DNA from: Desulfoarculaceae bacterium
GTDB taxonomy: Bacteria; Desulfobacterota; Desulfobulbia; Desulfobulbales; Desulfocapsaceae
Assembly (NCBI GenBank): GCA_019429465.1
Contig: JAHYIV010000001.1
Span: 62,001-126,000, forward strand
Length of the DNA: 64,000 nucleotides
Direction of reading: 5' to 3'
Positions 1 through 64,000 of this stretch are shown here, in pieces; within the stretch, counting starts at the first letter, position 1; the number at the start of each line of letters is the position of its first letter. Under the pieces are notes generated by a model. It had not been told where the DNA came from and searched no databases. It worked only from the letters and a program-made list of their open reading frames with translations. The position numbers and the translations under genes are program-made.

Positions 1-975
1 ACCAAAGAACTGCAGGACTGGGACAGTCGTTTTCTGATTATCTTAAACGATATCCAGGAGTATGCCGCCGCCAACAATATCCTGTTCACTGCCGAAGGAT
101 TGCCGTCCGGAGCGCAACGCCTTTTAACCCTGGCCTCCGCCTCTCCGGGCAAGGTCCCGGTTAAACCTGACGACAAAAGTCCATCTTTCCTGCAGACTGT
201 TGGCAACAAAACCTCCTACCTGATCCAGGACAGCCGTGAGTTCCTCTCCTTTACCGGCAAGATCACCCTGAGCTATCTCCGGCTCTTTTCCGGAAGGGCC
301 CAGTTCCTTACATCAGACTTCCTTACCTTTCTTGAAGAGTGCGGCCCGGCGGCGCTGCCCATTGTTTCGCTTATCTCGATCCTGGTCGGTGTCATCCTTG
401 CCTTTGTCGGAGCTGTGCAGTTGCAGATGTTCGGGGCCGAGATCTATATCGCCAATCTGGTTGGCCTGGGCATGACCAGGGAAATGGGGGCGATGATGGC
501 CGCCATCATTATGGCCGGCAGAACCGGCGCCGCCTTTGCCGCCCAGCTTGGCACCATGCAGGTGAACGAAGAGATTGACGCCCTGCAGACCATGGGAATC
601 GACCCGATAGACTTTCTTGTCCTGCCACGCCTGTCAGCCCTATTGATCATGCTGCCCCTGTTGACCCTCTGGGCTGACCTGCTGGGCATCAGCGGCGGCT
701 TCCTGATTGCCTGGTTTACCCTTGATATCAGCATCATCGAGTATTATAACCAGACCATCGACTCAATCTCCCTCAGACATTTCGGGGTCGGCCTGTTTAA
801 ATCTATCATCTTTGGCTACCTGGTTGCCTTCTCCGGCTGTCTCAGAGGGATGCAGAGCGGACGCAGCGCCTCAGCGGTGGGGACAGCAGCCACATCAGCC
901 GTGGTCACCGCCATTGTCCTGATCGTGGTCTCCGATGCGGTCATGACGGTTCTCTTTAATATTCTTGGCATTTAG
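1..975 (+). CDS. STAS-MlaE family ABC transporter permease (5' end outside window)
   Basis: Inner-membrane permease of an MCE/Mla-type lipid transport system. The frame is open from base 1, so the N-terminus lies outside the window; 324 residues are visible. The first ~45 residues fit the end of a STAS domain, and the rest is the hydrophobic MlaE domain with the family pattern around GMTREMGAMMAAIIMAGRTG and the loop EEIDALQTMGIDP. A complete paralogue with the same STAS-permease architecture lies at 42265-43413 on the other strand, which supports the reading. It is followed by the ATPase, the MCE protein and a lipoprotein, all on the same strand. A TTG at 100 could be mistaken for a start, but upstream codons continue the domain. 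Substrate (probably phospholipid) is inferred from the family. Confidence 0.9.
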   Translation, partial: TKELQDWDSRFLIILNDIQEYAAANNILFTAEGLPSGAQRLLTLASASPGKVPVKPDDKSPSFLQTVGNKTSYLIQDSREFLSFTGKITLSYLRLFSGRAQFLTSDFLTFLEECGPAALPIVSLISILVGVILAFVGAVQLQMFGAEIYIANLVGLGMTREMGAMMAAIIMAGRTGAAFAAQLGTMQVNEEIDALQTMGIDPIDFLVLPRLSALLIMLPLLTLWADLLGISGGFLIAWFTLDISIIEYYNQTIDSISLRHFGVGLFKSIIFGYLVAFSGCLRGMQSGRSASAVGTAATSAVVTAIVLIVVSDAVMTVLFNILGI

Positions 976-1051
976 GCCGCTGTCAAAAACAGCAAGAGAC
1001 ATCATATTTTGCCACGATCCCTAACTATCGCACCAGCGTCTCCCTGAAAAC

Positions 1052-1807
1052 ATGCAGCCACAACCCCTGATAACAGTCACGAACCTGACCATGGCCTATG
1101 GCTCATTTGTCCTCCAGCGGGACCTGAATTTCACCGTCCGGCAAGGGGACATCTTCATCATCATGGGAGACTCGGGATGCGGCAAGTCCACCCTGCTCAG
1201 ACACCTGATCGGCCTGAAGAAACCGACGGCCGGGGCCGTCCATTTCCGTGACACCGACTTCTGGGCGGTAGCCGAAGAGCAGCGCAGCCAGATCATGCGC
1301 CGATGCGGCATTCTCTATCAGAGCAGCGCCCTGCTCAGTTCAATGACCCTGGCCGAGAATGTCGCCCTGCCCCTGCGCCAGCATACGACCTTGGGCCAGG
1401 ATGAGATCGGAGACCTTGTCTCCCTGAAACTCCGCTTGGTCGGCCTGGCCGGATTCGACAATTTCTACCCCTCGGAAATCAGCGGCGGCATGAAAAAACG
1501 GGCAGGACTGGCCAGGGCCATCGCCCTTGATCCGGAGATCCTTTTTTTTGATGAACCTTCGGCAGGCCTTGACCCTATCAACGCCAGACTTATGGACGAC
1601 CTGATCCTTGAATTGCGCGACAGCCTGGGAGCAACAGTGGTGATCGTCACTCACGAGTTGGCCTCAATCTTTGCCATTGGCAGCGATTCAATTTTTCTGG
1701 ACGGCGACTCACACACCATGATTGCCCAGGGGGCTCCTCACGAGCTGCTTGAATCAACGACGAACAAAAAGGTTAAGCAGTTCCTGACCCGCGGCGGCAG
1801 CTTATAA
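1052..1807 (+). CDS. MlaF-like ABC transporter ATP-binding protein
   Basis: Cytoplasmic ATPase that would power the upstream MlaE-like permease. The 251 residues show a full ABC cassette: Walker A GDSGCGKST (about 39-47), signature ISGGMKKR (about 145), Walker B and D-loop ILFFDEPSAGLDP (about 164-177) and the switch histidine in VIVTHE. The SGGM form of the signature followed by KKRAGLARA is typical of the MlaF/Mkl subfamily. It lies 76 bp after the permease and 64 bp before the MCE gene, in the order permease-ATPase-MCE-lipoprotein. The assignment to the MlaF-like family is secure; the transport direction cannot be read from sequence. Confidence 0.93.
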   Translation: MQPQPLITVTNLTMAYGSFVLQRDLNFTVRQGDIFIIMGDSGCGKSTLLRHLIGLKKPTAGAVHFRDTDFWAVAEEQRSQIMRRCGILYQSSALLSSMTLAENVALPLRQHTTLGQDEIGDLVSLKLRLVGLAGFDNFYPSEISGGMKKRAGLARAIALDPEILFFDEPSAGLDPINARLMDDLILELRDSLGATVVIVTHELASIFAIGSDSIFLDGDSHTMIAQGAPHELLESTTNKKVKQFLTRGGSL

Positions 1808-1871
1808 GGGAATAGTAGGCCGTTCCCCTTCTTCCTTACAAAGAAAAAACGACAAGGATTACAGTTACCTC

Positions 1872-2897
1872 ATGAGCATAAAAGCAAACTCCACCCGTAT
1901 CGGCGCCTTTGTCGTCGTATCCTTTCTGCTGCTGATAGCCGGAATCGTTATTTTTGGCGGCGGCAATCTGTTCGGCAGAAAAAATACCGCCATCGTCTAC
2001 TTTGAAGGATCGTTACAGGGCCTCAATGTTGGCGCCCCGGTCGCCTATCGGGGGATCACCATCGGCGCGATCAAAGAGATCAGCCTCGATGTTGATGCTG
2101 CCACCTACCAGATCACGGTACCGGTCCTGATCAGCCTTGCTCCTGACAAGATAGTCAAGATGGAGGGGAAAGACAGCAAAGAGAAAAGCTACGGCATCAA
2201 CACCTTTTTAAAAATGATGGTCGACCGGGGCCTGAGGGCCACCCTGAAATCACAAAGTCTGCTCACCGGCAAGCTCTATATTGATCTGGCCATCCATGAA
2301 GACACTGAGGCAGTGTACCATGACAAGGACGGAAAATATCTGGAGATCCCGACGGTTCCTTCCGAGATGCAACAGATGGCCAGGGCCATGCAATCCCTTG
2401 ATTTCTCAGAACTTGCCACCAAATTCTCAAACACCATGACCGCCCTCGAAACGATGAGCACCAGCCTGGAAAGGGCCCTGGGCTCAGAGGCCTCCAAGGA
2501 AAACCTGGCCATCTTCTTTGCCAGCCTGGACCGTTTTCATTCCATCCTGGCCAAATTTGACGACAACCTGCTGCCAATGATGGCTAAACTCGACACCAGC
2601 CTGGACAAGGTTTCTCAACTCTCAGACAACACCAGCAGCATGATAGGACGCATCGATGGTCAGGTTGATCCTTTTTTTGTGACGATGAACGCCACCATGA
2701 ACGATATGGCGGCAACCATGCGGACAACCGAGGCCCTTATGGCCGGCCTGCGACAGTCCACGGGAGTTGATTCCGCCCTTTATTATCAATTAACCGACAG
2801 CATCAACGAGATGGGAAAAGCAGCAAAATCCATCCGTGCCTTTACTGAATATCTCAAACGCAATCCTCAGATGCTCATCTTTGGAGCAGAAAAATAA
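1872..2897 (+). CDS. MlaD/MCE family lipid-binding protein
   Basis: Periplasmic, membrane-anchored substrate-binding component of the transporter. It starts with a single transmembrane helix (about residues 11-30) and continues into an MCE domain carrying the family pattern of a beta-rich segment with GLNVGAPVAYRGITIG. After the MCE domain comes a long helical tail (about 170-325) rich in hydrophobic/polar heptads, as in MCE proteins that form extended helical tubes. Length is 341 residues. The gene lies downstream of the ATPase and upstream of a PqiC-like lipoprotein. A hairpin repeat follows its stop codon at once. Function is inferred from the MCE family. Confidence 0.9.
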   Translation: MSIKANSTRIGAFVVVSFLLLIAGIVIFGGGNLFGRKNTAIVYFEGSLQGLNVGAPVAYRGITIGAIKEISLDVDAATYQITVPVLISLAPDKIVKMEGKDSKEKSYGINTFLKMMVDRGLRATLKSQSLLTGKLYIDLAIHEDTEAVYHDKDGKYLEIPTVPSEMQQMARAMQSLDFSELATKFSNTMTALETMSTSLERALGSEASKENLAIFFASLDRFHSILAKFDDNLLPMMAKLDTSLDKVSQLSDNTSSMIGRIDGQVDPFFVTMNATMNDMAATMRTTEALMAGLRQSTGVDSALYYQLTDSINEMGKAAKSIRAFTEYLKRNPQMLIFGAEK

Positions 2898-2912
2898 AGG
2901 GCTCGGAAATTA

Positions 2913-2993
2913 CTAACCCCGATGGACGGGATAAGTGCCTTTCGCAGATTATTTTCTTACAAAAAAAACAAGAAAATAATCTGTGCGGCACTA
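2913..2993 (+). repeat. Dispersed palindromic repeat, copy 1
   Basis: An 81-bp segment that recurs with few changes at 56354-56433. Its core is a strong hairpin: AGTGCC (2934-2939) pairs with GGCACT (2987-2992), and CAGATTATTTTCTT pairs with AAGAAAATAATCTG around an A-rich loop. It sits inside the transport operon, between the MCE gene and the lipoprotein gene. It may act as an mRNA-processing or stabilising hairpin, or be a small non-autonomous mobile repeat. It is not followed by a clear T-run on the plus strand. Confidence 0.8.
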
Positions 2994-3051
2994 AAATGAC
3001 AGGCAAAATGATATATCAGAAAATTCTGCGCCCCCAAGGAGGACCTGTTAA

Positions 3052-3666
3052 ATGAACGATAAAACGATCACCTGCTGGACCGTTGTCCTGGCCCTTGCTC
3101 TCCTCTCCCTCCTTGTCGGCTGCTTTCAAGCAAGCCCTGCAAGGCAATACCTTCTGATCACGGAATCACTCCCACAAGATCCTGGCCAGCAATCTGAGTC
3201 CATGACCATTCTGGTCGGGCCGGTCAGACTGGCAAGTTATCTTGATCAGCCGCGGATAGTCAGGCGTCATGGCCCGACCCGTATTGATTCCATGACCGGC
3301 CATCAATGGGCCGGAGACCTCACAGAGATGATCCGCAATAAGCTGATAGCAGAGATGGGAGATCTGCTTCACCCCTCCTCTGTCTTTCCCTTTCCCGGCA
3401 CACCGCTCTTCACAGAGGGAAGAAGGATCGCCATCGATATCCTTCGCTTTGAAGGGACTGATGACAAGACCGCCATCATTGAAGCTCGCTGGACTCTCTA
3501 TGATCTTGGCAACAAATCGGTTATTAAAACCCAGTCCTCCCTTTTCCAGGTACCACTGGCAGATGACAACTATGAAACACTGACCACCGCCTTAAGCCAG
3601 GGACTGACCCGGCTTGGCCGGGAGATTGCAGCGACGATTCTGACCGGCAAAGGTGAAGAGAGGTGA
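3052..3666 (+). CDS. PqiC/YmbA-like ABC transport auxiliary lipoprotein
   Basis: A 204-residue predicted lipoprotein. The signal peptide has a hydrophobic stretch (about 9-23) ending in the lipobox LVGC, so the mature protein would start at Cys24. The following region (RQYLLI, then GPVRLASYLDQPRIV) resembles the family of auxiliary lipoproteins that partner MCE transporters (PqiC, YmbA). A second member of the family is at 39715-40335, again next to an MCE gene. A good Shine-Dalgarno (AAGGAGG) precedes the ATG. Its role, probably linking the MCE tube to the outer membrane, is inferred from the family. Confidence 0.82.
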   Translation: MNDKTITCWTVVLALALLSLLVGCFQASPARQYLLITESLPQDPGQQSESMTILVGPVRLASYLDQPRIVRRHGPTRIDSMTGHQWAGDLTEMIRNKLIAEMGDLLHPSSVFPFPGTPLFTEGRRIAIDILRFEGTDDKTAIIEARWTLYDLGNKSVIKTQSSLFQVPLADDNYETLTTALSQGLTRLGREIAATILTGKGEER

Positions 3667-3673
3667 AGAGACA

Positions 3674-4477
3674 ATGAACCCAGGAAAAGCCCTCACTCAA
3701 AGATGTTTTGTCAATGCCCCCTGGCAGCTACTGAAAACAGACTGCCTGGATCTCTTTCTTGAACATGGGATGCAGCCGGAAATCGGCCTGGAAGGAAGCT
3801 GCCTCTACGATGAAGACCCGGCAGAATTTCGACGTATCGCAGAGATTCTGCAAAGACACAACCTTGCCTGCACCCTGCATGCCCCGTTTTTTGACCTGGC
3901 ACCAGGCGCACTCGACCCCCATATCCTGGCCGCCAGTCGTGAAAAATTGCGGCGCGCCTTTGACCTCCTTCAGGTCTTCAGGCCACGCTCCATTGTCTGT
4001 CATCTCCAGTTTGAGGAAAACAAACAGGGATACAAACTGGGTGAGTGGACCACCGCCGCCCTTGCCACCTGGCAGCAACTGCTGCCAAAGGCCGCACGTC
4101 TGAAGGTGCCGATCATGCTGGAAAACACCTATGAAAAATCCCCCGCTGTCCACCAGACCATCCTGAGCCAGCTCAATTCACCCTATGCCGGCTTCTGCCT
4201 TGATGTAGGCCATCTCCTAAGCTTTTCCGGATCGCCATGGCAGGAGTGGCTGCCCACCCTGTCACCCTGGTTGGGGCAATTACATCTGCACGACAATCAT
4301 GGCGACTCAGACCAGCACCTGGCGCCGGGACGGGGGAATTTTGACTTTCCAGGTCTTTTTCAGTTTCTGCGTCACCATGACCTCCATCCGATTATCACAC
4401 TCGAACCCCACAGCCGGGAAGATCTGTGGCGGGCCTTTGCCTATCTGGAAGAAACTGGACTGTTCACCGGGGTTTAA
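3674..4477 (+). CDS. Sugar phosphate isomerase/epimerase-like TIM barrel protein
   Basis: A 267-residue protein of the xylose-isomerase-like/AP endonuclease 2 superfamily. Recognisable signatures are the metal-site strands TLHAPFFDL, IVCHLQ, IMLENTYE, FCLDVGH, LHLHDNHG and ITLEPH, which place His, Glu and Asp residues at the ends of the barrel strands. The ATG at 3674, preceded by an AGAGAGGTGAAGAG purine-rich site, is preferred; an in-frame GTG at 3653 would overlap the end of the lipoprotein gene. It sits 7 bp after that gene and may be co-transcribed with the transporter. The substrate is unknown; an endonuclease IV-like role cannot be excluded, but the length and motifs fit the isomerase branch better. 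Confidence 0.75.
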   Translation: MNPGKALTQRCFVNAPWQLLKTDCLDLFLEHGMQPEIGLEGSCLYDEDPAEFRRIAEILQRHNLACTLHAPFFDLAPGALDPHILAASREKLRRAFDLLQVFRPRSIVCHLQFEENKQGYKLGEWTTAALATWQQLLPKAARLKVPIMLENTYEKSPAVHQTILSQLNSPYAGFCLDVGHLLSFSGSPWQEWLPTLSPWLGQLHLHDNHGDSDQHLAPGRGNFDFPGLFQFLRHHDLHPIITLEPHSREDLWRAFAYLEETGLFTGV

Positions 4478-4573
4478 TGCCGGATTAATCAATTCTTCTT
4501 TCATCAAAGAAGGCTTTTTCACAATGTCAAAAAACGTTCCAACAACAAAAAAAACAGAAGAGAACCTACCTTC

Positions 4574-5389
4574 ATGATCGAGCTCAAAAATCCCCTGGAA
4601 ATATACAAAATCCTGCCCCAAACAAACTGTGGCCACTGTGGAGTTCCATCGTGCATGGCCTTTGCCGCTTCGGTTCTTCAGGGAATGAAGGCCCTGAGAG
4701 GATGCCCCTATCTGAAAAAAAACGTTCTCGATCAGTACGCTCAAATCACCAGACGACGTTCCATGGATGATGAGCACATGGAGGTAATCAGGCAGCTGCA
4801 ACAAAAGGTGCACTCTCTGGATTTTTCAATTATTGCCCCGCGGATCGGGGCCCGGCTGATAGACGACAAACTGGCTGTCAACTGCCTGGGTAAGGATTTT
4901 TTTATTGACCAGACAGGCGAAATGAGCTCCAGCTGCCATGTCAACCACTGGCTCTATGTCCCCGTGCTGCACTACATTCTCGAGTGCCAGGGAAAAGAAC
5001 CAAAAAATGACTGGATTCCCTTTGGAGAGCTGCCGGGCGCTGCGGAATGGAGCCAGTATTTCAGCCATCGCTGCGAGGGTGCACTGCAGCAGATCGCAGA
5101 CGCCCACAGAGAGCTTCTCTTTGAGATACTTTTTCTCTTCGGGGCCCAGACAATGTCCACGGCTGGTAACGCTGATCACTCTCTGCTGATCATGCCCTTG
5201 CCCAAGGTGCCGTTTCTGATCAATTACTGGCAACCGGATAATGAGTTCCCCTCGGAGCTGAATATTCTCCTCGACCGTTCTGCCGCCCATAATATCAACG
5301 CCCATTCCATCACCCTCCTTGCCCGCGGTATAGTCGAGATGTTCCGCCAGCTTATCGTCTCCCACAGTAAAGCAGGAAAGTTGTTTTAA
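4574..5389 (+). CDS. Fe-S domain plus DUF3786 protein
   Basis: A 271-residue cytoplasmic protein. The N-terminus has the 4Fe-4S motif of the family seen in corrinoid/acetyl-CoA pathway proteins: TNCGHCGVPSCMAF with a further Cys in RGCPY, so a C-x2-C-x4-C-x(n)-C arrangement (about residues 17-42). The remainder matches the general character of DUF3786, common in anaerobic Desulfobacterota and clostridia. It starts at an ATG that overlaps the stop of a tiny upstream frame (ATGA at 4574-4577). The biochemical function is not known. Domain recognition for the Fe-S part is strong, that for DUF3786 moderate. Confidence 0.75.
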   Translation: MIELKNPLEIYKILPQTNCGHCGVPSCMAFAASVLQGMKALRGCPYLKKNVLDQYAQITRRRSMDDEHMEVIRQLQQKVHSLDFSIIAPRIGARLIDDKLAVNCLGKDFFIDQTGEMSSSCHVNHWLYVPVLHYILECQGKEPKNDWIPFGELPGAAEWSQYFSHRCEGALQQIADAHRELLFEILFLFGAQTMSTAGNADHSLLIMPLPKVPFLINYWQPDNEFPSELNILLDRSAAHNINAHSITLLARGIVEMFRQLIVSHSKAGKLF

Positions 5390-5590
5390 AAGCTGCCCCT
5401 CCATGAACCTGTATTTAGCAACAACGGTGGCCCGAACAAGAGGCAATGCAATCCGGGGCGGGGCAGGCCCTTACAACCAACAGTAGGGGCAGGACTGTTT
5501 ATCAAGTGCAAAGCATTTTCCTTTATGGTATATTTGTCAGTTTGTCTAATCATTTTTATTTCAGTACGTTACCCTACAAGGAGGTGCGCT

Positions 5591-6568
5591 GTGTCTTCAC
5601 GACTTTTTCCAACCATTTTTTTCTGTACTCTCTTATTTGCAGGCTGCGCTCCAGTTACCCAGAACCAGATGGCGGCCAAGGGCAGCTCTCCCCTGGCCGC
5701 CCAGCAGATATTTGATCTGGTCACCGGTAACACCTTATATTTTGAGACTATTGATTTTAATTCACATCTCTATTTTCTGACCGACGGCACGGTTCTGGCC
5801 CGTGCTGAATCCAGGAGCGGCGATGATAAAGACAAGGGCGACTGGGACATTAATAGCAAAAACCAGCTTTGTCTTAAATTCAAAACCTGGTATTACGGTG
5901 AGATGAAGTGCTATTCCATTTATCCAAAGACCGGGAAGGATGAATATGCACTCTTCCACAATAATGGCGCCATCGCCTATACCGCAAAGGCCTTCAGTGG
6001 CGATTCGGAACATCTGTACATACCGTCAAAATCAAGCCAGAAAGAGGTCTATCTCCGTGAATCGCTGACCACCGGACAAACACCTTCTTTACCTGTGTCA
6101 GCCCCCACCTCTCAGCCAGCTGTTGAGCAGACCACCTATCTCCGGGAATCCCTGGCCGCTGCAGGACAGGACGTTGCCTCGCCGCAAGAGGCCGGGGATT
6201 CTATTGCGCCTCCCAGTGAAGAAGTGAAGCAGACCGTCAAGACCATGGCCAAAAACTGTCCGGGATGCAATCTGGACAAAAGTGACCTTAGCCAGGTTGA
6301 TCTCGTGGGCGCCAACCTGAAGGGAGCCAAGCTGAAAGGTGCCGACTTGAGCCGCGCCAATCTGCGCCGCGCCAATCTTGAAGGGGCAAACCTGAGCGGG
6401 GCCAGCCTCGTGAACACCAATATGCCGGGAGCCAACCTGAGGGGAGCCAACCTCACCAATGCCGACTTCACTGGTGCCAACCTGATCCAGGCCGATTTCA
6501 CCGGCGCCAGGACCGAGAATATGATCCTGACCAACGCCAACATAGAGGGTGTGAAAGGGCTGAAATGA
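5591..6568 (+). CDS. Pentapeptide-repeat lipoprotein
   Basis: A 325-residue predicted lipoprotein ending in pentapeptide repeats. The GTG at 5591 is chosen because AAGGAGG lies 6 bp upstream and the product then begins with a textbook lipoprotein signal with lipobox LFAGC; a longer frame starting at 5525 would bury it. The middle part (about 25-150) has no recognised domain. Two copies of a YLRESL motif lie in a proline/serine-rich linker, and the C-terminal ~95 residues are A(N/D)Lxx repeats that should form a right-handed quadrilateral beta-helix. A CPGC pair just before the repeats is a possible redox or metal site. Function unknown. Confidence 0.85.
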   Translation: MSSRLFPTIFFCTLLFAGCAPVTQNQMAAKGSSPLAAQQIFDLVTGNTLYFETIDFNSHLYFLTDGTVLARAESRSGDDKDKGDWDINSKNQLCLKFKTWYYGEMKCYSIYPKTGKDEYALFHNNGAIAYTAKAFSGDSEHLYIPSKSSQKEVYLRESLTTGQTPSLPVSAPTSQPAVEQTTYLRESLAAAGQDVASPQEAGDSIAPPSEEVKQTVKTMAKNCPGCNLDKSDLSQVDLVGANLKGAKLKGADLSRANLRRANLEGANLSGASLVNTNMPGANLRGANLTNADFTGANLIQADFTGARTENMILTNANIEGVKGLK

Positions 6569-6576
6569 AGAAAATC

Positions 6577-6700
6577 ACGAATTACGAATAAAAATAAAAT
6601 GGATAATTCCTCCTTCGTAATCCTGAGTTTTAATTCGCAATTCGTCATTAGTCATTCGTCATTCCTGTTTCGTCATTCGTAATTCTTAATTCGTAATTTC
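6577..6700. repeat. AT-rich ATTCGTAATTC/ATTCGTCATTC repeat cluster upstream of dnaE
   Basis: The 138 bp between the lipoprotein gene and dnaE is almost wholly made of variants of ATTCGTAATTC, ATTCGTCATTC and their complements (for example CGAATTACGAAT near 6579). The same words reappear on the other side of dnaE at 10221-10245. The units are short, degenerate and occur in both orientations, so the region can fold on itself. It must also hold the dnaE promoter or leader unless dnaE is transcribed from upstream. Confidence 0.75.
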
Positions 6701-6706
6701 TCTATC

Positions 6707-9700
6707 ATGAACACCGATTTTATACATCTTCACGTCCATACCCAGTACAGCCTGCTGGACGGGGCCATCCGCATACCTGACCTGCTCAACAAGTGCAAGG
6801 AATACGGAATGGACAGCGTGGCCATCACCGATCACGGCGCCATGTACGGCGCCCTCGAATTCTACGTCAAGGCCAAAAAGGCCGGGATCAAACCGATCAT
6901 CGGCTGCGAGTTCTACATGGCGCCCGGCAACCGGGCAGACAGAGAAAAAGGACATTTTCACCTTGTTCTGCTGGCGATGGACTTTGCCGGCTACAGGAAC
7001 CTGATGAAATTGGCAGCCATTGCCCAGTTTGAAGGGTTTTATCACAAACCTCGCATCGACATGGAGACCCTCAATATCCACAACGAAGGCCTTATCGCCC
7101 TCACCGCCTGCCTCCACGGCCAGGTTCCCTGGCTCATTGGCCAGAACGATATGGAAGGGGCCAGGAAAAAGGCCAGAGAATTCCAGGATATCTTTGGCGA
7201 CCGGCTCTACTTTGAACTCCAGGAAAACGGCATCCCCGAACAGACCCCGGTTAATACGGGCATGAAAAAGCTGGCAGCAGAGCTCGGGATCAAGACGGTG
7301 GCCACCAATGACTGTCACTATCTGAACAAGGATGAGGCCCATGCCCATGACGTCCTTCTCTGCATTCAGACCAACAACACCATAACCAATGCCAATCGTT
7401 TTAAATTTTCCACCGATGAATTTTACTTCAAATCACCGGAGGAGATGAAGAAAAGGTTTCATCATACCCCGGAGGCCATTGCCACAAGCGTCGAGATCGC
7501 CCAGCGCTGTAACCTGGAGATAGGGTTTGGCGACTATTTTTTCCCAATTTTTCCTGTCACAGAAGGCGAAACCCTCGAATCCATGTTCGCCACCTCCTGC
7601 TGGCAAGGTTTGCAGGAACGATTCGCGGCCATGCGCGAGGCCGGGACATTCAGCCCAGCCTCTGAAAAGCTGTATAAGGAACGGTTGACCACAGAGATTG
7701 ATGTGATCAACACCATGGGCTTTCCCGGCTACTTCCTCATCGTGGCGGATTTCATCAACTGGGCCAAGGATCAAGCCATCCCGGTGGGACCTGGCCGTGG
7801 ATCAGGGGCGGGCAGTCTTGCCGCCTACTGCATGCGCATCACCAATATCGACCCTCTCCCCTACGGCCTTCTCTTCGAGCGCTTTCTCAATATCGAGCGC
7901 CAAGGAATGCCCGACTTTGATGTGGACTTCTGCCAGGAACGACGGGGAGAGGTTATTGAGTATGTGCAGAACAAGTATGGCGGCGCCTCCCATGTCGCCC
8001 AGATCCTGACCTACGGCACCATGAAGGCGCGCGGGGCGATCCGTGACGTAGGCCGGGCCATGGACATCCCCTATGGCGAGGTCGACCGGATCGCCAAGCT
8101 CATCCCCGAGCAGTTGAAGATGACGATCAAGAAGGCCTTTGGTGAGGAACCCCGTCTTCAGGATGCCGCGAACAGGAGCCCCCAGATTGCCGAACTGCTG
8201 AGCGTGGCCCAGTCTCTCGAAGGTCTGGCCCGGCACACATCCACCCATGCGGCAGGCGTGGTGGTTTCACCCCTGCCCATGGTGGAATTCCTGCCCACCT
8301 GCAAGGGTAAAGATGGCGAAACCCTGACTCAGTATGACATGAAACATACCGAGATGACCGGACTTATCAAGTTTGACTTCCTGGGCCTCAAGACCCTTAC
8401 CGTCATCGATAAGGCGCTCAAGCACATCAAGGCCGACATCGGCACCGAACTTGACATCGACGCCATCCCCATGGATGACCTCAAGACCTTTGACCTGCTC
8501 TGCCGGGGCGATGCCCTGGGGGTCTTTCAGCTGGAGAGTTCCGGCATGCGGGAGCTGCTGGTCAAGATGGCGCCCGAACAGTTCAGCGATCTCATTGCCC
8601 TCGTCGCCCTCTACCGCCCCGGACCCCTCGATTCGGGGATGGTTAATGATTTTGTCGAGACCAAACATGGCCGCGCCACTGCCAATTATCCCCTGCCCCA
8701 GCTCAAATCCGTCCTTGAAGAGACCTATGGAGTCATTGTCTATCAGGAACAGGTCATGCAGATCGCCAATATCCTGGCCAGTTATTCACTAGGAGATGCC
8801 GACAACCTGCGCAGGGCCATGGGTAAAAAGATCCCTGAGGTCATGGATAAGGAAAAGGTCAAGTTCATGGCCGGGGCCAAGCTGAACAGTATCCCGGAAG
8901 ACAAGGCCGAATATGTCTTTGATCTGATGGCTAAATTTGCAGGATACGGCTTCAACAAATCACACTCTGCCGCCTATGCCCTGATCTGCTATCAGACCGC
9001 CTATCTCAAGGCCCACCACCCTGCCCAGTTCATGGCCGCCCTGCTTTCCTGCGACATGAATAACACGGACAAGATCGTGCTTTATATCAATGAGTGTCGG
9101 GAACACAAGATCGAGATCCTGCCGCCTGATATCAATGAATCGATCTACGACTTCAGCGTCACCGACGATCGAATCCGCTTTGGTCTGGCAGCGGTCAAAA
9201 ATGTTGGTGGTGCCGCCCTTGAGTCCATCATTAAGGAGAGAAAGGACGGCGGGACATACACCTCGCTCGAGGATTTCTGCAACCGGATCGACTCCAGGAG
9301 GGTCAACTCCAGGGTCATTGAGAGCCTGATCAAGGCGGGTTCTTTTGACTCCCTGGGCTGCAAACGCTCCCAACTCTACACCATCCTGCCCCAGGCCATG
9401 GAACAGGCCAAGGCTGCACAGCGGGACCGGCAGAGCGGCCAGATGTCTCTTTTTTCCCTGGCCCCGGACACCACCCAAAAAGAGCTCATTACTATTCCCC
9501 TCCCTGAGATAGAAGAGTGGAACGAACTGGAACGGCTGGTCTTTGAAAAAGAGACCGTCGGTTTTTACATTACCGGCCACCCGCTTGATGACGCCATCCA
9601 TGAGATCAGGACCGTGGTCGACTCCGATATCGGCAAGCTGGCCGAGTGGGGCGACGAGCAACCGGTTCGCGTTGGCGGCCTTATTCGTACCTGCAAGCTG

Positions 9701-10201
9701 CTGAAGAGTAAAAAAGGTGATTCCATGGCCTTCATCACCCTGGAGGATGTTCTCGATTCCGTGGAGGTGGTGGTTTTCCCTGAGACCTATTCACGCGCCT
9801 ATCATCTGTTATCGTCAACCGAGGCGGTGATCATCCAGGGGACGGTACAGAAGGATGAACGGGGGGCCAAGATCATCGCCGAGTCCATCGACCTTCTTCC
9901 AGAGGCCCGGGAGAAATATACTGAATCTATCAAGATGGAGCTGAAGGCGGCGTTTATTACCAGACCGCGACTGGAGGCACTGAAAAAAGCATGCTACCAG
10001 TTTCATGGGACGTGTCCCCTGCTGATCACCCTCCATTTTCCCGGGCGCGGCGAGGTGGACGTTGAGATCCTCAAAGACCTCACCATCAGGCCATGCCATG
10101 AATTTTCCCAAAAAACCGAGGAAATTCTCGGCTATCCGGCCCTTTCTTTCAAGAAAAAACCACTCATCATGCCTACCCGTAAAAAATGGGGCAAGGGGTG
10201 A
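6707..10201 (+). CDS. dnaE: DNA polymerase III alpha subunit
   Basis: Replicative DNA polymerase, 1164 residues, the usual size for DnaE1. An N-terminal PHP domain opens with FIHLHVHTQYSLLDGA. The polymerase core contains GPGRGSGAGSL and the catalytic pair in MPDFDVDF (about 401-408); the third aspartate lies in KFDFLGLKT (about 555). It continues through the fingers, the tandem helix-hairpin-helix region and an OB-fold (about 985-1060, VRVGGLIRTCKLLKS) to a short C-terminal domain. It stands alone on the plus strand, flanked on both sides by the ATTCGTAATTC-type repeat. Confidence 0.98.
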   Translation: MNTDFIHLHVHTQYSLLDGAIRIPDLLNKCKEYGMDSVAITDHGAMYGALEFYVKAKKAGIKPIIGCEFYMAPGNRADREKGHFHLVLLAMDFAGYRNLMKLAAIAQFEGFYHKPRIDMETLNIHNEGLIALTACLHGQVPWLIGQNDMEGARKKAREFQDIFGDRLYFELQENGIPEQTPVNTGMKKLAAELGIKTVATNDCHYLNKDEAHAHDVLLCIQTNNTITNANRFKFSTDEFYFKSPEEMKKRFHHTPEAIATSVEIAQRCNLEIGFGDYFFPIFPVTEGETLESMFATSCWQGLQERFAAMREAGTFSPASEKLYKERLTTEIDVINTMGFPGYFLIVADFINWAKDQAIPVGPGRGSGAGSLAAYCMRITNIDPLPYGLLFERFLNIERQGMPDFDVDFCQERRGEVIEYVQNKYGGASHVAQILTYGTMKARGAIRDVGRAMDIPYGEVDRIAKLIPEQLKMTIKKAFGEEPRLQDAANRSPQIAELLSVAQSLEGLARHTSTHAAGVVVSPLPMVEFLPTCKGKDGETLTQYDMKHTEMTGLIKFDFLGLKTLTVIDKALKHIKADIGTELDIDAIPMDDLKTFDLLCRGDALGVFQLESSGMRELLVKMAPEQFSDLIALVALYRPGPLDSGMVNDFVETKHGRATANYPLPQLKSVLEETYGVIVYQEQVMQIANILASYSLGDADNLRRAMGKKIPEVMDKEKVKFMAGAKLNSIPEDKAEYVFDLMAKFAGYGFNKSHSAAYALICYQTAYLKAHHPAQFMAALLSCDMNNTDKIVLYINECREHKIEILPPDINESIYDFSVTDDRIRFGLAAVKNVGGAALESIIKERKDGGTYTSLEDFCNRIDSRRVNSRVIESLIKAGSFDSLGCKRSQLYTILPQAMEQAKAAQRDRQSGQMSLFSLAPDTTQKELITIPLPEIEEWNELERLVFEKETVGFYITGHPLDDAIHEIRTVVDSDIGKLAEWGDEQPVRVGGLIRTCKLLKSKKGDSMAFITLEDVLDSVEVVVFPETYSRAYHLLSSTEAVIIQGTVQKDERGAKIIAESIDLLPEAREKYTESIKMELKAAFITRPRLEALKKACYQFHGTCPLLITLHFPGRGEVDVEILKDLTIRPCHEFSQKTEEILGYPALSFKKKPLIMPTRKKWGKG

Positions 10202-10220
10202 TATCAATCAGGAATAATTG

Positions 10221-10245
10221 AATTCGTCATTCGTAATTCGTAATT
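10221..10245. repeat. AT-rich ATTCGTAATTC repeat downstream of dnaE
   Basis: About 25 bp made of the same ATTCGTCATTCGTAATTCGTAATT words that fill 6577-6700. It lies directly after dnaE and just before the decayed sensor gene, so the dnaE block is bracketed by the repeat. Confidence 0.7.
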
Positions 10246-10248
10246 AAA

Positions 10249-11053
10249 ATGGCCATGGTAAATAATAAATTCTGGAGAAACTGGACCATAGCCAGCAAGA
10301 TCAGTACTGTCATCTCCATGGGGGTCGTCACCAGCATTCTTGTTATTGCCATAGGGGCTGTCACCTTTCTCAAAAAAGAGTATCTCTCCACCTTTGGCAA
10401 GCAACAGTTCACCACGGTACAGGCCTTTGCCATGTACCTCGATGATAATCTCTCAAAAGCGGCGAGACGGCAAACTCCAAGGACTGCGAGTGATGGCCTC
10501 TTTTCAACACCTTCAAGAGGCACCATGGTTCCTGGCTGCCAATCTTCCTATGGATGAGATCCTGGCACCTTTTTATGCCACCCAGAAGATGGTCATCTCC
10601 ATTATCAGGGTTTGCGGGCTTGCTGTCATTCTCTTCAGCATCTGGTCTCTTTTCCGCTTCATGGCCCCTCTGAACCGTTTCATCGTTCATATCCAAGAAT
10701 GCGGAGATAAAGATACTTCTTTTGAATATGCAGTCGGTCCCGAGGTGACACGCCTGACCACCATCTTCAACCAGATGCTTGGCCGAATGAAAGAGAGCCA
10801 GGCTGAGCTGCGTTCCAATGAGGAGTTGCAACGTACCCTGCTCAACACCTCTCCTGACATCATCTGTCTCCAGGACGCGGATGGGCGCTGGCTGTTTGCC
10901 AACGAGGCCGCCCTGGCTCTGTTTCAGCTGCATGGCGTGGAATTGTATCTGGCCAAGGACGCTGGACGTGATTGCTGGCGATCTTTCAGCGATGTCCTGA
11001 AGGACGCTGACGACAAGAACCGTATAAGTGCAGGGCGGGTTAGCGCAGCGTAA
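10249..11053 (+). pseudogene. Decayed Cache-HAMP-PAS sensor gene (internal deletion, frameshift, lost C-terminus)
   Basis: Two overlapping frames together resemble a membrane sensor. The first (from 10249) gives an N-terminal transmembrane helix (about residues 13-42) and the beginning of a periplasmic region ending around MYLDDNLSKAA. The second frame (+1 relative, useful from about 10470) gives what looks like the end of a Cache-type sensor (EAPWFLAANLPMDEIL), a second transmembrane helix, a HAMP-like segment and the start of a PAS domain (TSPDIICLQDADGRWLFANE). Roughly 200 residues expected between the two helices are missing, the junction near 10455-10472 shifts frame, and the PAS domain breaks off into unrelated codons with no kinase or output domain. 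Domain names are by eye; the broken state is clear. Confidence 0.8.
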
Positions 11054-11099
11054 CCTGACGTGCAGTCAACAGACAACTGAAGGGAAGGGGGAACACACC

Positions 11100-11936
11100 A
11101 TGTGGAAATCTAAAGACGTCTATTTTCTTTCCGGCAGCACCGGTATCCTGGCCGAGGATTTTGGCAAGACTCTGCTCTGTCAGTTCCCTGAGATCAGTTT
11201 CAACGAGGAAAAAATCCCTTTTATCAGGACTGAACAGGATGCCTGGAATGCCCGTGAACATATCCTCAGGCAATCATCCGGTCGCCACCCCCTTGTCTTT
11301 TCCACTATCATGAATCCCGAACTGATCAATATCCTGGATGCGCCCGAAATTGAGATCTTCAATATCTGTGACACTTATCTTACCAGGCTCGAAGAACTCC
11401 TGGAAGCCAAGGCCCTGCGGGAATCAGGATTTTCAAGACTCCTCGATGACACCACCATGGCCAAACGAGTCTCTGCCATCCAGTATTGTATCTCTCATGA
11501 TGATGGCACCTCAACCAATGATTACGATGAAGCAGAAGTCATCCTGCTCGGGGTCTCCCGTTCAGGCAAGACCCCGGTTTCCGTCTATCTTGCCACCCAG
11601 ATGGGGATCAAGACCGCCAATTATCCTCTGATCTGCGACGATTTAAATATCTATCGTCTGCCTCCGGATATCGTCCGGAATAAAAAACGGGTTGTCGCCC
11701 TGTCAACATCGCCGGAGATCCTGCATTATATCAGGGAAAAACGGTACAAGGGCAGCTCATACGCCAAACTTGCCACCTGTGTCAATGAGCTCAATCAGGC
11801 TCACCAGATCTTCCTTAAATATGATATTCCGGTTATCATGTCTGACGGCAGATCCATTGAAGAGACTGCGACCCAGGTTGCCCAGGAGCTGACCATCAAG
11901 AAAAAAATTGATTTACACGCCAAGAAGAAAGAATAG
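11100..11936 (+). CDS. ppsR: Pyruvate,water dikinase / PPDK regulatory protein (DUF299)
   Basis: Bifunctional ADP-dependent kinase / Pi-dependent pyrophosphorylase that switches phosphoenolpyruvate synthase or pyruvate phosphate dikinase off and on. The 278 residues begin with the family's YFLSGSTGILAE and carry the P-loop-like GVSRSGKTPVSVYLA (about 155-169), followed by the conserved NYPL. The ATG at 11100 follows a GAAGGGGGA ribosome-binding site; a longer upstream frame reads into the sensor relic. Family membership is certain. Whether the target is PPS or PPDK cannot be told here, as no such gene is in the window. Confidence 0.92.
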   Translation: MWKSKDVYFLSGSTGILAEDFGKTLLCQFPEISFNEEKIPFIRTEQDAWNAREHILRQSSGRHPLVFSTIMNPELINILDAPEIEIFNICDTYLTRLEELLEAKALRESGFSRLLDDTTMAKRVSAIQYCISHDDGTSTNDYDEAEVILLGVSRSGKTPVSVYLATQMGIKTANYPLICDDLNIYRLPPDIVRNKKRVVALSTSPEILHYIREKRYKGSSYAKLATCVNELNQAHQIFLKYDIPVIMSDGRSIEETATQVAQELTIKKKIDLHAKKKE

Positions 11937-12028
11937 TCCAATCTGGAGCATACTTTTTTCTTACCGTTAAAACGGGTTCATTTCGTGGGCCAAAACATAC
12001 ATAAGTTAAGACAATACAGGTTGACTGC

Positions 12029-12874
12029 ATGGCTGATTATTCAAAACTGGATCGTCCTGAAATTCTCTCCCATATCTTTTACCCGCAACAGGAGGAACGT
12101 ACCCCCTTGCCTCCTGGTGCCAGAGATCTTCATTTTGATATGGAGCCAGGGGTTCGCATCGGCTGTCGTTTTTATCTCAGCGGCCACGACGCCCCCTCGA
12201 TCCTCTTCTTTCACGGCAACGGCGAGACGGTCAGCGACTATGACACCATTGGCCCGCAATACAATGAGGTGGGCATCAACCTGCTGGTGACAGACTATCG
12301 AGGTTATGGCTGGAGCAGCGGCCAGCCCACCGTCACCACCATGTTCAGTGATGGAGAGATGCTGTTGCAGGAGGCCGGAAAATGGCTGGGAGAAAACGGC
12401 TACACCGGTGCCCTCTTCCTGATGGGCCGATCACTGGGTTCCGCCTGCGCCATTGATCTTGCCGAAAAATTCTCTGATGATATCAAAGGCTTGATCATTG
12501 AAAGCGGATTTGCCGACACCCTTCCCCTGGCCCGTTCACTTGGACTCAACTTTAACGACTCTGAAATCGGCGAAGAAGAGTGCTTTAATAACAGCGCCAA
12601 GATCGCGCTGGTCACCAGACCAACGTACATCCTTCATGGCGCCAGAGATCAGATGATTCCCGCTGTTGAGGCGGAGAAACTCCAATCTTTTTCCGGGGCC
12701 AAAATCAAGGAATTTCAGGTTGTGCCTGGGGCAGACCACAACTCAATCATAGCTGTGGCCGGCAGACTCTACTTTCAGGCAATCAAACAGTTCATCGACA
12801 AGATCACCGGGGCCGCAACCTGGCGTAAAAAAAGAAAAACCGGAAAAACGGAAAACAAAACTAAGCCGCTGTAA
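12029..12874 (+). CDS. Alpha/beta hydrolase
   Basis: A 281-residue serine hydrolase fold protein without a signal peptide, so probably cytoplasmic. It shows the oxyanion strand LFFHGNGE, the nucleophile elbow GRSLGS (Ser about 135), the acid in LHGARDQMIP and the histidine in GADHNSI, in canonical order, plus the DYRGYGWSSG motif common in BAAT/FrsA-like hydrolases. The substrate is unknown. The last three codons and stop (KPL-stop) lie within the end of the MITE-like repeat at 12862-13030, so the native C-terminus may have been replaced by the insertion. Confidence 0.85.
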   Translation: MADYSKLDRPEILSHIFYPQQEERTPLPPGARDLHFDMEPGVRIGCRFYLSGHDAPSILFFHGNGETVSDYDTIGPQYNEVGINLLVTDYRGYGWSSGQPTVTTMFSDGEMLLQEAGKWLGENGYTGALFLMGRSLGSACAIDLAEKFSDDIKGLIIESGFADTLPLARSLGLNFNDSEIGEEECFNNSAKIALVTRPTYILHGARDQMIPAVEAEKLQSFSGAKIKEFQVVPGADHNSIIAVAGRLYFQAIKQFIDKITGAATWRKKRKTGKTENKTKPL

Positions 12875-13030
12875 AAAAATAACATGGCCATCTAAGTGAC
12901 CGGAGCGGCATAAGCGGCATAAGGAACCGGTCGCTCCTACGCCGTCCATAGCGCTCGCGACACTGGGCCGTCCCTGGCCTGCGTAACGAAATAGATATAA
13001 ATGGCCATGTTATTTCGTAACAGCTCCTAA
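12862..13030 (+). repeat. MITE-like element, copy A
   Basis: A 169-bp element nearly identical to 14563-14722 and to the inverse of 53819-53978. The ends are imperfect inverted repeats of about 30 bp: left TAAGCCGCTGT...AAATAACATGGCCAT, right ATGGCCATGTTATTT...GGCTCCTAA type. The interior is GC-rich and has no coding potential, so it would have to be moved by a transposase acting in trans. Its left end overlaps the stop of the upstream hydrolase gene. Confidence 0.88.
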
Positions 13031-13084
13031 CCAACCGGACATGGCTGACAAGCTGTAAACAAACATTCACAGCCATATATTTTC

Positions 13085-13987
13085 ATGCAAATACAGATGC
13101 AGAATCATAGTATTCGTCCCTTCCTGACAGTCATGGCACTGCTCTTTTTCATCAGCCTGAGCGGATGCGGGCCGAACATCCCTGAATATGTCTTGCCCAC
13201 CAGCAAGATATCACCCGACCTGACACCACCAGTCGAGCCAGCTCCCGCTGTCATCATGCCGGTACAGCCGGAACCCCTGGCAGACCCTGAAATAGCTGCC
13301 TCTCCCGAGGTGTTGCGTGTGGGGATATCTCGTGACCAGCAACCTTTTATCTATAGAAAAAATCAAAAAATACAGGGACTTGAGGGAGACCTTGCCCAGC
13401 AGTTAGGTAAATTCTCCGGCAAGGCGGTGTATTTTATCAAGGTACCGGAGGAAAGGGCAACAGAGGCCCTGGAGAAAGGGTATATTGATATGATCATACC
13501 CGGCCGTAAGATATCCGGCGCCAAGGATGCTCAAGTAACTTTCAGTGAACCGTACCTGCGTGCCGGACAGATCCTGCTCATCAGATCCCGGGATGTAGCC
13601 ATCTTTTCTAACGGGATCTATAGCCTGGAAGGTTCCGGTTTTACCTTTGGCGTCATCGAGGGAAGTAGTGGCGACCAGTTTATCACCAAGACCATTCAAG
13701 GCGTCATAATCAGACGCTTCAAGACAGCTGAAACTGCTGTTCAGGCCTTGATTGGCAAAGACATTGACCTCTTTCTCCATGACGCGCCAACGATCTGTCA
13801 TCATGCCGCCATCAACAAATCGGCCGAGCTTATCCCCATTCTGAACCTGGTGACGGAAGAATATATCGGCTGGGAGATGAGAAGCGAAGACAAGGAACTG
13901 AGGCAGCAGGCCAATCTTTTTATCCGGCAAAGTAGGGCGGAAGGCCGGTTGCAGAAGACAATCAGACAATGGATCCCTAACCTGTAA
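13085..13987 (+). CDS. Periplasmic solute-binding-type (SBP_bac_3) lipoprotein
   Basis: A 300-residue predicted lipoprotein: hydrophobic signal with lipobox LSGC (Cys about 31), then a proline-rich linker of about 45 residues, then a family-3 binding domain starting [15 protein letters not shown]. Typical later segments are [34 protein letters not shown], and the C-terminal [18 protein letters not shown]. No permease or ATPase genes are adjacent, so it is an orphan binding protein; it could also act as a sensor or in cell-wall metabolism. The ligand is unknown. Confidence 0.82.
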
Positions 13988-14001
13988 TTCGGATACGGAA
14001 T

Positions 14002-14544
14002 ATGAAAGAGTCTCTTATGAAGAATAACGATCAAAAGCGGAGTGACTATCTGTCCTGGGATGAGTACTTCATGGCAGTGGCCCTGTTGTCCGCCCAGCGC
14101 AGTAAAGATCCGAGCACCCAGGTGGGTGCCTGTGTGGCCAATGAACAGAACAAGATCGTTGGGGTCGGCTACAATGGTTTTCCCTGGGGCTGCTCTGATG
14201 ACAAGTTACCCTGGGCCCGGGAAGGGACGCTTCTTGACACCAAATACCCCTATGTATGTCATGCGGAGGTCAATGCCGTCCTCAACTCCATCACCTATAA
14301 CCTCAGCAATTGCCGCATCTACGTGGGACTCTTTCCCTGCAACGAATGCACCAAGGTGATTATCCAGGCAGGGATTAAAGAGGTTATCTACATGTCAGAC
14401 AAATACAAGAAGACCGATACGGTGCGGGCCTCAAAAATAATGCTCGATCATGCCGGGATCCCTTACCGAAAATTTGAAAGCACTAGAAAAATGATCTGTC
14501 TTGATCTGACACACTTGCCAGAAATAAGTGATGAATGCTGCTGA
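14002..14544 (+). CDS. dCMP deaminase family protein
   Basis: Zinc-dependent deaminase converting dCMP to dUMP in thymidylate supply, or a ComEB-like relative. The 180 residues contain the zinc ligands and catalytic Glu in [10 protein letters not shown] (about 91-99) and PCNECTKVI (about 114-122), and the dCMP-specific start [25 protein letters not shown]. It starts 14 bp after the preceding lipoprotein gene and ends just before a MITE-like element. Confidence 0.92.
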
Positions 14545-14562
14545 TTATTGATGATCTCATAA

Positions 14563-14722
14563 TAAACCGCTGTAAAAAAATAACATGGCCATCTAAGTGC
14601 CCGGAGCGGCATAAGGAGCCGGTCGCTCCTACGCCGTCCATGGCGCTCGCGATACTGGGCCGTCCCTGGCCTGCGTAACGAAATAGATATAAATGGCCAT
14701 GTTATTTCTTAACGGCTCCTAA
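14563..14722 (+). repeat. MITE-like element, copy B
   Basis: A 160-bp copy in the same orientation as copy A and about 95% alike by eye; it lacks the short internal AGCGGCATA duplication seen in copy A. Bounded by TAA on the left and CCTAA on the right. It lies between the convergent dCMP deaminase and thiL genes. Confidence 0.88.
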
Positions 14723-14737
14723 CTATCAATGGGATCA

Positions 14738-15742
14738 TCAATGTTCGTAGCCCTGGAAGGTTATGTCACAACGGCTACCGTCGCTTTTTTCCAGGAGAAC
14801 GCCCTGGCCTTTGATAATGGTTCCTACCGGATAGATCTGGTGGCTCAGCTCGGTCAACAGTCGCGCCTCCAGCTCTTTTTCCTTCCCCGGACGCACGGTG
14901 AACAGCAGTTGATAATCCTCTCCCCCTTTAAGCATCAGATCAAGCTTCTCCTTATTCAAAAAAAAAGCAGCGTTGTCAATGACCGATAAAGCGGGCAGCC
15001 TGTCGGCATAGAGGATACTGCCGGTTCCGCTTTCCTGACAGATATGGGCAAGGTCTGTTGCCAGACCATCTGAAACATCCTGCATGGCGCTCACGCAGCC
15101 ACTGGAGCCAAGCTGCTGCCCCAGTTTGACCTGAGGACGCGGATTCAAGTGGGCATCAAGCAAGTCCTGCCACTGTGACCATTGTTCAGGATCCGTCCCT
15201 TCCAGTTTCGCCCTTTGAAACAGCGCCAGTCCGGCGGCGGCAGAACCAAGCGGGCCACTGACATAGACGCTATCTCCGGGAGTGGCCCCCGTTCGATAGA
15301 GAATCTGATCGGGCGCCGCCTCTCCAATCACCGTGACCGAAATCACCAGTTCGCGGCCTCGCACCGTATCTCCACCAATCAAGACACATCCCTGTTCGGC
15401 CAGGATGGCTGCAACCCCGGCCAACCAGCGTTGCAGCCACTCTGTCTCAAGATCCTGAGGCAGGCAGAGCGAGAGCAGAACAAAGCGGGGCCGTCCGCCC
15501 ATAGCCGCGATATCACTTAAATTTACGGCAATGCTCTTGCGGCCGAGCAGTTCAGGAGGATGCCAGGCCCGGTCAAAATGCACCGAATCGACCAGGGTGT
15601 CGGTTGTAATCAGCCACTGTCCCGCCCCTGGAGTTCCAAAGACGGCACAATCATCCCCTATCCCCTGGATAAGGTCTGGGGCCGCAGCAACACTTGCGCC
15701 TCTGATCAAACGGATAATGGCCCGTTCAGACAAACCGGCCAT
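14738..15742 (-). CDS. thiL: Thiamine-monophosphate kinase
   Basis: Phosphorylates thiamine monophosphate to thiamine diphosphate, the last step of coenzyme formation. The 334 residues show the PurM-like architecture: GIGDDCAVF near the N-terminus, LITTDTLVDSVHF, SIAVNLSDIAAMGG, GGDTVRG, and the C-terminal QDVSDGLATDLAHI and GEDYQLLF. The start ATG overlaps the stop of the upstream 134-residue gene, so the two are likely translationally coupled. Confidence 0.95.
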   Translation of the reverse strand: MAGLSERAIIRLIRGASVAAAPDLIQGIGDDCAVFGTPGAGQWLITTDTLVDSVHFDRAWHPPELLGRKSIAVNLSDIAAMGGRPRFVLLSLCLPQDLETEWLQRWLAGVAAILAEQGCVLIGGDTVRGRELVISVTVIGEAAPDQILYRTGATPGDSVYVSGPLGSAAAGLALFQRAKLEGTDPEQWSQWQDLLDAHLNPRPQVKLGQQLGSSGCVSAMQDVSDGLATDLAHICQESGTGSILYADRLPALSVIDNAAFFLNKEKLDLMLKGGEDYQLLFTVRPGKEKELEARLLTELSHQIYPVGTIIKGQGVLLEKSDGSRCDITFQGYEH

Positions 15743-16146
15743 TATTTGACCCGTTTGAGGAATGATGGCTTTTTCTCATTTCTGGACGCTGTTCCGGGCG
15801 GTGGCGACTCCAGGTTGTCCGGGGCTGGCGATCGCCCCTGCAGGGAGATATCGTCCAGACCAACCGCCTTGACAAAGCGTTCTTCACCTCCCATGGTGAA
15901 CACCTCCATCCCTGTCAACTGGGGAGTCCGCAGGGTCCAGATCATCTCTTGCGGCGGAATGGATAACAAGACCAGAGTGACATGCCACCATTCATTCTTG
16001 CGGCTGGTGTCCGGCTCAATATTTGTGACCAGGGCATAAGACGCCATGATCTGCGGCTCCTTGGCCACGATCAGAACCAGATCTCCGACATCCGTGCTGT
16101 CCTTGAACCTGACCACCTTTTTTAACTCAGCAATTAATTTTTCCAT
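15742..16146 (-). CDS. Conserved-looking hypothetical protein upstream of thiL
   Basis: A 134-residue soluble protein with no domain I recognise. The first ~95 residues look like one compact alpha/beta domain (KLIAELKKVVRFKDSTDVGD, then strands VLIVAKEP, YALVTNIEPD, WHVTLVLLS); the last 40 are polar and proline-rich. Its stop and the thiL start share bases, which supports it being a real gene in the same operon. No function is proposed. Confidence 0.65.
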   Translation of the reverse strand: MEKLIAELKKVVRFKDSTDVGDLVLIVAKEPQIMASYALVTNIEPDTSRKNEWWHVTLVLLSIPPQEMIWTLRTPQLTGMEVFTMGGEERFVKAVGLDDISLQGRSPAPDNLESPPPGTASRNEKKPSFLKRVK

Positions 16147-16292
16147 ATCATTCGTATTATTTTTTTATAACTCTTCAACATGAAAATATATTCAACAAAA
16201 ATCATGATATTATAGATCGTTACATTTGCAGGTCGGGTTTCAACAGGACGCCGGGTTTGCCGCGAGACCCTGCTGACGGACCACAATCCGAT

Positions 16293-18062
16293 CTACTGGG
16301 CCAGTATAGTCGTTGATTCAAGGATAATGGCATCACCCTCGATCACGCTGCGCGCACCAATCACATCGTACATGGCCAGGCCATCGAGCAGAGGAAGGAT
16401 CAATTGCTCCAACACCACCGTAGATTTCAAGGCACTCTCACGATCCTGCATGGAGAGCATGACTCCACCCCAGCTTGCCAGTTCCTTGATCATCTGCAGC
16501 AGAGATGAAAACCTGACAAAGCTGACGGAGTTATTTACCGAGCTCAACCCTTGCTCCAACCCTTTATTGATCTGCTGGAAACTAGCATCATCAACCAGGG
16601 CGCCACCAATCCCCCCGGTAACAGCACCCGACGCTTCAGACCGCTCCTTATACCCGGCCGGGCTGTCAATAATTTCCTTCACCAGATCCATTGTGCTTGC
16701 CAAAATCAGATAGCCCTGATGCAAGGCATAAACCGGTTGTAAACCTGGATGGAGTGACACCCCCCAGGAGATCAGCTGGACACCTTTATATTCCTCGGTC
16801 CGGGTGGAGATGTTGGCCTGGCGAAGCAGTGGCTCAACCATCTTGATGAAATCCTCTTCCTTTTCTAGTTTTATAAAAATGGCCCCATTGGGCAAAGGAA
16901 TGAATCCATCGGTGGCTACCTCCTTGAGCAGGAAGACGGTCTCAGAACCAAAGATCGCAAAGAGCTCCTGTAATTCCACACCCGTGCTCGTTTTCACATT
17001 CTGCCCTATGGCCTGGAGTTGTTCAGCACTGTATTTCATCTCCCGGGTGTACATCTCCCAGAAGACGCTCATATCCCAGGTATTGGTCCAGTAATAGCCA
17101 AGAATATCGGCAGGAACCATGGCCAGTGTTTTATTTTCCACCGGTTGCACAGCGCACATCTTGCCGACAAGAGGATCCAGCTTTTCCTGGGTGAACAGGA
17201 TAACGGCCTTATCCCGGACCTCCCCTTTCTCCTTCCAGGCCCCAAAGGCCAGCCCCTCCCAACCTTTCCACTGGTCAATGGTCTTCTGAACATTCTCCTG
17301 CTGAATTTGGTCAAGGTCTTTGGCCCATTTGCTGGCCTGTTCATAAAGTGCAGGTATCGAGACATAGGTAAAGAGCTCGGCATCAACAAACTCATGACGC
17401 AGACGAAGATATTCCTTCTTCTGCGCCAGGCCCTTCTGCCAGCTCTCATACCGATCCAGACTCGCCTGCACAAGTTGCTCATCAAAGGCGGCGATCATAA
17501 AGCCCTCAACAGTTGCCACAGTCACAGTCGTTCCTTCTTCCACGCGATATTGTTTAAGACTGTGCTTTCCGTGCTGGATGCTTGTCTGCTCAAGATTCTT
17601 TGCAAAAAGAGAACTCAGCAGGTCAAGGATATCGGCGTTGTGCCTGGGTCTGGCAATAAAAAGAAAACTGCTGGCCATCATTTGTTCAGGAACGTCAAGT
17701 GCAAGGTCAGGAAACGGCAACAGGGCCAGCGTAAACTCTCGACCAAAAAATTCTTTAAAGAGCGGACTGCCGAGGAACTCCTCCAGCTGTTTTCTGGTAT
17801 CCCTGACCGTATTGATTTCCTCCGGGGTCAGCTCAAGGTCAGTGGCAATCTTCGTATAATCAATTGCTGCCATCGCGCGACCAAGGCGTGAGACCTTGAA
17901 ATCATCAAACAACTTACCCAAATCCCGCTGCTCGACAGAGACGAGAGTTTCCACGGGGAGGAAATCCGCGGCCGTCCCCTTCCCCATCCTTACTGTGACC
18001 AGAAAATAGAGAACAGCCGCCAGAATGCAGACTGCCCCAAAGATCATTCCTGCCTTTTTCAT
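16293..18062 (-). CDS. Membrane-anchored DUF3352-like protein
   Basis: A 589-residue protein with one N-terminal transmembrane or signal-anchor segment (about 5-24) and a large extracytoplasmic part. It has the look of the DUF3352 family: alternating short strands with FLFIARP, VATVEGFMIAAFDEQLV, and paired repeats of an 'energy-like' alpha/beta module. No catalytic motif is visible. It is preceded on the minus strand by a degenerate MITE end and gmhB; the gap to the next gene downstream (about 145 bp) holds no clear terminator. Family assignment is tentative. Confidence 0.6.
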   Translation of the reverse strand: MKKAGMIFGAVCILAAVLYFLVTVRMGKGTAADFLPVETLVSVEQRDLGKLFDDFKVSRLGRAMAAIDYTKIATDLELTPEEINTVRDTRKQLEEFLGSPLFKEFFGREFTLALLPFPDLALDVPEQMMASSFLFIARPRHNADILDLLSSLFAKNLEQTSIQHGKHSLKQYRVEEGTTVTVATVEGFMIAAFDEQLVQASLDRYESWQKGLAQKKEYLRLRHEFVDAELFTYVSIPALYEQASKWAKDLDQIQQENVQKTIDQWKGWEGLAFGAWKEKGEVRDKAVILFTQEKLDPLVGKMCAVQPVENKTLAMVPADILGYYWTNTWDMSVFWEMYTREMKYSAEQLQAIGQNVKTSTGVELQELFAIFGSETVFLLKEVATDGFIPLPNGAIFIKLEKEEDFIKMVEPLLRQANISTRTEEYKGVQLISWGVSLHPGLQPVYALHQGYLILASTMDLVKEIIDSPAGYKERSEASGAVTGGIGGALVDDASFQQINKGLEQGLSSVNNSVSFVRFSSLLQMIKELASWGGVMLSMQDRESALKSTVVLEQLILPLLDGLAMYDVIGARSVIEGDAIILESTTILAQ

Positions 18063-18106
18063 TTATTTCTCCTTCTTCTCTCTTGCATAATTTCTTGTTT
18101 TTCAGG

Positions 18107-18209
18107 ACGTTGTCACAAAACGATGTCGTCATCCGCAGGGCGAACACGCAGATAAGGAGCTGTAACGAAATGGTCAACAAAGAAAGGGTTATTTTGTAAC
18201 GGATCCTAA
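18107..18209 (-). repeat. Degenerate MITE-like element abutting gmhB
   Basis: The right edge (18188-18209) matches the MITE terminal repeat, GTTATTTTGTAACGGATCCT versus consensus GTTATTTCGTAACGGCTCCT. The rest, with GGAGCTGTAACGAAATGGTC inside, is a shuffled and shortened version of the element. The end overlaps the last codons of gmhB. Confidence 0.65.
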
Positions 18210-18800
18210 GATCCACTGCACGGCCTCCGCCAGATCAGCCCCGACAAAGGCGGGCTGCACCTCCTGGCCTGGTCCGATATATTGTGCATCTCCACGGCCA
18301 TAACCGGTCAGCACGAGCACCGGAGTAGCACCGCAGGCCTTCGCACTCTTCAGATCGGACCAGCGATCACCGACGACAAAAGACCGGGCGAGATCAAGGC
18401 CCATCTCTTCGGCCGCCCGGACAAACAGACCGGTTTTCGGCTTGCGGCAATTGCAGTCCAGCCGGTATTTCTCTTTCTTGGCCTCAGGATGATGGGGACA
18501 GATATAGATGCCATCAACATGGGCCTCATGCTCGGCCAGTAACCGTTCCATCTCTTCATGGACAGCTGCCAGCAGTTCCTCCGGGAAATAGCCACGGGCC
18601 AGACCCGATTGATTGGTCACCACCACCACCGGGATATTGGCCTCATTGAGCCTCCTGATGGCCTCCACCACACCCGGCAGCAGATGAAAGCGGCTGATAT
18701 GATTGATATACCCCATCTGTTCATTGATGGTACCGTCACGATCAAGAAAGACAGCGGGCCGCAGAGTTGTCACGGGTGGAAGCGTTTCCCTGGCCATCAC
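18189..18800 (-). CDS. gmhB: D-glycero-beta-D-manno-heptose 1,7-bisphosphate 7-phosphatase
   Basis: HAD-family phosphatase of the ADP-heptose pathway for LPS inner core. The 203 residues contain the nucleophile motif FLDRDGTIN, motif II VVTNQSGLARGYF, the zinc-binding cluster with CPHHP and DCNCRKP, and motif IV FVVGDRWSDLKSA. Its start overlaps the end of waaF by 4 bp, matching a shared role in LPS core synthesis. The C-terminal residues LGSVTK and the stop are encoded inside a MITE-like terminal repeat, so the original end was probably altered. Confidence 0.93.
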   Translation of the reverse strand: MMARETLPPVTTLRPAVFLDRDGTINEQMGYINHISRFHLLPGVVEAIRRLNEANIPVVVVTNQSGLARGYFPEELLAAVHEEMERLLAEHEAHVDGIYICPHHPEAKKEKYRLDCNCRKPKTGLFVRAAEEMGLDLARSFVVGDRWSDLKSAKACGATPVLVLTGYGRGDAQYIGPGQEVQPAFVGADLAEAVQWILGSVTK

Positions 18801-19984
18801 TGTCCGGTCCCTGGCATCAGAGGCTTTTCCGGGCTGGAACCAAGCACCTTTGCCACCTCAAGGTAGACCTCCTCACTGCTGATCTCCTCCAGGCAGTTCA
18901 GGTGTTTCCGGGGACACTCTGATTGCAGACAGGGGCTGCATTCCATCTCTTTGCGAATGACCACGGCCCGCTCTGAAAAAGGGCCGGTGGCGATATGATC
19001 GGTGGAACCGAAGATGGCAATGGTGGGAGTTTCAAGACCGGCAGCCACATGCATCAGCCCGGAATCGTTGGTCACAAAGACGTTGCAGCGCTGTATCAAG
19101 GCCATGACCTGCTGGAGGGTGGTCTTGGCCGTCATATCAATGACATGAAAAGGAGTGCGCGCCGAATACTCTCTGATGACACGGGCAGCCTCGGTATCAT
19201 CCCTGGTGCCAAAGACCAGGATAAGGCACCCTCTCTCCCCATGATGATGAGCGATAAGGGCTGCCAGTTGTCCGAACTTCTCAGCCGGCCACCGTTTGGC
19301 CGGACCATAAGCGGCCCCTGGATTAAAACCGATGACCGGGATCACTTTCTCGCCTGCATTCCTGGTTTCAGTTGACACTGTCCCCTCAGGGTGGGCCTTC
19401 CCGTCGTGAGAGGAGAAAGGTCCCTGGCCCTTGAGACATTCGATATAGCCCTTGGCCCAGCCGGCCAATTCATCTGACAGGGGGAGGCGCAATTTGTCAG
19501 GCCCGAGATCAAGTCCCAAGCCCGCCAGCATCATCTGATAATAATGAACCTGGTGCCTGGTACGAATCTCCGCGGTCAACTCAACCCCATGGGTCAGGAG
19601 CAGGCCGCGGCCATCACGTTTGTAGCCGGCCCGCAAGGGAATACCCGCCTTCCAGACGATGAAGGCGGCCTCAAAGGCATTCTGCAGAAGAATTGCGGCA
19701 TCAAAGCGATACTGCCGCAGATGATTGGCCAGTTTCAGCACCCCTTTAATCCGGCCTGGATAAAGGTCCTTCTTATCATAGACCAGCACCTTGTCCACAT
19801 CCGGACTCAGGCGAAAGATGTCCGCCACCCAGGGCATGGCCAGCATGGTGATTTCCGCATTGGGGAAATTTTTGCGGATGGTATGAACGGCCGGCGTCGT
19901 CATGACCGCGTCCCCTATCCAGTTCGTGGAGCGGATCAGAATCCGCTCCGGGTTCATCTGCTTAAAAGTCACTTTTCCTGCCAC
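18797..19984 (-). CDS. waaF: Lipopolysaccharide heptosyltransferase II
   Basis: GT9-family enzyme that adds the second heptose to the LPS inner core at the cytoplasmic face of the inner membrane. The 395 residues show RILIRSTNWIGDAVMTTPAV at the N-terminus, the pattern GFNPGAAYGPAKRWPAEKFGQLA, and the donor-site motif VTNDSGLMHVAAGLETPTIAIFGSTD. It is longer than most WaaF proteins (about 350) because of an insert around residues 180-215 and a C-terminal tail. The GTG start follows GGGAGG at a good distance. Coupled to gmhB. Confidence 0.93.
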   Translation of the reverse strand: MAGKVTFKQMNPERILIRSTNWIGDAVMTTPAVHTIRKNFPNAEITMLAMPWVADIFRLSPDVDKVLVYDKKDLYPGRIKGVLKLANHLRQYRFDAAILLQNAFEAAFIVWKAGIPLRAGYKRDGRGLLLTHGVELTAEIRTRHQVHYYQMMLAGLGLDLGPDKLRLPLSDELAGWAKGYIECLKGQGPFSSHDGKAHPEGTVSTETRNAGEKVIPVIGFNPGAAYGPAKRWPAEKFGQLAALIAHHHGERGCLILVFGTRDDTEAARVIREYSARTPFHVIDMTAKTTLQQVMALIQRCNVFVTNDSGLMHVAAGLETPTIAIFGSTDHIATGPFSERAVVIRKEMECSPCLQSECPRKHLNCLEEISSEEVYLEVAKVLGSSPEKPLMPGTGQ

Positions 19985-20022
19985 AACAAACCTCCCCCAA
20001 AAAACTTATAAAGAATTCTGCT

Positions 20023-21771
20023 TTATCCTTGCACAATCAGCTCAGCAAGCTGGGCTTGAGCAAAATCAATGGAGGGATCGAGAGACAGGGCCAGGTTGAA
20101 GAAATGAATCGCCTCATTCCGATTGTCTATTTTTCGATAATTAACACCCAAGTTAGCGTAATCCATGGCCGAGACAGGGTTCAGCTCAACCGCCCGATGA
20201 AAATGGACAATGGCCTGATTATAGGCCTCCATCTTATAGTGACAGACACCAAGCATATTGTGGAGATCCGGACGTTCATCGTCCTCTTCCCTGCCCAGTT
20301 CCAGGATCTTTATGGCCTCATCATAACGGCCAAGATCCTGCAGACAATGACCCTTGTAGGAGTAGATATAAGGCAGATCCTCCTGTTCAGGGGATAGGGC
20401 CAGGGCCCGGTCAAAGGCATCAAGAGCGGTTTCAGGCTGGCCGTTATTATAGAGATTACGCCCCCGATAAAAGGCCAGGTAATAGGCATCCGGGATCAAC
20501 TGCTCCATCTGGGCCAGTTTCTCCTCAAGGTGCCTGGTATTATCAACCAGTTCGACCAGCAGCTTGGCGGCAAAGAGCCCCACATCCTTGATCATGGAGC
20601 GTTCACGGAAATGGGCGCCGGGGATAATGGTGTAAATAGCGGGAATCTGCAAGGCAGGATGGGTGACATCCAGCATGAACACCTCCATGTCTCTGCCAGC
20701 CAGGGCACCAACACAGTTCTCCACCTCGGTCTTGATATTATCATCGGCAAGAGAATCCATCCGGCCGATGGTGGTGCCAAGGCCTGAATCGGTCACATAA
20801 CGCACCTCATCCATGGACAGGGGTTTGGGCAGCCCCGAGGCCACATAATTGGAACCACTGTTAAAGTCTCCAGCCAGTTGCGCTACCTCGGTTATAGCAC
20901 GGATCAGGGCCTTTTCAGGATCAGGGGTGGTGCCGGCGGTAAAGACGATCTCACTGGTCTCAGGAAAGGAGCTTCTGTCAATGGCCAGCGCCGCTACGGT
21001 GCTGATTCCGGTATCAAGACTGAAATCATTGAGATAGAGCTCTATGTTGTTTCTGGCGAATTTTTCCAGCAACTCTCTGGCCACCGGATCCTGAACCGAG
21101 GCTGGATCTATGATCGGTGTCGCTCTTTTTTCATGGTTGACCAGGGCGCAGACGTGGCGCTCGACCACCTCGGATATACCCTGGAGCGCCGCTTCTTCAT
21201 AGGTGTTGCCGGCGGACGGGCCATTAAACTCATTGATGGCAAAAAACCAGGAAAAGGGTATCAGGGTGTCACGACCGGAAGTCAGGCTGGTGGCCCAGGT
21301 CCACTGCATGGGGATATCCCGGAGCAGCTCCTCGAGGAAGGGTACATCATGACGGCTGTCATGCACCGACTGGAGCAGACGGGAGGGATCAAGCACCGGA
21401 TAGCCGGACTCCCGCATCTGCTGATAATCACCAGTAATGAAATTATTATCATCGTCTTTGAAGGCAAAAAAGGAAAAGCGCTCGGCAAGCTCCATACAGG
21501 CCGAGGCCTCTGCCTGTATGGGCGAGGCGCCCTTACCCATCTGTTTTTTGGTGCCGGTCAGGACATGGGCACCTTCGCCGCAGACACTGAAATAAACAGG
21601 GATATCCAGCCTGCCGTTATCAATCCGTTTCACCTCTTTGAGGATCTGGATATCAAGATGTTTCAACCTTTCCTTAAAACGGGCAATGGTATCTTCAGGC
21701 CGAATGGCCTTGTCCTGATCAATGGTATAGGTCTTCAGACAATCCTGTAGTCGAATAGATTTTTTTTTCAT
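20023..21771 (-). CDS. YcaO-domain protein with C-terminal TPR repeats
   Basis: A 582-residue fusion. Residues about 15-390 form a YcaO domain, an ATP-dependent amide-activating fold, with EASACMELAERFSFF, the GLQ/GISEVVERHVCALVNHEK helix, and AITEVAQLAGDF that carry the glutamate-rich ATP/Mg site. Residues about 400-582 are tetratricopeptide repeats (for example AYYLAFYRGRNLYNNGQPE). The ATG at 21771 follows CGAGGG; a longer frame begins at 21825. No cyclodehydratase partner or precursor peptide is adjacent. It could modify ribosomal protein S12 (RimO accessory role, as for E. coli YcaO) or another protein recruited by the TPR part. Confidence 0.85.
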   Translation of the reverse strand: MKKKSIRLQDCLKTYTIDQDKAIRPEDTIARFKERLKHLDIQILKEVKRIDNGRLDIPVYFSVCGEGAHVLTGTKKQMGKGASPIQAEASACMELAERFSFFAFKDDDNNFITGDYQQMRESGYPVLDPSRLLQSVHDSRHDVPFLEELLRDIPMQWTWATSLTSGRDTLIPFSWFFAINEFNGPSAGNTYEEAALQGISEVVERHVCALVNHEKRATPIIDPASVQDPVARELLEKFARNNIELYLNDFSLDTGISTVAALAIDRSSFPETSEIVFTAGTTPDPEKALIRAITEVAQLAGDFNSGSNYVASGLPKPLSMDEVRYVTDSGLGTTIGRMDSLADDNIKTEVENCVGALAGRDMEVFMLDVTHPALQIPAIYTIIPGAHFRERSMIKDVGLFAAKLLVELVDNTRHLEEKLAQMEQLIPDAYYLAFYRGRNLYNNGQPETALDAFDRALALSPEQEDLPYIYSYKGHCLQDLGRYDEAIKILELGREEDDERPDLHNMLGVCHYKMEAYNQAIVHFHRAVELNPVSAMDYANLGVNYRKIDNRNEAIHFFNLALSLDPSIDFAQAQLAELIVQG

Positions 21772-21837
21772 AATCCCTCGTAACAATTTGTAACTACTTA
21801 TGTAATTTAAAAAAAAACAGTTCACTACTGTCTTGAT

Positions 21838-23040
21838 TCATCCAATGAAATATCCAGACCAGCGCACTGCATCCAGATAATAATCCATTATATTGGCGCC
21901 ATCCATTTGCAACTGTGTCATAACAAGATCCAACTCAGCCCATTGTCCCGTCTCATACAACTGAATAAGATGCAGATAAGGAAACAGGGGTCCTGAATTA
22001 TGCACCAGGGCCACTGTTATATCACCAGAAACAGGGAGCTGTCTCATCAAGGATTCCATAGGGGCGTCAAGAATGGCATCAAGCAGAGAAAAAAGTCCCA
22101 GCAGAAAAAACAGCCCCTGGTCCTGTTGCAGTTCCTTGCCAATAAGCTCTAAGAAACGAGCCCGAATACAGGAGAGACGAATAAGTTCATCCGGTTTGTT
22201 CTCTGAGAGAGAACTTGTGGCGATCAGAGAGACAAACATTCGTGTCCCCCGTTCTCCCAGAAAGGCGATGGCCTGACGAATGGAAGAGAGCGGTTGCAGC
22301 CGCGAATAATAAGCCGAGTTAAGATACTTGAGCAACTTATAGGAGATGGCAACATCCTGTTTCAGGAGAGACTCAAGGTTGTTTATTTCAAATTCAGCCC
22401 GGTTGACCTCCATGATCAATTTCATATAGATCATTTGCGAGGAAGAGATCTCTTTATTTTTCAGAATTTCCGGTTTGGCAAAAAAATAGCCCTGAAAATA
22501 GACAAAGCCCATACCGTAGGCACGAGCGTACTCCTCATGGGTCTCTATTTTTCCAGCAAGCAATTTACAATGGTATTTCCTGGCAATCTCAACCAGCTCA
22601 ACTATCTGCTCATGGGAGCTTTGCCTAAAATCAACTTTAATAATTTTAGCAAGTTCCAGCAGGGGAATGAAGTTTTCGGCATAGACAAAATTGTCGAGCG
22701 CCAACACATATCCCTTGTTCATCAGGGCATGGCAGGCGGCAACGACCTCTTCCCTGGGCTCCACATCTTCAAGAATCTCAACCACAACAGAACGGGCGGG
22801 AAACATGGCGGGAACCCCACGAAGCAACATGTCTTCGGTAAAATTGATAAAGGCCTTGTGTCCACTTGCTATCTGTTCAATCCCGACCGTAAAAAAGGAA
22901 GACGAGAGCAGACTGGAGGTGGCCTCGTCGCCATCAACCCCGGGAAAGGAATTAGACATCCCGTTTCTGAACAGAAGTTCATAGGCAATAACACGTCGAT
23001 ATCGATTAAAGATTGGCTGCCTGGCCACAAAGATATCCAT
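21838..23040 (-). CDS. EAL-HDOD domain signalling protein
   Basis: A 400-residue protein with an N-terminal EAL-like domain opening FVARQPIFNRYRRVIAYELL and a C-terminal HDOD domain (about 205-385). The EAL signature is degenerate, with YELL in place of the catalytic EAL motif, so it probably does not hydrolyse cyclic di-GMP but may bind ligand or protein, as in the CdgJ/YuxH group. The HDOD part shows SYKLLKYLNSAYYSR. A second, dead copy follows upstream at 23061-24261. Confidence 0.88.
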   Translation of the reverse strand: MDIFVARQPIFNRYRRVIAYELLFRNGMSNSFPGVDGDEATSSLLSSSFFTVGIEQIASGHKAFINFTEDMLLRGVPAMFPARSVVVEILEDVEPREEVVAACHALMNKGYVLALDNFVYAENFIPLLELAKIIKVDFRQSSHEQIVELVEIARKYHCKLLAGKIETHEEYARAYGMGFVYFQGYFFAKPEILKNKEISSSQMIYMKLIMEVNRAEFEINNLESLLKQDVAISYKLLKYLNSAYYSRLQPLSSIRQAIAFLGERGTRMFVSLIATSSLSENKPDELIRLSCIRARFLELIGKELQQDQGLFFLLGLFSLLDAILDAPMESLMRQLPVSGDITVALVHNSGPLFPYLHLIQLYETGQWAELDLVMTQLQMDGANIMDYYLDAVRWSGYFIG

Positions 23041-23060
23041 ATCTTCTTCTCACCATACAA

Positions 23061-24261
23061 TCAGATAAAAATTTCCGCCCAATACACGGCTTCCAGATAA
23101 AAATCCATTATTTTATGTTCGTCAAGATGCAGTATTCCCATGGCCGCATCCAGCTCTTCCCACTCTCCAGCCTCATAAAATTGAATAAGCTGAAGATAAG
23201 GAAAAAGCAGCCCTGCCTTATGCACCAATGCCCTGGAGATATCCTCAGAGATAAGGAGCTTTGCCAGCAGGACATCCATAGAGGTATCAAGCATGGCATC
23301 AAGCAGGGAAAAAAGACCCAACATAAAAAAAACTCCATGATCAAGCTTCACTTCTTTGCCGACAAGCTCCAGAAAACGGGCGCGGACACAAGAGGTGCGT
23401 ATCAATTCATCCGGTTTATGTTCCGAGAGTTTACTGGTGACAATCAATGACACAAAAAGGCGTGTCCCTGTTTCTCCCAGAAAGGCGATGGCCTAATGGG
23501 TAGAGGAGATTGGCAGCAGTCGTGAATAATAGGCGGAATTGAGATAGCTGAGTAATTTAAAGGAGATGGAGAGGTCTCTGTTCACCAGCTTCTCGATGTC
23601 ATCCACCTCAAATTCAGCCCGGTTCACCTCCACGAGCAACTGCATCAGGGCCAACTGAGAAGAGGGGATGTCCTTGTTTTTCAAAATTTCCGGTTTGGAA
23701 AAAAAGTAGCCTTGAAAATAAACAAAACCCATTCTGCCGGCCAGGATGAATTCCTCATAGGGTCTCTATCTTTTCTGCCAGCAGCTTACAGGGATACCCC
23801 TTGAGAGTTGCTACCATCTCCTTGAGCTGTTCAATGGGGGTGAGACGGAAATCCACCTTGATGATGGCGGCAAGCTCTATCAGCGGAGTGAGATTTTCCC
23901 TATAGACAAAATCGTCGAGGGCCAGGGTATATCCCTGACTGACGAGTTCACGGCATACAGCAATGACCTCTGCAGTTGGCTCCACGTCTTCCAGTACCTC
24001 CACTACAACACGATTGGCGGGAAACATGGAGGGAATGCCGTGAGTCAGCATATCTTCAGTGAAGTTGATAAAGGCCTTACGCCCGCTTGTTATCTGTTCA
24101 ATCCCGACCGTAAAGAAAGAAGACGAAAGCAGGCTTGAAGTATCCTCGTCGCCATCAACCCCGGGAAAGGCACTGGACATCCCGTTCCTGAACAGAAGTT
24201 CATAGGCAAAGATTCGTCTATGTCGATTAAATATCGGCTGACGTGCGACATAAACATCCAT
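23061..24261 (-). pseudogene. Dead paralogue of the EAL-HDOD gene
   Basis: Tandem duplicate of the 21838-23040 gene, readable in three pieces (24261-23755, 23732-23493, 23453-23061). Two lesions are visible by comparison with the intact copy. One is a single added A near 23757 (CTCATAGGGTC versus CTCATGGGTC), which gives a frameshift and immediate stop. The other is a TAG at about 23493 where the intact gene has a CAG glutamine codon (RQAIAFLGE in the intact copy, H-stop-AIAFLGE here). Apart from these, the HDOD sequence downstream is still well conserved, so inactivation looks recent. Confidence 0.92.
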
Positions 24262-24309
24262 AATTCAATAATAAGTCAAATAAAGTTTACCACGGCCATC
24301 GTGTTCTCT

Positions 24310-24786
24310 TCAGGTCGTCATAATCAAGTTCTGCCACCTTTCCTGCCAGGTGCCGATTCCAGGGTCACAGGTGAGCAGCCTGGAGTCATCCGGCCCGATG
24401 GTCAAGTTGATCTTCAGTCGGGTTGCCGGGACAAGATCGCCGGCCCTCGCCGACCATTCTAACACAGAGAGACCGGAAAGAAAAAAATATTCATCCAGCC
24501 CCATATCCTGGATATCAGCGGCGCCTGTCAGCCGGTAGAAGTCCATATGGTAGAGCGGCAACCGGCCTTGATACTCATGGAGAATGGCAAAACTGGGACT
24601 GGTCACATAATCGCCTGCAGGCACCCCCAGCCCTTGGGCTATGGCCTGGGTCAGGGTGGTCTTGCCCGCGCCCAGATCACCGTCAAGACAGATCACGTCC
24701 CCCGGCTGAGCGCATTGTCCAAGAAGACGGCCCAAGGCCATGGTGTCAGCAAGGGTCTTCAGCAGCATTGTTTTCATGATTGTCAT
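24310..24786 (-). CDS. tsaE: tRNA threonylcarbamoyladenosine biosynthesis ATPase TsaE
   Basis: Small ATPase required with TsaB/TsaD for t6A37 in ANN-decoding tRNAs. The 158 residues carry Walker A GDLGAGKTTLTQ (about 35-46), the switch region SPSFAILHEY, LYHMDFYRL and VLEWSARAG. The ATG at 24786 overlaps the stop of the preceding binding-protein gene as ATGA, arguing for translational coupling. An in-frame ATG three codons later is a possible alternative start. Confidence 0.93.
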   Translation of the reverse strand: MTIMKTMLLKTLADTMALGRLLGQCAQPGDVICLDGDLGAGKTTLTQAIAQGLGVPAGDYVTSPSFAILHEYQGRLPLYHMDFYRLTGAADIQDMGLDEYFFLSGLSVLEWSARAGDLVPATRLKINLTIGPDDSRLLTCDPGIGTWQERWQNLIMTT

Positions 24787-26612
24787 GGCTGAGATGGCGC
24801 TCCATCTTGCAGCCACCAGCTCATCAATAATTGAACATAATTATAATACAAGGGCTGGGTTTCCGGTTGCCTGAAGATATCACGATAGGCCAGTCGATGG
24901 CCATCCATAAACCAGTTGGGCACCATGTAATGTCCATACCAGAGGATGCGGTCCAGGGCCTTGCAGGCAGCGGTCAACTCCTCCTGGGTCCGGGCATAGA
25001 TGATCTTGTCCACCATGGCATCAACCGCCGGATCCTTGATCCCCGCCAGATTTTTAGAACCCGGATTGTCTGCCGATGCTGAATGCCAGAAATTTCGCTG
25101 TTCATTGCCCGGTGACAACGATTGGCCATAGACATGGACAATCATGTCGAAATCGAATTTCTGTTCCCGCTCGACATAGAGTGCTGGGTCAATGGTACGA
25201 TATTCCGCCCGAATGCCCAGCTTTTTCAGATTGCTGACATAGGGGGCCATCACCCGTTCAAAAGAGGGAGAGACCAGAAGAATTTCAAAGACAAAGGGCG
25301 TACCCGCCTTATCTTTCAAGACACCATCCTGAATCGTCCAGCCAGCCTCGGCCAGTAGCTCAGCTGCCTTACGCAGATTTGGCCGGACTCCCTCTTTTTC
25401 CGTGGTTACGGGAGGGGTCAACGGCTTCAGGAATACCTCTGCTGGCAGTTGCGGGCGAAACGGCTCCAGATATTCCAGTTCCAGGCCGACCGGCAGACCA
25501 GTCGCCGCCAGAGGAGAATTGCTAAAAAAAGAAGTTGTCCTGCGGTACTGATCAAAGAACAGGGCCTTGTTGGTCCATTCAAAATCAAGGGCCAGGCCCA
25601 TGGCCTCTCGTACCTTGGGATCCTTGAAGAACGGCCGCCGGGTATTCATCAGAAAACCCTGCATCCCGGCGTTATTCTTGTGGGGAAAGACCTTTTTAAT
25701 CAGCGTGCCATCGCGAAAACGGCTCCCTTCCATGTCACGTGCCCATTGCTTGGCAATGTTCACCGCCATAAAATCAAACTCGCCGGCCTTGAAGGCCTCA
25801 ACTGCAACGATCTGATCCTTGTAATAATTGACGGTGATGGTGTCAAAATTAAACTGACCCTTTCTGACCGGATGATTAACAGCCCAGTAGTTCGGGTTTC
25901 GTTTATAGGTGATAGATTTCCCCTGCTTGACTGCAGCCACCACATAGGGTCCTGAGCCAACAGGAGGCAGGAGGGCTGACTCGCCACCCTTCTGTTCAAA
26001 GCCATATTTCTGGTAAAATTTTGCCGACATGACCGGAATCTGGGCCGCGATCATATGCAATTCCCGATTGGCCCTGGCAAAGACAAAACGAATCCGCCGC
26101 TCATCCAGAATCTCTGCCTTGACAATATCCTGATAATAATAGGAATAGGCTGGATGGGCCAGATCGCTCTTCAGGGTGTCGAGAGAAAACTTCACATCCT
26201 CAGGGGTTATGGGACTGTTGTCAGAAAAACGGGCCGCCTCATTCAAGGTGAAGACCACCGATAACTTATCCTTGGCCACCTCAATGTCTTTGGCAATCAA
26301 ACCATATTCGGCAAAGGGCTCATCGAGGCTGGACACGGCCAGCGTCTCAAAGACCAAGGTCTCGAGGCCAAAGGGAGGCGTGCCTTTCAGGGTAAAGGGA
26401 TTCATCTTGTCAAAACTGCCCAGATCGTGCAGCACCAGCTTGCCACCCTTTACCGCCTGGGTGGAAACATAGTCAAACTGCTGAAACTGTGGCGGGTATT
26501 TCAATTTGCCATCGATTGAGATCCCATGCGCGGCCAGCAAAGGCGACGTCAGGCAACCCAGGAGGCCAGACAAAAACAACAAACCAAGGAGAGATGAGAC
26601 AAGGCGTGACAT
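24783..26612 (-). CDS. YejA-like family 5 extracellular solute-binding protein
   Basis: A 609-residue periplasmic oligopeptide-type binding protein. An N-terminal hydrophobic segment with LLGC (about residue 20) and a later LLAAHG site suggest either a lipoprotein or signal peptidase I processing. KGGKLVLHDLGSFDKMNPFTLKG-like text (seen at about 55-77) and the family's PEDVKFSLDTL, VGSGPYVV, MNTRRPFFKDPKVREAMGLALDFEW place it in the YejA branch. The ATG at 26612 follows an AAGGAT site; a frame from 26660 is less likely. Permease genes are absent, so it is an orphan here, coupled to tsaE. Confidence 0.88.
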   Translation of the reverse strand: MSRLVSSLLGLLFLSGLLGCLTSPLLAAHGISIDGKLKYPPQFQQFDYVSTQAVKGGKLVLHDLGSFDKMNPFTLKGTPPFGLETLVFETLAVSSLDEPFAEYGLIAKDIEVAKDKLSVVFTLNEAARFSDNSPITPEDVKFSLDTLKSDLAHPAYSYYYQDIVKAEILDERRIRFVFARANRELHMIAAQIPVMSAKFYQKYGFEQKGGESALLPPVGSGPYVVAAVKQGKSITYKRNPNYWAVNHPVRKGQFNFDTITVNYYKDQIVAVEAFKAGEFDFMAVNIAKQWARDMEGSRFRDGTLIKKVFPHKNNAGMQGFLMNTRRPFFKDPKVREAMGLALDFEWTNKALFFDQYRRTTSFFSNSPLAATGLPVGLELEYLEPFRPQLPAEVFLKPLTPPVTTEKEGVRPNLRKAAELLAEAGWTIQDGVLKDKAGTPFVFEILLVSPSFERVMAPYVSNLKKLGIRAEYRTIDPALYVEREQKFDFDMIVHVYGQSLSPGNEQRNFWHSASADNPGSKNLAGIKDPAVDAMVDKIIYARTQEELTAACKALDRILWYGHYMVPNWFMDGHRLAYRDIFRQPETQPLYYNYVQLLMSWWLQDGAPSQP

Positions 26613-26776
26613 GATAGAATAATCCTTTAAGGGGGAATTCCAGCTGCTTCCTGTGCTCAATCAAGCTCGGTGTCAGATCGGCTCTGCACGCGCTCAACTG
26701 AACGTTGACAACTGAGATATGATATTAAGCTGTGGCAATAGTACCCTTTTTCGACTAATATGTCAGCCATTCTTGG

Positions 26777-26803
26777 ACCTTCACCTCCAAAGAGAGTGAA
26801 GGT
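26777..26803 (+). promoter_or_regulatory. Perfect 8-bp hairpin in the leuC leader
   Basis: ACCTTCAC (26777-26784) and GTGAAGGT (26796-26803) form a stem with an 11-nt loop, 40 bp before the leuC ATG and followed by an AT-rich stretch. It could be an operator, an attenuator or an mRNA leader hairpin. No accompanying leader peptide rich in Leu codons was seen. Confidence 0.4.
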
Positions 26804-26843
26804 GTTTGTATAATAATTATATTTACCAATCTGGAGCATACTG

Positions 26844-28136
26844 ATGGGAAGAACCATAGCCAGTAAGATATTTGCAGCGCATCTGCGCGACACCCCCACA
26901 CCGGGCAATATGATCCTTGATATTGACGTGGTCATGTGCCATGAGATCACCACCCCCATTGCCATTATGGATCTGATGGAAAAAGGGATGGACCGGGTCT
27001 TTGACCCCACCAAGATCAAGGCGGTGATCGACCATGTAACCCCGGCCAAGGATTCCAAGACCGCTACCCAGGGCAAGATCATGCGCGACTGGGCCCGGCG
27101 GCACCAGATCAGGGATTTCTTTGATATTGGCGCCAATGGCGTCTGCCACGCCCTCTTCCCGGAAAAAGGGTTTATCCGGCCCGGCTACACGGTGATCATG
27201 GGAGACTCCCATACCTGCACCCATGGCGCCTTTGGCGCCTTTGCCGCCGGTGTCGGCACCACTGACCTTGAGGTCGGCATACTCAAAGGTGTCTGCTCCT
27301 TCCGGGCCCCGGAGACCATGCGCATCATTCTTACCGGCACGCTCACGCAGGGGGTGACGGCCAAGGATGTGATCCTGGCGGTGATCAAAAGGTTGACGGT
27401 CAACGGGGCCACGGACAAGGTCATTGAGTTTGTCGGCCCAGTGGTAGACGCCATGACCATGGCCGCCCGCATGACCCTGTGCAACATGGCGGTCGAGGCC
27501 GGGGCCACCAGCGGTCTCTGCCTGCCCGACCGGGTGACGGCCGAATATCTGTGGCCCTTCATCAAGGATCAATATGCCACCATTGAGGCAGCGGTTCAGG
27601 ATTTCAGCAAATGGCACTCCGACCCAGATGCCAATTATGTGGAGACCATTGAACTGGATATCTCCACCCTGGCACCCCAGGTCACCTTTGCCTTCAAACC
27701 GGATCAGGTCAAGAATATCAGCGAGATGGAAGGCACCCCTGTCGACCAGATATACATCGGATCGTGCACCAATGGCCGCATTGAAGATCTCAGAGATGCC
27801 GCCGCAATTCTGCGGGGTAGAACACTGGCCGTTGGAGTGCGGGGGATCGTCACCCCGGCCACACCTGCCATCTACTCCCAGGCCCTTGAGGAAGGTATCA
27901 TAAAAATCTTCATGGACGCCGGTTTTTGTGTGCTTAATCCCACCTGTGGAGCCTGCCTGGGGATGAGCTCAGGAGTCCTGGCCGCAGGCGAGGTCTGCGC
28001 TTCCACCACCAACCGCAACTTCAACGGTCGTATGGGTAAAGGCGGCATGGTTCATCTCATGAGCCCCTACTCGGCTGCTGCTGCTGCCGTCACCGGGACC
28101 ATCACCGACCCCAGGAGATTCCTGAAGGTCTCCTGA
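26844..28136 (+). CDS. leuC: 3-isopropylmalate dehydratase-type large subunit
   Basis: Aconitase-family [4Fe-4S] dehydratase large subunit, 430 residues, of the compact archaeal/bacterial LeuC2 type. Cluster ligands are in GSCTNGR (Cys about 308) and NPTCGACLG (Cys about 368 and 371). Substrate region motifs include GDSHTCTHGAFGAFA. The ATG follows GGAG at a proper distance. Expected reaction: isomerisation of 2- to 3-isopropylmalate in leucine synthesis. The family also includes homoaconitase and dimethylmalate dehydratase, and no leuA or leuB is in the window, so the substrate is not certain. Confidence 0.85.
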   Translation: MGRTIASKIFAAHLRDTPTPGNMILDIDVVMCHEITTPIAIMDLMEKGMDRVFDPTKIKAVIDHVTPAKDSKTATQGKIMRDWARRHQIRDFFDIGANGVCHALFPEKGFIRPGYTVIMGDSHTCTHGAFGAFAAGVGTTDLEVGILKGVCSFRAPETMRIILTGTLTQGVTAKDVILAVIKRLTVNGATDKVIEFVGPVVDAMTMAARMTLCNMAVEAGATSGLCLPDRVTAEYLWPFIKDQYATIEAAVQDFSKWHSDPDANYVETIELDISTLAPQVTFAFKPDQVKNISEMEGTPVDQIYIGSCTNGRIEDLRDAAAILRGRTLAVGVRGIVTPATPAIYSQALEEGIIKIFMDAGFCVLNPTCGACLGMSSGVLAAGEVCASTTNRNFNGRMGKGGMVHLMSPYSAAAAAVTGTITDPRRFLKVS

Positions 28137-28190
28137 ATAAAAATTCGTGGCAATTGTTCAGCAAAAACATTTATTAAGACATCTACTACT

Positions 28191-28237
28191 CCCGCAGAGG
28201 CGCTGAGAAGAGCGGAAAAGCTTCCGGCCTCTACGGG
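28191..28237. repeat. Inverted repeat between leuC and leuD
   Basis: CCCGCAGAGGC (28191-28201) and GCCTCTACGGG (28227-28237) form an 11-bp stem with one mismatch around a 25-nt loop, in the unusually long 155-bp gap between the two subunit genes. There is no T-run, so it looks more like an mRNA-processing or REP-like hairpin than a terminator. Confidence 0.5.
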
Positions 28238-28291
28238 AAATGAGTCTTCAATCCGTGCATACTTTACCAGAAATCTACCCGAGGAAACTCC

Positions 28292-28828
28292 ATGAAAACA
28301 TTTGGCGGTCCAGCCATATTACTGGACAGAAGCGATATCAATACCGACGAGATCATCCCGGCCAAGTACCTCACCGAAATCACCAAGGCCGCCATGAAGC
28401 CCCACCTCCTGGAGGACCTGCTGCTCGATGGCAAGCCCTTTGACGCCCAGTCACCAGCCATGCAGCAGGCACGAGTTGTAATCACCCGCGCCAATTTCGG
28501 CTGTGGCTCCTCAAGAGAACATGCAGTCTGGGCCTTTGAAGTGAACGATATCAACATCGTCATTGCCGCGAGCTTTGCCCGGATCTTCCGGCAGAACATG
28601 TTCAACTGCGGTATCCTGGCCATAGAACTTCCCGGCACTGATATCGAGCAGCTCTTCAGGATGCGGGGCCAACTCACCATCGAGGTTGACCTGGACAAAA
28701 CGGAGATGACCGCCCGCTCAAACGATCCGGCCCAGGGGCCAATCACCTGCTCTTTCGAGATGAATCCCTTTGACCGTGATCTTGTCGCAGCTGGCGGCTG
28801 GCTGGCCTATGCCGACAAAAAATTCTAG
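28292..28828 (+). CDS. leuD: 3-isopropylmalate dehydratase-type small subunit
   Basis: Swivelling-domain partner of the upstream large subunit, 178 residues. Family marks are DRSDINTDEIIPAKYLTEI near the N-terminus and ANFGCGSSREHAVWA (about 69-83). The substrate-recognition loop after KYL reads TEITKAAMKPHLLEDL, unlike the YLRT-type loop of well-studied LeuD proteins. That leaves open a different C5-C7 hydroxyacid substrate. The separation from leuC by 155 bp with a hairpin is odd for two subunits of one enzyme. Confidence 0.83.
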   Translation: MKTFGGPAILLDRSDINTDEIIPAKYLTEITKAAMKPHLLEDLLLDGKPFDAQSPAMQQARVVITRANFGCGSSREHAVWAFEVNDINIVIAASFARIFRQNMFNCGILAIELPGTDIEQLFRMRGQLTIEVDLDKTEMTARSNDPAQGPITCSFEMNPFDRDLVAAGGWLAYADKKF

Positions 28829-28890
28829 CAAAATACCGGTACGTTAAAAAATATGCGCATTCAGTTAACGGCAGTGGTTCTCACCTCAAT

Positions 28891-31518
28891 ATGACCAGAG
28901 CAAATTTTCTCATTGCTATCGCCATCACCATGATCTCGATCCTGTTCTGGTCGATTCTCAACCGTCCGGAACAGGCGCCGCCATGGCCGGGCACAATCCA
29001 GGGGTTTTCGTTTTCACCCCTGCGGGAGCACCATAATCCCATCAAACATCTCCTGCCGACCGCCGAGGAAATTGATCAGGATCTGGCCCTGCTGGCAGAT
29101 ACCACCCATGCGGTGCGTACCTATACCCTGGAAGGAGACCAGATCCTGATCCCGGCCCTGGCCCAGAAGTATGGCCTGAATGTGTCCCTCGGCGCCTGGC
29201 TGGACACTGATCTCGAGTCCAATAAGATCGAGATCGAAAAACTCATAAAAACGACCCGGGAGAATTATCGTAACGTGGTGCGGGTGGTAGTCGGCAATGA
29301 GACACTCCTGCGAGGAGAGCTGAAAATCGAGCAACTCGGCCAATATCTGGATCAGGTCCGGGCGGCCGTGACAGTCCCGGTGAGCACCGCCGAGACCTGG
29401 GATGTGTGGCTGGCCCATCCGGAACTGGCCGACCATGTCGACTACGTGGCCGTTCATATCCTTCCCTACTGGGATGGCGTTGAGCTGAATCAGGCAGTTG
29501 ATCATGTGGTTGTCACCATGAACAAACTGAAAAACAAATTTCCGGATAAAGAGATTGTCCTCGCCGAGGTAGGCTGGCCCAGCAATGCCCGCACTTACAA
29601 GGGAGCTGTCGCCTCACCTGCCAACCAGGCGACCTTCCTGCGCCGGTTCCTGTTACAGGCCGAACAAAAAAATTACGTCTATTACATCATGGAGGCCTTT
29701 GACCAGCCGTGGAAAAGGGCAAGCGAAGGTGCGGTCGGTGCTTACTGGGGGGTTTATGACGTAAAGCGGCAGCCCAAATTTGCCTTTACCGCGCCCATTG
29801 TCGGCATTCCGGAATGGCGCCTGCTGGCCGGGATTTCCATTGTTATCGGCATCATCACCTTCGCCATGCTGCTCATTGACAGCAAGACCCTGCGAAATCG
29901 AGGCCGCAGCTTTCTGGCTATCGTCGCCTTTTTTGCCGCCACCGGCGCTGTATGGATCATTTATACCTACTATCAACAGTACATGACGATCTCCTCCATT
30001 ATTGTCGGCATCCTCATGATTGTCGGCATTATTGGCGTCACCCTGGTCCTGCTGACTGAGGCCCATGAATGGGCCGAGGCCACTTGGCTGCAGAAATGGC
30101 GGCGACCATTTACCCCGATCCAGGTGACCGATGCGGATCTGCCCATGGTCTCGGTCCATGTCCCGGCCTATAATGAACCGCCGGAGATGATGATAGAAAC
30201 CCTCAATGCCCTGGCGCGTCTTGACTATCCCCGCTACGAAGTCATTGTCATCGACAACAACACCAAGGATCCCGCTATCTGGCAGCCGGTTGAAGCCCAT
30301 TGCGCCGCACTCAACGCCACAACCTCATGCCCCCGATTCCGTTTTTTTCATCGGGATCCCCTGCCGGGATTCAAGGCAGGTGCCCTCAATTTCGCCCTGA
30401 CCCAGACCGCACCGGAGGCGGTGGTCATCGCCGCTATCGACAGTGACTATCAGGTCTCTCCCCTCTGGCTGCGTGACCTGACCCCCCAGTTTACGCGACC
30501 GGAGGTGGCCATTGTCCAGGCACCCCAGGATTATTATGATGACAAAGAAAACCTGTTCAAGGCCATGTGCTACGCTGAATATCGGGGTTTCTTTTATATC
30601 GGAATGCAGACCAGGAATGAACGGAATGCCATTATCCAGCACGGCACCATGACTATGGTCCGCAAATCCGCACTGGAAGAGGTGGGCGGCTGGTCTGAAT
30701 GGTGTATCACCGAAGACGCGGAGCTGGGTCTGAAGATATTTGCCAAGGGATATGAGGCTAATTATATTGCCAAAAGCTACGGCAAGGGAGTCATGCCCGA
30801 CACCTTCATTGATTTCAAAAAACAGCGGTTTCGCTGGGCTTACGGGGCAGTGCAGGTCATGCGACACCACGCCGGCATCCTCTTTTTCGGGCCCGGCAAG
30901 ACCAAGCTGACTACGGGACAGCGTTACCATTTCATTGCCGGGTGGCTTCCTTGGATGGCCGACAGCCTGAACATGCTCTTCACCCTGGCGGCCATTGGCT
31001 GGTCAATAGCCATGATTTATGCGCCACTCAAATTTGACCCACCGCTGGTGATTCTCTCATCCATGCCACTGATGCTCTTTTCCTTTAAAATGGCAAAGAT
31101 GATTTATCTATATCGTACCAGGGTCGGCGCCTCTATCAGCCAGACAGCCGCCTCGGCCTTGGCGGGGTTATCTCTTTCTCACACCATTTCCATGGCCATC
31201 CTGCAGGGGATATTCACCAAAAGCAAACCGTTTTTCAGAACCCCGAAGATGGAACAGGCCCATGCCCTGCACCGTGCTCTGCTCTCGGCCCGGGAAGAAG
31301 GGTTGATCATGCTGGCCTTGTGGCTTTCAGCATACGGGGTGGCGGTAAAACAAGGAATAGGGAATACAGATATTATGGTCTGGATCACGGTCCTCGTCAT
31401 CCTCTCCATTCCCTATATGGCAGCCGTCCTCTTTTCCCTGATCAGTGGTTTCAGCCGCCTGCCCAGTTCCTTGATCTCAAACAAGAAAAGTTCCATTTCT
31501 CAATCAAAAGTACATTGA
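28891..31518 (+). CDS. GH17 - GT2 fusion, beta-glucan synthase-like membrane protein
   Basis: An 875-residue integral membrane protein. After an N-terminal helix (about 5-22) comes a periplasmic GH17-like domain (about 30-290) with VGNETLLRGEL and EVGWPSNARTYKG, the expected acid/base and nucleophile glutamates. Then several transmembrane helices (about 305-390), a processive GT2 domain (about 415-650) with VSVHVPAYNEPPEMM, AIDSDYQ, TEDAELGLKIF and QRFRWAYGA (QxxRW), and C-terminal helices. This order resembles rhizobial and pseudomonad NdvB/NdvC-type enzymes making (cyclic) beta-1,3-glucans. Product inferred: a beta-1,3-containing glucan for the periplasm or matrix. Confidence 0.85.
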   Translation: MTRANFLIAIAITMISILFWSILNRPEQAPPWPGTIQGFSFSPLREHHNPIKHLLPTAEEIDQDLALLADTTHAVRTYTLEGDQILIPALAQKYGLNVSLGAWLDTDLESNKIEIEKLIKTTRENYRNVVRVVVGNETLLRGELKIEQLGQYLDQVRAAVTVPVSTAETWDVWLAHPELADHVDYVAVHILPYWDGVELNQAVDHVVVTMNKLKNKFPDKEIVLAEVGWPSNARTYKGAVASPANQATFLRRFLLQAEQKNYVYYIMEAFDQPWKRASEGAVGAYWGVYDVKRQPKFAFTAPIVGIPEWRLLAGISIVIGIITFAMLLIDSKTLRNRGRSFLAIVAFFAATGAVWIIYTYYQQYMTISSIIVGILMIVGIIGVTLVLLTEAHEWAEATWLQKWRRPFTPIQVTDADLPMVSVHVPAYNEPPEMMIETLNALARLDYPRYEVIVIDNNTKDPAIWQPVEAHCAALNATTSCPRFRFFHRDPLPGFKAGALNFALTQTAPEAVVIAAIDSDYQVSPLWLRDLTPQFTRPEVAIVQAPQDYYDDKENLFKAMCYAEYRGFFYIGMQTRNERNAIIQHGTMTMVRKSALEEVGGWSEWCITEDAELGLKIFAKGYEANYIAKSYGKGVMPDTFIDFKKQRFRWAYGAVQVMRHHAGILFFGPGKTKLTTGQRYHFIAGWLPWMADSLNMLFTLAAIGWSIAMIYAPLKFDPPLVILSSMPLMLFSFKMAKMIYLYRTRVGASISQTAASALAGLSLSHTISMAILQGIFTKSKPFFRTPKMEQAHALHRALLSAREEGLIMLALWLSAYGVAVKQGIGNTDIMVWITVLVILSIPYMAAVLFSLISGFSRLPSSLISNKKSSISQSKVH

Positions 31519-31582
31519 CTATTCAGGTGGTCAGTTTGCAAGACCTCCATCAGGCTGAAGCTAGATCTGCATGGGGCCAAAT

Positions 31583-33085
31583 TCACCCGCAAACGCTTTT
31601 TTTTCGATTGTGCTCAACAAGAATCAACGCGACGCCAACTCGCTTTTTCAAGAGGCCATGGTACCTGCCGCTTTGAGCCACTAGGAGAACATTTCGTTGC
31701 GCCGCCGCCAGCCGTTTCACCAACGCCCAGCGCCGTGCCCGATGTGTTCCGCATCGGGCATAAAAACGGGGCCGGGCCGGAATCCTTTTCATGCCCAAAT
31801 CAGATGCCGTCCAGACGGCATCCCGATCAAAGAGTTCGTAATACCTTCCCACTTGCAACAAAATGACGCCACGAAAACGCCGACGAAAAAATCCGTACTG
31901 ACTCTTGAGATGAGCCGGCTTGCCCGAACATACCCAGCGTTTTCTGATCTTTTTCCGCCATCGCTCAAAAAGCAGTCCCAGCCAGAAAAATCGAACAAAC
32001 AAAGAATCTCGCAGCCGCGCTGAGGCCGCATGACGAAACAAGCCGAAGTACGATTGCATGGTCGCATGCAGTTGCCGATAGACATCAGGCGGAAAGGAAA
32101 GGATAAGGCCTTCCGCCTCTTTCCGAACCACCCTTTTGGAATAGCGGGCAATCGCCGCCTTGCACCGATCGACGATTCTCCGGCGAACCAGCAGATGCGT
32201 GGGCCGCACGACATAGCCAACAAAATCAGCCCCATTGGAAACCGGGCGAATAAAACGCCGCGTTGGATGCAATTCCAAAAGCAGTTGGTTTTTCAAAAAA
32301 ATCTCGATCTCAACCAGCCAGCCCGCAAGAACCTGTCGATCTTCATGGACCAGGATCATATCATCCACATAACGAAGGTATGACTTCGCCTTGAGCTGGT
32401 GTTTGACGAACTGATCCAGGGGATTGAGATAGACATTGGCCAGGAACTGACTGGTCAGGTTGCCGATAGGCAGCCCTTTACCGGGCGGCGCGCCAAACAG
32501 GCTTTTTCCCGGCGGAATGTTGCGCCACTTCTCGCGAGAACAGGTGAGCATAGGGTCTATTGCCGGATCGTGCGCGATCACAACCTCGGCCAGCCATTGC
32601 AGCTCTTCACTGTGCAGGCGAGAACGGACATACTCAAGGAGCAGGCCCCGGTCAATGGACGGGAAAAAGGAGCGGATATCAAGCTGGAGAAACCATGCCC
32701 GGCGGGTGGTGTTGGCAGTGGCCCGCCACATGAAGGTCTGGAGCCGCTCGACCGCTGCGTGCGTCCCCTTTCCCCTGCGGCAGGCATAGGAATCATGGAT
32801 AAAAACAGGCTCCCAGATTTTTTCCAGCTCGCGCACCAGCAGGTGATGCACCACGCGATCCCGGAACTGGGCGGCAAACACCTCGCGGTACTTGTCGTTA
32901 CGGGCTACAAAGCAGAACGAGGGGCGGGGACGATAGGTCCGACCGGCCAATTCGGAGGCAAGGTCGAGAAGTTCTTCCTCGGCCCTGGCCTCGAATGCAA
33001 GGGCCGCCGTCTTGCCGCGCTTGCGGCGGCGGCAATCAAGCCAGGCCCCATACAGGTTTTCAAAGGTAAAAAAGGACGTCATCAT
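31583..33085 (-). CDS. DGR reverse transcriptase with MutS-I-like C-terminal extension
   Basis: RNA-directed DNA polymerase of a diversity-generating retroelement, 500 residues. RT motifs: RDRVVHHLLV (about 76-85), SYACRRGKGTHAAVERL, catalytic Asp in LQLDIRSFFPSID (Asp136), GLPIGNLTSQFLANVYLNP with the DGR-type IGxxxSQ instead of the group II QGxxxSP (about 207-213), and the active site RYVDDMILV (239-242). After the thumb (to about 390) a further ~90 residues resemble MutS domain I (VILLQVGRYYELFDRDA, about 407-423, then LVKRLAAAQRNVLLVAQSG). The start codons ATG-ATG lie at the 3' edge of the template repeat. Neighbours are TR, avd and the target gene. It would make adenine-mutagenised cDNA from TR RNA. 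Confidence 0.96.
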   Translation of the reverse strand: MMTSFFTFENLYGAWLDCRRRKRGKTAALAFEARAEEELLDLASELAGRTYRPRPSFCFVARNDKYREVFAAQFRDRVVHHLLVRELEKIWEPVFIHDSYACRRGKGTHAAVERLQTFMWRATANTTRRAWFLQLDIRSFFPSIDRGLLLEYVRSRLHSEELQWLAEVVIAHDPAIDPMLTCSREKWRNIPPGKSLFGAPPGKGLPIGNLTSQFLANVYLNPLDQFVKHQLKAKSYLRYVDDMILVHEDRQVLAGWLVEIEIFLKNQLLLELHPTRRFIRPVSNGADFVGYVVRPTHLLVRRRIVDRCKAAIARYSKRVVRKEAEGLILSFPPDVYRQLHATMQSYFGLFRHAASARLRDSLFVRFFWLGLLFERWRKKIRKRWVCSGKPAHLKSQYGFFRRRFRGVILLQVGRYYELFDRDAVWTASDLGMKRIPARPRFYARCGTHRARRWALVKRLAAAQRNVLLVAQSGRYHGLLKKRVGVALILVEHNRKKSVCG

Positions 33086-33200
33086 CTTCGCGGAAGCGAC
33101 CGCACTCCAAAAACCCTGTTGTTGTTGGAGTTATCCCGGTTGTTCCAGTTCTCGTTGCCGTTGTTGAAGTTGAAGTTCCACGCCGACGACGAATCGTTAT
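33080..33200 (-). repeat. DGR template repeat (TR)
   Basis: A 121-bp segment between avd and the RT gene that matches 33845-33965 base for base except at 16 positions. Read on the minus strand every one of the 16 is an A in TR. TR carries 13 AAC codons in the frame of the target; AAC is the classic DGR template codon because A-mutagenesis of its first two bases reaches 15 amino acids without making a stop. The GC-rich 3' part (GTGCGGTCGCTTCCGCG) is identical in both repeats and should serve as the IMH/IMH* region. TR ends in the start codon of the RT gene. Confidence 0.97.
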
Positions 33201-33319
33201 CCCCTCACTTTCCGGGCTCAACAACCACCCGGCCACCGGAAGCCAATCCTCTGCGGTATGACTCCCTGCATTCCTATGCCGCTTGGGCGGAGGGAACAAG
33301 ATGATGATACTCGGCACGC

Positions 33320-33721
33320 TCATCGCGACAGCCCCGCCGGGGCATGCGTTGATGATTCAGGCCTCGGCCCGCCTCGGGCCATAACACTCCGCACCCACCC
33401 CTCGTTCTGCTTTGCAATCCCGATTACTTGTTGAATGCTGGTTTCAAAGGAATTGAAATTGGAAAATGCCTTTACCTCCTTGCAAATACGGATAACCACT
33501 TTCAGCTCTTCAAGCTTGATCCGGAGTTCCTCAAGCACCGGCACCCTATCGTGGCAGTTATTGGCGCGCACAATCAGCATCAACGCCTCCCGCGTCAGGT
33601 TCCGCAAGGCCGTTCCATGGGTGTACTTGTGATACCGGCTGAAGTGGCGGACAATGGTCTCAAAGTAGATTTGGAGGTCAAAGGCCGCCTTGTAGATCGG
33701 CAGATGCTCATACTGGGCCAT
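33320..33721 (-). CDS. avd: DGR accessory variability determinant (four-helix bundle)
   Basis: A 133-residue, nearly all-helical protein. The first four-fifths (YEHLPIYKAAFDLQIYFETI, then HKYTHGTALRNLTREALMLI, VPVLEELRIKLEELKVVIRI, SFETSIQQVIGIAKQNEGW) give four amphipathic helices with basic surfaces, the pattern of bAvd, which forms a pentameric barrel binding the reverse transcriptase and TR RNA. It is placed between the target gene and TR, the usual site for avd. The ATG follows GGGAGG at 8 bp. The last 20 residues are polar and probably unstructured. Confidence 0.92.
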   Translation of the reverse strand: MAQYEHLPIYKAAFDLQIYFETIVRHFSRYHKYTHGTALRNLTREALMLIVRANNCHDRVPVLEELRIKLEELKVVIRICKEVKAFSNFNSFETSIQQVIGIAKQNEGWVRSVMARGGPRPESSTHAPAGLSR

Positions 33722-33736
33722 GGCAAAATCCTCCCT

Positions 33737-33769
33737 AAAAAAAATCGTCCAGGGGCTTTGCCCCTGGAC
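33737..33769 (-). terminator. Hairpin with T-run between target gene and avd
   Basis: GTCCAGGGGC and GCCCCTGGAC (33747-33769) form a perfect 10-bp stem with a 3-nt loop. Read on the minus strand it is followed by CGA and eight T residues (33744-33737), the form of an intrinsic terminator. It lies 81 bp past the target stop and just before the avd ribosome-binding site. It would lower read-through from target gene into avd-TR-RT, or, as in the Bordetella phage DGR, act as the structured DNA downstream of VR. Confidence 0.75.
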
Positions 33770-33844
33770 CCCACCAATTTTTTAAAAGAATACAAAGGAC
33801 CGAAAAAACAAAGAATCAAAAGGATCAAATCAGCAAATGACCGA

Positions 33845-33965
33845 CATCATCATCGCGGAAGCGACCGCACTCCAAAAACCCTGTCGAGGTTGGAGTTATC
33901 CCGGAGGCGCCAGTTCTCGTTGCCGCCGTAGAAGTCGAAGAGCCACGCCGACGACGAATCGCGAG
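33845..33965 (-). repeat. DGR variable repeat (VR)
   Basis: The recipient copy of the template repeat, forming the 3' end of the target gene. Compared with TR there are 16 substitutions, all at template adenines: 15 fall in nine AAC codons (now encoding Arg231, Leu238, Asp240, Tyr242, Gly243, Arg249, Leu250, Leu256 and Asp257 of the target) and one converts AGA to the TGA stop codon. Four template AAC codons (Asn245, 247, 253, 255) are unchanged. No substitution is seen at G, C or T of the template. Confidence 0.97.
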
Positions 33966-34653
33966 GTTCGGCCCAAACCCACCAACCAGTGGTCTTAAAA
34001 GGCGGAACCATATTCCGTTCGCCAACACCCTTCCGATACAATTCATTCAACTCCGCCCCTGTCGGCATGCGCCAGCCGCCGCCCGCCACTTGACAGGCGG
34101 CCACCCACTGCTCGGCCTGTGCATAATTGGTATCCTGATCCGGCCCCACCACCCATTCCAGCTTGGTCTGACCATCGGTGATCATCCCATCCGCCGAGAC
34201 CTGGAAACGTGCGGCCCCGGTGACCAGATCACCAACCTCGCCGCCACCTTTTTGGGCAAAGGCCCTCTCAATTTTCATGGGCTGGGGCAGAACCGCCGTC
34301 TCCCCCTGGGGGGCGCTGTCCACCTTGGCTTTCGCCGTGGTGGTCCATTTGTCGGACCAGGGTTTGAGCACATAGGCGGACGATGGAAACAAACCCTTCA
34401 ACGCAAAGGAGCCATCCGCGCCGGTCACCGCTTCGAACTGCTCATAGCCCTTGATCGGCTGCACCTGGTACGCCGTGATCTTCACTCCGGCCACCGGCTT
34501 GTTGTTCCAGTCCACCAGCTTCCCCTCCACCGACGACGACTTGCCGCCCTTACAGGCGGCAAGACTCAGCGCACAAACCAGCAGCAATGCCAGCCAAATG
34601 AGTCCGCCCTGTATAATGCCAGCAACCCTTCTTTTCCCCACTCCCTTTGCCAT
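33850..34653 (-). CDS. DGR target: variable surface lipoprotein with C-type-lectin-like (DUF1566-like) domain
   Basis: A 267-residue predicted lipoprotein. The ATG at 34653 follows GGGAGGAG and gives a signal segment ending in lipobox LAAC (Cys about 34); a longer frame at 34749 lacks this logic. Residues about 40-110 look like a carboxypeptidase-regulatory (transthyretin-like) fold: SVEGKLVDWNNKPVAGVKI, GADGSFALKG. Residues about 165-267 fit the DUF1566/Lcl branch of the formylglycine/C-type lectin fold: TKLEWVVGPDQ, GGGWRMPTGAELNELY, and the closing GVRSLPR typical of DGR-diversified proteins. The last 37 residues are the VR. Inferred role: displayed binding protein whose contact surface is diversified. 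Confidence 0.93.
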   Translation of the reverse strand: MAKGVGKRRVAGIIQGGLIWLALLLVCALSLAACKGGKSSSVEGKLVDWNNKPVAGVKITAYQVQPIKGYEQFEAVTGADGSFALKGLFPSSAYVLKPWSDKWTTTAKAKVDSAPQGETAVLPQPMKIERAFAQKGGGEVGDLVTGAARFQVSADGMITDGQTKLEWVVGPDQDTNYAQAEQWVAACQVAGGGWRMPTGAELNELYRKGVGERNMVPPFKTTGWWVWAEPRDSSSAWLFDFYGGNENWRLRDNSNLDRVFGVRSLPR

Positions 34654-34830
34654 TTTCTCCTCCCTTTTCCTGCTTCGGTCAACCCGAAGGTTCTGAGTAA
34701 AGGATGCGCCACCTCCGGCGCATCCCGTTTCTGAATGGAACTGTTTCATTGTAACCCGCCATGTGGCTCAATTTCTTAATCAAGCGAGCCTCTTACAGGT
34801 AAGCAAAGTTTACGAGACGCCGAAACTCTT

Positions 34831-34965
34831 TTACATATCAACAGCAAGACAGCCCTCGACGGCTTCATAGATGTTGTTCAATAATTCGTCAAAGGTGTCC
34901 CCCTTGTGTTGCACACCCTGGAATAGAGGAAACTTCTGCCTAATAACCACCTTTTTCTGCTTCAT
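34831..34965 (-). pseudogene. HicB-like antitoxin remnant
   Basis: A 44-codon frame beginning ATGAAGCAGAAAAAG. The middle and end, QHKGDTFDELLNNIYEAVEGCLA, match the core of HicB-type antitoxins (GDTxxEAxxNIxEAlexxL). The first strand is worn (VVIRQKFPLFQG where HicB has a longer beta-strand pair and PxLPGC), and the DNA-binding C-terminal domain is absent. No HicA toxin frame was seen next to it. It could be a short functional HicB of the small type, but a relic is more likely. Confidence 0.6.
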
Positions 34966-35190
34966 GGATCACAACTTTCAATTTCATGATAAGCGACGCA
35001 GAATTTATTGATATACCGTTTTTTAATGTAGGGGCAAAGCAAACGCCTCACCTGCTTTGCCCATGGTACCACGCTGATGCAAGGAGGGCGAAGCAGATAA
35101 AACTTGTTTAGCCCCTATAAGTTAAAATAATATTTTTATAAATTCCGAGCCTCCTACCCTCCAGTGGTAGATCACCTCGTTCACCATTCC

Positions 35191-36204
35191 CTATCTCCTA
35201 CCCAGAAAGCCCTCCACCATATCCACTTCCTTCTTGCTGCCGATGATCAGTGAGACCCGCTCATGGAGCTCCGTGGGCTGGATATCGAGGATCCTCCGGC
35301 CGTTATCGGTGATGGCGCGGCCACCAGCCTGTTCCACCAGAAAGGCCAGGGGTGATGCCTCGTACAGCAGGCGCAGTTTTCCTTTGGGTTTATCCGGGTT
35401 CCGGCAGTCACGTGGATAAAGGAAGACCCCTCCGACAATCAGATTACGGTGAAAGTCCGCAACCAAGGAACCGATATACCGGGAGCAGTAAGGACGTCCC
35501 GAATCTCCGTCAATCTCCTTCAGATAATTCACATACTGCTGCATCTCAGGGGCCCAGTAATGATAATTACCCTCATTAACCGAGAAATATTTACTCTTTT
35601 CCGGAATCCGGATATTTTCATGGGAGAGAAAGAACTCCCCGACACTGGGATCCAGGGTAAAACCATGGACGCCCGCCCCGGTGGAATAGACCATCATGGT
35701 GGAAGAACCATAGATAATATATCCGGCGGCAACCAGGCTGTTTCCCGGCTGGAGGACATCCTCCAGGGTTCCCTGCCCGCCTTGGCTCCGGCGGCGATGG
35801 ATCGAGAAGATGGTGCCGATGCTGACATTGACATCGATATTGGACGAGCCGTCCAGGGGATCAAAGGCCAGGGTATATTTCCCCTCGCATCCCTCCTGGG
35901 CAGCGACAATCTCGTCGTCTTCTTCCGAGGCCATGACACAGATATAGCCGCTTTTCGCCATTCTGCGTTTAATGGTATTGTTGGCAAATTCATCCAGTTT
36001 CTGCACCTCTTCCCCCTGGATATTGGTCTTGCCCGAGACCCCTATGATATCCGCCAGCCCTGCCATGTTGGCCTCGGCAGAGATAATCTTGCCGGCAACA
36101 ATCAGTTCCGTCAGCAGACCTGACAGTTCCCCCGTTGCCTCCCCGTGCATGTGCTGGCTGTCCATGATCTGCCTATGGACGGTTATTCCCGCTGGTCGTT
36201 TCAT
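35191..36204 (-). CDS. fbp: Fructose-1,6-bisphosphatase class I
   Basis: Gluconeogenic phosphatase, 337 residues. The metal and substrate motifs are present: ASEEDDEIV, AFDPLDGSSNIDVNVSIGTI (about 108-127), GSSTMMVYSTG, RYIGSLVADFHRNLI, and the C-terminal KLRLLYEASPLAFLVEQAGG. The ATG at 36204 follows AGGAG at 5 bp; the frame is open further upstream to 36282 but without a good start. With ppsR in the window it fits active gluconeogenesis, as expected for an organism assimilating small organic acids or CO2. Confidence 0.96.
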   Translation of the reverse strand: MKRPAGITVHRQIMDSQHMHGEATGELSGLLTELIVAGKIISAEANMAGLADIIGVSGKTNIQGEEVQKLDEFANNTIKRRMAKSGYICVMASEEDDEIVAAQEGCEGKYTLAFDPLDGSSNIDVNVSIGTIFSIHRRRSQGGQGTLEDVLQPGNSLVAAGYIIYGSSTMMVYSTGAGVHGFTLDPSVGEFFLSHENIRIPEKSKYFSVNEGNYHYWAPEMQQYVNYLKEIDGDSGRPYCSRYIGSLVADFHRNLIVGGVFLYPRDCRNPDKPKGKLRLLYEASPLAFLVEQAGGRAITDNGRRILDIQPTELHERVSLIIGSKKEVDMVEGFLGRR

Positions 36205-36305
36205 CTTTTCTCCTGATTGAATTGAGGACTGATCTCCCGCTGAAAGGCGGAGACGCCGAGCAGGCGCCTCCGGGCCATGCATGGCCCGCGGACAGAAAAA
36301 GTTTT

Positions 36306-36340
36306 TCTCTGCGTCTCTGCGTCTTCGCGTCTCTGCGCGA
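36306..36340. repeat. Short TCTGCGTCT tandem-like repeat
   Basis: Between fbp and pepA there is a run of near-repeats of TCTCTGCGTC / TTCGCGTC. It is low-complexity and non-coding; no terminator or known element was identified. Confidence 0.5.
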
Positions 36341-36369
36341 AAAAAAATTAATTCGCTTGCCTCTGTAAA

Positions 36370-37926
36370 CTATTTACGCTGAACAATTACTGTTTTTTCT
36401 TCTTTTTTCCATCTCCGCACCAGCTCGAGAAGGGTCCTGGCCCCGATTCCTGACGGCCCTCTAGGGACATACGACTTTTCCGTAAACTCCCAGGCGGTGC
36501 CGGCAATATCCAGATGGGCCCAGGGGGTATCACCGACAAATTTTTCCAGATAGGCCGCCGCCGTGATGGTCCCCGCCGACTTGCCACCCGTGTTTTTCAT
36601 ATCGGCCACCCGAGATTCAAGCTGTTTTGTGTACTCCTTGCCCAGGGGCAGTCGCCACAGGGGCTCACCACTACGATCACCGGCGGCCAGCAGACACTCA
36701 ACCAGCTCATCATTATTGCCGAGCAAAGCGGTGCGATGATGACCAAGAGCGATAATCGCCGCCCCGGTCAAGGTGGCAAGATCAATGACATAATCGGGTT
36801 TGAATTTCTCGAGGCCAAAGGCCAGGGCATCTGCCAGGATCAATCGCCCCTCGGCATCTGTATTGACAATCTCCGAGGTCAAACCGTTATAGTGGGTGAT
36901 AATGTCACCCGGTTTCAGGGCAGCCCCGCCCGCCATGTTCTCCGTTGCCGGCACGATGGCGACAATTCCCAGATCGGGCCGTTCCTCTCCCACTGCCTGC
37001 ATCAGGGCCATGACCGCCGCGCCGCCGCACATATCATATTTCATATCCTCCATGCCGGCTCCCGGCTTGAGGCTGACCCCGCCTGAATCAAAGGTGAGAC
37101 CCTTGCCCACCAGCAGCAGGGTCTGGGTCTTATGAATCGGCCGGTATTCCAGGACAACCATCTTGGGCGGTTCCGTTGAGCCCTGATTCACGGCCAGTAT
37201 GCCACCCATCCCCATCCGTTTCATTTCATCTTTGCCAAGCACCGTACATTTCAGGGAATATTTCTTGGCAAGCATGCGGCCATGGGTAGCAAAATGAGAA
37301 GGTGTCCAGCAGTTTCCAGGTTCATTGGCCATATTTCTGGCCTCCCGAGCTGCCAGGGCTGCAATCTGCCCCATGCGCACCGCTTTATGCAAGGCATCAG
37401 TACTGGCCCTGGCAAACAGACGAATTTCCTCTAGACCTTGGTACAACTCTTCTTCGGGGGCATTCTTTTTATACTTCAGAAAACGATAATCTCCAAGCAG
37501 CACCCCTTCACTCATGCATTCGGCCACCTCTTTTGCCGGTATACCCATAATTTCAGGAAGACAGATCATGATCTTCTTCGCCTTAACCTTGCCTGCCTGC
37601 TGGGCTATAAGGCCACCAGTCAGACGGCACCTCTCCCGCAGCTCATCATGAGCCTCATTGCCCTCAATCTTCCCCAACCCCACCAGCAGAAGGCGCCTGG
37701 CAGAAAAAGAGACACTTTCCTTCTCTATCCTTGGATAAAAAAGTAACAATTCTCCTTCCTTGGCCCTGAACTCTTCAAGAGTCCCGCTCTGCTCCAACCA
37801 GCTGCTCACGATGGAACTGTCGCACTTCAACGCCCCTTTTTTAGGCTGTTCCACACAATAAACCAATAAGTCTCCACTGAACTGTTCAGGTTTTTTCTCA
37901 GTTACAATCACTTTTGTCGATTTCAC
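36370..37926 (-). CDS. pepA: Leucyl aminopeptidase (M17 family)
   Basis: Cytoplasmic dizinc/dimanganese aminopeptidase, about 518 residues. Catalytic and metal motifs: LVGKGLTFDSGGVSLKP, YDMCGGAAV, and NTDAEGRLILADALAF (signature), then LTGAAIIALG. The N-terminal domain is the usual macro-like fold. A GTG at 37926 preceded by GAGGG is chosen; starts at 37953 (ATG) or 37974 (GTG) have poorer ribosome-binding sites and add 9 or 16 residues. The family can also act as a DNA-binding protein (PepA/XerA), but that cannot be judged here. Confidence 0.93.
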   Translation of the reverse strand: MKSTKVIVTEKKPEQFSGDLLVYCVEQPKKGALKCDSSIVSSWLEQSGTLEEFRAKEGELLLFYPRIEKESVSFSARRLLLVGLGKIEGNEAHDELRERCRLTGGLIAQQAGKVKAKKIMICLPEIMGIPAKEVAECMSEGVLLGDYRFLKYKKNAPEEELYQGLEEIRLFARASTDALHKAVRMGQIAALAAREARNMANEPGNCWTPSHFATHGRMLAKKYSLKCTVLGKDEMKRMGMGGILAVNQGSTEPPKMVVLEYRPIHKTQTLLLVGKGLTFDSGGVSLKPGAGMEDMKYDMCGGAAVMALMQAVGEERPDLGIVAIVPATENMAGGAALKPGDIITHYNGLTSEIVNTDAEGRLILADALAFGLEKFKPDYVIDLATLTGAAIIALGHHRTALLGNNDELVECLLAAGDRSGEPLWRLPLGKEYTKQLESRVADMKNTGGKSAGTITAAAYLEKFVGDTPWAHLDIAGTAWEFTEKSYVPRGPSGIGARTLLELVRRWKKEEKTVIVQRK

Positions 37927-38230
37927 GCTTGCCCTCTGTTTATCTGTTTCCATGATGAAGGGAGATCGAGCCACCCTGGACAGCCCTTTCTCTCGGCTGT
38001 GACTGCCAGCCCGTCAGATCGGCCACTGTTGAAGGAAAAAAACGGCGGCATCAATGCACTCCCCACCGCTTTCCTGTTGAAAAACTAATACGTTATTTAG
38101 TATATACTGCTATAGTACGTCAAGAAGCTTTCAGGTTAATTGGTACCACAGCTGCTTCTTGCCATATTTTCTGTTCATCATGGCACATCGCTCTGCGTCC
38201 TTCAGCATCAAATTTACTCAGGAGCATATA

Positions 38231-39304
38231 GTGTTATCCACCCTTGTAACCGCCGTTTTCCTGGCTCTGGCCATTTCATTTCTTTGTTCACTTATGGAGG
38301 CAGTTCTTTACACCATCTCCGCCAGCCAGGTGGAGATGCTCAAAAAAAAAGGACATCCCGCCGCGGACCTGTTGATATCCATGCGAAGTGATATCAACAG
38401 ACCCATCACCGCCATCCTCACCATGAACACGCTTGCCCATACGGTTGGGGCCACGGTAGCCGGAGCTTCAGCGGCAATGGTACTTGGAGAAAAGAATCTG
38501 TTTCTCTTTTCCGCCGTTTTCACCCTCGCCATCCTTATTCTTTCAGAAATCATCCCCAAGACCATCGGGGTCACCTATGCCGTGAAACTTGCCCCCCTGA
38601 TCGCCAGACCGCTCTACCTGTTGGTGATCACGTTGAAGCCGGCAATCTGGCTGTGCCAGGTGGTCACCCGCCTTATCCCCCAGAACAAGGACGGAGGGCA
38701 TATTTCCGCCGAAGAGTTACGAACGATTGCCTCCCTGTCGCGGAAGTCGGGACAGATTGAGCCGGACCAGGAACGGGTCATCAACAATATCCTCGAGCTT
38801 GGCCACAAGACTGTCCGCCAGGTCATGACCCCACGCACGGTCACCTTTTCTCTGGATCAGGATATGACCGTTGCCGACACCTTAAAACTTGAAGCCATGT
38901 TCAGCCGTCACAGCAGGATCCCGCTCTATCATAACACCCCTAACGATGTAACAGGGATTGTCATGCGCAAGGATATCTTACTGGCCGCAGCGGAGCAGAA
39001 AAACAGCCTGCCGCTCTCACAACTCATGAATCCGGTCCATTTTGTGGCAGAGACCGCCCCTTTAAATCGAGTGCTCGTCGATTTTTATGAGCGACACCAG
39101 CATCTTTTCGTGGTTGTTGATGAATACGGGGCCATGACCGGGATCATCTCCATGGAGGATATCCTGGAAGAGATCGTTGGCCGGGAGATCATGGACGAGT
39201 CCGACAGGGCAAAAAACATGCGGGAACTGGCCAGACACCAGTACAGGTCAGCCTCCACAGAAGCGCTCACCCAGAAGGAAGAATTTAAGAAAGACCAAAA
39301 GTAA
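38231..39304 (+). CDS. CNNM (DUF21) - CBS domain membrane protein
   Basis: A 357-residue protein with an N-terminal CNNM transmembrane domain (three or four helices, residues about 3-165; SFLCSLMEAVLYTIS opening) and a cytoplasmic CBS pair (about 195-320) starting VRQVMTPRTVTFSLDQ. The CBS part is followed by FVVVDEYGAMTGIISMEDILEEIVG. The family handles divalent metal (Mg/Co) efflux or sensing; the C-terminal CorC_HlyC transporter-associated domain is missing. The GTG at 38231 with AGGAG 6 bp upstream is preferred over a TTG at 38159. A repeat begins directly after its stop codon. Confidence 0.88.
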   Translation: MLSTLVTAVFLALAISFLCSLMEAVLYTISASQVEMLKKKGHPAADLLISMRSDINRPITAILTMNTLAHTVGATVAGASAAMVLGEKNLFLFSAVFTLAILILSEIIPKTIGVTYAVKLAPLIARPLYLLVITLKPAIWLCQVVTRLIPQNKDGGHISAEELRTIASLSRKSGQIEPDQERVINNILELGHKTVRQVMTPRTVTFSLDQDMTVADTLKLEAMFSRHSRIPLYHNTPNDVTGIVMRKDILLAAAEQKNSLPLSQLMNPVHFVAETAPLNRVLVDFYERHQHLFVVVDEYGAMTGIISMEDILEEIVGREIMDESDRAKNMRELARHQYRSASTEALTQKEEFKKDQK

Positions 39305-39420
39305 GGGACTCGGAAAATAGTGCTGTACCTGAATTGCGACTGGATTTGGGCCGGATCTGGCTGCACCGATTGAGTAAAACCGCAGATGTAGTTGCGCGCT
39401 CCATCGAGGATTTTGCGATT
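39305..39420. repeat. Dispersed ~115-bp repeat, copy 1
   Basis: Begins with GGGACTCGGAAA immediately after the CNNM stop and ends at TTTTGCGATT. It is about 93% alike to 41312-41425 in the same orientation, so the pair brackets the lipoprotein and MCE genes. On the minus strand it contains a short open frame (QSVQPDPAQIQSQFRY) with an AAGGAGG-like site upstream in this copy. No known transposase or terminal inverted repeats were recognised. The remaining sequence up to 39714 has no gene I can support. Confidence 0.8.
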
Positions 39421-39714
39421 GTTTTCATCATGACCTGCCTCCTTGATTTTGGCTCTGAGTTGATTGTGGCTTCTCAACGTAACCCACGCTTGCAAGGGAG
39501 GAAGGTCTTTTTTTGCTTAAGTGTTAACCATCATATCTAAATTCTGCAATCGTTCGAGCATCGAGGGCGTCAAAACAAGGCCAGAGGCAAAGAGGCTGGC
39601 GGATTTCAGCGCCGACGTCGTCATGCTGCATTGAGCCTGAAATCCTGTAAGTCAACTCCGCAAATGTGCTTATTGACGTCCGAATGCCGGATGATTGCAG
39701 GATTCAGAGAAAAG

Positions 39715-40335
39715 TTATCGGCTAACGGCTTCCAGCCAGACAACAAGATCACCGGCAACCTTAATGGCTGCCTGATTGATTGCCGTTGTGGCGCCGCGCG
39801 CATCTGACGTTACAGCCTCGACCATGGCGACCAGTTCTTTGCCGGCAATAACCCTCCTGTTTCTGTTGTCGACCAGATGGAAGCGCATCCTGACAACACC
39901 TTCAGAGCCCCTGCCCTCCCCGAGAACATGGCCAAATTCCAGCAGGGTGCTCTCCAGCAGCAAATCAGCCCTGGACACCGAGGTGGGCGGAAGCACGGCC
40001 TGGAATAGACCGCTTTTCTCCACGGCCACCTCAAGCACGGTCTGCATCGATCTGACCGGCGCCTCTTGCCAACGACTGTAAGCATAGCTGTGTTGACTGT
40101 TGCGTCTATCACTATAGAGGATATCGGTAGTGGTAAAGGCCCCGGTACCTCGAACCAGGGCTATCTGAATGATGACGGAATCTTTCTTTTCTGTCTGGGT
40201 CGGTCCATTTTGACTCCACCCGGGCTCAAGAGTGAAGATCTCCACCGGAGGAAGGTTCTGCAATGTGCAACCTGCAGTCAAAGCAGAGACGATCAGGACA
40301 GCCAGGACCAGGACGTAACAGCTACTTCTTATCAT
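39715..40335 (-). CDS. PqiC/YmbA-like ABC transport auxiliary lipoprotein (second operon)
   Basis: A 206-residue predicted lipoprotein with signal and lipobox TAGC (Cys about 23), then an ABC-transport-auxiliary domain with YSDRRNSQHSYAYSRWQEAP, the characteristic segment of this family. It is the last gene of the second MCE operon and its start overlaps the end of the MCE gene. It is equivalent to 3052-3666 in the first operon though the two are clearly diverged. Confidence 0.85.
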   Translation of the reverse strand: MIRSSCYVLVLAVLIVSALTAGCTLQNLPPVEIFTLEPGWSQNGPTQTEKKDSVIIQIALVRGTGAFTTTDILYSDRRNSQHSYAYSRWQEAPVRSMQTVLEVAVEKSGLFQAVLPPTSVSRADLLLESTLLEFGHVLGEGRGSEGVVRMRFHLVDNRNRRVIAGKELVAMVEAVTSDARGATTAINQAAIKVAGDLVVWLEAVSR

Positions 40336-41215
40336 ACCCCTCCTCTCCTGGTCCTGGGCGTAACCGGGATCGCTTGAATATCAAATCTCCGGGACTGGCC
40401 TCAATCGCCCGGGTCGTTCTTTGCAGATCTCCCGCCAGGACCTCCAGTTCATACAGCAGCTGCTGGAACGACTCAAGATTCTGGCGGACAAGGCTGGCCA
40501 GGTTTCGATCCGGATCGGCATAATCATGCTCCAGTCTCACGGCCATTCTCTCAACATTCAAGGCCGCGGACTCAACCTTGACAAAGGCCTGCACAACTCC
40601 CTTTTCCATCGCTATGCTGCTGTCAATAAAATCCTGGAAGCCCTTTAATTTCACCCTGACATCTCTGGTCAGCCCCTTCATTTCAACAAGGATTTCATCA
40701 ACATTCTGCAGGTTCTGTACACTGAGCAGCCGATCAATCTTATCCAGGGCCAGAGCCAACTTTTCGGCAAGGATCGTCAGAGACTCGTCAAATCGGGCAT
40801 AGGCTGAAAGGCTGGCGGGGATGACTGGAACAGTATCATCCCTCATCACCAGCGGTGAATCTTTGCGCCCGCCGCTCAGCTCCACAAAGGCCAATCCGGT
40901 CAGGCCAAAGGACTTGAGCGTGGCTGTGGTATCAACCTTGACCGGGGTGCCGCGCCTGAGCTTTAACAGCAGTTCCACCTCTTCGGAATTATCCGGGTTC
41001 AGCTTCATCTTCTCGACAATGCCCACATCCACTCCCCGATACTTGACCGAGGCCTCAGAGCTTAATCCGGCAACAGACTCTACCATATAGACGTAATAGT
41101 AGTCATATTCTTGCTTGTATCCGTACTTCCCCAGCCAATAGACAAAAATGATCAGCCCGGCCAGCAACAGGACCACAAAGATGCCAACGATGGTATAGTT
41201 GATTCTACTTTCCAT
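40322..41215 (-). CDS. MlaD/MCE family protein (second operon)
   Basis: A 297-residue MCE protein. One N-terminal transmembrane helix (about 9-28), then the MCE domain with VAGLSSEASVKYRGVDVGIVEKM and SFGLTGLAFVELSGG, then a helical tail. The ATG at 41215 is chosen; upstream codons to 41266 are encoded inside a MITE relic. A ~280-bp gap full of repeat sequence separates it from the ATPase gene, unlike the tight spacing of the first operon, so repeats appear to have inserted into this operon. Confidence 0.88.
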   Translation of the reverse strand: MESRINYTIVGIFVVLLLAGLIIFVYWLGKYGYKQEYDYYYVYMVESVAGLSSEASVKYRGVDVGIVEKMKLNPDNSEEVELLLKLRRGTPVKVDTTATLKSFGLTGLAFVELSGGRKDSPLVMRDDTVPVIPASLSAYARFDESLTILAEKLALALDKIDRLLSVQNLQNVDEILVEMKGLTRDVRVKLKGFQDFIDSSIAMEKGVVQAFVKVESAALNVERMAVRLEHDYADPDRNLASLVRQNLESFQQLLYELEVLAGDLQRTTRAIEASPGDLIFKRSRLRPGPGEEGYDKK

Positions 41216-41221
41216 TATGCA

Positions 41222-41515
41222 CCGCTGTAAAAAAAAATGGTCATTTGGATAAAAAACCGGGCACAAGGAGCCGGTCGCTCTTCATCTCTTCATGGCCAGT
41301 AAAACACATTGGGGACTCGGAAACTCTTGATGTACCTGAATTGCGACTGAATTTGGGCCGGATGTGGCTGCACCGATTGAGTAAAACCACAGATGTAGTG
41401 GCGCTCCATCGAGGATTTTGCGATTAAGGTGCGGTCAAAGATGGCCCGAAGACGGACAGCAAGATGGTATAGTAGTATTTTCCTCGTCCCTTGGTTATTT
41501 CGTAATGGCCCCTAA
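41222..41515. repeat. MITE-like relic split by the 115-bp repeat
   Basis: The left part (ACCGCTGTAAAAAAA near 41223, with AAGGAGCCGGTCGCTC near 41267) and the right end (GTTATTTCGTAATGGCCCCT, ending 41515) both match the MITE. Between them sits the second copy of the 115-bp repeat and about 65 bp of other sequence. The right end codes for the C-terminus of the ATPase gene. Confidence 0.7.
41312..41425. repeat. Dispersed ~115-bp repeat, copy 2
   Basis: Direct repeat of 39305-39420 with about eight differences, lying inside the MITE relic. The boundaries of similarity are sharp at GGGACTCGGAAA and TTTTGCGATT. Confidence 0.8.
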
Positions 41516-42268
41516 ACTCCTGATCCTTCCTCGCGCGCCCTCAAAAAATCCCCTGGCAACAGGATGGGGGTTTCCCCTGACTTCAGCAAGAGTGCCTTCG
41601 GCAATCACCTTCTTATCACCCAGAACAGCAAACCGATCAACAACGGTCCAGATTGAATCAAGGTCATGGGTGACCATGACCACGGTCAGCCCAAGGAGAT
41701 CCCGCAGCTTGAGAATCAGGACATCAAAGGCCTCGGCACCGATGGGATCAAGGCCTGAGGTTGGCTCATCGAGAAAGAGCAGTTGCGGATCCATAGCCAG
41801 GGCTCGCGCCAGAGACGCCCTTTTGACCATACCGCCGCTCAATTCAGCGGGATAGAGTTCTGCCGCATGGGCAGGAAGACCAACCATGTTGATTTTCATG
41901 GCCACGATATCGCCAATCAGGGTCATGGGAAGATCGGTGTATTCCTTCAGGGATATGCCGATATTCTCGGCAACGGTAAGGGAAGAGTAGAGGGCCCCTC
42001 CCTGAAAGAGAACCCCCCACTGGCGCCGCAGCCAAGCGGCCTCCGCTCGGCTGATCTCTGACAGTTTATGTCCAAGAACCGTAATTTCTCCTTCCTGGGG
42101 AGAGAGCAGCATCACCATCTCTTTCATCAGGGTTGATTTTCCTGAACCGCTGCCGCCAAGAAGTCCATAGATCTCAGTCTGCCGCACGGTCAGACTGATG
42201 TTGTCATGAATCAGGTTCCGGCCAAACCTGGTCACCACATTGGCGACGGTGATAACTGGTTCACTCAA
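41495..42268 (-). CDS. MlaF-like ABC transporter ATP-binding protein (second operon)
   Basis: A 257-residue ABC ATPase with Walker A LLGGSGSGKST (about 35-44), signature ELSGGMVKRASLARAL, Walker B LLFLDEPTSGLDP and the switch histidine in MVTHDLDS. It overlaps the permease gene by 4 bp (ATGA), so it is translationally coupled. The final residues LGAITK and the stop codon come from the end of the MITE-like repeat; the catalytic domain is complete, so the enzyme is probably active. Confidence 0.93.
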   Translation of the reverse strand: MSEPVITVANVVTRFGRNLIHDNISLTVRQTEIYGLLGGSGSGKSTLMKEMVMLLSPQEGEITVLGHKLSEISRAEAAWLRRQWGVLFQGGALYSSLTVAENIGISLKEYTDLPMTLIGDIVAMKINMVGLPAHAAELYPAELSGGMVKRASLARALAMDPQLLFLDEPTSGLDPIGAEAFDVLILKLRDLLGLTVVMVTHDLDSIWTVVDRFAVLGDKKVIAEGTLAEVRGNPHPVARGFFEGARGRIRSLGAITK

Positions 42269-43413
42269 ATGCCGAGCTCCGTAAAAAGGACTGAAAAAAG
42301 GGCATCACAGGCAATCACCAGAAAAATGGCGTTGACCACACTGATCGTGGTGTACCGTCCTATGCTCTCGGTGCTTTTCGAAACCTGAAAGCCCCGAAAG
42401 CAGGCAACTGCCGCAATCATCCAGGCGAAAAACGGCCCTTTAAAAAGACCAATCCACACATGTTTGACTTCGAGTGCCACCTGCAGTCGACGAAGAAACT
42501 CACCGTAAGAGATATTCAGGTGGATGCTGGAGATAAACATCCCGGCCAGGATCCCCACTATATCGGCAAAGAAGATCAGCAGCGGCATGACAATCATCAG
42601 GGCCACGATCCGCGGCTGTACCAGAAAGTGAAGGGGGTCAAATCCCATGGTGCGCATGGCATCGATCTCCTCGGTTATCTTCATCACCCCGATCTGGGCG
42701 GTATAGGAGGAGCCGGTGCGTCCAGCCACGACAATGGCGGTGATCAGGGGTGCGAGTTCCCGCGTCACTGAGATGCTGATCATATCGACAATGAAGATAT
42801 TGGCGCCGAATTTTTCCAGCTGCACCGCTCCCTGATAGGCAATCACCACACCGATCAGAAAACTGGTCAGGGCAATAATAGGCATGGCCCTAACCCCTGC
42901 CTCTTCAATGTTTTTGACAATCGCACCATAACGGACGGATAGGGGATGACGCAGGGCCAGCAGAAAGATGATGAAATTCTCGCCCAGGAAAGAGAGGAAG
43001 GCCGCCATATCCAGAAAAAAGGCGACAGAGCCCTTTCCCAGAGCATGCGGTAAACCCAGAAGGCGGGAAGAAAAAGCAGCCCCGGCAACTGGAAGTTCCG
43101 GGACATACTGCCTGAGCAACCGATACATCTTGTCATGGCCGGCACTGGCCCCAATGATTTCCATGGCACAGTTGTGGCGTGTCAGCAGGTCATAATAAGT
43201 GATGAAGAGCATCATCCCTGCCGAATCAACATGCCTCACCTCAGAGACATCCCACAGGACATGGACACTATGAGTCTTCCCGGCAAAGTGTTTCAGCTTC
43301 CTCTCCACTCCCCGCAGACTCTCAATGACCCAGTCGCCACTACTTTGAATCGTCGCGCCGGCAGCGGTGTCGACAAATTCTATCTGCCCCTGGTGAGATG
43401 AAGTTGCGCCCAT
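42265..43413 (-). CDS. STAS-MlaE family ABC transporter permease (second operon)
   Basis: A complete 382-residue fusion. Residues about 10-105 form a STAS domain (HVLWDVSEVRHVDSAGMMLF, with the conserved Asp-Ser), replacing the separate MlaB subunit of E. coli. Residues about 125-382 are the MlaE permease with VTRELAPLITAIVVAGRTGS and EEIDAMRTMGFDPL. It begins the minus-strand operon permease-ATPase-MCE-lipoprotein, the same order as at 1-3666, so the cell has two related but separate lipid transporters. Confidence 0.93.
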   Translation of the reverse strand: MGATSSHQGQIEFVDTAAGATIQSSGDWVIESLRGVERKLKHFAGKTHSVHVLWDVSEVRHVDSAGMMLFITYYDLLTRHNCAMEIIGASAGHDKMYRLLRQYVPELPVAGAAFSSRLLGLPHALGKGSVAFFLDMAAFLSFLGENFIIFLLALRHPLSVRYGAIVKNIEEAGVRAMPIIALTSFLIGVVIAYQGAVQLEKFGANIFIVDMISISVTRELAPLITAIVVAGRTGSSYTAQIGVMKITEEIDAMRTMGFDPLHFLVQPRIVALMIVMPLLIFFADIVGILAGMFISSIHLNISYGEFLRRLQVALEVKHVWIGLFKGPFFAWMIAAVACFRGFQVSKSTESIGRYTTISVVNAIFLVIACDALFSVLFTELGI

Positions 43414-43737
43414 AGGCTTTTCCCAAGTGTCGTTGAAGGAGAAAAAACAGCATACAACTCCTTTATTGGTAACGATCCAGCAGACACAATCTTAACTGGT
43501 AGGGGCACACGTCAGTGTAAAGCCATAGTTGAAGAGTTACCTTCATTTCAGTCTATTGATTTCCATTATTGACGTCAAGGAACTTATTCAAAACCTCTCT
43601 GAGAAGAAGCTTCCTCAGGGTTTTGCTCATTGTTCTATTTTTACTCCGGCAGTATAATTTCAGAAGGCAGATACAGGCAGAAATAATCCCCAGAGGTTAC
43701 TTCTGCCTTGTCCAAAGTTGCCACAGAGAGGTTCTGT
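43414..43737. other. Intergenic region between divergent MCE operon and P-type ATPase
   Basis: No gene is supported here. It should hold the promoters of both divergent units. A possible hairpin with AAAACCT...CTGAG pairing to CTCAGGGTTTT lies at 43589-43625, on the plus strand upstream of the ATPase gene. No confident -35/-10 pair was found. Confidence 0.5.
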
Positions 43738-46455
43738 ATGGAAGACGTGAACTTAATTGCCAGACACTGGCACCACCTGCCGATTGCCGAAGTGGTGGAG
43801 CTGCTGGAAGGAGACCGGGAACAGGGGCTTGACAGGTTCACGGTCGAGCAGCGCCTCAAGGAGTTCGGGACCAATAGCATCACCTCACACAAGGAACAGG
43901 GACCTTTCTTCCGTTTTCTGCTCCAGTTCCATCAACCCCTGATCTATATTCTTATTGTTTCAGGGTTAGTCACCGCCGTTCTCGGAGAATGGGTGGATTC
44001 CGCGGTTATCTTCGGGGTGGTGCTGGTTAATGCCATTGTCGGCTACATCCAGGAAGCCAAGGCAGTCAACGCCCTGGCGGCCCTGGCCAGGACCATGACA
44101 ACCGAAGCCACTGTTTTGCGCCAGGGGAAGAAGAGGCGTATCCCGGCCACGGAACTGGTACCCGGTGACATCGTCTTTCTGCACAGCGGCGACAAGGTTC
44201 CAGCTGATCTGCGGCTTTTCAAGGTGCGTGATCTGCAGATCGCTGAAGCGGCCCTCACCGGTGAGTCGGTTCCCGTTGCCAAGGATCATGGACTGCATGG
44301 CCATGACACTGCCCTGGCCGAACGGCGGAACATCGCCTATGCCTCAACCCTGGTCACCTATGGCCAGGGCAGCGGCATTGTCACTGCCACTGGGGATGCA
44401 ACCGAGGTGGGACGCATCTCCCACTTGATTTCAACAGCAGAAACGCTGGCCACCCCACTCACCCGCAAGATCAATAAATTCAGCACGGTGCTGCTTTACG
44501 TGATTCTGAGCCTGGCCGGGTTGACCATTATTATCGGGCTTCTGCGGGGTCAGACCTTTCTCGACATCTTCATGGCGGCGGTGGCCCTGGCCGTTGGCGC
44601 CATCCCCGAAGGGCTGCCCGCTGCAGTCACCATTACCCTTGCCATCGGCGTCTCGCGCATGGCCAGAAAACGGGCCATTATCCGCAAACTGCCGGCAGTG
44701 GAGACCCTGGGCAGCACCACGGTAATATGTACCGATAAAACCGGCACCCTCACCGAAAATCAGATGACCGTGCAGGAGATTGTGGCCGGCGGTCTGTTGT
44801 ACACGGTAAACGGTTCCGGTTACAACCCACTGGTCGGTCAAATTGCCGGCCCTGAATCGACTCCTGCCGGCCCTGCTTCTCCAGCATTGCTGGAATGTCT
44901 GCTGGCTGGGCTTCTCTGTAATGACAGTCAGCTTATGGAGGAGGATGGGGGCTGGGAGGTACAGGGTGCCCCCACCGAAGGGGCGCTGCTGACCTCGGCC
45001 CGCAAGGGCGGCCTCGGGCTGGCAGAACTGACGGCAAATCCCCGTCTGGACACGGTTCCCTTTGAAGCAGAGCACCAGTATATGGCCACCCTGCACGATG
45101 CAGGCCATGGTGCCCCCCGCCTGATCTATGTCAAAGGTGCGGTTGAGGCGATCCTGGCCAGATGCGGGAGTCAACTTGACGTACGGGGCAATCCTGCCCC
45201 CCTCTCCAGTGCCGATATCCATGGCGCAGTTGAGCTTATGGCTGCCAGAGGGATGCGGCTACTGGCCATGGCCCGCAAGGAGATGGCCCCGGAGACAGAG
45301 GGCATATATCATGGTGATCTGGTCACGGACCTCGTCTTTCTCGGCCTGCAGGGGATGATCGACCCGCCGCGACCGGAAGCGATTATTGCGGTCAAGAGCT
45401 GCCAGGCTGCAGGTATCCGGGTCAAGATGATCACTGGCGATCATCCGGTAACCGCTGCAGCCATCGCCAGACAGGTCGGCCTCTATAATAATCTTCCCTC
45501 GAGGCACATCATTGCGCCGCTCACCGGCTCCGAGCTTGAAAAATTATCAGACAGTGAATTTATCGACAGGGCTGAAGACACTGTAGTCTTTGCCAGGGCC
45601 ACCCCGGAACAGAAACTTCGTCTGGTGCAGGCGCTCCAGGTCAGGGGTCAGGTGGTGGCCATGACCGGCGACGGGGTCAATGATGCCCCGGCCCTGAAAC
45701 GGGCGGATATAGGTGTGGCCATGGGTAGTACCGGAACGGAGGTGGCCAGGGAAGCGGCTGACATGATCCTCACCGATGATAACTTCAGCTCTATCGAAGC
45801 GGCAGTTGAAGAGGGCAGAGGCGTATTTGACAACCTGACCAAGTTCATTGTCTGGACCCTGCCCACTAACCTTGGTGAAGGACTGGTTATTCTCACCGCC
45901 GTTTTTTGGGGCGTCACCCTGCCCATCCTGCCGGTGCAGATTCTCTGGATCAACATGACCACTGCCGCATTTCTCGGCCTGGCCCTGGCCTTTGAACCCA
46001 AAGAACCGGGCATCATGCTGCGGCCTCCCCGGGCGTCAAATGCGCCGATTCTTACTCACGGGGTGATTTTCCGTATCTTCCTGGTAAGTCTGCTCATGCT
46101 GATTACCGCTTTCGGGCTCTTTACCTGGGAATTATCCATCGGCGCCACCGATGCCGAGGTGCGTACTGCGGCGGTCAATGCCTTTGTCATGGTCGAGATT
46201 TTCTACCTGTTCAACTGTCGTTCCTTAAGAAAATCTTTTTTCCGGATCGGTTTTTTTTCAAATCTCTGGGTTCTTGGCGGCGCTGCCTTCATGTTCCTGC
46301 TGCAACTCGCTTACACCTATCTACCGGAGATGAACCGGTTGTTCCATAGCGCGCCAATTGAACTGGCCGTCTGGATCCCGACATTGGCTGCAGGGATGAT
46401 CGTTTTTGTCATTGTCGAGATCGAGAAATGGCTTTGGAAAAAAAGAAGGAAATAA
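43738..46455 (+). CDS. P-type cation-transporting ATPase (P2, Ca2+-type)
   Basis: A 905-residue membrane pump. N-terminal cation ATPase domain, then actuator motif TGES (about 173), TM4 motif AIPEGLP (about 288), the phosphorylated Asp in CDKTGTLTEN (about 332), the N-domain, and the hinge TGDGVNDAPALKRADIGVAMG (about 643), followed by six C-terminal helices. The PEGLP motif points to Ca2+ (or Mn2+) transport as in PMR1/SERCA relatives. The ATG at 43738 has GAGAGG upstream; a frame from 43708 is less likely. No regulator is adjacent. Confidence 0.92.
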   Translation: MEDVNLIARHWHHLPIAEVVELLEGDREQGLDRFTVEQRLKEFGTNSITSHKEQGPFFRFLLQFHQPLIYILIVSGLVTAVLGEWVDSAVIFGVVLVNAIVGYIQEAKAVNALAALARTMTTEATVLRQGKKRRIPATELVPGDIVFLHSGDKVPADLRLFKVRDLQIAEAALTGESVPVAKDHGLHGHDTALAERRNIAYASTLVTYGQGSGIVTATGDATEVGRISHLISTAETLATPLTRKINKFSTVLLYVILSLAGLTIIIGLLRGQTFLDIFMAAVALAVGAIPEGLPAAVTITLAIGVSRMARKRAIIRKLPAVETLGSTTVICTDKTGTLTENQMTVQEIVAGGLLYTVNGSGYNPLVGQIAGPESTPAGPASPALLECLLAGLLCNDSQLMEEDGGWEVQGAPTEGALLTSARKGGLGLAELTANPRLDTVPFEAEHQYMATLHDAGHGAPRLIYVKGAVEAILARCGSQLDVRGNPAPLSSADIHGAVELMAARGMRLLAMARKEMAPETEGIYHGDLVTDLVFLGLQGMIDPPRPEAIIAVKSCQAAGIRVKMITGDHPVTAAAIARQVGLYNNLPSRHIIAPLTGSELEKLSDSEFIDRAEDTVVFARATPEQKLRLVQALQVRGQVVAMTGDGVNDAPALKRADIGVAMGSTGTEVAREAADMILTDDNFSSIEAAVEEGRGVFDNLTKFIVWTLPTNLGEGLVILTAVFWGVTLPILPVQILWINMTTAAFLGLALAFEPKEPGIMLRPPRASNAPILTHGVIFRIFLVSLLMLITAFGLFTWELSIGATDAEVRTAAVNAFVMVEIFYLFNCRSLRKSFFRIGFFSNLWVLGGAAFMFLLQLAYTYLPEMNRLFHSAPIELAVWIPTLAAGMIVFVIVEIEKWLWKKRRK

Positions 46456-46805
46456 TCGAGCTTCCAGCCCAACTCCTTCCACCTGCTAGAACAACCGGTT
46501 TTGTCGAGATGGATCCAGACCTGCAGTCCGGCAATATCCCGGTTCACAAATCACACTACAGCCCGAACACAATTCCGACCAGCCGCTTTCGTCTGAGCCT
46601 CTAATGTAGCTGCCTGTTTAACGGGGTAGCTCGATGGTTTTGATACGCTCACGACTCGTTTCCACCAGCGGCACAGCCTCTACAAACGTCATATCGGCGA
46701 GCTTTCTCTTGACAACAGTCATTTCCGCACTAAGTTCATCCAGGCATGATGCCATTATTAATCGCAGGAAAACACTAACAGATGAAGACCATCCACTGAT
46801 TGACT
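46456..46805. other. Intergenic region with a 45-codon minus-strand frame
   Basis: No confident gene. A small minus-strand frame (46755-46618) encodes a 45-residue acidic/helical peptide ending ERIKTIELPR; it has no clear ribosome-binding site and no family I recognise, and may be the tail of a lost gene. No hairpin of terminator type was found after the ATPase gene. Confidence 0.4.
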
Positions 46806-47273
46806 ATGAACAGACAACTTCCTTTGAATATTGTGCTGATTGAACCGGAGATCCCACAAAACACCGGCTCAATCGCCCGTTTGTGCGGGGCAACTGATAC
46901 CGTTCTCCATCTGGTCAGGCCCCTTGGCTTTTCCACAGACGACAAGTATTTAAAGAGAGCCGGCCTTGATTACTGGCCGTTTGTCGACATCAAATACTGG
47001 GATACCTTTGATCAGTTCCTGGCGGAACAGGCGGAATCCAGACTTTTTTTCTTTACCACCAAGGTCAAAACGGCATACACTGAGGCCCGCTTCTCACCAG
47101 GGGCTTTTCTTGTCTTTGGCAAAGAGACAAAAGGACTGCCGGCGGAAACGCTGCAACTCTATCACGACCGCTGTTATACCCTGCCCATGTCAAATCCTAA
47201 TATTCGCAGCCTGAATCTGGCTATGACGGCAGGCATAGTTCTTTATGAGGCCCTGCGGCAGAATAATGAGTAG
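46806..47273 (+). CDS. trmL: tRNA (cytidine/uridine(34)-2'-O)-methyltransferase
   Basis: SPOUT-class methyltransferase that 2'-O-methylates the wobble base of tRNA-Leu isoacceptors. The 155 residues start NIVLIEPEIPQNTGSIARLC and end with the SAM knot FVFGKETKGLP and LPMSNPNIRSLNLAMTAGIVLYE, the TrmL pattern. It is single-domain, which separates it from the larger TrmH/RlmB. The ATG at 46806 is taken; a TTG two codons earlier is possible. Confidence 0.92.
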   Translation: MNRQLPLNIVLIEPEIPQNTGSIARLCGATDTVLHLVRPLGFSTDDKYLKRAGLDYWPFVDIKYWDTFDQFLAEQAESRLFFFTTKVKTAYTEARFSPGAFLVFGKETKGLPAETLQLYHDRCYTLPMSNPNIRSLNLAMTAGIVLYEALRQNNE

Positions 47274-47462
47274 TGAGTGATGAAGAGCGAGCGCTAAGTG
47301 GTGGCAGATTTCCTGTTTTTCCCGACTTCCCACACATAACGTACCACTTTTCTATTCCTTGTTTTTTTATAAAGAGGTATCTTGCCGGCAATCTGCAACA
47401 GTTCTGTCCGTTCTTAAATTACAAAATAATTATTACTAAATTATTCCAAGGAGATATCAGCA

Positions 47463-48548
47463 ATGTCCAATCGCGTTTACAACTTTAGTCCAGGGCCGGG
47501 AACTCTGCCCTATGAAGTCCTTGAGCAGGCCGCCAAAGATGTGGTCAATTTCCAGGAGACCGGCATGGGGCTGATCGAGCTGAGCCATCGTTCCAAAGAG
47601 TTTATGGCCGTCACTGCCAACGCCGAACAACTGCTGCGTGAGCTCATGGAGATCCCGGACAACTACAAGGTGCTGTTTCTCCAGGGCGGCGCCTCCAGTC
47701 AGTTTTTCATGATCCCCATGAATCTGCTCGGCGCCGGGAAAAAAGCCACCTACCTCAATACCGGGGTCTGGGCCAAAAAGGCGATCAAAGAAGCCAGACT
47801 CTTTGGCGAGATCAACGTCGCCTACTCAAGCGAGGACCAGAAATTCAACCGGGTACCCACCGAAGGCGAATATACGGTGCCGGCAGACTCTGAATATCTC
47901 TACCTGGTCTCCAACAACACCATTTACGGCACCCAGTTCCCCGCCTTCCCCACCACCGACACCATGCTGGTCTGCGACATGTCTTCAGACATCCTCTCCC
48001 GCCGGGTCGATGTCAGCAAATTCGGCCTGATCTTTGCCGGGGCCCAGAAAAACATGGGACCGGCCGGTGTCACCGTGGTGATCATCAGAGAAGATCTGCT
48101 TGACCGCACCCCGGCGTGCACCCCGACCATGCTCTGTTACAAGACCCATGCCGACAATGACTCCATGTTCAACACCCCGCCCTGCTTTTCCATCTATGTG
48201 GTGGGCGAGGTCCTGAAATGGCTGAAGAAACTGGGTGGAGTCGCGGCCATGGAAAAAATCAATAAGGAAAAAGCGTCCCTGCTCTATGGGGCCATTGACG
48301 CCACCGATTACTATCGCGGTCATGCCGAACCTGCCTCCCGCTCGCTGATGAATATCTCTTTCAACCTGCCGACCCCGGAACTTGAAGCCAAGTTTATTGG
48401 AGAGGCGACCAAGGCCGGCCTGAACGGCCTGAAGGGCCACCGCTCCATCGGCGGCTGCCGGGCCTCTATCTACAATGCCTTCCCCCGGGAAGGAGTGGTG
48501 AAGCTGGTGGCATTCATGCAGGAATTTGAGAAACATAATCCAGCCTGA
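47463..48548 (+). CDS. serC: Phosphoserine aminotransferase
   Basis: PLP enzyme making phosphoserine from 3-phosphohydroxypyruvate, also able to act in pyridoxine synthesis. The 361 residues have the SerC beginning VYNFSPGPGTLPYEVLEQA, GGASSQFFMIPMNL, the Schiff-base lysine in FAGAQKNMGPAGVTVVII (Lys about 195), and the C-terminal GHRSIGGCRASIYNAFPREGV. AAGGAG lies at good distance from the ATG. Serine dehydrogenase partners are not adjacent. Confidence 0.97.
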   Translation: MSNRVYNFSPGPGTLPYEVLEQAAKDVVNFQETGMGLIELSHRSKEFMAVTANAEQLLRELMEIPDNYKVLFLQGGASSQFFMIPMNLLGAGKKATYLNTGVWAKKAIKEARLFGEINVAYSSEDQKFNRVPTEGEYTVPADSEYLYLVSNNTIYGTQFPAFPTTDTMLVCDMSSDILSRRVDVSKFGLIFAGAQKNMGPAGVTVVIIREDLLDRTPACTPTMLCYKTHADNDSMFNTPPCFSIYVVGEVLKWLKKLGGVAAMEKINKEKASLLYGAIDATDYYRGHAEPASRSLMNISFNLPTPELEAKFIGEATKAGLNGLKGHRSIGGCRASIYNAFPREGVVKLVAFMQEFEKHNPA

Positions 48549-48553
48549 TTACC

Positions 48554-49423
48554 ATGAATTATGATGGGGACATCATCAGACCGCCCAGTGAGGCGGATTC
48601 AATCATCCTGCAGGTGACGGTCGGATGTTCCCATAATCATTGCACCTTCTGTGGCGCTTACAAGGATAAACAATTCCGCATCTGCTCGGATGTGGAGGTT
48701 AACGAGAATATCGCCTTTGCCGCCCGCTACTGCAGTCGTCAACCCAAGGTCTTTCTGGCCGACGGTGACGCCCTTATCCTCTCGCAGAGGCGGCTGACCG
48801 CCCTCTTCCGCCGCATCAGGATCAAACTGCCCCAGGTCCGGCGCATCTCGCTCTATGGCAACGCCAAGGCCATCCGTTCCAAGAGCCTGGAACAACTCCG
48901 GGAGCTGAAGGAGCTGGGGCTGGACCGCATCTACATGGGACTTGAAAGCGGCAACGACGAGGTCCTGACCCGGGTCAGAAAAGGGGAAAACGCAGCATCC
49001 ATGATCAGTGCCGCCCACAAGGTGGGCCAGGCCGGGATCTTCCTGTCGGTGACGGTGCTGCTCGGCCTCGGCGGCATGGTGCAAAGCCTGGAGCATGCGC
49101 GGGCCACCGGGATGGCCTTGTCGAAGATGGCTCCGCGCCAGATTGCCGCCCTCACCCTCATGCCCCTGACCGGGACTCCATTAGGGGAGGAAGTGGCAAA
49201 AGGTGATTTTCTCCTCCCAGATGCCCTCTCCATGTTGAAAGAACTCAAAGAGATGGTTACTTGTATAAATTGTGACAAGGTGCAGTTCATGGCCAACCAT
49301 GCCTCCAACTATCTGCCCATCTCCGGAAGGCTGGGACGTGACAAGGACGCCATCCTGACGACCATTGATCAGGCCATGAATGGCCGGATAGCCCTTACGC
49401 CTGAAGTATACAGAGCCTTATAG
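48554..49423 (+). CDS. Radical SAM protein, HemN/Elp3-like
   Basis: A 289-residue radical SAM enzyme with cluster motif CSHNHCTFCGAYK (C-x5-C-x2-C; about 25-33) and later IYMGLESGNDEVLTRVRKGE, a substrate/SAM-binding signature of the HemN/YgiQ-like group. The first cysteine spacing is five residues rather than the usual three, an oddity shared with some oxygen-sensitive Desulfobacterota homologues as I recall. It starts 5 bp after serC, so it is probably in the same operon. The substrate is unknown. Confidence 0.85.
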   Translation: MNYDGDIIRPPSEADSIILQVTVGCSHNHCTFCGAYKDKQFRICSDVEVNENIAFAARYCSRQPKVFLADGDALILSQRRLTALFRRIRIKLPQVRRISLYGNAKAIRSKSLEQLRELKELGLDRIYMGLESGNDEVLTRVRKGENAASMISAAHKVGQAGIFLSVTVLLGLGGMVQSLEHARATGMALSKMAPRQIAALTLMPLTGTPLGEEVAKGDFLLPDALSMLKELKEMVTCINCDKVQFMANHASNYLPISGRLGRDKDAILTTIDQAMNGRIALTPEVYRAL

Positions 49424-49447
49424 ATTATTTTTTTTAAAAAAAGTAAT

Positions 49448-50539
49448 ATGATGAACAAATTCGACCTTCGTAACCTGACTCAGGATGACATAGTAACATA
49501 TGTGGAGTCGCTTGGTCAGCCGGCATTCCGTGGCCGTCAGCTTATGTCCTGGCTCTACCGTCCCGGGATCACCCAATTCTCCGAGATGACAGACCTGGCC
49601 AAGGAGTTCCGGGAGATGCTGGCCGAACACGCCAGCATCTCCCGCTTTACTGATCCTATCCTCGAGCGCTCCAGTGATGGCTGCGTCAAATTCGGCTTCA
49701 CCCTCGATGACGGGCGGATCATCGAAACGGTCCTTATCCCGGAGCCGGACCGCAACACCCTCTGTGTCTCCTCCCAGCTTGGCTGCGCCATGAACTGTTC
49801 CTTCTGCCTCACGGCCACCATGGGTTTTATCCGCAATCTTAGTCCTTCCGAGATCGTCAATCAGGTCTGCGCCGCGGATGATTTTCTGCGGGTCCAGCCG
49901 GAAGCAGAGCGCATCGGGCCGGCCAAGGTCACCAATGTAGTCTTCATGGGCATGGGCGAGCCGCTGAACAACCTGGAGAATCTGCTCAAGGCCCTCTCCA
50001 TCCTCACTGAGCAACGGGGACTGGATCTCACCAACCGGAGGATCACGGTTTCCACCTGCGGAATCGTCCCCAATATGCGGATCTTGGGAGAAAACTCCGA
50101 CGCCAATCTGGCCATCTCGCTCCATGCCATTGATGATACCACCCGCAGCCGGCTCATGCCGATCAATGAACGCTATCCCCTCGACGAGCTGCTGGCTGCC
50201 TGCCGCGACTTTCCCATGCCCAAACGAAAAAGGATCATGTTCGAATATATCCTGCTCAAAGGGATCAATGATTCTAACGGTGCGGCCCATGAACTTGCCA
50301 GAAAGCTCAAGGATATCCCCTGCAAGATTAACCTGCTGCCCTACAATGAATCCCCGGGCATCCCTTATCAAAGCACCCCCATGCACCAGATTCTCTCTTT
50401 CCAAAAGATCCTCATGGATGCCAACTACTCAGTTTTTATCCGCAACAGCCGCGGCACGGACATATCAGCCGCCTGTGGTCAGCTGGCCAAAAAGGAAGAG
50501 GCCAGCCAGCAAGAGCGGTCAGTGCTGTCACCTGCATGA
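49448..50539 (+). CDS. rlmN: 23S rRNA (adenine2503-C2)-methyltransferase
   Basis: Radical SAM enzyme methylating A2503 of 23S rRNA and A37 of tRNAs. The 363 residues show the N-terminal RlmN accessory region, the cluster motif CAMNCSFC (about 117-124), MGMGEPLNN, STCGIVPNMR, ISLHA, and the C-terminal cysteine in ISAACGQL that forms the methyl intermediate. It starts 24 bp after the previous radical SAM gene. Confidence 0.96.
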   Translation: MMNKFDLRNLTQDDIVTYVESLGQPAFRGRQLMSWLYRPGITQFSEMTDLAKEFREMLAEHASISRFTDPILERSSDGCVKFGFTLDDGRIIETVLIPEPDRNTLCVSSQLGCAMNCSFCLTATMGFIRNLSPSEIVNQVCAADDFLRVQPEAERIGPAKVTNVVFMGMGEPLNNLENLLKALSILTEQRGLDLTNRRITVSTCGIVPNMRILGENSDANLAISLHAIDDTTRSRLMPINERYPLDELLAACRDFPMPKRKRIMFEYILLKGINDSNGAAHELARKLKDIPCKINLLPYNESPGIPYQSTPMHQILSFQKILMDANYSVFIRNSRGTDISAACGQLAKKEEASQQERSVLSPA

Positions 50540-50633
50540 CAGAACAATGTCTGCATCTCTTACGAAATATTTTGTAAGGGGGGTCTTCCTGTTGGCAACG
50601 ACTCTCATAAGCAAAGAGAGAAAGGAGCTCAGC

Positions 50634-51383
50634 ATGCCTGAATTGACAAAGACCATAGGTGCTCAATATCTAAAGAACAGTCGTTTTGACCGCATCTCCG
50701 TTCAGCACCGGCACAGACCAGTCATTGCCGGTGCTGAAACATTCAAGCGCTATCCCCATGCCGAAAAATTCCCTTTGCCCCGGAAGTGGAGTCTTGACGA
50801 GCAACGACTCACCACTCTCCTGCAGAATCGTCGATCGTTAAGAAAATACAGTGTGGAACCGCTCAGCCTGGAAGACCTGGCCTTCATGCTCTGGGCCTCC
50901 CAGGGGATTACCGGCCAGGCAGGCAGCTATCTTTTTCGTGCCACTCCATCGGCTGGCGCCCTCTATCCTGTTGAAACCTATATCAGCGTTCATTCCATCC
51001 TGGGACTCGATGCCGGTCTCTTTCATTTTGACGTGGAACATTTCTCTCTCGACAGGTTAACCTCACAAGATCAAGCAGAGGCAGTGGCCAGCGCCTGCCT
51101 GGATCAGAAATTCATGGCCCGGGCGGCCGTGATCTTTCTCTGGACCGGTATCTTCAGAAGGGCCATGAGCAAATATGGCGACCGGGGCATGCGTTATATC
51201 CTCCTCGATGCCGGTCATATCTGCCAGAATGTCATGATCGCGGCAGAGGCCATAGGCTGTGGAGGCTGTCCCGTAGGAGCTTTTTATGACAGCGAGCTCA
51301 ACCAGCTGCTCGAGATTGACGACCAAGAAGAATCAATCCTCTACGCAGCCTCCGTGGGCAAAAAAATCGCACCAGGCATTTGA
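50634..51383 (+). CDS. SagB-type nitroreductase-fold oxidoreductase
   Basis: A 249-residue FMN-dependent protein of the SagB/ThcOx family: NRRSLRKYSVEPLSLEDLAFML, TPSAGALYPVETYI, MRYILLDAGHICQNVMIAAEAIG, and a C-terminal GxFYDSELNQLL. Members convert azolines to azoles in thiazole/oxazole peptide pathways, but many stand-alone copies of unknown role exist. No YcaO partner or precursor peptide is next to it; a YcaO-TPR gene lies 29 kb away. The ATG at 50634 has AAAGGAG upstream. Confidence 0.85.
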   Translation: MPELTKTIGAQYLKNSRFDRISVQHRHRPVIAGAETFKRYPHAEKFPLPRKWSLDEQRLTTLLQNRRSLRKYSVEPLSLEDLAFMLWASQGITGQAGSYLFRATPSAGALYPVETYISVHSILGLDAGLFHFDVEHFSLDRLTSQDQAEAVASACLDQKFMARAAVIFLWTGIFRRAMSKYGDRGMRYILLDAGHICQNVMIAAEAIGCGGCPVGAFYDSELNQLLEIDDQEESILYAASVGKKIAPGI

Positions 51384-51658
51384 CACCATAATCCGGCAAA
51401 AAAGCCTCTGCTCTCTTTCTGATGGCAGCCCGTTCATGGCCAGTTGACAACATGCCGTAATCTTAAAAAAAAACCATTTTTTTATCTCTTCTCCGCCAAA
51501 CAGCACGATTTTTCCAAGGGGGTTGGGGCAATTCATCTTTGACTTCTCTTTTTTTCCCCCTTAGGATTAATAAACAGCAGATTTCAAGAATTGTGAGGCA
51601 GACTCATCGCCCTGTTCATCTATTACGTCCTCACACTATGAATACGGGAGAAAATTCG

Positions 51659-51850
51659 ATGAAGATGCAGGAGATCAAGAAAAAGGCGACAATATTGGGA
51701 ATCAAGACTGGCAAGATGAAAAAAAACGACCTTATCAGGACCATTCAGTCCAAGGAAGGAAACTCTCCTTGTTTTCAGCAAGAGATTTCTGCTTCCTGTC
51801 TCCAGATGGACTGCTGCTGGCTGCGCGACGACTGCATTTCCCTCCGCTGA
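51659..51850 (+). CDS. Small SAP/Rho-N-like protein with cysteine-rich tail
   Basis: A 63-residue protein. Residues 1-30 (MKMQEIKKKATILGIKTGKM, then KKNDLIRTIQ) form the helix-extended-helix of a SAP or Rho-N-type nucleic-acid-binding motif. The tail has five cysteines in a PCF...CLQMDCCWLRDDC pattern, perhaps metal binding. GGGAG lies upstream of the ATG. A DNA or RNA role is likely from the fold; nothing more is known. Confidence 0.72.
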   Translation: MKMQEIKKKATILGIKTGKMKKNDLIRTIQSKEGNSPCFQQEISASCLQMDCCWLRDDCISLR

Positions 51851-52064
51851 CCTGTCTTGATCACGATCATATCCGCAACAATCTGCAGGCCATTCAGCTC
51901 TTGCCTCTTGACAGGTGAAGACGTCAGGTTGCACAGAGAACCGGGGCTGTCCGGTGAGACATTTCAGACAGTGTTGAAGATGAGTCAGATACTTTGACTC
52001 GGCTACAGGGTGACTGCCTCTGGTTGACACCCTACATTATTCATCTTTATCAGGAGGATATGCC

Positions 52065-52520
52065 ATGTTTGATTTATTGCCATTTAAACGTCGTAGTGAA
52101 GTTCCCAGTGTTTTCTCGGAGATGGACGATATGCTCCAAAAGATGTGGTACGACTTCCCCTTCCATAATCTAGGGGAAGATGTCGATGTGAGCTGGAGTC
52201 CCCGTCTCGATGTCAGTGAGACGGACACGACTCTGGAGATTGTGGCAGACCTGCCGGGCATGGAGAAAAAAGATATCAAGGTCTCTCTCGACGCCGACCT
52301 GCTGACCATCAAGGGTGAGAAAAAAGAGGTGAAAGAGAAAAAGGACAAACATTACCATACCATTGAACGTCGAAGTGGTTCCTTTTATCGCGCCCTCAGA
52401 TTACCGGCAGAGGTGGAGAGTGATAAGATCGAGGCCAATTTCAAGGATGGGGTACTAACCCTCACTCTCCCCAAGTCCAAAGAGTCTGCCAAAAAAGTCG
52501 CCCAGATTGAAATTAAATAA
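52065..52520 (+). CDS. Hsp20/alpha-crystallin family small heat-shock protein
   Basis: A 151-residue ATP-independent holdase. Its alpha-crystallin domain spans about residues 43-137 with SPRLDVSETDTTLEIVADLP, GMEKKDIKVSLDADLLTIKG and the closing FKDGVLTLTLPKSKE. The C-terminal IEI oligomerisation motif is present (QIEIK). TCAGGAGG lies before the ATG, and a TTGACA at 52023 may mark its promoter. It is followed by a long hairpin and an intrinsic terminator. Confidence 0.95.
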   Translation: MFDLLPFKRRSEVPSVFSEMDDMLQKMWYDFPFHNLGEDVDVSWSPRLDVSETDTTLEIVADLPGMEKKDIKVSLDADLLTIKGEKKEVKEKKDKHYHTIERRSGSFYRALRLPAEVESDKIEANFKDGVLTLTLPKSKESAKKVAQIEIK

Positions 52521-52523
52521 AAA

Positions 52524-52597
52524 ATGCGGGTACACAATGAGCCGGAGCCGGTAGAACTCACACGAGTTTCACCGACTCCGACTCACTTTCCCCGCAG
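52524..52597 (+). repeat. Long imperfect hairpin after hsp20
   Basis: TGCGGG...CCCGCA and TGAGCCGGAGCCGGT / ACCGACTCCGACTCA pair across about 74 bp. It follows the hsp20 stop by 4 bp and precedes a second hairpin that is the likely terminator. It may protect the mRNA 3' end or be a REP-like element. Confidence 0.65.
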
Positions 52598-52625
52598 TTC
52601 CATCTAGACATCCCTCGAGAAAAAA

Positions 52626-52680
52626 GACAGGACCGCAATCATTCTCTCAAAAATGATTGCGGTCCTGTCAGCTGTTTTTC
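52626..52680 (+). terminator. Strong intrinsic terminator of hsp20
   Basis: GACAGGACCGCAATCATT (52626-52643) and its exact complement (52652-52669) form an 18-bp stem with an 8-nt loop. A T-rich stretch (GCTGTTTTTCTTT) follows on the plus strand. Confidence 0.88.
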
Positions 52681-53177
52681 TTTCAATTTTATTATTATTG
52701 ACCTGATTTCTGAAAACAGGTAATTATATAAAACATGATATAATTCCATCAACTTCATCATTCGAAATAATTGATTACAAAACCATATTTTTCAACTCCC
52801 CATAGATTCCTGTAAGGGCTTTGACCCTCTTCGTCTTTAGCTGAGGCAAAACAGAAGGCTCGCCTCCTCAGGGATCAAGAGCCACTCGTTTCTGTTACCT
52901 TTAAGTCCTATCCCCCACAAAAGGATGGGATCTTTTTGTGTTGTTTGGCATGGCAGCCAGCAACAGGCAAACACACTCTCCACTGCATAGATCTTTTTGA
53001 TGGACAGAATACATGAAAGACAATGAACAGAGCTGACAACCAAGGCAATGGCCGCCAGTATCGAGGCCCTTGTGGCCACTATTCAACGGACCCACCTGCA
53101 GGAATTGGCCCTGAAATCAGAAGAAATCGGTATCAACCTGATACGTTAGAGGCCGGGTCAATCGATGCAGAATGGTC
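52681..53177. other. Non-coding stretch with gene debris
   Basis: No gene is supported. The left part is AT-rich. At 53048-53149 a 33-codon plus-strand frame (starting MAASIEALVATIQRTHLQEL) resembles the tail of an alpha-helical protein, but it has no start region or ribosome-binding site of quality and is probably a relic. Confidence 0.4.
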
Positions 53178-53387
53178 TCATGTCATGCGGATTCGTTCAC
53201 AATCGGGGCAGATCCAGGTCGGTCCATTGCTCATCCCCCACAGATTTTCCTGAAAACAGGCCTCACAGATCATGAATCCACAGGGGCAGCTCAGACAATA
53301 GGGTTTCTTCTCCTTGCAGCAATGGCACTGGTATTCACCAATTTTTTTTCTCCGGTAACCAGCACCCTCACCCTTGTTTACATTCAT
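53178..53387 (-). CDS. Small zinc-ribbon-like protein
   Basis: A 69-residue protein with nine cysteines: CHCC, CLSCPCG, CEAC and CPDC pairs, enough for two zinc sites. The ATG overlaps the stop of cutA (ATGA), so the two genes are coupled. No known family is recognised; metal storage, sensing or a nucleic-acid role are all possible. Confidence 0.7.
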   Translation of the reverse strand: MNVNKGEGAGYRRKKIGEYQCHCCKEKKPYCLSCPCGFMICEACFQENLWGMSNGPTWICPDCERIRMT

Positions 53388-53704
53388 ATCCGCAGCTCCT
53401 TTTCCAGCCATCGGCGGTAGTCCTCACTCAGATGGATAATCACAGTGGCAACGATCTCGGGTGTCTCATAGGGATGTAAAGCCAGGATCAGCTGTTCCAA
53501 CTCATCATAGCGGGATTCGTCGCTCTTCATCACTAGGAGATACTCCTCAGAGGAGACGATCTTGCCCTGCCACCAGTAACTACTGCAGGCAGGGCCTGTG
53601 ATCTGGGCACAGGCAATAAGCCGTTTTTCAAGGAGTGCGGTGGCCATTTTTTCACCATCAGAGCGACTCTCAAAAGTCGTGGTAATCAACAGAGGAACAG
53701 ACAT
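53384..53704 (-). CDS. cutA: Divalent-cation tolerance protein CutA
   Basis: A 106-residue trimeric PII-like protein linked to copper and other cation tolerance. The family core is visible as LITTTFESRSDGEKMATALL, ACAQITGPACSSYWWQGKI, SSEEYLLVMKSD and the closing HPYETPEIVA, in the right order. The ATG at 53704 has GGAG upstream; a frame from 53755 is less likely. It is coupled to a small zinc-ribbon gene, which fits a metal theme. Confidence 0.93.
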   Translation of the reverse strand: MSVPLLITTTFESRSDGEKMATALLEKRLIACAQITGPACSSYWWQGKIVSSEEYLLVMKSDESRYDELEQLILALHPYETPEIVATVIIHLSEDYRRWLEKELRI

Positions 53705-53818
53705 AGGACAAGGCTCCTTTCTTTTACACATATCAGGATGAGCGCATTGATTCAATCAAAAAAAAAACAGTTCCAAGTCAACAACCATCACCAACCTGGT
53801 CGTCGATGACAAAACAGT

Positions 53819-53978
53819 TTAGGAGCCGTTACGAAATAACATGGCCATTTATATCTATTTCGTTACGCAGGCCAGGGACGGCCCAGTGTCGCGAGCGCCA
53901 TGGACGGCGTAGGAGCGACCGGCTCCTTATGCCGCTCCAGGCACTAAGATGGCCATGTTATTTTTTTACAGCGGCTTA
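53819..53978 (-). repeat. MITE-like element, copy C (inverted)
   Basis: A 160-bp copy in opposite orientation to copies A and B. It begins TTAGGAGCCGTTACG and ends with TTTACAGCGGCTTA. It lies in the gap between cutA and murA and just before a terminator. Confidence 0.9.
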
Positions 53979-54014
53979 CCGTCTCGATTACAGGATATTG
54001 GCAGAGTTTGTTTC

Positions 54015-54063
54015 TTTCAATAAAAAAAAGCCGCTCTTCTGAGCGACTTTTTTTTATTGAAAA
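54015..54063 (-). terminator. Bidirectional terminator downstream of murA
   Basis: A perfect-looking palindrome: TTTCAATAAAAAAAAG..CGCTC, loop TTCT, GAGCG..CTTTTTTTTATTGAAA. It has A-runs on one side and T-runs on the other, so it can stop transcription from either direction. It ends the minus-strand murA unit. Confidence 0.9.
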
Positions 54064-54086
54064 TCAAATTTGCCGTTATCCTCGGC

Positions 54087-55355
54087 TCATTCCTTTTCTT
54101 TCCAGACCGTAGCCCCAAGAGCAGTCATTTTTTCAACCAGCTTCTCATAACCACGCTCAAGATGATAGATCCGGGAAATTTCGGTTCTGCCCTTTGCCGC
54201 CAGGCCTGCTATCACCAGTGAAGAGCTGGCCCTCAGATCAGTTGCCATAACCGGTGCCCCATAAAATCCAGATCGGCCAATCCCTTTAACTACAGCTGTA
54301 TGACCATCAATGGTGATATCCGCCCCCATCCTATGCAACTCGGCTACATGCATGAATCTGTTTTCAAAGATCGTTTCATGAACCAGCGAAACCCCGTCAC
54401 TCATGGCCATCAAGGCCATGAACTGGGCCTGCAGATCCGTGGGATAGCCGGGATAAGGCATGGTGGTAATATCAACGCCCTTGATCTGTCTTCCCCCTGT
54501 GGCATCAAGGGTAATTGTATCTTCCGTCTCTTTGACATCCATTCCTGCTGACCGCAACTTGTCAAGCAGGGCGGGAAGATGGGCCGGATTACAGTCGGTC
54601 ACCGTGGCCTCTCCTCCAGTTGCGGCAACGGCAATAAGATAGGTCCCCGCCTCAATCCGATCAGGAATGATCTCACTTTCAGCGGCATGCAGTCTCTCTA
54701 CCCCATGAATGGTCAGACTGTCGGTGTCACGACCTTCAATATCGGCTCCCATGGCCGTCAACATGTCAACAAGGTTGCCGATTTCCGGCTCCCGCGCCGC
54801 ATTCTTAATGACCGTTGTGCCCTGCGCAAGCGCCGCCGCCATGACCAGATTCTCGGTGCCGGTAACCGATGGCACATCAAAACAGATGGTGCAGCCCTGC
54901 ATGCGTCCAGCAATCTCCGCATCGACATATCCCTGTTCAAGCCGGCAGGTCACCCCTAACTGCTCAAAGCCCTTGATATGAAAATTAATAGGCCTGGCCC
55001 CGATGGCACACCCGCCGGGCAGAGACACCTTGGCCTTGCCCAGACGGGCCAGCAGCGGCCCCAATACCAGAACCGAGGCCCGCATGGTCTTGACCAGATC
55101 ATAGGAGGCCTCGGAATAGGTAAGATTGGTCGAATCGATTCTCAGGGTTGCCCCCTGCCTTTCCCAGGTGATCCCCAAAGATTCGAGAAGACGAAGAATC
55201 GTTCTGGTATCACGCAGATCGGGAACATTGGTCAACGTATGAACCCCACCAGTCAACAGGGTTGCGGCAATAAGAGGCAAGGCCGCATTCTTGGCGCCAC
55301 TGATCCGCACCGTACCGAATAAAGGCTCTCCGCCTTCTATAATGAGTTTTTCCAT
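54087..55355 (-). CDS. murA: UDP-N-acetylglucosamine 1-carboxyvinyltransferase
   Basis: First committed step of peptidoglycan synthesis: transfers enolpyruvate from PEP to UDP-GlcNAc. The 422 residues carry [16 protein letters not shown] (Lys22 region), the catalytic cysteine in [14 protein letters not shown] (about 115; the fosfomycin-sensitive form), and the C-terminal [15 protein letters not shown]. The ATG at 55355 is taken, with AGGAG 11 bp upstream. The last gene of the prfA-prmC-murA run. Confidence 0.97.
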
Positions 55356-55403
55356 CGAGTTGTTCACTCCTGATGCCGATCACGGCGTATTCCAATGTTA
55401 CAG

Positions 55404-56294
55404 TTAGTTTTGGACAACACCCTGCATATTCATTTTGGCATGCAGAACCCTGTCACGTCCGCTATAATCCTGCAAGACCTCAACCCCTTCAAATGTTTTT
55501 TCACCAGCATCATCACCGCTGAAAAGCGCCAACACCTCATGGCCCTGATCAGCACCGATCTCCATAAAAAAATCGCCACCAGGTGTCAACACCCGGGGCA
55601 AGGTTTTTCGTATCCGTTTAATAATATCCATACCGCGCACACCGCCATCAAGGGCTAAATGCGGCTCAAAAAGTGCCACCTCAGGTTGCAACCCCTCTTG
55701 CAGCTCCTTGGCACTCACATAGGGAGGATTGGAAACAACCAAGGAAAAATAGGGGCGTGGGGCAAAGGCGCTGAGCAGATCCGCCTGCAGCAGGGTAAGG
55801 CGATCAGCAACCTGATGCCTTACAGCGTTGAGCCTGGCAACCACCAGGGCTTGCGCAGAAATATCAACCGCCGTCACTGCCCGTCTCATTTCCAGGGCCA
55901 GGATGATACCAATAACCCCGCTCCCACAACAAAGATCAAGGACAGGACCAGATTGCCACTGCCCGCTTCTGGTTACGCCAAGGACTGTCTCCAGGAGAAA
56001 CTCTGTTTCCGTCCTGGGGATAAGGACTGCAGGGGTCACCAGAAAAGGAAGGGACCAGAACTCCTGTTCACCGAGGATATAGGAAGTGGGTTCATGTCCT
56101 GCCCGACGCGTCAGCAGTCTCAGAAACTCCAGTTCCTGAGAGGATTCCACGACTTCTGCTGCGGCCAGCATGAGCCCTGTCCTGTTTTTTCCAAGGCAGA
56201 ACCCCAAGAGCAGCTCAACCTCAAGGGCAGCGTTTTCAACACCTACCGATTCAAGCCGACTTACCCCGGTACGAACAAGATCAATAACACGCAT
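55404..56294 (-). CDS. prmC: Release factor glutamine N5-methyltransferase
   Basis: Methylates the GGQ glutamine of release factors RF1/RF2. The 296 residues show the N-terminal helical domain, VLDLCCGSGVIGIILAL (SAM-binding), VSNPPYVS (catalytic NPPY) and DIIKRIRKTL. The ATG at 56294 is used; upstream codons to 56450 are not typical of the family and start in a repeat. It sits next to its substrate gene prfA, as in many bacteria. Confidence 0.95.
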   Translation of the reverse strand: MRVIDLVRTGVSRLESVGVENAALEVELLLGFCLGKNRTGLMLAAAEVVESSQELEFLRLLTRRAGHEPTSYILGEQEFWSLPFLVTPAVLIPRTETEFLLETVLGVTRSGQWQSGPVLDLCCGSGVIGIILALEMRRAVTAVDISAQALVVARLNAVRHQVADRLTLLQADLLSAFAPRPYFSLVVSNPPYVSAKELQEGLQPEVALFEPHLALDGGVRGMDIIKRIRKTLPRVLTPGGDFFMEIGADQGHEVLALFSGDDAGEKTFEGVEVLQDYSGRDRVLHAKMNMQGVVQN

Positions 56295-56353
56295 GGGAAC
56301 AATGGGAGAGGCAGAGATAATATAAATAAAGACAAGAGAGAAACAGCAGACAA

Positions 56354-56433
56354 CCAACCCCGATAAACGGGACAAGTGCCTTTCGCAGATTATTTTCTTG
56401 CAAAAAAACAAGAAATCAATCTGTAAGGCACTA
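56354..56433. repeat. Dispersed palindromic repeat, copy 2
   Basis: The counterpart of 2913-2993 with roughly 90% identity. The stem is slightly weaker because AAGAAATCAATCTG replaces AAGAAAATAATCTG. It lies in the prfA-prmC gap, within an operon, like copy 1. Confidence 0.8.
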
Positions 56434-56666
56434 ATTATTGTGTTTCTCAATCACGAAGGCAAGGCAAAGACAAGCGAGTGGCAAGGAAACAGTACCCAGG
56501 GTACGACGAACTACCGCGGCACGAAGTAGACAACGTGCTCACTTGCTCCGGCAAGAGAACCAGGAGAGTTCACACGATAAGAACCACGTTTCTCCAGTTA
56601 TTCTGCAACAACCCCTTATGACAGTTCCATCATCTCCAGCATGCAAAACTCTTTTCGAACAACGAT

Positions 56667-57734
56667 CTACTCGATCTCTCTTAACTTTTCCGCCTGATCA
56701 TGATTAATCAAAGGATCAATCACCTCATCAAGTTTACCATCCATAATTGAATCTAAGCGGTACAGGGTAAGATTAATACGATGATCCGTCAATCGGCCCT
56801 GAGGAAAGTTATAGGTCCGGATGCGCTCGCTCCGATCACCGCTGCCGACCTGACTTTTGCGATCCTGAGAGATTTTATCATGATGCTCCTGCTGCACCTG
56901 ATCAAACAACCTGGCCCGCAATACAGTCAAGGCCTTGGCCTTGTTTTTATGCTGGGATTTCTCATCCTGACAAATAACCACCAGCCCGGTCGGCAGATGG
57001 GTTACCCGTACCGCCGAATCAGTTGTATTAACGCTCTGCCCGCCAGGTCCGGACGAACGAAAGACATCAAATTTCAACTCATTCATTTTGATATCAAGCT
57101 CAACTTCATCAGCCTCTGGCAAGATGGCAACAGTCACCGCCGAGGTATGAATTCGCCCCTGGGTCTCAGTTTCAGGAACACGCTGCACCCGATGCGTACC
57201 GCTCTCGTACTTCATCCTGGAGTAAACCTGCTCGCCACTGATCAGGGCGATAATCTCTTTAAACCCACCTGTCCCCAAAGAACTTGAAGTCATCACCTCG
57301 ATCTTCCAACCTTGAGACTCGGCAAAACGGGAATACATCCGATAGAGATCGCCGACAAAAAGCGCTGCCTCGTCGCCACCGGTTCCGGCCCGGATCTCGA
57401 GGAAGGTATTGCGCTCATCATTGGGATCTTTTGGCAGCAGCAGCAGGCGGATATCTTTCTGGAGAGCACTTTCCTTTTCCTTCAGTTCCTCAATCTCCGC
57501 CTTTGCCAGTTCCTGAATCTCCTCATCTTCATCACCCTGAAGAAGCTGTTTGTTATTCTCAAGGTCCAGGGCTATCTGGCGATACTGTGAATACAGAGTA
57601 GAAAGCTTCAGCAGATGAGCATGTTCTCTCGTGATCTTCTGATAGGCCTTCTGATCATTCATCAGGGACGGATCAGAAAGTCTACCCTCAAGGTGCGCAA
57701 TCTTTTCCTGCAGATCGTCAAACTTATCAAACAT
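56667..57734 (-). CDS. prfA: Peptide chain release factor 1
   Basis: Terminates translation at UAA and UAG. The 355 residues show the alpha-helical N-domain, the PET-type anticodon region, and [22 protein letters not shown] with the GGQ tripeptide (about 230). The start at 57734 ([11 protein letters not shown]) is chosen by comparison with the family; an extended frame starts at 57794. Confidence 0.97.
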
Positions 57735-57837
57735 GGGATTCAAAAGGTGGAAAGAGTGGTGCGTGAAAAAACGAAAAGTCCACAGCGATGTCAATCATTG
57801 CTGTGGACCAGAGATATCTGAAAAAAAGAGATAAAGA

Positions 57838-57888
57838 AAGGTGACGAAATGACCATGAGAGGAGAACTTATATCGTAAGGGCTCCTAA
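57838..57888. repeat. Short MITE-like relic between prfA and rpmE
   Basis: The right side (57867-57888) is CTTATATCGTAAGGGCTCCT, close to the MITE end. The left side (GTGACGAAATGACCATGA) resembles the inner part of the opposite end. Only about 50 bp remain. Confidence 0.6.
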
Positions 57889-57901
57889 AAATCGGCCAGG
57901 A

Positions 57902-58120
57902 TCAAGCCTTCTTACTCTCAAAATGCTTTGCATACCGCTTATTAAACTTTTCAATACGCCCTGCGGTATCAAGCACCTTCTGCTTTCCGGTAAAAAAAGG
58001 ATGGCAGGCTGAACAAATTTCAACCTTCATTTCAGTCTGTGTCGAACCTAGCTCTACTTCATTCCCACAGGCACATGTGGCTTTTATTACAAAATATTCT
58101 GGATGGATATCTTTCTTCAT
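57902..58120 (-). CDS. rpmE: 50S ribosomal protein L31
   Basis: A 72-residue large-subunit protein. It is the zinc-binding form, with cysteines in [13 protein letters not shown] and [15 protein letters not shown], then the conserved [12 protein letters not shown]. It lies between rho and prfA, a common bacterial order. Confidence 0.97.
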
Positions 58121-58423
58121 AATTCCTCTTCCTTCGACAGACCTGACAGATTGTTCAGGTTATATTTAACGACGTCCTCAAACGGTCCCATCAAGGCAGA
58201 ACAGCATCCAAAAACATCACATCAGACAATACAAATAATTTGATTAATATAATAAATATGGCAGGAATTTCAATAAAAAAAATCAGAGGCCGTTACGAAA
58301 CATGCTGTTTTTTTATATTTGTTTCGCCAGCTCTCCCTGTATAATTTTGCTGACTCAGCTAGCCGGAGTTGTTTTTATAGCAGATTAAGCACCACCGTGA
58401 TCAGCACTGAGCTGAAGCCCTAG
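58121..58423. other. Intergenic rho-rpmE with MITE-end fragment
   Basis: About 300 bp without a gene. At 58286-58304 GAGGCCGTTACGAAACATG matches the outer end of the MITE; the rest is AT-rich. The rpmE promoter is probably here, but no clear -35/-10 pair was seen. Confidence 0.45.
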
Positions 58424-59689
58424 CTACATCATCTGTTTGTTCATGGATTCAAAAAATTCCTTATTGGTCTTATGATGCTTCATTCTGTCCAGAAGAAACA
58501 CTATCCCGTCAGCAGGATTCATGGAACTTAACAGTTTACGCAGAATCCACAGGCGATTGATGGTATCCGCATCCAGTAACAGTTCTTCTTTACGAGTTCC
58601 GGAGCGCTTGACATCAATGGCCGGAAAGATCCTCTTCTCTGACATCTTCCGGTCAAGAACCAACTCCATGTTCCCTGTCCCCTTAAACTCTTCAAAAATA
58701 ACCTCATCCATCCGGCTTCCGGTTTCAACCAGGGCCGAGGCAATAATGGTCAGACTGCCGCCTTCTTCTATGTTTCTGGCGGCCCCGAAAAAACGTTTAG
58801 GTTTCTGCAGGGCATTGGCCTCCACACCACCGGAAAGGATCTTACCGCTGGAGGGAGTCACGGTGTTGTAGGCACGAGCGAGCCTGGTGATACTGTCAAG
58901 CAGAATCACCACATCTTTTTTATGCTCCACCAGACGAATTGCCTTCTCAAGCACCATCTCAGCCACCTGAATATGACGTTGAGGCGGTTCATCAAAGGTT
59001 GAGCTGACAACCTCGGCCGCAAGGACTGACCTGCTCATCTCGGTGACCTCTTCCGGTCGCTCATCAATAAGCAGGACAATCAGATAGACATCAGGATGAT
59101 TTTGGACGATAGAGTTGGCGATCTTCTGCATCAGAACTGTCTTACCAGTGCGGGGAGGTGCGACAATCAGACCACGCTGTCCTTTGCCGATGGGAGCCAT
59201 CATATCGATAAGCCGCATGGAATAATTATCAGGCTCCGATTCGAGGTTTAATTTTTCTTCTGGGTGCAATGGCGTCAGGTTGGCAAAAAGAGTCTTTGTC
59301 TTGGCCGCCTCAGGTGGGTCAAAGTTGACACTCTCAACCTTCAGCAAGGCAAAATAGCGCTCCCCTTCCTTGGGCGCGCGGACCAGACCTTCAATGGTAT
59401 CACCCGTACGCAGACTTAATCGCCGGATCTGTGACGGAGAGACATAGATATCATCCGGCCCTGGCAGATAATTATAATCTGGAGCCCTGAGAAAACCAAA
59501 ACCATCAGGTAAAATCTCCAGTACCCCACCGCCGCGAAGTTTTCCATCTTCATCGGCCTGAGACTGGGCCTGCAAAATAGCAAAAATCAGTTCCTGTTTA
59601 CGCAAGGAACTCACCCCTTCAATCTTTAATTTTCGACCAAGCTGTACGAGATCATCAATTTTTTTCAGCTTTAATTCAGCCAGATTCAT
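58424..59689 (-). CDS. rho: Transcription termination factor Rho
   Basis: Hexameric RNA helicase, 421 residues. N-terminal Rho-N helix-extended-helix, the cold-shock-like RNA-binding part ([20 protein letters not shown]), Walker [16 protein letters not shown] (about 178), Walker [17 protein letters not shown], and the Q/R-loops with [20 protein letters not shown]. No unusual insert is present. Confidence 0.98.
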
Positions 59690-60337
59690 TAATCATTTTC
59701 TCCTATTATAAAACTATTGCAGAACAAACTTACCAAAAACAACTTTCAGATGCCCAGTGGAATGGAAGAGGTCACCCAACGGACTAACAATTTGACGATA
59801 TTGGACAAGGACTTTAATAATGGTTCAAGAGCACTCGGTGATATCCGGAGAGCATATCAAATAACAACAGAACTGGGGGGGTTAAAAATAATCCATGGAA
59901 CAGAAGTGCGGAAGCGAGCTCGTTTATATGATCTTGAGTGACTGATAATCTCTAAAGAAAGGCTCACGCGTATAGAGAATAACGACCGAACAAACTGACG
60001 TATCGTGCCAGATGCCGACTATCCACAAGAGGTCTATTCAGGCATTAAAAAAATGGTCAGATATGAGATGTTTTTTTGTTTTTAGTATTTATGATTCTAA
60101 AGAATGGAGCAGAGACAAGATTGATACAGAAATAATTATTTTGATGACTTTCTATTTCTTTGCTCACAGCAGGCAATCACCAAAGGAGACTGGTAAGCAT
60201 ATAGAGTACACGGTATTAGTTTAAGCAGATCGGTCAAAGGCAGGATTTTCTCTCTGATGATTGTAGCTATATACGTACTTCAAAAAACCATGTCAACCTT
60301 TTTCGTCGACCCTGGCCCCATTAAAAGTAAAAAAAAA
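59690..60337. other. AT-rich intergenic region between rho and coaE
   Basis: About 650 bp. Two plus-strand frames (59717-59941, 74 codons; 60012-60224, 70 codons) show no recognised domain, lack good ribosome-binding sites, and have a base composition more AT-rich than their neighbours. They may be debris of a horizontally gained segment. The rho leader and promoter must lie at the left edge. Confidence 0.4.
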
Positions 60338-60934
60338 TCAATCCCGCTGCTTTAAAATACGGGCCAAATGATAAACCTGAAGGAATGTCAGGGCAAGGGG
60401 TCCGGAATTTTCGATCACAGAATCAGCCTTCAAGGCTTTTTCCTCAAGAGGAATCTGAGCGCTGACAGCGCCCAGCGCCTCCTCCAGACAGACCAGGTCA
60501 CGTCTTACAATACGCTGGATGCAACGCTCTCTTTCCGCATAGACTACCACAATCCAGTCAAAATCATCCTGCCAGCCAACCTCGAAAAGCAGGGGAACCT
60601 CAACAACCAGCCCTGCCAGAGCTGATCTCTTTTGCGCAGCCCGGATTATTATTTCCTGACGCACAAGCGGGTGCAGAATCAGCTCTACACCCTTACGCAC
60701 CGCAGGATCACCAAACAGGGCCTTGCGCAGAGCGGGCCGATCAATCTGGCCAGTCCGATCAAAAAAACGAGGGCCCCATTTCTCTTGAATGCCCTGCCAT
60801 CCAGGCATATGCTGCTGCAACAGATCACGGCAGACGATATCCGCATCAAGGACATCAAACTCCAGCAACCGCGCCAGAGTTCCAGCCACCAGGCTCTTGC
60901 CTGCGCCCATGCCTCCTGTAAGTCCGACAATCAC
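60338..60934 (-). CDS. coaE: Dephospho-CoA kinase
   Basis: Final step of coenzyme A synthesis. The 198 residues show the P-loop GLTGGMGAGKSLVAGTL, DADIVCRDLL (Asp catalytic), HPLVRQEI and VVVEVPLLFEVGW followed by the lid region with RDLVCLEEALG. It overlaps the upstream rluD-type gene by 4 bp. Confidence 0.96.
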   Translation of the reverse strand: MIVGLTGGMGAGKSLVAGTLARLLEFDVLDADIVCRDLLQQHMPGWQGIQEKWGPRFFDRTGQIDRPALRKALFGDPAVRKGVELILHPLVRQEIIIRAAQKRSALAGLVVEVPLLFEVGWQDDFDWIVVVYAERERCIQRIVRRDLVCLEEALGAVSAQIPLEEKALKADSVIENSGPLALTFLQVYHLARILKQRD

Positions 60935-61920
60935 AACAGATCCTGACCAGCCTGTTTTGTTTCATCTGTAAGTTGATCCACAATCAAGGAAAAATCAGGC
61001 CACAAGGGGGCAGAGAATACAAGATCTTCTCCGGTCACAGGATGGACAAAACACAAGTGGGCAGAATGAAGCAGCTGTCTGGGGAATTTTCTTTTTCCGC
61101 GTCCACCGCCGTAGACGATATCACCAGCAACCGGATGCCCAATGGAGGCCATGTGCACCCTGATCTGATGCGTACGCCCGGTTTCAATCTGCAGCCTGAC
61201 CAGACTGAAGCCCGGCGAAAACTCCTGCAGTACCTGCCAGTTTGTTGCAGCATACCGTCCATCCTCTCTGACCGCCATCTTCTGGCGATGTACCGGGTGG
61301 CGGCCGATTGAAGCCACTATCCTTCCTGCTTTCGGCGCCGGTACGCCATGCACCAAGGCCAGGTACTGCTTCCCAACCATCCTGGCCTTGAAGGCATCAA
61401 CAAGTTTCCGATGCGTCCGCTCCTCTTTGGCCACAACCATCAGCCCGGAAGTATCCTTATCAAGACGATGGACAATCCCGGGCCTGACCACATCATCACC
61501 AACCCCGCCAATAGTTTGACAATGATAAAGCAGCCCGTTCACCAGGGTACCTGTCTGATTCCCGCTGCCTGGATGCACGACCAGCCCTGGAGGTTTAGAG
61601 AGAACTAGAAGGAACGAATCCTCAAAAAGGATTTCAAAGGGTATTTGCTCGGGCAGCAGATCCATTGCCGGGGCGACAAACAGAGATCCGGCAATGCACT
61701 CTCCTGCTTTTAAACAATAGCTGCTTTTTTTTTGGAGGCTATCAACCGTAATCAAGCCTCCACGAACAGATTCAGTTAAAAGCGAACGAGAGGCCTCGGG
61801 GACAGCACGCACCAGAAAGTGATCCAAGCGACAACCGGCCTGCTCGGCAGTAACATGAAAGATGAAATGATGTCCCGAGAAAAAAGAATCAAAAGAGGAG
61901 TTACAATTACAATGACTCAT
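60931..61920 (-). CDS. RluA/RluD family pseudouridine synthase
   Basis: Isomerises uridines in 23S rRNA (or tRNA). The 329 residues carry an N-terminal S4 RNA-binding domain (AGCRLDHFLVRAVPEASRSL), then ILFEDSFLLVLSKPPGLVVHPG, the catalytic motif HRLDKDTSGLMVVAK (Asp about 165) and ETGRTHQIRVHMASIGHPV. RluD is the most likely member by length and S4 domain, but RluC cannot be excluded. Confidence 0.93.
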   Translation of the reverse strand: MSHCNCNSSFDSFFSGHHFIFHVTAEQAGCRLDHFLVRAVPEASRSLLTESVRGGLITVDSLQKKSSYCLKAGECIAGSLFVAPAMDLLPEQIPFEILFEDSFLLVLSKPPGLVVHPGSGNQTGTLVNGLLYHCQTIGGVGDDVVRPGIVHRLDKDTSGLMVVAKEERTHRKLVDAFKARMVGKQYLALVHGVPAPKAGRIVASIGRHPVHRQKMAVREDGRYAATNWQVLQEFSPGFSLVRLQIETGRTHQIRVHMASIGHPVAGDIVYGGGRGKRKFPRQLLHSAHLCFVHPVTGEDLVFSAPLWPDFSLIVDQLTDETKQAGQDLL

Positions 61921-62007
61921 GACTGTCAGCCATGCAAAGAAGACGTTAAGACAACACAGGGTTTATGCCAAGAAAACTGAAGGCATATATAAGACAGCAC
62001 TCCCGTA

Positions 62008-62490
62008 TCAGGAAAACATTTTTTCAATCTGATCTGCAGTTTTATCCACATCCATGTTCTGGGCCAGGGAAATTTCCTTAACAAGTAGATTTTTTGCAGT
62101 ATCCATCATCTTTCTCTCTCCATAAGAGAGATCCTTGTCCACACTGAGAAGAAACAGATCCCGGAGGACAACTGCTACTTCAAAGATGGATCCGGTTTTG
62201 ATCTTTTCCATGTAATCACGATAGCGGCGATTCCAGGTCTGCGCACTGATCTCAATATCCCTTTCCCGCAGAATCTCCATGACGCTCTCTACTTCATCCT
62301 GGCCAATAATCGCACGAAGCCCAACGTTAATGCTGTTTCTGATAGGGATCATGATTTTCATATCATTTTCAATGATTTTCATCACATAAAACGAGTGATC
62401 AATCCCCGCAACCTTCTGAGTCTCTATTGACTCGATCACCCCTACACCATGAGCCGGATAAACGGCCATATCGCCTGCAATAAACACCAT
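62008..62490 (-). CDS. CarD-family transcription regulator
   Basis: A 160-residue protein with the CarD/TRCF N-terminal RNA-polymerase-binding domain: GDMAVYPAHGVGVIESIET. The C-terminal helical half (YRDYMEKIKTGSIFEVAVVL) is the DNA-binding, promoter-open-complex-stabilising part. It may affect rRNA promoters and stringent response, as in other CarD proteins; this is inference from the family. Confidence 0.92.
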   Translation of the reverse strand: MVFIAGDMAVYPAHGVGVIESIETQKVAGIDHSFYVMKIIENDMKIMIPIRNSINVGLRAIIGQDEVESVMEILRERDIEISAQTWNRRYRDYMEKIKTGSIFEVAVVLRDLFLLSVDKDLSYGERKMMDTAKNLLVKEISLAQNMDVDKTADQIEKMFS

Positions 62491-62723
62491 ATTCTCCCGG
62501 TCAAGATGAACTAATTATCTGGACAACGACCCTTTATCTTGGTAAAGGCCATGCCACAGTCCCCCTGCAAACGACAGTCACAAAAACAGCAACTGCTCGC
62601 CCACCCACTTACAAGAGACCTCTGCCAGCAACCCTACTATAAAAAAGCAAGTTCTATTCATAACATATTTTCTATCATTACGCTCTTCAAAAAAAGTTTT
62701 TTCTCCGGAGCAGACAACAATCA

Positions 62724-63320
62724 TCACTGTTTCATGGTATTCAGAAGATTCATGGCCTTGGCAACTCCATCACAGACCAGATACTCCAAACCTTTTTCAA
62801 TAAGATCCATCCTCTGTTCCAGGAGCATTTTTTCATCTGGGGCGAATGGAGCCAATACATATTTTTCCACCGACATTCCCGGACAAAGACTCAATCTCCC
62901 CGGCCTGCCGATACCCATCTTTAATCGGAGAAAATCTTTGGTACCCAGGCACTGGACCAATGAACGGATGCCGTTATGACCACCGGTTCCGCCCCCGGCA
63001 ACCAATTTCACCCGACCAGGCGCCATATCCAGGTCATCATGCACCACGACAATCTGATCTGGCCGCATCTTATAAAAGTCGACATATCTGACCACTGCCT
63101 TGCCGCTCAAGTTCATAAACGTGACCGGCTTCAGGAAACATATCTGACGGCCCCACAGAACGACCTGCGCAGAATGCGCCTGCCATTTCTCACGATCAAC
63201 AGACACCCCGAACCTTCTGGCCAGCTCATCCACCACCATAAAGCCGACATTATGCCGCGTTGCCGCATACTCACTCCCGGGATTCCCCAAGCCAACCACT
63301 AAAAACATATTTTCATTCAT
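62724..63320 (-). CDS. pth: Peptidyl-tRNA hydrolase
   Basis: Recycles peptidyl-tRNA released from stalled ribosomes. The 198 residues contain VVGLGNPGSEYAATRHNVGF (catalytic His), FLKPVTFMNLSGKAV, VVHDDLDMAPGRVKL and GGTGGHNGIRSL. It follows rplY in the common rplY-pth order. The 230-bp gap to carD holds no gene. Confidence 0.97.
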   Translation of the reverse strand: MNENMFLVVGLGNPGSEYAATRHNVGFMVVDELARRFGVSVDREKWQAHSAQVVLWGRQICFLKPVTFMNLSGKAVVRYVDFYKMRPDQIVVVHDDLDMAPGRVKLVAGGGTGGHNGIRSLVQCLGTKDFLRLKMGIGRPGRLSLCPGMSVEKYVLAPFAPDEKMLLEQRMDLIEKGLEYLVCDGVAKAMNLLNTMKQ

Positions 63321-63344
63321 GCCCTCACCCCAACGTGGTTACAA

Positions 63345-63574
63345 AAAAAACACATCGTAAATTGAACGGCAAAGCGGCAGTCGCTCTTCATCCATACGCC
63401 AATGGCAATTCCTCTGGGGCGATCGCTCCTGCGCCTTCCCGGCTCCCTCGACACCGGGACATCTCGCGTGGCCAGCGTCAACGTCCGCAAGCTTCACTGA
63501 CACACCCCTGCCCTGCAGAAACAAATGCGGCAACCTCACCACTGGCACATTCATTATTTTATAACGGCTCCTAA
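63345..63574. repeat. Diverged MITE-like relic between pth and rplY
   Basis: The right end (63552-63574, CATTATTTTATAACGGCTCC then TAA) matches the element's terminal repeat. The left end (GGTTACAAAAAAAACA) and the GC-rich middle (GGCGATCGCTCCTGCGCC) are recognisable but heavily changed. No gene is here. Confidence 0.6.
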
Positions 63575-63582
63575 AAACAAAA

Positions 63583-63612
63583 ATCCGGAAAGAGCAACCG
63601 CTCTTTCCGGAT
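63583..63612 (-). terminator. Intrinsic terminator of rplY
   Basis: ATCCGGAAAGAGC and GCTCTTTCCGGAT form a 13-bp perfect stem with an AACC loop. Read on the minus strand it is followed by TTTTTGTTTTT, so it ends the rplY transcript before pth. Confidence 0.9.
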
Positions 63613-63645
63613 AATAAAAAAAAAAGACAAACAGCTTGTTGAAGA

Positions 63646-64000
63646 TCAGGCTGCTGACGGTGACAGAATTGTAACACAGATAGCATCAGCATTTGTCACA
63701 ATCTTGACATTTTCGGGAATTGTCAAGTTGCTGACCAGAAATTCATCACCAATGGCCAACTCAGTCACATCAACTTGCAGAGTGTCAGGAATATCAAGTG
63801 GATTTCCTTCCAGGATTACTGTTTTGGTACCGACTTCCAAAATCCCACCAACATCAACACCCTTGGCCACACCGTCAATAACCAGCTCAACAGTAAACTT
63901 CCGGGCTTCATCAAGGGGTATCTCATAAAAATCAGCATGAATCAAGGTATCCCGGACAGGATCCGTCTGCAACGCCTTAATCAGAACATTCCGGGAAGAA
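63646..64000 (-). CDS. rplY: 50S ribosomal protein L25/TL5/Ctc (5' end outside window)
   Basis: The minus-strand frame is open to the edge of the window, so the N-terminus is missing; 117 residues and a stop are visible. SSRNVLIKALQTDPVRD and LIHADFYEIPLDEARKFTVE begin the second half of L25; the rest (VGGILEVGTKTVILEGNPLD, VDVTELAIGDEFLVSNL) is the beta-rich TL5/Ctc C-terminal domain, so this is the long form. It binds 5S rRNA. Confidence 0.93.
   Translation of the reverse strand, partial: SSRNVLIKALQTDPVRDTLIHADFYEIPLDEARKFTVELVIDGVAKGVDVGGILEVGTKTVILEGNPLDIPDTLQVDVTELAIGDEFLVSNLTIPENVKIVTNADAICVTILSPSAA

Follow-up and report, generated by a model that had tools for sequence, protein, structure and literature searches.

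The diversity-generating retroelement (DGR) of Bordetella phage BPP-1 carries its components in the order mtd-avd-TR-brt, and a Legionella DGR lipoprotein is an example of a cellular DGR with a target of the DUF1566 type, DUF1566 being presumably the older name of Lcl_C. DGRs must retain many mismatches while mutated cDNA enters the chromosome. In MutS, mismatches are read by domain I and its F-x-E motif, with MutS function requiring further domains (clamp, ATPase). An (I/V/L)GxxxSQ motif has been described for DGR reverse transcriptases (RTs; sections of PMC4244168 and PMC3521204 drawn on here), DUF1566 is named as the most common Pfam domain among DGR targets (excerpts from PMC6642488), and known RT fusions include RT-Cas1 and UG RTs with nitrilase or primase (portions of PMC8934634).

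Here we analyzed a window of 64,000 nucleotides from a Desulfoarculaceae bacterium (assembly GCA_019429465.1, contig JAHYIV010000001.1, positions 62,001 to 126,000), in which a preliminary description had placed a complete DGR at 31583-34653. Target, Avd, template repeat (TR) and RT were all recovered at these positions, on the minus strand, with the RT motifs, an A-biased pair of TR and variable repeat (VR), and a VR at the C-terminal end of an Lcl_C target; we regard the assignment of the interval to the DGRs as virtually certain. The preliminary description was nevertheless incomplete: it overlooked the MutS domain I fused to the RT, and also a further DGR that this genome carries.

Anatomy of the cassette

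The cassette comprises the following features.

33850..34653, minus strand: predicted target lipoprotein, 267 aa, with LAAC lipobox, CarboxypepD_reg-like domain and C-terminal Lcl_C
33842..33964, minus strand: VR, over the 3'-terminal part of the target gene
33747..33769, minus strand: hairpin with 10-bp stem and 3-nt loop, then a T run, 72 bp 3' of the VR
33320..33721, minus strand: Avd accessory protein, 133 aa
33077..33199, minus strand: TR, from repeat alignment, its 3' end overlapping the first RT codons
31583..33085, minus strand: DGR reverse transcriptase, 500 aa
32285..32896, minus strand: RVT_1 catalytic core (Pfam), RT residues 64-267
31619..31906, minus strand: predicted C-terminal MutS domain I, RT residues 394-489 (Pfam MutS_I and tail profile against PDB)
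31835..31843, minus strand: Y415-Y416-E417, at the site of the MutS F-x-E motif (alignment of 37 tails)

This order of target, Avd, TR and RT is shared with the BPP-1 DGR, as are the A-specific TR/VR differences; unlike BPP-1, the cassette is a chromosomal DGR and its target is a lipoprotein. Cellular DGRs with DUF1566 targets share the Lcl_C target domain with it. No tRNA or Rfam RNA was detected within the window.

The target, previously put forward as a surface lipoprotein, has a lipobox recognizable by eye and an Lcl_C domain at 38.6 bits (Pfam cut-off 34.9), while its CarboxypepD_reg match reaches 31.9 bits, below the cut-off of 32.3, and a PDB search returned no solved structure matching it at a useful E-value. 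Its open reading frame extends to 34749, and translation most likely starts at 34653, at an ATG before the signal sequence; this start also reproduces the residue numbers of the preliminary description. The Avd-like protein claimed there corresponds to an ORF that matches Pfam bAvd at 40.7 bits (cut-off 40) and NCBIfam DivGenRetAVD at E = 6e-10, the latter at 39.4 bits and thus below its cut-off of 80. The hairpin beyond the VR is kept in a related locus (L025), with stem pair 3 being C-G here and A-T there, one compensatory pair; an equally good fold arises in 9 of 200 shuffled versions of the stretch. Terminator-like in form, the hairpin could be a DGR target-site hairpin or a terminator.

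The VR spans the final codons of the target. Aligned without gaps, TR and VR form a pair of 123 bp with 17 differences, rather than the 121 bp and 16 differences reported earlier, and all 17 fall at template adenines, as had been claimed for the 16. With 36 A in the 123 TR positions, the chance of all differences landing on A is P = 2.9e-11, an optimistic value because the segment was chosen by a score lenient to A mismatches; plain alignment and a repeat finder (127 nt, 86%) also recover this pair. Read in frame with the target, the TR has 13 AAC codons, nine of them altered in the VR, matching the earlier count. Of the 17 differences, the final two fall on the stop codon and directly behind it, and could be fixed differences at the repeat boundary.

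The C-terminal tail of the reverse transcriptase

The RT carries IGNLTSQ at residues 207-213 and YVDD at residues 239-242, the two motifs already recognized, and matches Pfam RVT_1 at E = 1.6e-18; no NCBIfam model scored above its cut-off. Its best PDB match, and evidence of a similar core, is 8ub7, entitled 'Reverse transcriptase' (E = 9.8e-39) and probably the BPP-1 RT. The 8ub7 chain, at 328 residues, is too short for the tail of the 500-aa protein, whose length is explained by a C-terminus carrying MutS domain I over its last ~100 residues.

Pfam MutS_I scores 22.6 bits on the tail piece (cut-off 20.6) and 18.7 bits, below the cut-off, within the full-length RT. A profile of 37 tails matches MutS chains in PDB at 1.6e-15 to 3.2e-9, Msh6 and Msh3 chains at 6e-9 and 2e-5, as well as the host's own MutS; with E allowed to reach 1, Pfam MutS_I itself matches 32 of the 37. 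From these sequence comparisons, the tail is almost certainly homologous to MutS domain I. The whole domain aligns to 1fw6/1ewq (1.6e-15) and shares F/Y-x-E with MutS proteins, the window RT having Y-Y-E, so that the aromatic is retained with Tyr instead of Phe. Unlike MutS proteins, the tail is attached to an RT, is far more basic (mean net charge of RT tails +9.8 per ~96 aa vs. +2 for host MutS domain I), and comes without the other MutS domains: Pfam on the 500 aa gives RVT_1 and MutS_I only, with core, clamp and ATPase absent.

MutS domain I is present in 40 of 94 collected DGR RTs, including 38 of the best 80 among at least 362 nearest genome relatives, and its carriers come from about twelve phyla as judged by record titles. 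It was found in none of nine viral-contig RTs, three of which (L105, L106 and L110) have identical RT cores. The tail alignment covers 37 of the 40 domain-bearing RTs, omitting L056 (truncated), L064 (internal stop) and RT2 (linker insert), and the broader RT alignment covers 48 of the 94 (38 with and 10 without the domain) and so favors the MutS-type group; same-family RTs number three, including the truncated L024. Across the 37 tails, an aromatic stands at the Phe place in 33 and Glu in 33, with Gly conserved in 37/37 and Arg in 36/36. Five members lack one or both motif residues, among them L037, L041 and L042 (both) and L092 (Glu). Over the last ~105 codons, dN/dS is 0.17-0.61 in the six pairs with defined dS (seven tried), and by pN the tail evolves faster than the RT core in six of seven pairs. 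We consider it probable that the domain has a conserved nucleic-acid role.

On the RT tree (which omits L024, L047, L064 and L083), the domain needs five changes, compared with 29 under shuffled labels, with the deepest forks weak. A single strictly monophyletic origin is disfavored by these five changes and by a weak rejection of one clade (p-AU 0.026, in a test that omits L023 too); one or few old gains followed by losses would explain the pattern. Two further explanations of the fusion were ruled out. The domain is no substitute for Avd, since Avd is retained in 35 of 40 MutS-type loci, and in four of the five Avd-less loci the RT lies less than 400 bases from the contig start. Nor does it stand in for a missing mutS, which is present in the window's own genome and in all nine other hosts examined (eight frames of 883-953 aa, one of 376 aa).

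Literature searches on DGRs or RTs together with MutS, which reached some of the DGR surveys, yielded no title about this fusion; an earlier description is possible. In the texts examined for the word, MutS appears as the host protein or as part of an author name. The portions of PMC8934634 cited above likewise concern bacterial RTs with an extra domain, and its Table 4 lists for DGRs Avd-like (62%) only, with no fused MutS domain, while an RT-MutS fusion is unmentioned in the excerpted part of PMC6642488.

Adenine substitutions with and without the domain

TR/VR pairs of at least 85 bp were found at 29 of the 40 MutS-type RT loci, counting up to three pairs per locus with at least four mismatches and at least 80% of these at A. 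Of 741 mismatches, 722 are at A, a share partly built in because pairs with less than 80% at A were filtered out. After the same filter, non-A mismatches were alike with (19/741) and without (25/723) the domain, and the A-to-G/C/T spectrum did not differ between the two sets (chi-square P = 0.59); a mutation spectrum changed by the domain was thus not seen. The fraction of altered A in cell-borne DGRs is 0.46 with the domain vs. 0.39 without (P = 8e-4, ignoring kinship), but viral DGRs without the domain reach 0.53, and the difference therefore lends no support to a domain effect. VRs are A-biased despite motif loss in L037 (14/14), L041 (15/15) and L092 (21/24), so the motif is not essential. 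In many MutS-type members, the TR end meets or overlaps the RT start.

Possible roles of the domain and state of the cassette

We tentatively favor, with somewhat less than even confidence, a reading in which the MutS domain I tail of this DGR binds mismatch-rich duplex and shields the cDNA from host MutS. RT and Avd would reverse-transcribe the TR RNA, making errors at template adenines, and the mutated cDNA would replace the VR at the end of the lipoprotein gene, yielding a diversified C-type-lectin-like domain. The basic MutS domain I, usually with F/Y-x-E, would bind a mismatch-rich duplex that the RT generates, which we infer to be either cDNA on TR RNA or cDNA on the VR strand. Sitting on the mismatches, the domain could keep host MutS from rejecting or correcting the mutated cDNA before fixation. 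Taken by itself, a shielding or mismatch-specific role is, in our view, somewhat less likely than not.

Published work bears on this proposal in both directions. In the parts of PMC12875486 drawn on here, the authors infer that in E. coli the DGR cDNA pairs with the lagging-strand template, and mutS was deleted to help preserve DGR substitutions; deletion of mutS raised retron editing 21-fold (excerpts from PMC6868368). In the E. coli kanamycin assay, mutS deletion was without effect, the 18-nt insertion used being reportedly no MutS substrate (same parts of PMC12875486). Speaking against a shield, the viral-contig DGRs in our set work without the domain, and the RT lacks the clamp and ATPase domains of MutS.

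A substantial minority possibility is that the domain acts as a general nucleic-acid grip for TR RNA, primer or cDNA, with no role in mismatches or repair. The strong positive charge of the tails, the A-biased VRs of members without the motif, the spectrum common to DGRs with and without the domain, and the proximity of TR end and RT start would all fit such a grip, but the retention of each motif residue in 33 of 37 tails is above what a generic grip would lead us to expect. Alternatively, the domain could be pro-mutagenic, reading mispaired primer ends and promoting their extension, or recruiting MutL for strand choice. Fusion to a mismatch-making enzyme and conservation of the motif are in keeping with this; we nonetheless hold it to be improbable, as neither the fraction nor the kind of A substitutions differs clearly from domain-less DGRs, and MutS contacts MutL via domains other than domain I.

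Related genomes bear on whether the cassette is active. The preliminary description had anticipated adenine-linked VR variation between genomes, and such variation is present in L025 and in two same-genus genomes, whose VRs are not identical. L025 has a near-identical TR (five differences from the window TR) and a VR that differs from the window VR, with 14 of 14 changes at A relative to its own TR. The two same-genus genomes retain the target without an RT; against the window TR, these orphan VRs differ at 23 A positions each, plus four and eight non-A positions, and 8 of the 13 differences between them are at non-A places, compared with none in the window pair. A DGR RT was found at E <= 1e-40 in none of 16 other same-genus genomes, the two with orphan targets included. 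This scarcity, together with the orphan targets, indicates gain or loss of DGRs within the genus and would suit an inactive cassette whose VR is frozen diversity. We think this quite improbable, given intact RT, Avd, TR and VR, the absence of non-A differences, and the contrast with the drift between orphan VRs. That the tail is a functionless relic of an old gene fusion, as motif loss in five of 37 members and its faster evolution by pN might suggest, is very improbable in view of dN/dS below 1 in all six defined pairs, the invariant Gly and Arg, and carriers in about twelve phyla.

Within the genus, and in small numbers, the genome with an RT thus shows only A differences, whereas orphan targets without an RT drift elsewhere too. 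The domain also offers an easily read sequence marker by which one group of cell-borne DGRs can be recognized. Returning to the shielding reading, these may form a large chromosomal group with its own mismatch-recognition head and thereby a locus-specific exemption from host mismatch repair, a prospect that we consider rather unlikely; with a MutS domain fused to a mutagenic RT, the passage of DGRs through mismatch repair becomes directly testable.

The window DGR and the MutS-like tail of its reverse transcriptase

The window carries a diversity-generating retroelement (DGR) cassette transcribed in the order lipoprotein gene, accessory protein (Avd) gene, template repeat (TR) and reverse transcriptase (RT) gene, whose proteins match the Pfam families Lcl_C (lipoprotein), bAvd (Avd) and RVT_1 (RT).

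31583-34653, minus strand: DGR cassette
33077-33199, minus strand: TR
33842-33964, minus strand: variable repeat (VR)

TR and VR are mismatched at 17 of 123 positions, all 17 at TR adenines, with 9 of the 13 AAC codons altered, and a search of the same genome with the TR revealed no extra copy at a meaningful E-value besides the window TR and VR. These results bear out the preliminary description of an RT, an Avd, a lipoprotein and an adenine-only TR/VR pair with 9 of 13 AAC codons changed. By itself, the window DGR is ordinary.

Absent from that description, which listed no cassette part that we failed to find, was a MutS domain I (PF01624) on the RT. The RT is 500 residues long; a passage of PMC4244168 puts the mean DGR RT at about 375. 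In the whole RT, the domain matched at E = 0.0021 (18.7 bits, under the Pfam cut-off), and the tail (the last ~100 residues) searched as a separate piece scored 22.6 bits, over the cut-off. Genome-wide, PF01624 matches at E up to 0.1 comprised only the true mutS and two DGR RTs. A profile built from 37 aligned tails matched the MutS chains 1fw6 and 1ewq in the PDB at 1.6e-15, further MutS chains at 9e-11 to 3e-9, and Msh6 and Msh3 chains at 6e-9 and 2e-5, with the MutS matches spanning 2-95 or 1-97 of its 98 positions; the host's own MutS was also matched.

The Phe and Glu of the MutS F-x-E motif read mismatches; Y415-Y416-E417 stands at this place in the window RT. One Gly occurs in all 37 aligned tails, 33 keep an aromatic residue where MutS has Phe, and 33 keep the Glu, the exceptions being L037, L041 and L042 (lacking both), L070 (lacking the aromatic) and L092 (lacking the Glu). 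The tail is very basic, and its dN/dS is below 1 in six of seven sequence pairs, the six being those computable. L037, L041 and L042 form a natural motif-loss series of related RTs that have the MutS tail without F-x-E, two of them from Elusimicrobiota bins.

We found no description of an RT-MutS fusion among the open-licence papers that literature searches listed, nor any mention in the available portions of PMC8934634, PMC8144416, PMC3521204 and PMC6642488; other surveys may contain a prior account, and the architecture may be listed uncommented in Pfam or InterPro domain tables.

A second DGR and the spread of the tail

Contig C52 of the same genome (G000) holds a second DGR, locus L005, flanked by its two Lcl_C targets, one per side.

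L005 7098-12010, minus strand: second DGR (two Lcl_C targets, Avd, TR, RT with MutS tail)
L005 9185-9325: TR of the second DGR
G000:C52:83853-83870: REP-like repeat, in frame within the linker of the second RT
L006 4147-5484 and L007 4598-5800: two group-II-intron-type, non-DGR RTs of the same genome (by eye)

The second RT is 48% identical to the window RT and likewise has a C-terminal MutS domain I, and the VR mismatches of this DGR fall at A in 23 of 23 and 25 of 26 cases. The REP-like repeat, partly palindromic TGGTTCCCATGCGGCGCA, has 16 matches at 11 places in the genome with up to two mismatches.

From one scan of genome contigs, we kept the best 80 of at least 362 relatives. Using an iterated profile, we detected the tail in 38 of these best 80, in both DGR RTs of the window's genome, in 0 of 9 viral-contig RTs and in 0 of 3 same-family RTs, giving 40 of 94 collected RTs, 80 of which are the best 80 of at least 362. 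By record title and attached taxonomy, the carriers include members of Thermodesulfobacteriota, Pseudomonadota, Planctomycetota, Elusimicrobiota, Nitrospinota, Calditrichota, Chloroflexota, Verrucomicrobiota, KSB1, Rokubacteria, Binatota and Myxococcota, most being metagenome bins, where individual contigs may be misplaced.

We also searched two whole-genome samples, each containing its centre genome, with a model enriched in the tail-bearing group. Of the 395 genomes sampled from the window's phylum, 11 have DGR RTs (E ≤ 1e-60), and six of the 11 (7 of 12 RTs) extend to model positions 484-486. The second sample, 398 genomes from the phylum to which a Nevskiales genome belongs, likewise gave 11, four of which extend to 483-487 and one to 423. 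Two RTs of the latter phylum end at model positions 314-321, in frames of 441-478 aa that could still hold a tail. Similar RTs turned up in 69 phage and 36 plasmid records, none of which matched over more than 80% of the single tblastn query, a search that diverged tails could escape; the annotated frame of one plasmid RT, 1,065 bases (~354 aa), leaves no room for the tail.

Other arrangements were seen at L054 (several VRs per TR; four pairs listed, one of 65 bp), at L045 (one TR, two VRs downstream) and at L154 on an Ideonella dechloratans plasmid (two Avd and two RT genes alternating within 4 kb).

The cassette site in same-genus genomes

The window cassette is flanked by a glycosyltransferase (GT) gene and a fructose-bisphosphatase gene, and of 16 further genomes of the genus, 14 were found to have the adjoining GT gene. 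The two flanking genes are directly adjacent at five of these 14 loci (L130, L131, L132, L140, L141). In genome G087 a target alone lies between them, and in G088 a target lies next to GT, with no space between for RT, TR or Avd, before the contig ends; the other seven have different genes at the cassette place or a contig that stops earlier. No DGR RT was detected at E ≤ 1e-40 in the 16 genomes, and searching them with the TR returned just the G087 and G088 VRs and, in G088, another target copy that has decayed further.

L146 2217-3041 (G087): orphan target, no adjacent RT, Avd or TR
L147 1649-2316 (G088): orphan target, likewise
L157 (G088): orphan target, likewise

Against the window TR, the L146 and L147 VRs each mismatch 23 of its 36 A, their non-A mismatches numbering 4 and 8, and L157 is less adenine-biased (24/37). 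L146 and L147 differ from each other at 13 positions, 5 at A and 8 not. On these small numbers, since the orphan VRs are adenine-biased against the TR and their mutual differences are mostly non-A, the bias dates from the RT's presence and later drift is not bound to adenine. A sequence resembling the REP-like repeat adjoins the L146 VR (by eye).

At L025 (Desulfobulbaceae), an entire cassette with a 79% identical RT lies elsewhere, by a pheA-like gene (by eye), so the cassette seems, from its sequence context, to move as one unit. The GT-side site in turn looks like an insertion hotspot, as same-genus loci L148, L149 and L150 have an oxidoreductase-like ORF set (by eye) next to GT at the DGR's place, in L149 between GT and the bisphosphatase.

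A possible role for the tail

By analogy, the DGR steps would be as in the known DGR family. In E. coli, according to parts of PMC12875486, the cDNA was inferred to pair with the single-stranded lagging-strand template, and mutS was deleted to help preserve substitutions; an excerpt of PMC6868368 reports retron editing up 21-fold on mutS deletion. A duplex of cDNA and lagging-strand template would contain many mismatches, inviting MutS.

Two observations count against a mismatch-occupying role, namely that mutation spectra are alike in DGRs with and without the tail, and that adenine-only or adenine-biased VRs also occur in members that lack the motif, those of L037 and L041 being adenine-only despite the lost F-x-E. 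The main rival explanation is that the tail serves as a general nucleic-acid grip. Being joined to the RT, a mismatch-reading domain would be well placed to take mismatch sites before the host MutS, and we infer, as the most likely of the readings, that the tail may occupy such sites first.
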